A DNA stretch of 7,649 nt, from positions 19,547-27,195 of the forward strand of contig JALWLW010000005.1 in NCBI GenBank assembly GCA_027081065.1, given 5' to 3'. This DNA comes from Campylobacteraceae bacterium (GTDB taxonomy: Bacteria; Campylobacterota; Campylobacteria; Campylobacterales; Sulfurovaceae). Made by a program: the position numbers and the translations under genes. This document shows positions 1 to 7,649 of the stretch, one piece after another (position 1 is the first letter of the stretch; each line of letters starts with the position of its first letter). The notes below the pieces were generated by a model. That model was not told the DNA's origin. It made no database searches and saw only the letters and a program-made list of their open reading frames with translations.

Positions 1-10
1 AATTTTATGT

Positions 11-69
11 TATAATAAAGTATAAAATAAAAAATAACAATAAATATAAAATGAAAAACAATATATAAT
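11..69 (+). promoter_or_regulatory. AT-rich upstream region with two candidate -10 boxes
   Basis: Two exact TATAAT hexamers lie at 11-16 and 64-69, upstream of the NlpC/P60 gene that starts at 212. No convincing -35 hexamer was found at the usual spacing, and the whole of 1-210 is strongly AT-rich, so chance matches are likely. An in-frame ATG at 83 exists but lacks a ribosome site, so the region is read as an untranslated leader. Which box is used, if either, cannot be decided from sequence. Confidence 0.3.
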
Positions 70-211
70 ATCCCACAATACAATGCTTTCAAAAGGTTTT
101 AAAAAGATAAAAAAATTTAAAAAAATCACAATTAGAACACATTATTATTGCTATACTATCTCTAGGGACATAAGAAAATCAAATACTATAAAATATAAAG
201 GAGATAAACTT

Positions 212-868
212 ATGAAGACAACTACTTTGAGAAACCTAATGCTTTTAAGCTCTGTAACACTATTTACGGCTTGTTCTAATAACTCACCAAAACCAGAAAA
301 ATTAACTGCTTTAGAAATTATTGGTGTTGATTCAACTATAAATCAAATGGAGACACGTACTTTACCTATGGCTAAAACTTATCCTATCGAGCAACAATTT
401 TTTACTTCAAATAGAGAGAGTTCATCAAGACGGGTTAACAATTATGTAAAAAATCATTTAACCATAGTGAATGATATAGAACAAAATGCAAAAAAGCTTT
501 TAGGTATTAAATATGTTTGGGGTGCAACAGGACCAAATACGTATGACTGCTCAGGATTTACACAAAAAATCTATCGTGATGCTGGTATTAATATTCCTAG
601 AGTTTCACGTGATCAAGCAAGAGTTGGTCAGTTTATTTCTTATAATAATTTAAGACGAGGAGACATGGTTTTTTTTGATACTAAGAAAAAGAGGTCAGGA
701 AAAGTTTCTCATGTAGGAATCTATTTAGGTAATGGTAACTTTATTCATGCCAGTTCAGCTGCTAAAAAGATTGTTATTTATAATTTTAATGATAAAACTT
801 TTTATAAAAAACGTTTTTTATGGGGTCGAAGAGTAATTAATGATAGTTATCATGTAGCTTCTTTATAG
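212..868 (+). CDS. NlpC/P60 family cell-wall peptidase, lipoprotein
   Basis: Predicted 218-residue peptidoglycan endopeptidase that would cut stem peptides in the periplasm. The first 21 residues form a lipoprotein signal: a short basic start, a hydrophobic stretch, and lipobox LFTAC with lipidated Cys21 (Phe at -3 is slightly atypical). A spacer of about 75 residues leads to the NlpC/P60 domain at about 95-215. It shows the family's catalytic residues: Cys113 in DCSGF, His167 in SHVGIY and His179 in FIHASS, plus the RRGDMVFF strand motif, so it looks active. ATG 212 is chosen because AAAGGAGA (197-204) sits just upstream and the signal peptide begins there; extending to ATG 83 would add 43 basic residues before the signal. 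It resembles Spr/MepS-type and related small lipoprotein hydrolases, but the exact subfamily and bond cut are not clear. A terminator follows directly. Confidence 0.9.
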   Translation: MKTTTLRNLMLLSSVTLFTACSNNSPKPEKLTALEIIGVDSTINQMETRTLPMAKTYPIEQQFFTSNRESSSRRVNNYVKNHLTIVNDIEQNAKKLLGIKYVWGATGPNTYDCSGFTQKIYRDAGINIPRVSRDQARVGQFISYNNLRRGDMVFFDTKKKRSGKVSHVGIYLGNGNFIHASSAAKKIVIYNFNDKTFYKKRFLWGRRVINDSYHVASL

Positions 869-878
869 ATATAGACTT

Positions 879-920
879 AAGGGATTTGTTAAACATAAAT
901 CCCTTATTAGTAGTTTTTTT
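879..920 (+). terminator. Rho-independent terminator after the NlpC/P60 gene
   Basis: A perfect 9 bp stem, AAGGGATTT (879-887) with AAATCCCTT (897-905), has a 9-nt loop and is followed after a short gap by seven T residues (914-920). It begins 11 nt after the stop codon and should end the transcript of the peptidase gene. Confidence 0.8.
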
Positions 921-930
921 AATATTTAAG

Positions 931-958
931 TATAATTTTATTTTTTATGTTTTATAAT
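931..958 (+). promoter_or_regulatory. Candidate promoter for the 49-residue membrane protein
   Basis: TATAAT occurs at 931-936 and again at 953-958, within a T/A-rich tract between the terminator and the small gene starting at 997. A new promoter is expected here because the preceding transcript ends at about 920. No clear -35 hexamer is visible, which is common for AT-rich Campylobacterota promoters. Confidence 0.35.
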
Positions 959-996
959 ATTTTAAATTATTAAAAAATATTAATAAGGAGTTGACA

Positions 997-1146
997 ATGA
1001 GAGTAGGTATTTTAGGTATTTTGATGGGTATCACAGTTGCTATGGCATTAAAAAATGATAAATATTTAAGCATGAGAACTGTACGACTCTCTTTGACAAC
1101 AGAGTTAATGGTTATTTTAATTTTTGGTATTATTGAAATCAGATAA
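997..1146 (+). CDS. Small hydrophobic membrane protein, unknown function
   Basis: A 49-residue reading frame opens with ATG six bases after a perfect AAGGAG (985-990). The protein has two hydrophobic segments, about residues 3-18 and 36-47, separated by a basic polar loop (KNDKYLSMRTVR), consistent with a two-pass inner-membrane hairpin protein. It lies between a terminator and a lipoprotein gene, both pointing the same way. No family was recognised. The strong ribosome site and separate candidate promoter argue that it is a real gene; a holin-like or toxin-like role is possible but nothing in the sequence establishes it. Confidence 0.6.
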   Translation: MRVGILGILMGITVAMALKNDKYLSMRTVRLSLTTELMVILIFGIIEIR

Positions 1147-1162
1147 ATTAAAATTATGAATA

Positions 1163-1227
1163 AATTTATAAATTAGATAAACACTTTAACAAGCTAAACA
1201 GTTCAATCATTCTATAATTTATAAATT
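1163..1227. repeat. Two copies of a 12 bp AT palindrome upstream of the small lipoprotein gene
   Basis: The self-complementary 12-mer AATTTATAAATT occurs at 1163-1174 and 1216-1227, 53 bp apart (about five helical turns). The second copy overlaps a TATAAT hexamer (1213-1218) that could be the -10 box for the gene at 1249. They may be operator half-sites or chance AT-rich sequence. Confidence 0.3.
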
Positions 1228-1248
1228 ATTAAACCAAGGAATATAAAA

Positions 1249-1446
1249 ATGTATAAAAAGATTTGCACACTATATATAATTGTTTTAGGGTTAACAGCAT
1301 GTACTCAAACTCAATCAGAACCGAAACCAGAGGTTCAAACAGCTGTCAAAATACCTGTAAAAAATGAAAATTTAAATAGTGAATCTCAAGAATTTATTCC
1401 TGAACATATACGACGTTCTCACATAGAAGTTGTACCACACAATTAA
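1249..1446 (+). CDS. Small lipoprotein, unknown function
   Basis: A 65-residue protein with a lipoprotein signal: MYKK start, hydrophobic stretch from about residues 8-16, and lipobox LTAC with lipidated Cys18. The mature part is only 48 residues, polar and rich in Glu, Gln, Pro and Asn, with no recognisable domain. AAGGA (1236-1240) lies eight bases before the ATG. It is probably membrane-tethered in the periplasm, perhaps an envelope accessory protein, but the sequence does not show a partner or activity. It is transcribed toward the NAD salvage genes, with a weak hairpin (1455-1470) between them. Confidence 0.65.
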   Translation: MYKKICTLYIIVLGLTACTQTQSEPKPEVQTAVKIPVKNENLNSESQEFIPEHIRRSHIEVVPHN

Positions 1447-1454
1447 GAAAACTA

Positions 1455-1487
1455 TGTTAGACTTCTAACAGCTCAAAAGGATTTTTT
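1455..1487 (+). terminator. Weak hairpin with delayed T-run
   Basis: TGTTAG (1455-1460) pairs with CTAACA (1465-1470) around a 4-nt loop. A run of six T residues follows only at 1482-1487, 11 nt after the stem, so termination would be weak. It may separate the lipoprotein transcript from nadM or act in the nadM leader. Confidence 0.25.
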
Positions 1488-1488
1488 G

Positions 1489-1563
1489 ATGCTGTACTAC
1501 TCTAGGGATAGACCCATAAAGAGTAAATTTAATTTCGCTAAGGAGCTTAGTGATGAAGTATGA
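1489..1563 (+). CDS. Possible 24-residue leader peptide overlapping the start of nadM
   Basis: A short frame starts with ATG seven bases after AAAGGA (1476-1481) and stops at TGA 1561-1563, ten bases past the nadM ATG (1553). The peptide is charged (starts MLYYSRDRPIK) and matches nothing recognised. Its reading through the nadM ribosome site (AAGGAG 1540-1545) would allow translational coupling or leader-type control. Evidence is only the ribosome site and the overlap, so it could be chance. Confidence 0.35.
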   Translation: MLYYSRDRPIKSKFNFAKELSDEV

Positions 1564-2560
1564 TTACCTCATTTTTATAGGCAGATTTCAGCCATTTCAC
1601 ACAGGACACGAGAGTGTCATTCGCAAAGCATTACAATTGTCAGACAAAGTTATTGTCTTAGTAGGTTCGGCATATCAGCCACGTACCGTTAGAAACCCTT
1701 GGGATTTCAATGAACGAGAAGCATTAATGCGTTCTGTTTTTTCAGATGAAGAGAACAGACAGATATTAGCTTTTCCACTACTTGACTACACTTATAATGA
1801 CCAACTATGGATAAAATCCGTACAACAACTAGTCGCTGGTGTTGTTCACTCTAAGATAGCTTCAAAACCGAAAATAGGTCTCATAGGTCATCAAAAAGAT
1901 GAAACCTCAGACTACTTAACCCAGTTTCCACAATGGGAGAGAGAAGAGGTTGAGAACTACAACAACATCTCTGCAACAGATATTAGAGAACTTTACTTTG
2001 ACAACGGTGAGTTAAGCGATGCATTAAATACCAATGTATCCATCGCTTTAGAGAAGTTTAAAAACAGTAAAGCGTATGAGCAGGTACAAAACGAGTTTCA
2101 TTTTGTCAAAAAGTACAAAAGTGCATGGGACAACGCTCCCTACACCCCAATGTTCATAACTGTAGATGCAGTAGTCGTTCAAAGTGGACACATACTCATG
2201 ATAGAGCGAAAAGCACAACCAGGGCGAGGCTTAATGGCACTTCCAGGTGGTTTTTTAGATGCAAATGAAACGCTTAAATCAGCAGTCATTCGTGAACTAA
2301 GAGAAGAGACACGCATAAAAGTACCAGCCCCTGTGTTAGCAGGAAGCATTACCAAAACTCAAGTCTTTGACGACCCATACAGGTCAGCAAGAGGTCGAAC
2401 AGTAACCCATGCCTACCTCATAGAGCTAAAAGGTGACAAACTGCCAAAAGTAAAGGGTGGTGATGATGCAGCCCATGCCTTTTGGGTTCCCTTTGCCGAG
2501 GTGAAGCCTGAGTTGATGTTTGAAGACCATTATCATATTGTTCAGGCGATGGTGGGGTAA
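1553..2560 (+). CDS. nadM: Bifunctional NMN adenylyltransferase / Nudix hydrolase
   Basis: A 335-residue cytoplasmic enzyme with two domains. Residues 1-180 form a nucleotidyltransferase: the IGRFQPFHTGH stretch carries the HxGH ATP-binding motif (His16, His19), and ISATDIR (139-145) is the second signature; it should join NMN and ATP to give NAD. Residues 195-330 are a Nudix domain. Its box at 233-255 keeps the spaced Glu and the REL-x-EE metal-binding core, with Arg where the usual consensus has Gly. Such fusions, known from Synechocystis and Francisella, hydrolyse ADP-ribose in the best-studied cases. ATG 1553 sits seven bases after AAGGAG; GTG 1550 directly before it is only four bases away and less likely. 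It lies upstream of nadV, which supplies its substrate NMN. No NrtR-type regulator gene is present in the window. Confidence 0.92.
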   Translation: MKYDYLIFIGRFQPFHTGHESVIRKALQLSDKVIVLVGSAYQPRTVRNPWDFNEREALMRSVFSDEENRQILAFPLLDYTYNDQLWIKSVQQLVAGVVHSKIASKPKIGLIGHQKDETSDYLTQFPQWEREEVENYNNISATDIRELYFDNGELSDALNTNVSIALEKFKNSKAYEQVQNEFHFVKKYKSAWDNAPYTPMFITVDAVVVQSGHILMIERKAQPGRGLMALPGGFLDANETLKSAVIRELREETRIKVPAPVLAGSITKTQVFDDPYRSARGRTVTHAYLIELKGDKLPKVKGGDDAAHAFWVPFAEVKPELMFEDHYHIVQAMVG

Positions 2561-2864
2561 TAAATGGCTAAGAAAAACAAACATTTTTTTTCTAATATGA
2601 TTATCTCATTTTTGATAATGCTAATTATGGCGATAGATATATTTTTTCTAAAAAATAATGGTTTATTGTTTCTTATACCCATTGTTGTTATAGGTTTGGT
2701 TCATATCATTTGTGAAAAATGTAGAAATTGGACTTTTAGGATTAATACCTTGTTTGTTTTGTCTTTTTTTATATTGATGTTTGATATTGCTACGGCTTTG
2801 TCTAATCAATATGAGAATTTTGGTAAAGAACAAAAATATAATAAGATGGTTGGGTAGAGAATGG
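2548..2864 (+). repeat. Imperfect 20 bp direct repeat at two stop/start junctions
   Basis: The bases at 2548-2567 and 2845-2864 match at 16 of 20 positions (shared GATGGT, GGGTA and ATGG blocks). Each copy encodes a C-terminal Met-Val-Gly, a stop codon, three spacer bases and the next gene's ATGG. The G-rich core doubles as a weak ribosome site. The repeat brackets the first small membrane gene and could mark how it was gained. Confidence 0.5.
2564..2857 (+). CDS. Small three-pass membrane protein, unknown function
   Basis: A 97-residue protein that starts three bases after the nadM stop, so it is probably translated by coupling using the G-rich end of nadM. It has three hydrophobic segments, about residues 9-28, 33-48 and 61-79, separated by short loops, with a basic N-terminus (MAKKNKH) and a charged C-terminus. 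The N-terminus is likely cytoplasmic. The middle loop has two cysteines (CEKC, about 51-54). The gene is far more AT-rich than nadM or nadV, with long T tracts, which suggests a later insertion into the locus. No family was recognised, and a link to NAD metabolism is only positional. Confidence 0.6.
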   Translation: MAKKNKHFFSNMIISFLIMLIMAIDIFFLKNNGLLFLIPIVVIGLVHIICEKCRNWTFRINTLFVLSFFILMFDIATALSNQYENFGKEQKYNKMVG

Positions 2865-3061
2865 AATGGATATTTGAATTTTTTATAAATATTTTTTTTC
2901 GTGTTATCCTTTATGGAGTAGGATATTGGACTCTTAAAATTTTGACTTTTGGAATATTCACAGATGGAATTCAAAAAGATAGTTTTTTTAATGAAATGAT
3001 TTTCATATTAGTAGGTATAGGTGTTATATCAGGAGTTATATATTTAATTACAATTCCGTAG
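2861..3061 (+). CDS. Small two-pass membrane protein, unknown function
   Basis: A 66-residue protein starting three bases after the previous stop, within the second copy of the repeated junction. Hydrophobic stretches lie at about residues 7-32 (interrupted by Arg14 and Lys26) and 45-64. It ends in YLITIP with almost no cytoplasmic tail. AT-rich like its neighbour and probably co-transcribed and co-translated with it, so the two may work as a pair. Its TAG stop (3059-3061) is part of the GTAG of the following REP-like hairpin, so the repeat abuts or defines the C-terminus. Function unknown. Confidence 0.55.
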   Translation: MEWIFEFFINIFFRVILYGVGYWTLKILTFGIFTDGIQKDSFFNEMIFILVGIGVISGVIYLITIP

Positions 3062-3186
3062 GGTGGGTCATACCCACCACTAATGTGAATTGGCAAATAA
3101 AAAAGTTGTGCCGAAAGGCTTTAATTGATAAGGAAGATTTAAAAGAGGATAAATTCAAATTGGTGCGTTAGAAAACAGCACCCTAC
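3058..3186. repeat. BIME-like pair of inverted REP hairpins
   Basis: The left unit is GTAG (3058-3061) followed by a perfect 7 bp hairpin, GGTGGGT (3062-3068) with ACCCACC (3072-3078). The right unit is its mirror: hairpin GGTGC (3162-3166) with GCACC (3178-3182), stem extended by GTT/AAC past one bulged base, then CTAC (3183-3186). The outer 8 bp, GTAGGGTG and CACCCTAC, form terminal inverted repeats. GTAG (or GGAG) followed by a hairpin is the layout of REP sequences mobilised by RAYT (REP-associated Y1 transposases), and paired inverted REPs make a BIME. No RAYT gene is in the window. The element fills most of the gap between the small membrane genes and nadV, and could attenuate or stabilise the transcript. 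Confidence 0.65.
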
Positions 3187-3239
3187 ACGTTCAAAACCGA
3201 AAGACGGTAAAGAACATTAAAACATACGAAGGATTTTCG

Positions 3240-4547
3240 ATGAAAAACATTATTTTAAACACAGACAGCTACAAATCAAGTCACTATTTACAATACCCAC
3301 CAAAGAGTGAGTATGTCTCTTCGTACATCGAAGCACGTGGTGGTGAGTATGACAAAACATTATTTTTTGGATTACAAGCATTTATTAAAGCCTATCTTTT
3401 AACACCATTTACGCAAGAAGATGTAGACGAAGCCCAAGCTATTATGACAGCTCACGGTGTGCCGTTTAACAAAGAGGGGTGGCAATACATTTTGGACACC
3501 TACAATGGTTACTTGCCTTTAGAGATTTCAGCCGTAAAAGAGGGGATGTTAGTTCCTTTGAAATCTCCATTGGTTCAAGTGGTCAACACTGATGCTAATG
3601 TGCCATGGTTGACCTCTTATATGGAGACAGCCTTGCTTAGAGCCGTTTGGTTTCCTACAACAGTAGCAACGGTTTCGTATGAGATTAAAGAGATAATCAA
3701 AAGCTATTTAGAAGCCACAAGTGACAATGCAGAAGCCCAATTACCCTTTAAGTTGCACAACTTTGGAGCAAGAGGAACATCGAGCGAAGAGTCGGCAATG
3801 TTGGGTGGCATGGCTCACTTAGTAAACTTTCAAGGAACGGATACCCTTTCAGGGGTAATGGGAGCTAGAAGATACTACGGTGCAGATATGGCAGGTTTTT
3901 CCATTCCAGCCTCTGAACACTCTACTATGACCTCTTGGTTAAGAGAGGGCGAGAAAGATGCCTATGCCAATATGGTAGAGCAGTTCGCAGGAGAGGGAAA
4001 ACTTTTTGCTGTGGTTTCTGACTCTTACGACATCTACAACGCAGTAAGCAACATTTGGGGTAAAGAGCTTAAAGAGAAAGTAAAAGAAAGTGGAGCAACC
4101 TTGGTCATTCGCCCAGATTCTGGAGAACCTAGAGAGATAGTTTTAGAAGTCATGAAACGTGTCTACGAAGCCTTTGGAGGGTACAAAAACTCAAAAGGGT
4201 ACATTGTCTTAGACGATTGTGTACGCATCATCCAAGGTGATGGAGTCGACACAGAAGCGATACGCGATATATTGGAGATTTTGAAAAACGAAGGTTTCTC
4301 TGCTGACAACATCGCCTTTGGAATGGGTGGAGGGTTATTACAAGCCCCAAACCGAGACACCTTCAGATTTGCCATGAAAGCCTCAGCCATCTGCGTCGAT
4401 GGAGAGTGGAGAGATGTCTACAAAGACCCTATCACCGATGCAGGAAAGCGTTCTCAAAAAGGACGATTGGCTTTGACAGAGGAGTTTGAAACGGTAAGAG
4501 TTGAGGAGTTAGAGGGGCGAGAGAATTTGTTGAATGTGGGGGAATAG
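3240..4547 (+). CDS. nadV: Nicotinamide phosphoribosyltransferase
   Basis: A 435-residue cytoplasmic enzyme that combines nicotinamide and PRPP to give NMN, which NadM then adenylates. It aligns over its whole length with NadV/NAMPT by recall of the human protein: LNTDSYKSSHYLQYPP at the N-terminus; FGARGTSS (175-182) with the ring-stacking Phe175 and Arg178; GTDT with Asp201, the residue that favours nicotinamide; EHST with the catalytic His227; SDSYD at 260-264; IRPDSG (290-295) and QGDGVD (332-337) for phosphoribose; GMGGGLLQ (361-368) for phosphate. All expected key residues are present. Slightly shorter than human NAMPT (491), with the end lost in the C-terminal tail. ATG follows GAAGGA (3228-3233) by six bases. 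Separated from nadM by two membrane genes and a REP pair, so it may have lost tight co-transcription with nadM. No clear terminator follows. Confidence 0.95.
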   Translation: MKNIILNTDSYKSSHYLQYPPKSEYVSSYIEARGGEYDKTLFFGLQAFIKAYLLTPFTQEDVDEAQAIMTAHGVPFNKEGWQYILDTYNGYLPLEISAVKEGMLVPLKSPLVQVVNTDANVPWLTSYMETALLRAVWFPTTVATVSYEIKEIIKSYLEATSDNAEAQLPFKLHNFGARGTSSEESAMLGGMAHLVNFQGTDTLSGVMGARRYYGADMAGFSIPASEHSTMTSWLREGEKDAYANMVEQFAGEGKLFAVVSDSYDIYNAVSNIWGKELKEKVKESGATLVIRPDSGEPREIVLEVMKRVYEAFGGYKNSKGYIVLDDCVRIIQGDGVDTEAIRDILEILKNEGFSADNIAFGMGGGLLQAPNRDTFRFAMKASAICVDGEWRDVYKDPITDAGKRSQKGRLALTEEFETVRVEELEGRENLLNVGE

Positions 4548-4640
4548 TAAAAAAGAGAATGGGTAGTGTTTCGGGGGCGATGTTTTTATTGTGGGATTTG
4601 AGAGGGGTTTTTGTTCTTGAATCGCTGTGTATCTAGTAAA

Positions 4641-4782
4641 CGTTTCACTTTACTTCACTTTACTTTTAAACTTTTACTTCTTCTTAGCTACCAATAACGC
4701 TTTGTTGGTGTTTTGTCTTTTTGAACAACTTCTTAAATTTACTGAAACGAAAATGGCTTAAATTGGTTTCAATGCGTTTCAG
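4641..4782. repeat. Candidate transposase-binding array at the left end
   Basis: GTTTCA-type sites occur at 4641-4647 (CGTTTCA), 4743-4749 (TGAAACG, inverted), 4765-4771 (GGTTTCA) and 4775-4781 (CGTTTCA). CTGAAACG (4742-4749) and CGTTTCAG (4775-4782) are perfect inverted repeats. TTCACTTTAC is tandemly duplicated at 4644-4663. One outer site, a gap of about 95 bp, then a tight group of inner sites recalls the L1 - gap - L2, L3 plan of phage Mu, whose sites also contain a GTTTCA core as I remember it. Binding by this element's own transposase is inferred. Confidence 0.5.
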
Positions 4783-4814
4783 CGAACAACAAAACGAACT
4801 ACTTTTTAAAAATA

Positions 4815-4845
4815 TTTACAGTTAAAATGTGAACTGTGATATTAT
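4815..4845 (+). promoter_or_regulatory. Candidate promoter and dyad for the 143-residue gene
   Basis: TTTACA (4815-4820) and TATTAT (4840-4845) form a -35/-10 pair with a longish 19 bp spacer. An inverted repeat, ACAGTT (4818-4823) and AACTGT (4832-4837), lies between the two boxes, where a bound repressor would block polymerase. The 10-mer TTACAGTTAA found here (4816-4825) recurs at 5362-5371 beyond the gene. Confidence 0.45.
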
Positions 4846-4866
4846 TGATTTAAAAAGGTATCTAAA

Positions 4867-5298
4867 ATGAGTATTGTAAAGTTTACTTTAATGAGTGCAA
4901 TTATTGCAGCTATAGTTATTCCAAGCTTAAGAGATAAAAATAGAAATCAAGTTAGCACTCCGATTGTTACTTATACAGAAGAAGAAAGAATTGAGTTAGA
5001 TGAGCTGAAAAATATTCAAAAGAAAAAAGAGAAAATATCGGAGTCTAAAAGAAATAAATATTTAAGTGTTGTGAGAAAAGAAAGGAAAATTATGGATGTA
5101 GTTTGGACTAAAGATACTCAACTATGGGCTTCTGTTCTTAACGATGGTCAAAATAGAAATGGATATGCTGACTATTTGTGTGTTCTTTCTAAAGAATATA
5201 ACTTCAAGTATACTTTCACGATTCTTCTATTTGATGCACAAAAAGCAACAAGAGAAGAATATGTACAGCTAGGTAGACACCGATGTGTTTCACAATGA
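4867..5298 (+). CDS. Membrane-anchored protein of unknown function, possible prophage cargo
   Basis: A 143-residue protein. Residues 4-19 are hydrophobic (FTLMSAIIAAIVIPSL region) and may be an uncleaved anchor or a signal peptide. A Lys/Glu-rich segment at about 38-75 looks helical, possibly coiled-coil. The C-terminal part (75-143) is a compact mixed region with two cysteines (about 105 and 140) that could form a disulfide if exported. AAAGG (4854-4858) precedes the ATG by eight bases, and the gene has its own candidate promoter. It lies between the candidate left end and the leftward repressor, in the opposite direction to the repressor, a place where lysogen-expressed cargo could sit. Its last codons overlap a TGTTTCAC site. 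No family was recognised; a host gene at the prophage edge is the alternative. Confidence 0.65.
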   Translation: MSIVKFTLMSAIIAAIVIPSLRDKNRNQVSTPIVTYTEEERIELDELKNIQKKKEKISESKRNKYLSVVRKERKIMDVVWTKDTQLWASVLNDGQNRNGYADYLCVLSKEYNFKYTFTILLFDAQKATREEYVQLGRHRCVSQ

Positions 5299-5351
5299 AT
5301 CCCATAGTATATAGGATTACACCTACTGAAACACGTGAAACAACTGAAACG
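5286..5351 (-). promoter_or_regulatory. Control element B: GTTTCA iterons, AT dyad and inverted site
   Basis: On the plus strand TGTTTCAC (5286-5293) is followed by a 33 bp gap containing TATATAGG, then three TGAAAC motifs exactly 9 bp apart (5327, 5336, 5345). Read on the minus strand this equals element C (6632-6696): the same three iterons, the same 33 bp gap with CCTATATA, and the same terminal GTGAAACA. By hand the two agree at 43 of 65 positions without gaps, and at 31 of 35 in the motif parts. It lies between the convergent 3' ends of the 143-residue gene and the repressor gene. It may be an operator/promoter pointing left or a DNA-looping or transposase site. Confidence 0.6.
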
Positions 5352-5383
5352 AATTTATTTGTTACAGTTAATTGTTAAAAAAA

Positions 5384-5806
5384 CTATAGATGTGTTATCT
5401 CTTTGTATTTTTTCAATTTGTCTTTTACTATACTTAGAAATTCACTCGGTGCATACTGTAATAGGTTTATAATCTCTTCTATATCGTCAGCATGATTAAA
5501 TTGTTGAGTATTAATATTGATGTTACCATTCAAGGTAGTATTTCCATCTCCTATAACTCTCATCTTCTCACCATTTTTTATACTATTTTCTTCAATATGG
5601 CTATTTTTATCTCCATATAGTACCCAATCAAGTGAAATACTCTCATTTTGAGCAAATTCTTTTAATCTTTTTGAAGGTATCTTGTCCCTACTTTTCCATG
5701 TGTCTAGTGTGGAGTACTTAATCCCCCATTTCTCGGTCATCTCTCTATCTGTATTAACCCTTAAAACTTGTTTTATTCTATTTAAAATGGGGTCTATTTT
5801 TCTCAA
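5384..5806 (-). CDS. CI-type phage repressor without peptidase domain
   Basis: A 140-residue DNA-binding protein, probably the lysogeny repressor. Residues 1-65 match the bacteriophage CI repressor HTH domain: ILNRIKQVLRVNTDREM, the turn-recognition part around YSTLDTWKSRDKIPS (31-45), and the closing ISLDWVLYG (57-65). A linker (66-104) is rich in Gly, Asn, Thr and Ile, and a short helical tail (about 105-138) probably serves for oligomerisation. There is no S24 LexA-like peptidase domain, so RecA-driven self-cleavage is not expected. The start is TTG 5806-5804, supported by an AAGGA (complement at 5813-5817) six bases upstream; the next Met, residue 23, would cut the HTH. Divergent from the early operon, it likely binds the intervening operators and its own promoter. 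Confidence 0.85.
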   Translation of the reverse strand: MRKIDPILNRIKQVLRVNTDREMTEKWGIKYSTLDTWKSRDKIPSKRLKEFAQNESISLDWVLYGDKNSHIEENSIKNGEKMRVIGDGNTTLNGNININTQQFNHADDIEEIINLLQYAPSEFLSIVKDKLKKYKEITHL

Positions 5807-5830
5807 ATTTGTTCCTTTGTTGTTTGAATA

Positions 5831-5918
5831 TGCTCAAAAGTACTTGACATACTCTCAAAATGAATGTATACTTCTTTTATCACTTCATAAAAGTATAACA
5901 AAAAGAAGTGAAGAAGTA
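5831..5918. promoter_or_regulatory. Divergent operator region with repeated AAGTA half-sites
   Basis: AAGTA or its complement TACTT appears at 5838-5842, 5841-5845 (together palindrome AAGTACTT over the -35 box), 5869-5873, 5891-5895 and 5914-5918. CTCAAAA is directly repeated at 5833-5839 and 5854-5860, two helical turns apart. TATACTT (5867-5873) and AAGTATA (5891-5897) form a wider dyad, and TACTTCTT/CACTTC (5869-5886) mirror GAAGTG/AAGAAGTA (5905-5918). The layout over a promoter beside the CI-type gene suggests repressor binding sites. Confidence 0.55.
5844..5872 (+). promoter_or_regulatory. Consensus early promoter (rightward)
   Basis: TTGACA (5844-5849), a 17 bp spacer, and TATACT (5867-5872) make a near-perfect housekeeping-sigma promoter, the best in the window. 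Transcription would start near 5879 and run into the early genes at 5956 and 6174. It is overlapped on both boxes by the AAGTA/TACTT repeats, so repression in the lysogen is expected. Confidence 0.75.
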
Positions 5919-5955
5919 CAATAAAAACGCGAACAAAGAGAAAGGAGCGTGTGTT

Positions 5956-6174
5956 ATGGTGGCAAAGATGAAGAGAAGGGTTTTAGAGCCTGTGGTTAAG
6001 GTTGGTTCTAGAGTAGGGATTAAAAGAGAGTCTAATTGTAAATATGCTGATATGTATTTGTATATAAAAAACATTTACACTAAAAATGGGAACACCTGTG
6101 TTGATTTGGTTAGCAGAGAGGGGAAACTTTTGGTGATTGGTATGCGTGTTTCGTATTTGAAAAAGGCTCGATAA
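5956..6174 (+). CDS. Small basic early phage protein, unknown function
   Basis: A 72-residue, strongly basic protein, first gene behind the early promoter. ATG 5956 is eight bases after AAAGGAG (5941-5947); a GTG at 5908 is in frame but has no ribosome site and lies in operator repeats. After a basic start (MVAKMKRRV) the sequence alternates short hydrophobic strands and turns (VGSRVGIKR, MYLYIKNIYT, CVDLVSREG, LLVIGMRVSYL), consistent with a small beta-barrel, possibly SH3/KOW-like, but no family is recognised with confidence. Its stop overlaps the next start as TAATG, so translation of the two is coupled. A role in early control or host takeover is plausible from position only. Confidence 0.65.
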   Translation: MVAKMKRRVLEPVVKVGSRVGIKRESNCKYADMYLYIKNIYTKNGNTCVDLVSREGKLLVIGMRVSYLKKAR

Positions 6175-6350
6175 TGAGAAGAGGATTAAGTAGAGTTCAG
6201 ATTGGGATTCTTTATGAGATAAAAGAGAGAGCAAAAAAAGGGAATGTGATACTAGGAGTAAAACAGCTAAAAGAAGCTAGAAGACTACTGTTGCTAAATG
6301 TGGCGAAAACTAGCTTTCCTATTTATCGTCTCCTTTTAAAAACGTATTGA
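6174..6350 (+). CDS. Small basic helical early protein, unknown function
   Basis: A 58-residue frame whose ATG shares its A with the TAA of the previous gene (TAATG), a classic coupling overlap. The product is Lys/Arg-rich and mostly helical in appearance: MRRGLSRVQIGILYEIKERA, then VKQLKEARRLLLLNVAKTS. It could be a nucleic-acid-binding or protein-binding peptide. No family was recognised. No strong ribosome site of its own is seen, in line with coupling. A 10 bp hairpin (6366-6389) follows 15 bases later and may mark the end of this transcript. Confidence 0.5.
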   Translation: MRRGLSRVQIGILYEIKERAKKGNVILGVKQLKEARRLLLLNVAKTSFPIYRLLLKTY

Positions 6351-6365
6351 TAAAAAATAGATTTG

Positions 6366-6389
6366 TAGAGTCCTATAAGTAGGACTCTA
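6366..6389 (+). terminator. Strong hairpin after the early genes
   Basis: TAGAGTCCTA (6366-6375) and TAGGACTCTA (6380-6389) form a perfect 10 bp stem with a 4-nt TAAG loop. Only scattered T residues follow (GTTTATCTT), so it may be a partial terminator, an RNA-stabilising hairpin, or a two-fold protein site. Confidence 0.45.
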
Positions 6390-6420
6390 TCAAGTTTATC
6401 TTGTGATATATAACATTTCT

Positions 6421-6624
6421 CACCCATGCGTCCGTGGGTGACATATACATCTGTATATGAGTAATTACTTTAATAAAAAAAGATGACCCCTGGATAGCGT
6501 GGGGGAGTCTTGGGGCTTTTGCCCCTTAATGAATCTACAGATGCCCCCTTATGAGGTGTAAAAAACTTCTTCGTAAAAAGTTCTCCTTGTAATTAAACTC
6601 ATGAGGGGGTTTCTGTGGGTTTTT
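6421..6624 (+). ncRNA. Candidate structured non-coding RNA region
   Basis: This gene-free stretch holds a chain of foldable units: CACCCATG/CGTGGGTG (6421-6440, one G-U pair); CATATACA/TGTATATG (6442-6459); palindrome AGTAATTACT (6460-6469); GACCCC with GGG-A-GTC (6485-6509, one bulge); GGGGC-TTTT-GCCCC (6512-6525); and a long closing helix of 19 positions, 6537-6555 with 6598-6616 (two mismatches, one G-U), that encloses a small AACTT/AAGTT hairpin. A T-run (6620-6624) follows the last helix, as for a plus-strand transcript end. No ORF of note is present. It could be an independent RNA, the 3' end of the early transcript, or a DNA structure; no known RNA family was recognised. Confidence 0.4.
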
Positions 6625-6630
6625 AAAGAG

Positions 6631-6718
6631 TGTTTCAGTTGTTTCACCTGATTCACTTGCTCATGTTGCCTATATATAGGTATTTGAAGTGAAACAGAAA
6701 AAGAGTGGATTTGTTTCA
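6631..6718 (+). promoter_or_regulatory. Control element C upstream of the ner-transposase operon
   Basis: Three iterons 9 bp apart (GTTTCAGTT 6632, GTTTCACCT 6641, GATTCACTT 6650) are followed by a 33 bp gap containing the palindrome CCTATATATAGG (6669-6680), then GTGAAACA (6689-6696). One more TGTTTCA lies at 6712-6718, just before the ribosome site of the 39-residue ORF. TATATA (6671-6676) is a likely -10 box for rightward transcription, with the iterons covering the -35 zone. It is an inverted relative of element B at 5286-5350. A Ner-like protein or the transposase could be the ligand. Confidence 0.6.
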
Positions 6719-6742
6719 CTTGTTTTTAAAAAGGAGCAAGAT

Positions 6743-6862
6743 ATGAGAAATAAAGATTTGAAATACTTAATAAAAAGACACAATGAAGAGATGGTCAGAG
6801 CAATCATACGGCTGTATCACAGTAACTATACCAAAGGAGGAAACATTGAAAAAAGAGTTTAA
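6743..6862 (+). CDS. 39-residue basic peptide ahead of the Ner-like gene
   Basis: ATG 6743 lies six bases after a perfect AAGGAG (6731-6736). The predicted peptide (MRNKDLKYLIKRHNEEMVRA at its start) is short, basic and helical, without a recognised family. It ends 17 bases inside the next gene, whose AAAGGAGG ribosome site is inside this frame, so ribosomes finishing the peptide could reinitiate on the Ner-like gene. It may be a true small protein or mainly a leader that couples translation. Confidence 0.5.
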   Translation: MRNKDLKYLIKRHNEEMVRAIIRLYHSNYTKGGNIEKRV

Positions 6863-7088
6863 AGACATGACGTTAAGAGAAAGATTTAACGCTAAGTGTT
6901 TAGCCGTTACCAAGTATGCGAAGGTAAATAACCTAAGTCAGCCTATGTTGAGTGACATTCTAAACGGTAAAAGTAAGACCACAGCAAAACGACAGACTAA
7001 AAAAGGTTCTGCTCGTAAGATATATGCTCAACTTAAAAAAGATGACATTTATATAGGTGCTTTACCTTGGGAGGATGTGGTATGCTAA
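6846..7088 (+). CDS. Ner/Cro-like small DNA-binding regulator
   Basis: An 80-residue protein with a helix-turn-helix at about 17-46 (TKYAKVNNLSQPMLSDILNG), a basic linker (TTAKRQTKKGSAR) and a C-terminal helix followed by DDIYIGALPWE. Placement right before a MuA-like gene matches Ner, the Mu early regulator that turns down early and repressor transcription. The start is TTG 6846, five bases after the excellent AAAGGAGG (6833-6840). Upstream in-frame ATG 6783 has no ribosome site and lies inside the 39-residue ORF; ATG 6867 is a weaker alternative. The stop overlaps the transposase start by seven bases, so the two are coupled. Its binding sites may be the GTTTCA iterons at 6632-6658, but this is inferred from position only. 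Confidence 0.7.
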   Translation: MKKEFKDMTLRERFNAKCLAVTKYAKVNNLSQPMLSDILNGKSKTTAKRQTKKGSARKIYAQLKKDDIYIGALPWEDVVC

Positions 7089-7649
7089 AAACTTCTGATT
7101 TAGAAAAGAGTCTACAAGTCTCTTCAAGATGGGTAAGAAAAAAAACAGAAGAAGCTTTTGACCAAGGTAAAACCTCCATAAAACTAAAAGAACGAAACTT
7201 TAGCTTTGAGCTTGTTAATGGAGCGTATGTTTATGAAGAGCTTCTACCTAAAGTAATAGAGACAGAAGAGAATGAAAGCTCTAGGGCTTGGAAGTTGGCT
7301 TCTGAAGAGAAACAACGTGAAGCCTTAGATAAAGAGCGTTTGATTCGTGACTATAAGAACCGACCTAACAATGAGAATTGGAAAAAGTTTCTTTTAAGGG
7401 TTGAGCGTAAATATAAGCGTATTAAACCTACAAAATCAAAATTGTTTCGTTGGTTGAAAGTGGTGGATGATTGCGAAGCCAATGGGTTGGTGGCACTGCA
7501 TGAACTGCTTGATACACGGGGTAAGACCTCTTCTAATCGGTCTTATACCGATGCTCAATATGAGTATATGGAAAAGCTTATCCTTGAAGACCCTGAGATA
7601 CAAGCCGTGCATGTTCACCAATACATGGAGCAAGATTATGGCAAAGATG
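7082..7649 (+). CDS. MuA-like transposase, N-terminal part (cut by window edge)
   Basis: An open frame of 189 codons runs off the right edge. ATG 7082 follows GGGAGG (7069-7074) by seven bases and overlaps the Ner-like gene. The visible part corresponds to the end-binding region of Mu-type DDE transposases: an N-terminal winged-helix-like segment (LEKSLQVSSRWVRKKTEEAF, then a strand pair to about residue 58), a charged helical connector (about 60-95), and a second HTH-like part where KSKLFRWLKVVDDCEANGLV and a DTRGK motif (about 117-145) resemble the domain that precedes the catalytic core. The Asp-Asp-Glu core itself lies beyond the window, so activity cannot be judged. A TnsB or IstA-type relative is possible, but the Ner-like gene and repressor context favour a Mu-like phage. 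Confidence 0.8.
   Translation, partial: MLKTSDLEKSLQVSSRWVRKKTEEAFDQGKTSIKLKERNFSFELVNGAYVYEELLPKVIETEENESSRAWKLASEEKQREALDKERLIRDYKNRPNNENWKKFLLRVERKYKRIKPTKSKLFRWLKVVDDCEANGLVALHELLDTRGKTSSNRSYTDAQYEYMEKLILEDPEIQAVHVHQYMEQDYGKD

Follow-up and report, generated by a model that had tools for sequence, protein, structure and literature searches.

In phage Mu, enhancer and end motifs differ, and in Tn7-type systems, TnsB represses its own operon. The winged-helix I-alpha of MuA binds the enhancer, and I-beta/gamma bind the ends (PMC3362531); TnsB of Tn7/CAST elements has asymmetric sites in the left and right ends (PMC10201428). Putative transposase sites have been described at both ends in the Pseudomonas D3112-type group (L1–L3, at 10, 93, and 124 bp, and R1–R3; PMC4378225), and four putative transposase end sites in Burkholderia KS10 (PMC2628397). 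Here we describe two internal arrays, B and C, from a prophage. They are real, and they belong to a family whose geometry stays fixed while its sequence changes, and which is tied to the left end of the phage carrying it. Published listings, by title and start of abstract, name no such arrays, which does not by itself prove their absence.

The 7,649-nt stretch of DNA analyzed here (the window) includes the left end of a transposable prophage of the Mu/Tn7 type, which is inserted in a Sulfurovum-type NAMPT gene at the 3′ end. Positions 83 to 4547 encode host-like proteins (NlpC/P60, a NadM-Nudix fusion, and NAMPT). NAMPT is closely matched in Sulfurovum and Campylobacteraceae MAGs, and the DNA similarity to them ends by 4537. 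Because phage DNA begins at 4535, the prophage interrupts the NAMPT ORF within its last codons. A candidate left end at 4626 was dropped, since relatives place theirs at the counterpart of 4535. The terminus begins TGTGGGGG in L155, L156 (whose contig starts there), L178, G281, and G352, TGTAGGGG in L153, and TGTGC in L179, L180, G459, and G411; the form in the window is TGTGGGGGAATAGTAAAAAAGAGAATG. The flanks outside the left terminus are unlike between phages. The right terminus, ending TACA, was seen in relatives only, the window contributing the left one. G352 is flanked by a 19-bp direct repeat, and a 5-bp target duplication looked for at the ends of G281 was not found.

Rightward from the left end, the prophage carries an accessory ORF, a minus-strand CI-type repressor gene, a strong presumed early promoter, small early genes, array C, a Ner-like gene, and the transposase gene (Table 1). 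A conserved structured RNA adjoins C. The full-length protein P0009, which begins like the transposase fragment of the window, matches rve (3.8e-15) and Mu-transpos_C (1.4e-8) and is a DDE transposase with the Mu C-terminal domain, as in Mu-like transposable phages. By profile, the closest match of the family is TnsB, and by fold, TnsB and MuA, the fold comparison having used a middling-quality model of the relative P0005 (pLDDT 77, pTM 0.44). At its N terminus, a helix-helix-three-strand domain is predicted, as in a winged helix.

Table 1. Features of the prophage left end and early region in the window.
Feature	Position	Strand	Details
Prophage left end	4535..4866	+	terminus TGTGGGGG at 4535
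Left-end iteron-type sites	GTTTCG ~4568; GTTTCA 4642, 4743 (minus), 4766, 4776		
Accessory ORF	4867..5298	+	separates left end from repressor gene; 3′ end within B; phrog_7191, function unknown
Array B	5286..5350	-	three GTTTCA iterons 9 bp apart, 33-bp gap, dyad AATCCTATATACTATGGGATT, inverted GTGAAACA
CI-type repressor	5384..5806	-	PF07022
Strong sigma-70-type site	5844..5872	+	TTGACA-17-TATACT, 11/12; presumed early promoter
Array C	6632..6696	+	geometry as B; dyad CCTATATATAGG
Fifth direct iteron	6713..6718	+	24 bp past inverted iteron of C
First small ORF after C	6743..6859	+	39 codons, Shine–Dalgarno present
Ner-like HTH protein	6846..7088	+	TTG start presumed from preceding AAAGGAGG; phrog_925 weakly
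Transposase N-terminal part	7082..7649	+	cut by window end; full-length P0009 begins alike

The original prediction had paired B, read as its reverse complement, with C at 43 of 65 ungapped identities, and recomputation gave the same value. The run of 16 identical bases at the start of both arrays (GTTTCAGTTGTTTCAC) was likewise confirmed, and 8 more identical bases lie at their end (GTGAAACA). Three GTTTCA-type iterons with 9/9 spacing and a 33-bp gap occur in both arrays as described, except that the third iteron of C reads GATTCA. In 60 dinucleotide-preserving shuffles of 4535 to 7649, the best 65-nt inverted ungapped match averaged 36.7 and never exceeded 40, versus 43 in the real sequence, and a repeat finder ranked the B/C pair first among the inverted repeats of 4500 to 7649 (24 nt, 92%). 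Compared with shuffles of the gap, the dyad in B gave p = 0.024, and that in C, taken alone, was not significant (p = 0.30). Across 16 arrays, the dyad centre falls 14 to 16.5 nt before the inverted iteron in 11. Singly, 4 of the 16 dyads gave p below 0.05, and the combined Fisher p of 4.7e-5 comes from a test that takes the best of many stems and treats the arrays as independent. Since the sequence of the dyad differs between arrays, it may form a hairpin or serve as a dimer site. A fifth direct site lies past the inverted iteron of C, exact and at 24 to 25 bp in 6 of 11 C arrays; weaker cases are sites with one mismatch at 22 to 25 bp in three more phages and an exact one at 28 bp in G411, and none was found in C of L153 or in B. 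A site at this place would occupy the DNA that leads up to the start codon.

We then asked how far the arrays recur. The C pattern occurred in three viral contigs, among them L032 and L033, which encode Ner- and transposase-like proteins at 40 to 59% identity; L031 was rejected as a relative, matching the pattern without any related protein. No relative came from viral scans with either the transposase fragment or the repressor, from phage records searched with the transposase protein and with the DNA of 4560 to 7649, from a viral pattern search including the gap sequence, or from one genome scan with the transposase. Relatives were gathered by transposase profiles, from the best 80 of 133 viral loci, and by genome searches, in which 15 of 398 genomes and, in a second, overlapping set, 7 of 175 had a match. 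All eight relatives with a transposase identity of at least 40% and sequence reaching the left end (L153, L155, L156, L178, L179, L180, G281, and G352) carry an array upstream of the transposase; the inverted copy is poor in that of L180, and the spacing is 8 bp in that of L178. Two more distant phages, G459 and G411, also have a C-type array, that of G411 only when two mismatches are allowed. No array was found within the 980 bp of upstream sequence of G125, a single poor match in G435 was not accepted, and L183, L185, and L186 yielded no acceptable array; G105, L154, L157, L181, and L182, with little or no upstream DNA, stand outside the count. In a background not chosen for the motif (L001–L030 and L185–L252, 1.11 Mb), a relaxed rule gave six matches (L012 twice, L196, L199 twice, and L216), none of them accepted, and a mononucleotide shuffle of 215.8 kb gave one. 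Three GTTTCA copies at 9-bp spacing turn up often in unrelated viral DNA, many of the matches listed being coding repeats, and the iterons alone therefore prove nothing.

The iterons are also related to the left end. Beyond the sites in the original prediction, GTTTCA occurs at four positions in the left end of the prophage and once past C (Table 1). In a common register, the iteron core is GTTTCAC in the window, L153, L155, and G352, GTTTCGC in L156, GTTTTAC in G281, GTTACAC in L178, CTACCAA or CTACCAC in L179 and G459, and CTACAAC in L180 and G411. We counted the iterons of each phage in the first 330 bp of every left end and permuted the assignment. Own left ends held 57 own-iteron sites versus a permutation mean of 24.9 (p = 1.5e-5), and with one phage per core (seven distinct cores), 3 of 5040 permutations were as high, both figures being optimistic because the phages are related and not independent. 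In this count, the first iteron of L180 and the 7-mers of G411 are out of register with the others. When own left ends were shuffled, 0 to 8 of 300 shuffles were as high, depending on the phage. The layout of the left end is also fixed: every left end but that of L178 (10 of 11) has a site at +106 to +108, and others near +34, +192/201, and +275/285 recur in several phages. This fixed layout, together with the match to C, is our main reason for thinking that one transposition-linked protein reads both. The earlier proposal that a single protein acts at B and C is supported, the relatives keeping the geometry of C and its iterons co-varying with their own left ends. Probably, one and the same protein binds the left end, B, and C, and we lean slightly toward the transposase as that protein.

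The position of C points to the transposase operon. Its distance to the next start codon is 47 bp in the window, 24 to 62 bp in 9 of 11 phages, and 129 bp in G281; a script looking for a start codon after C found none in G459. In L153, C lies between ner and transposase. This placement of C fits an operator of the transposase operon, and an array adjoins the start of that operon in 9 of 11 phages, as an autoregulatory operator would. A scan for sigma-70-type consensus reported no −10/−35 pair inside C, and C is not the main early promoter, the presumed one being the 11/12 site beside the repressor (Table 1). Consensus scanning also lent no specific support to an antisense promoter, one of the roles first suggested for these elements. 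C is best explained as an operator and/or enhancer of the transposase operon. The two roles are not exclusive: the chances that it acts as an operator appear about even, and a role as a transpositional enhancer is a more tentative suggestion.

The right ends speak against the transposase as this protein. Among five relatives (G281, G352, L155, L156, and L179), an iteron lies near the right terminus only in G352, 98 bp away. The iteron was thus not seen to mark both ends, as MuA end sites do, and the reading that it serves as end site at left and right alike was dropped. Iterons nearly missing from right ends need not be end sites of the transposase. A regular expression located a second motif, TTTACnGTAAnAATGnGAA, at the right end of G352 and, in two inverted copies, at that of G281; by eye, it was also seen at those of L155 and L156 and, as CAAGAATGTCA, at that of L179. 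By eye, it is present as well at the left terminus, on the inner side of the left end (4813 to 4833 in the window), and past the early promoter. This second motif may be the true end site of the transposase. By analogy with the enhancer reading of MuA I-alpha, the N-terminal winged helix of the transposase might then read the iterons, or another protein such as Ner might do so.

B is a different matter. As first described, it lies between convergent genes, the accessory ORF, whose last codons and stop codon fall inside B, and the CI-type repressor gene. The original prediction saw the immunity region as bracketed by B and C, and this pairing was not supported: the relatives conserve the C geometry, but the array rule finds nothing at the place of B in 10 of 10, an outcome that the prediction itself had listed as counting against B. 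What flanks the repressor and early region in all 11 phages is the left-end sites and C. Near the place of B, L179 (363 to 420) and G459 have three sites 10 to 12 bp apart plus one opposite, in mirrored order, an arrangement outside the rule. Convergent gaps elsewhere do hold extra arrays: at 10509 in L153, ahead of a terminase gene that reads leftward, at 6152 in L181, and at 12629 in L178, the last in a gap that appears convergent in the piece of sequence covered, where the reverse strand looks by eye like a terminase end. That of L184 (8859) lies between plus-strand ORFs, and the prophages G281 and G352, scanned whole, have none. The accessory (moron) ORF has partial matches in ten Mannheimia phage records and one plasmid, and relatives of it were also found in 3 of 175 genomes; by the rule, the three genome loci have no array. 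B and C as the ends of a small transposon were dropped, no flanking duplication being seen and C recurring without B. We conclude that B is an extra copy of the array; that it has a function of its own is somewhat doubtful.

Three rival explanations were weighed. B might be a nonfunctional relic, a C copy that arrived together with the accessory ORF, which we regard as a serious but less than even possibility. Its absence by rule from the 10 relatives, its overlap with the end of an ORF whose sole full-length homologue also ends CVS-x, and its lack of a fifth site all fit a relic. Yet its iterons and spacing are perfect though the remainder has drifted from C, which suggests selection, and extra copies recur in L153, L178, L181, and L184. 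Improbable, in our view, is that B and the similar arrays in convergent gaps are bidirectional terminators or road-blocks, with the gap dyad forming an RNA hairpin. The gaps of L153, L178, and L181, the constant dyad centre, and strong hairpin dyads in the extra arrays D of L153 (p = 0.006) and L178 and in C of G459 (p = 0.002 each) speak for it, whereas no intrinsic terminator was found in 4535 to 7100 of the window (1.0 expected), the dyads there are weak, C lies upstream of genes, and the extra array of L184 does not separate convergent ORFs.

The arrays could alternatively be operators of the Ner-like HTH protein, or of another phage regulator, which would keep the transposase operon repressed and also cover the left end, with other sites serving the transposase. 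The near absence of iterons from the five right ends agrees with this, as does a Ner-like gene near C in the phages whose sequence was read. Recognition helices of the transposase and of Ner, compared by eye with the motif, gave no decision (a script found only two of the Ner proteins). By eye, Ner helices look alike within the pairs L180/G411 and L179/G459, whose cores are not GTTTCAC, which favors a Ner-type reader; they look unlike among the four phages that share the GTTTCAC core, which speaks against one. Moreover, C of L153 lies downstream of ner, and the rigid left-end layout suggests transposition machinery. We consider a Ner-type reader unlikely, although less so than terminators.

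We favor, with a probability of about 0.5, an explanation in which an array of a single type is present twice, as B and as C. Each has three direct iterons at 9-bp spacing and an inverted iteron, separated by a gap of some 33 bp that is centred on a dyad. One phage protein binding the fixed left-end sites, most likely the transposase, would also read B and C. Placed 47 bp ahead of the first ORF of the ner-transposase operon, C would act as operator and/or enhancer, and protein bound there would feed back on transposase synthesis. C and the left end could come together, looping out the repressor and early region, and B would be an extra copy that accompanies the accessory gene and binds the same protein. 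The arrays, the recurrence of C, and the agreement of its iterons with the left end of the same phage are observed; the identity of the protein and the effect of its binding are what we infer from them. A broader scheme, which we think unlikely as a whole, would have the transposase or a close partner, bound to internal 3+1 arrays and the left end, couple left-end occupancy, transposase synthesis, folding of the phage genome into loops that join the left end, C, and extra copies, and perhaps shielding from self-insertion, its DNA specificity existing in at least six forms as array and left-end sites changed together.

Many sites turning over together on a fixed geometry form a natural record of a protein and its sites changing in concert. 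The arrays make it testable whether transposable phages control their transposase genes through the sites of the transposition complex, and the core variants supply natural protein/site pairs for such tests.

In the portions of the Pseudomonas D3112-type and KS10 descriptions available to us, end sites are given and internal arrays do not appear (PMC4378225, PMC2628397). The closest solved relatives of the transposase are the TnsB proteins of Tn7/CAST elements; in contrast to those systems, the array here is internal, apart from the ends, and the right ends of relatives have few iterons or none. The likeness to phage Mu lies in the TGT terminus, the DDE transposase with its Mu C-terminal domain, several left-end sites, and an internal element 1 to 3 kb inside. 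Unlike the Mu element, the array has the same motif as the left end, follows a 3+1 geometry, precedes the transposase operon instead of lying at the repressor promoter, and can occur more than once.

Between the presumed early promoter and array C, the iteron array that precedes the ner-transposase operon, lies a predicted structured leader RNA that is conserved among related prophages and viral loci. The 11 sequences of an initial alignment were reduced to 9 by removing the viral loci L153 and L178, in neither of which the leader RNA adjoins array C. In the resulting 9-sequence alignment, 15 of the 18 named pairs carried changes on both sides, 88.3% of pairing cells were filled by pairs (66.5% in shuffles), and the covariation score was 0.722 versus 0.241 in shuffles. 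When run on 31 sources, a model built from these nine sequences recovered all nine of them, together with L185 and L153. An Rfam search of the window with E values up to 0.1 returned a single, sub-threshold match, chance-like and located at another part of the leader. By eye, a further long stem ends immediately 5′ of array C.

Positions of the leader RNA, the second repeated motif, and the accessory ORFs
Feature	Source	Coordinates	Strand	Remark
Leader RNA	window	6411-6510		extends to about 6625
Leader RNA	L155	1569-1666		
Leader RNA	L156	1079-1170		
Leader RNA	L179	1251-1344		
Leader RNA	L180	1139-1231		
Leader RNA	L270 (G281)	1717-1803		
Leader RNA	L272 (G352)	10670-10764		
Leader RNA	L281 (G459)	1399-1491		
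Leader RNA	L282 (G411)	6865-6961		
Leader RNA	L185	751-839		
Leader RNA	L153	439-530		
Second motif	window	4808-4833, 6067-6092		
Second motif	G281, G352	right ends		
Accessory ORF	window	4867-5298	plus	phrog_7191
Accessory ORF	L178	585-1157	minus	no PHROG match

An array of like layout, with three copies of GTTTCAAGC followed by a dyad and an inverted copy, occurs on the minus strand of L167 (679-746), within a viral contig of 65 kb. Among the ORFs of 4.2 kb of L167, no Mu-type transposase was recognized by eye.

The accessory ORFs located between the left end and the repressor are dissimilar in the window and L178, and L155 has no such ORF. From the left end to array C in L153 (84-1145; L032), neither the sequence nor the ORF list revealed a leftward ORF of repressor size.

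A second motif, TTTACAnTnAnAATGnGAA, distinct from the iterons, is repeated at both phage ends and internally; it may be the true end site of the transposase. At the insertion site, the NAMPT ORF takes its final codons and its stop codon from the phage terminus (window 4535-4547), and the insertion therefore alters just the very end of that ORF. The G352 prophage is flanked on both sides by a 19-bp direct repeat (contig C2; L271 and L272), which far exceeds the 5-bp flanking duplication expected for Mu.
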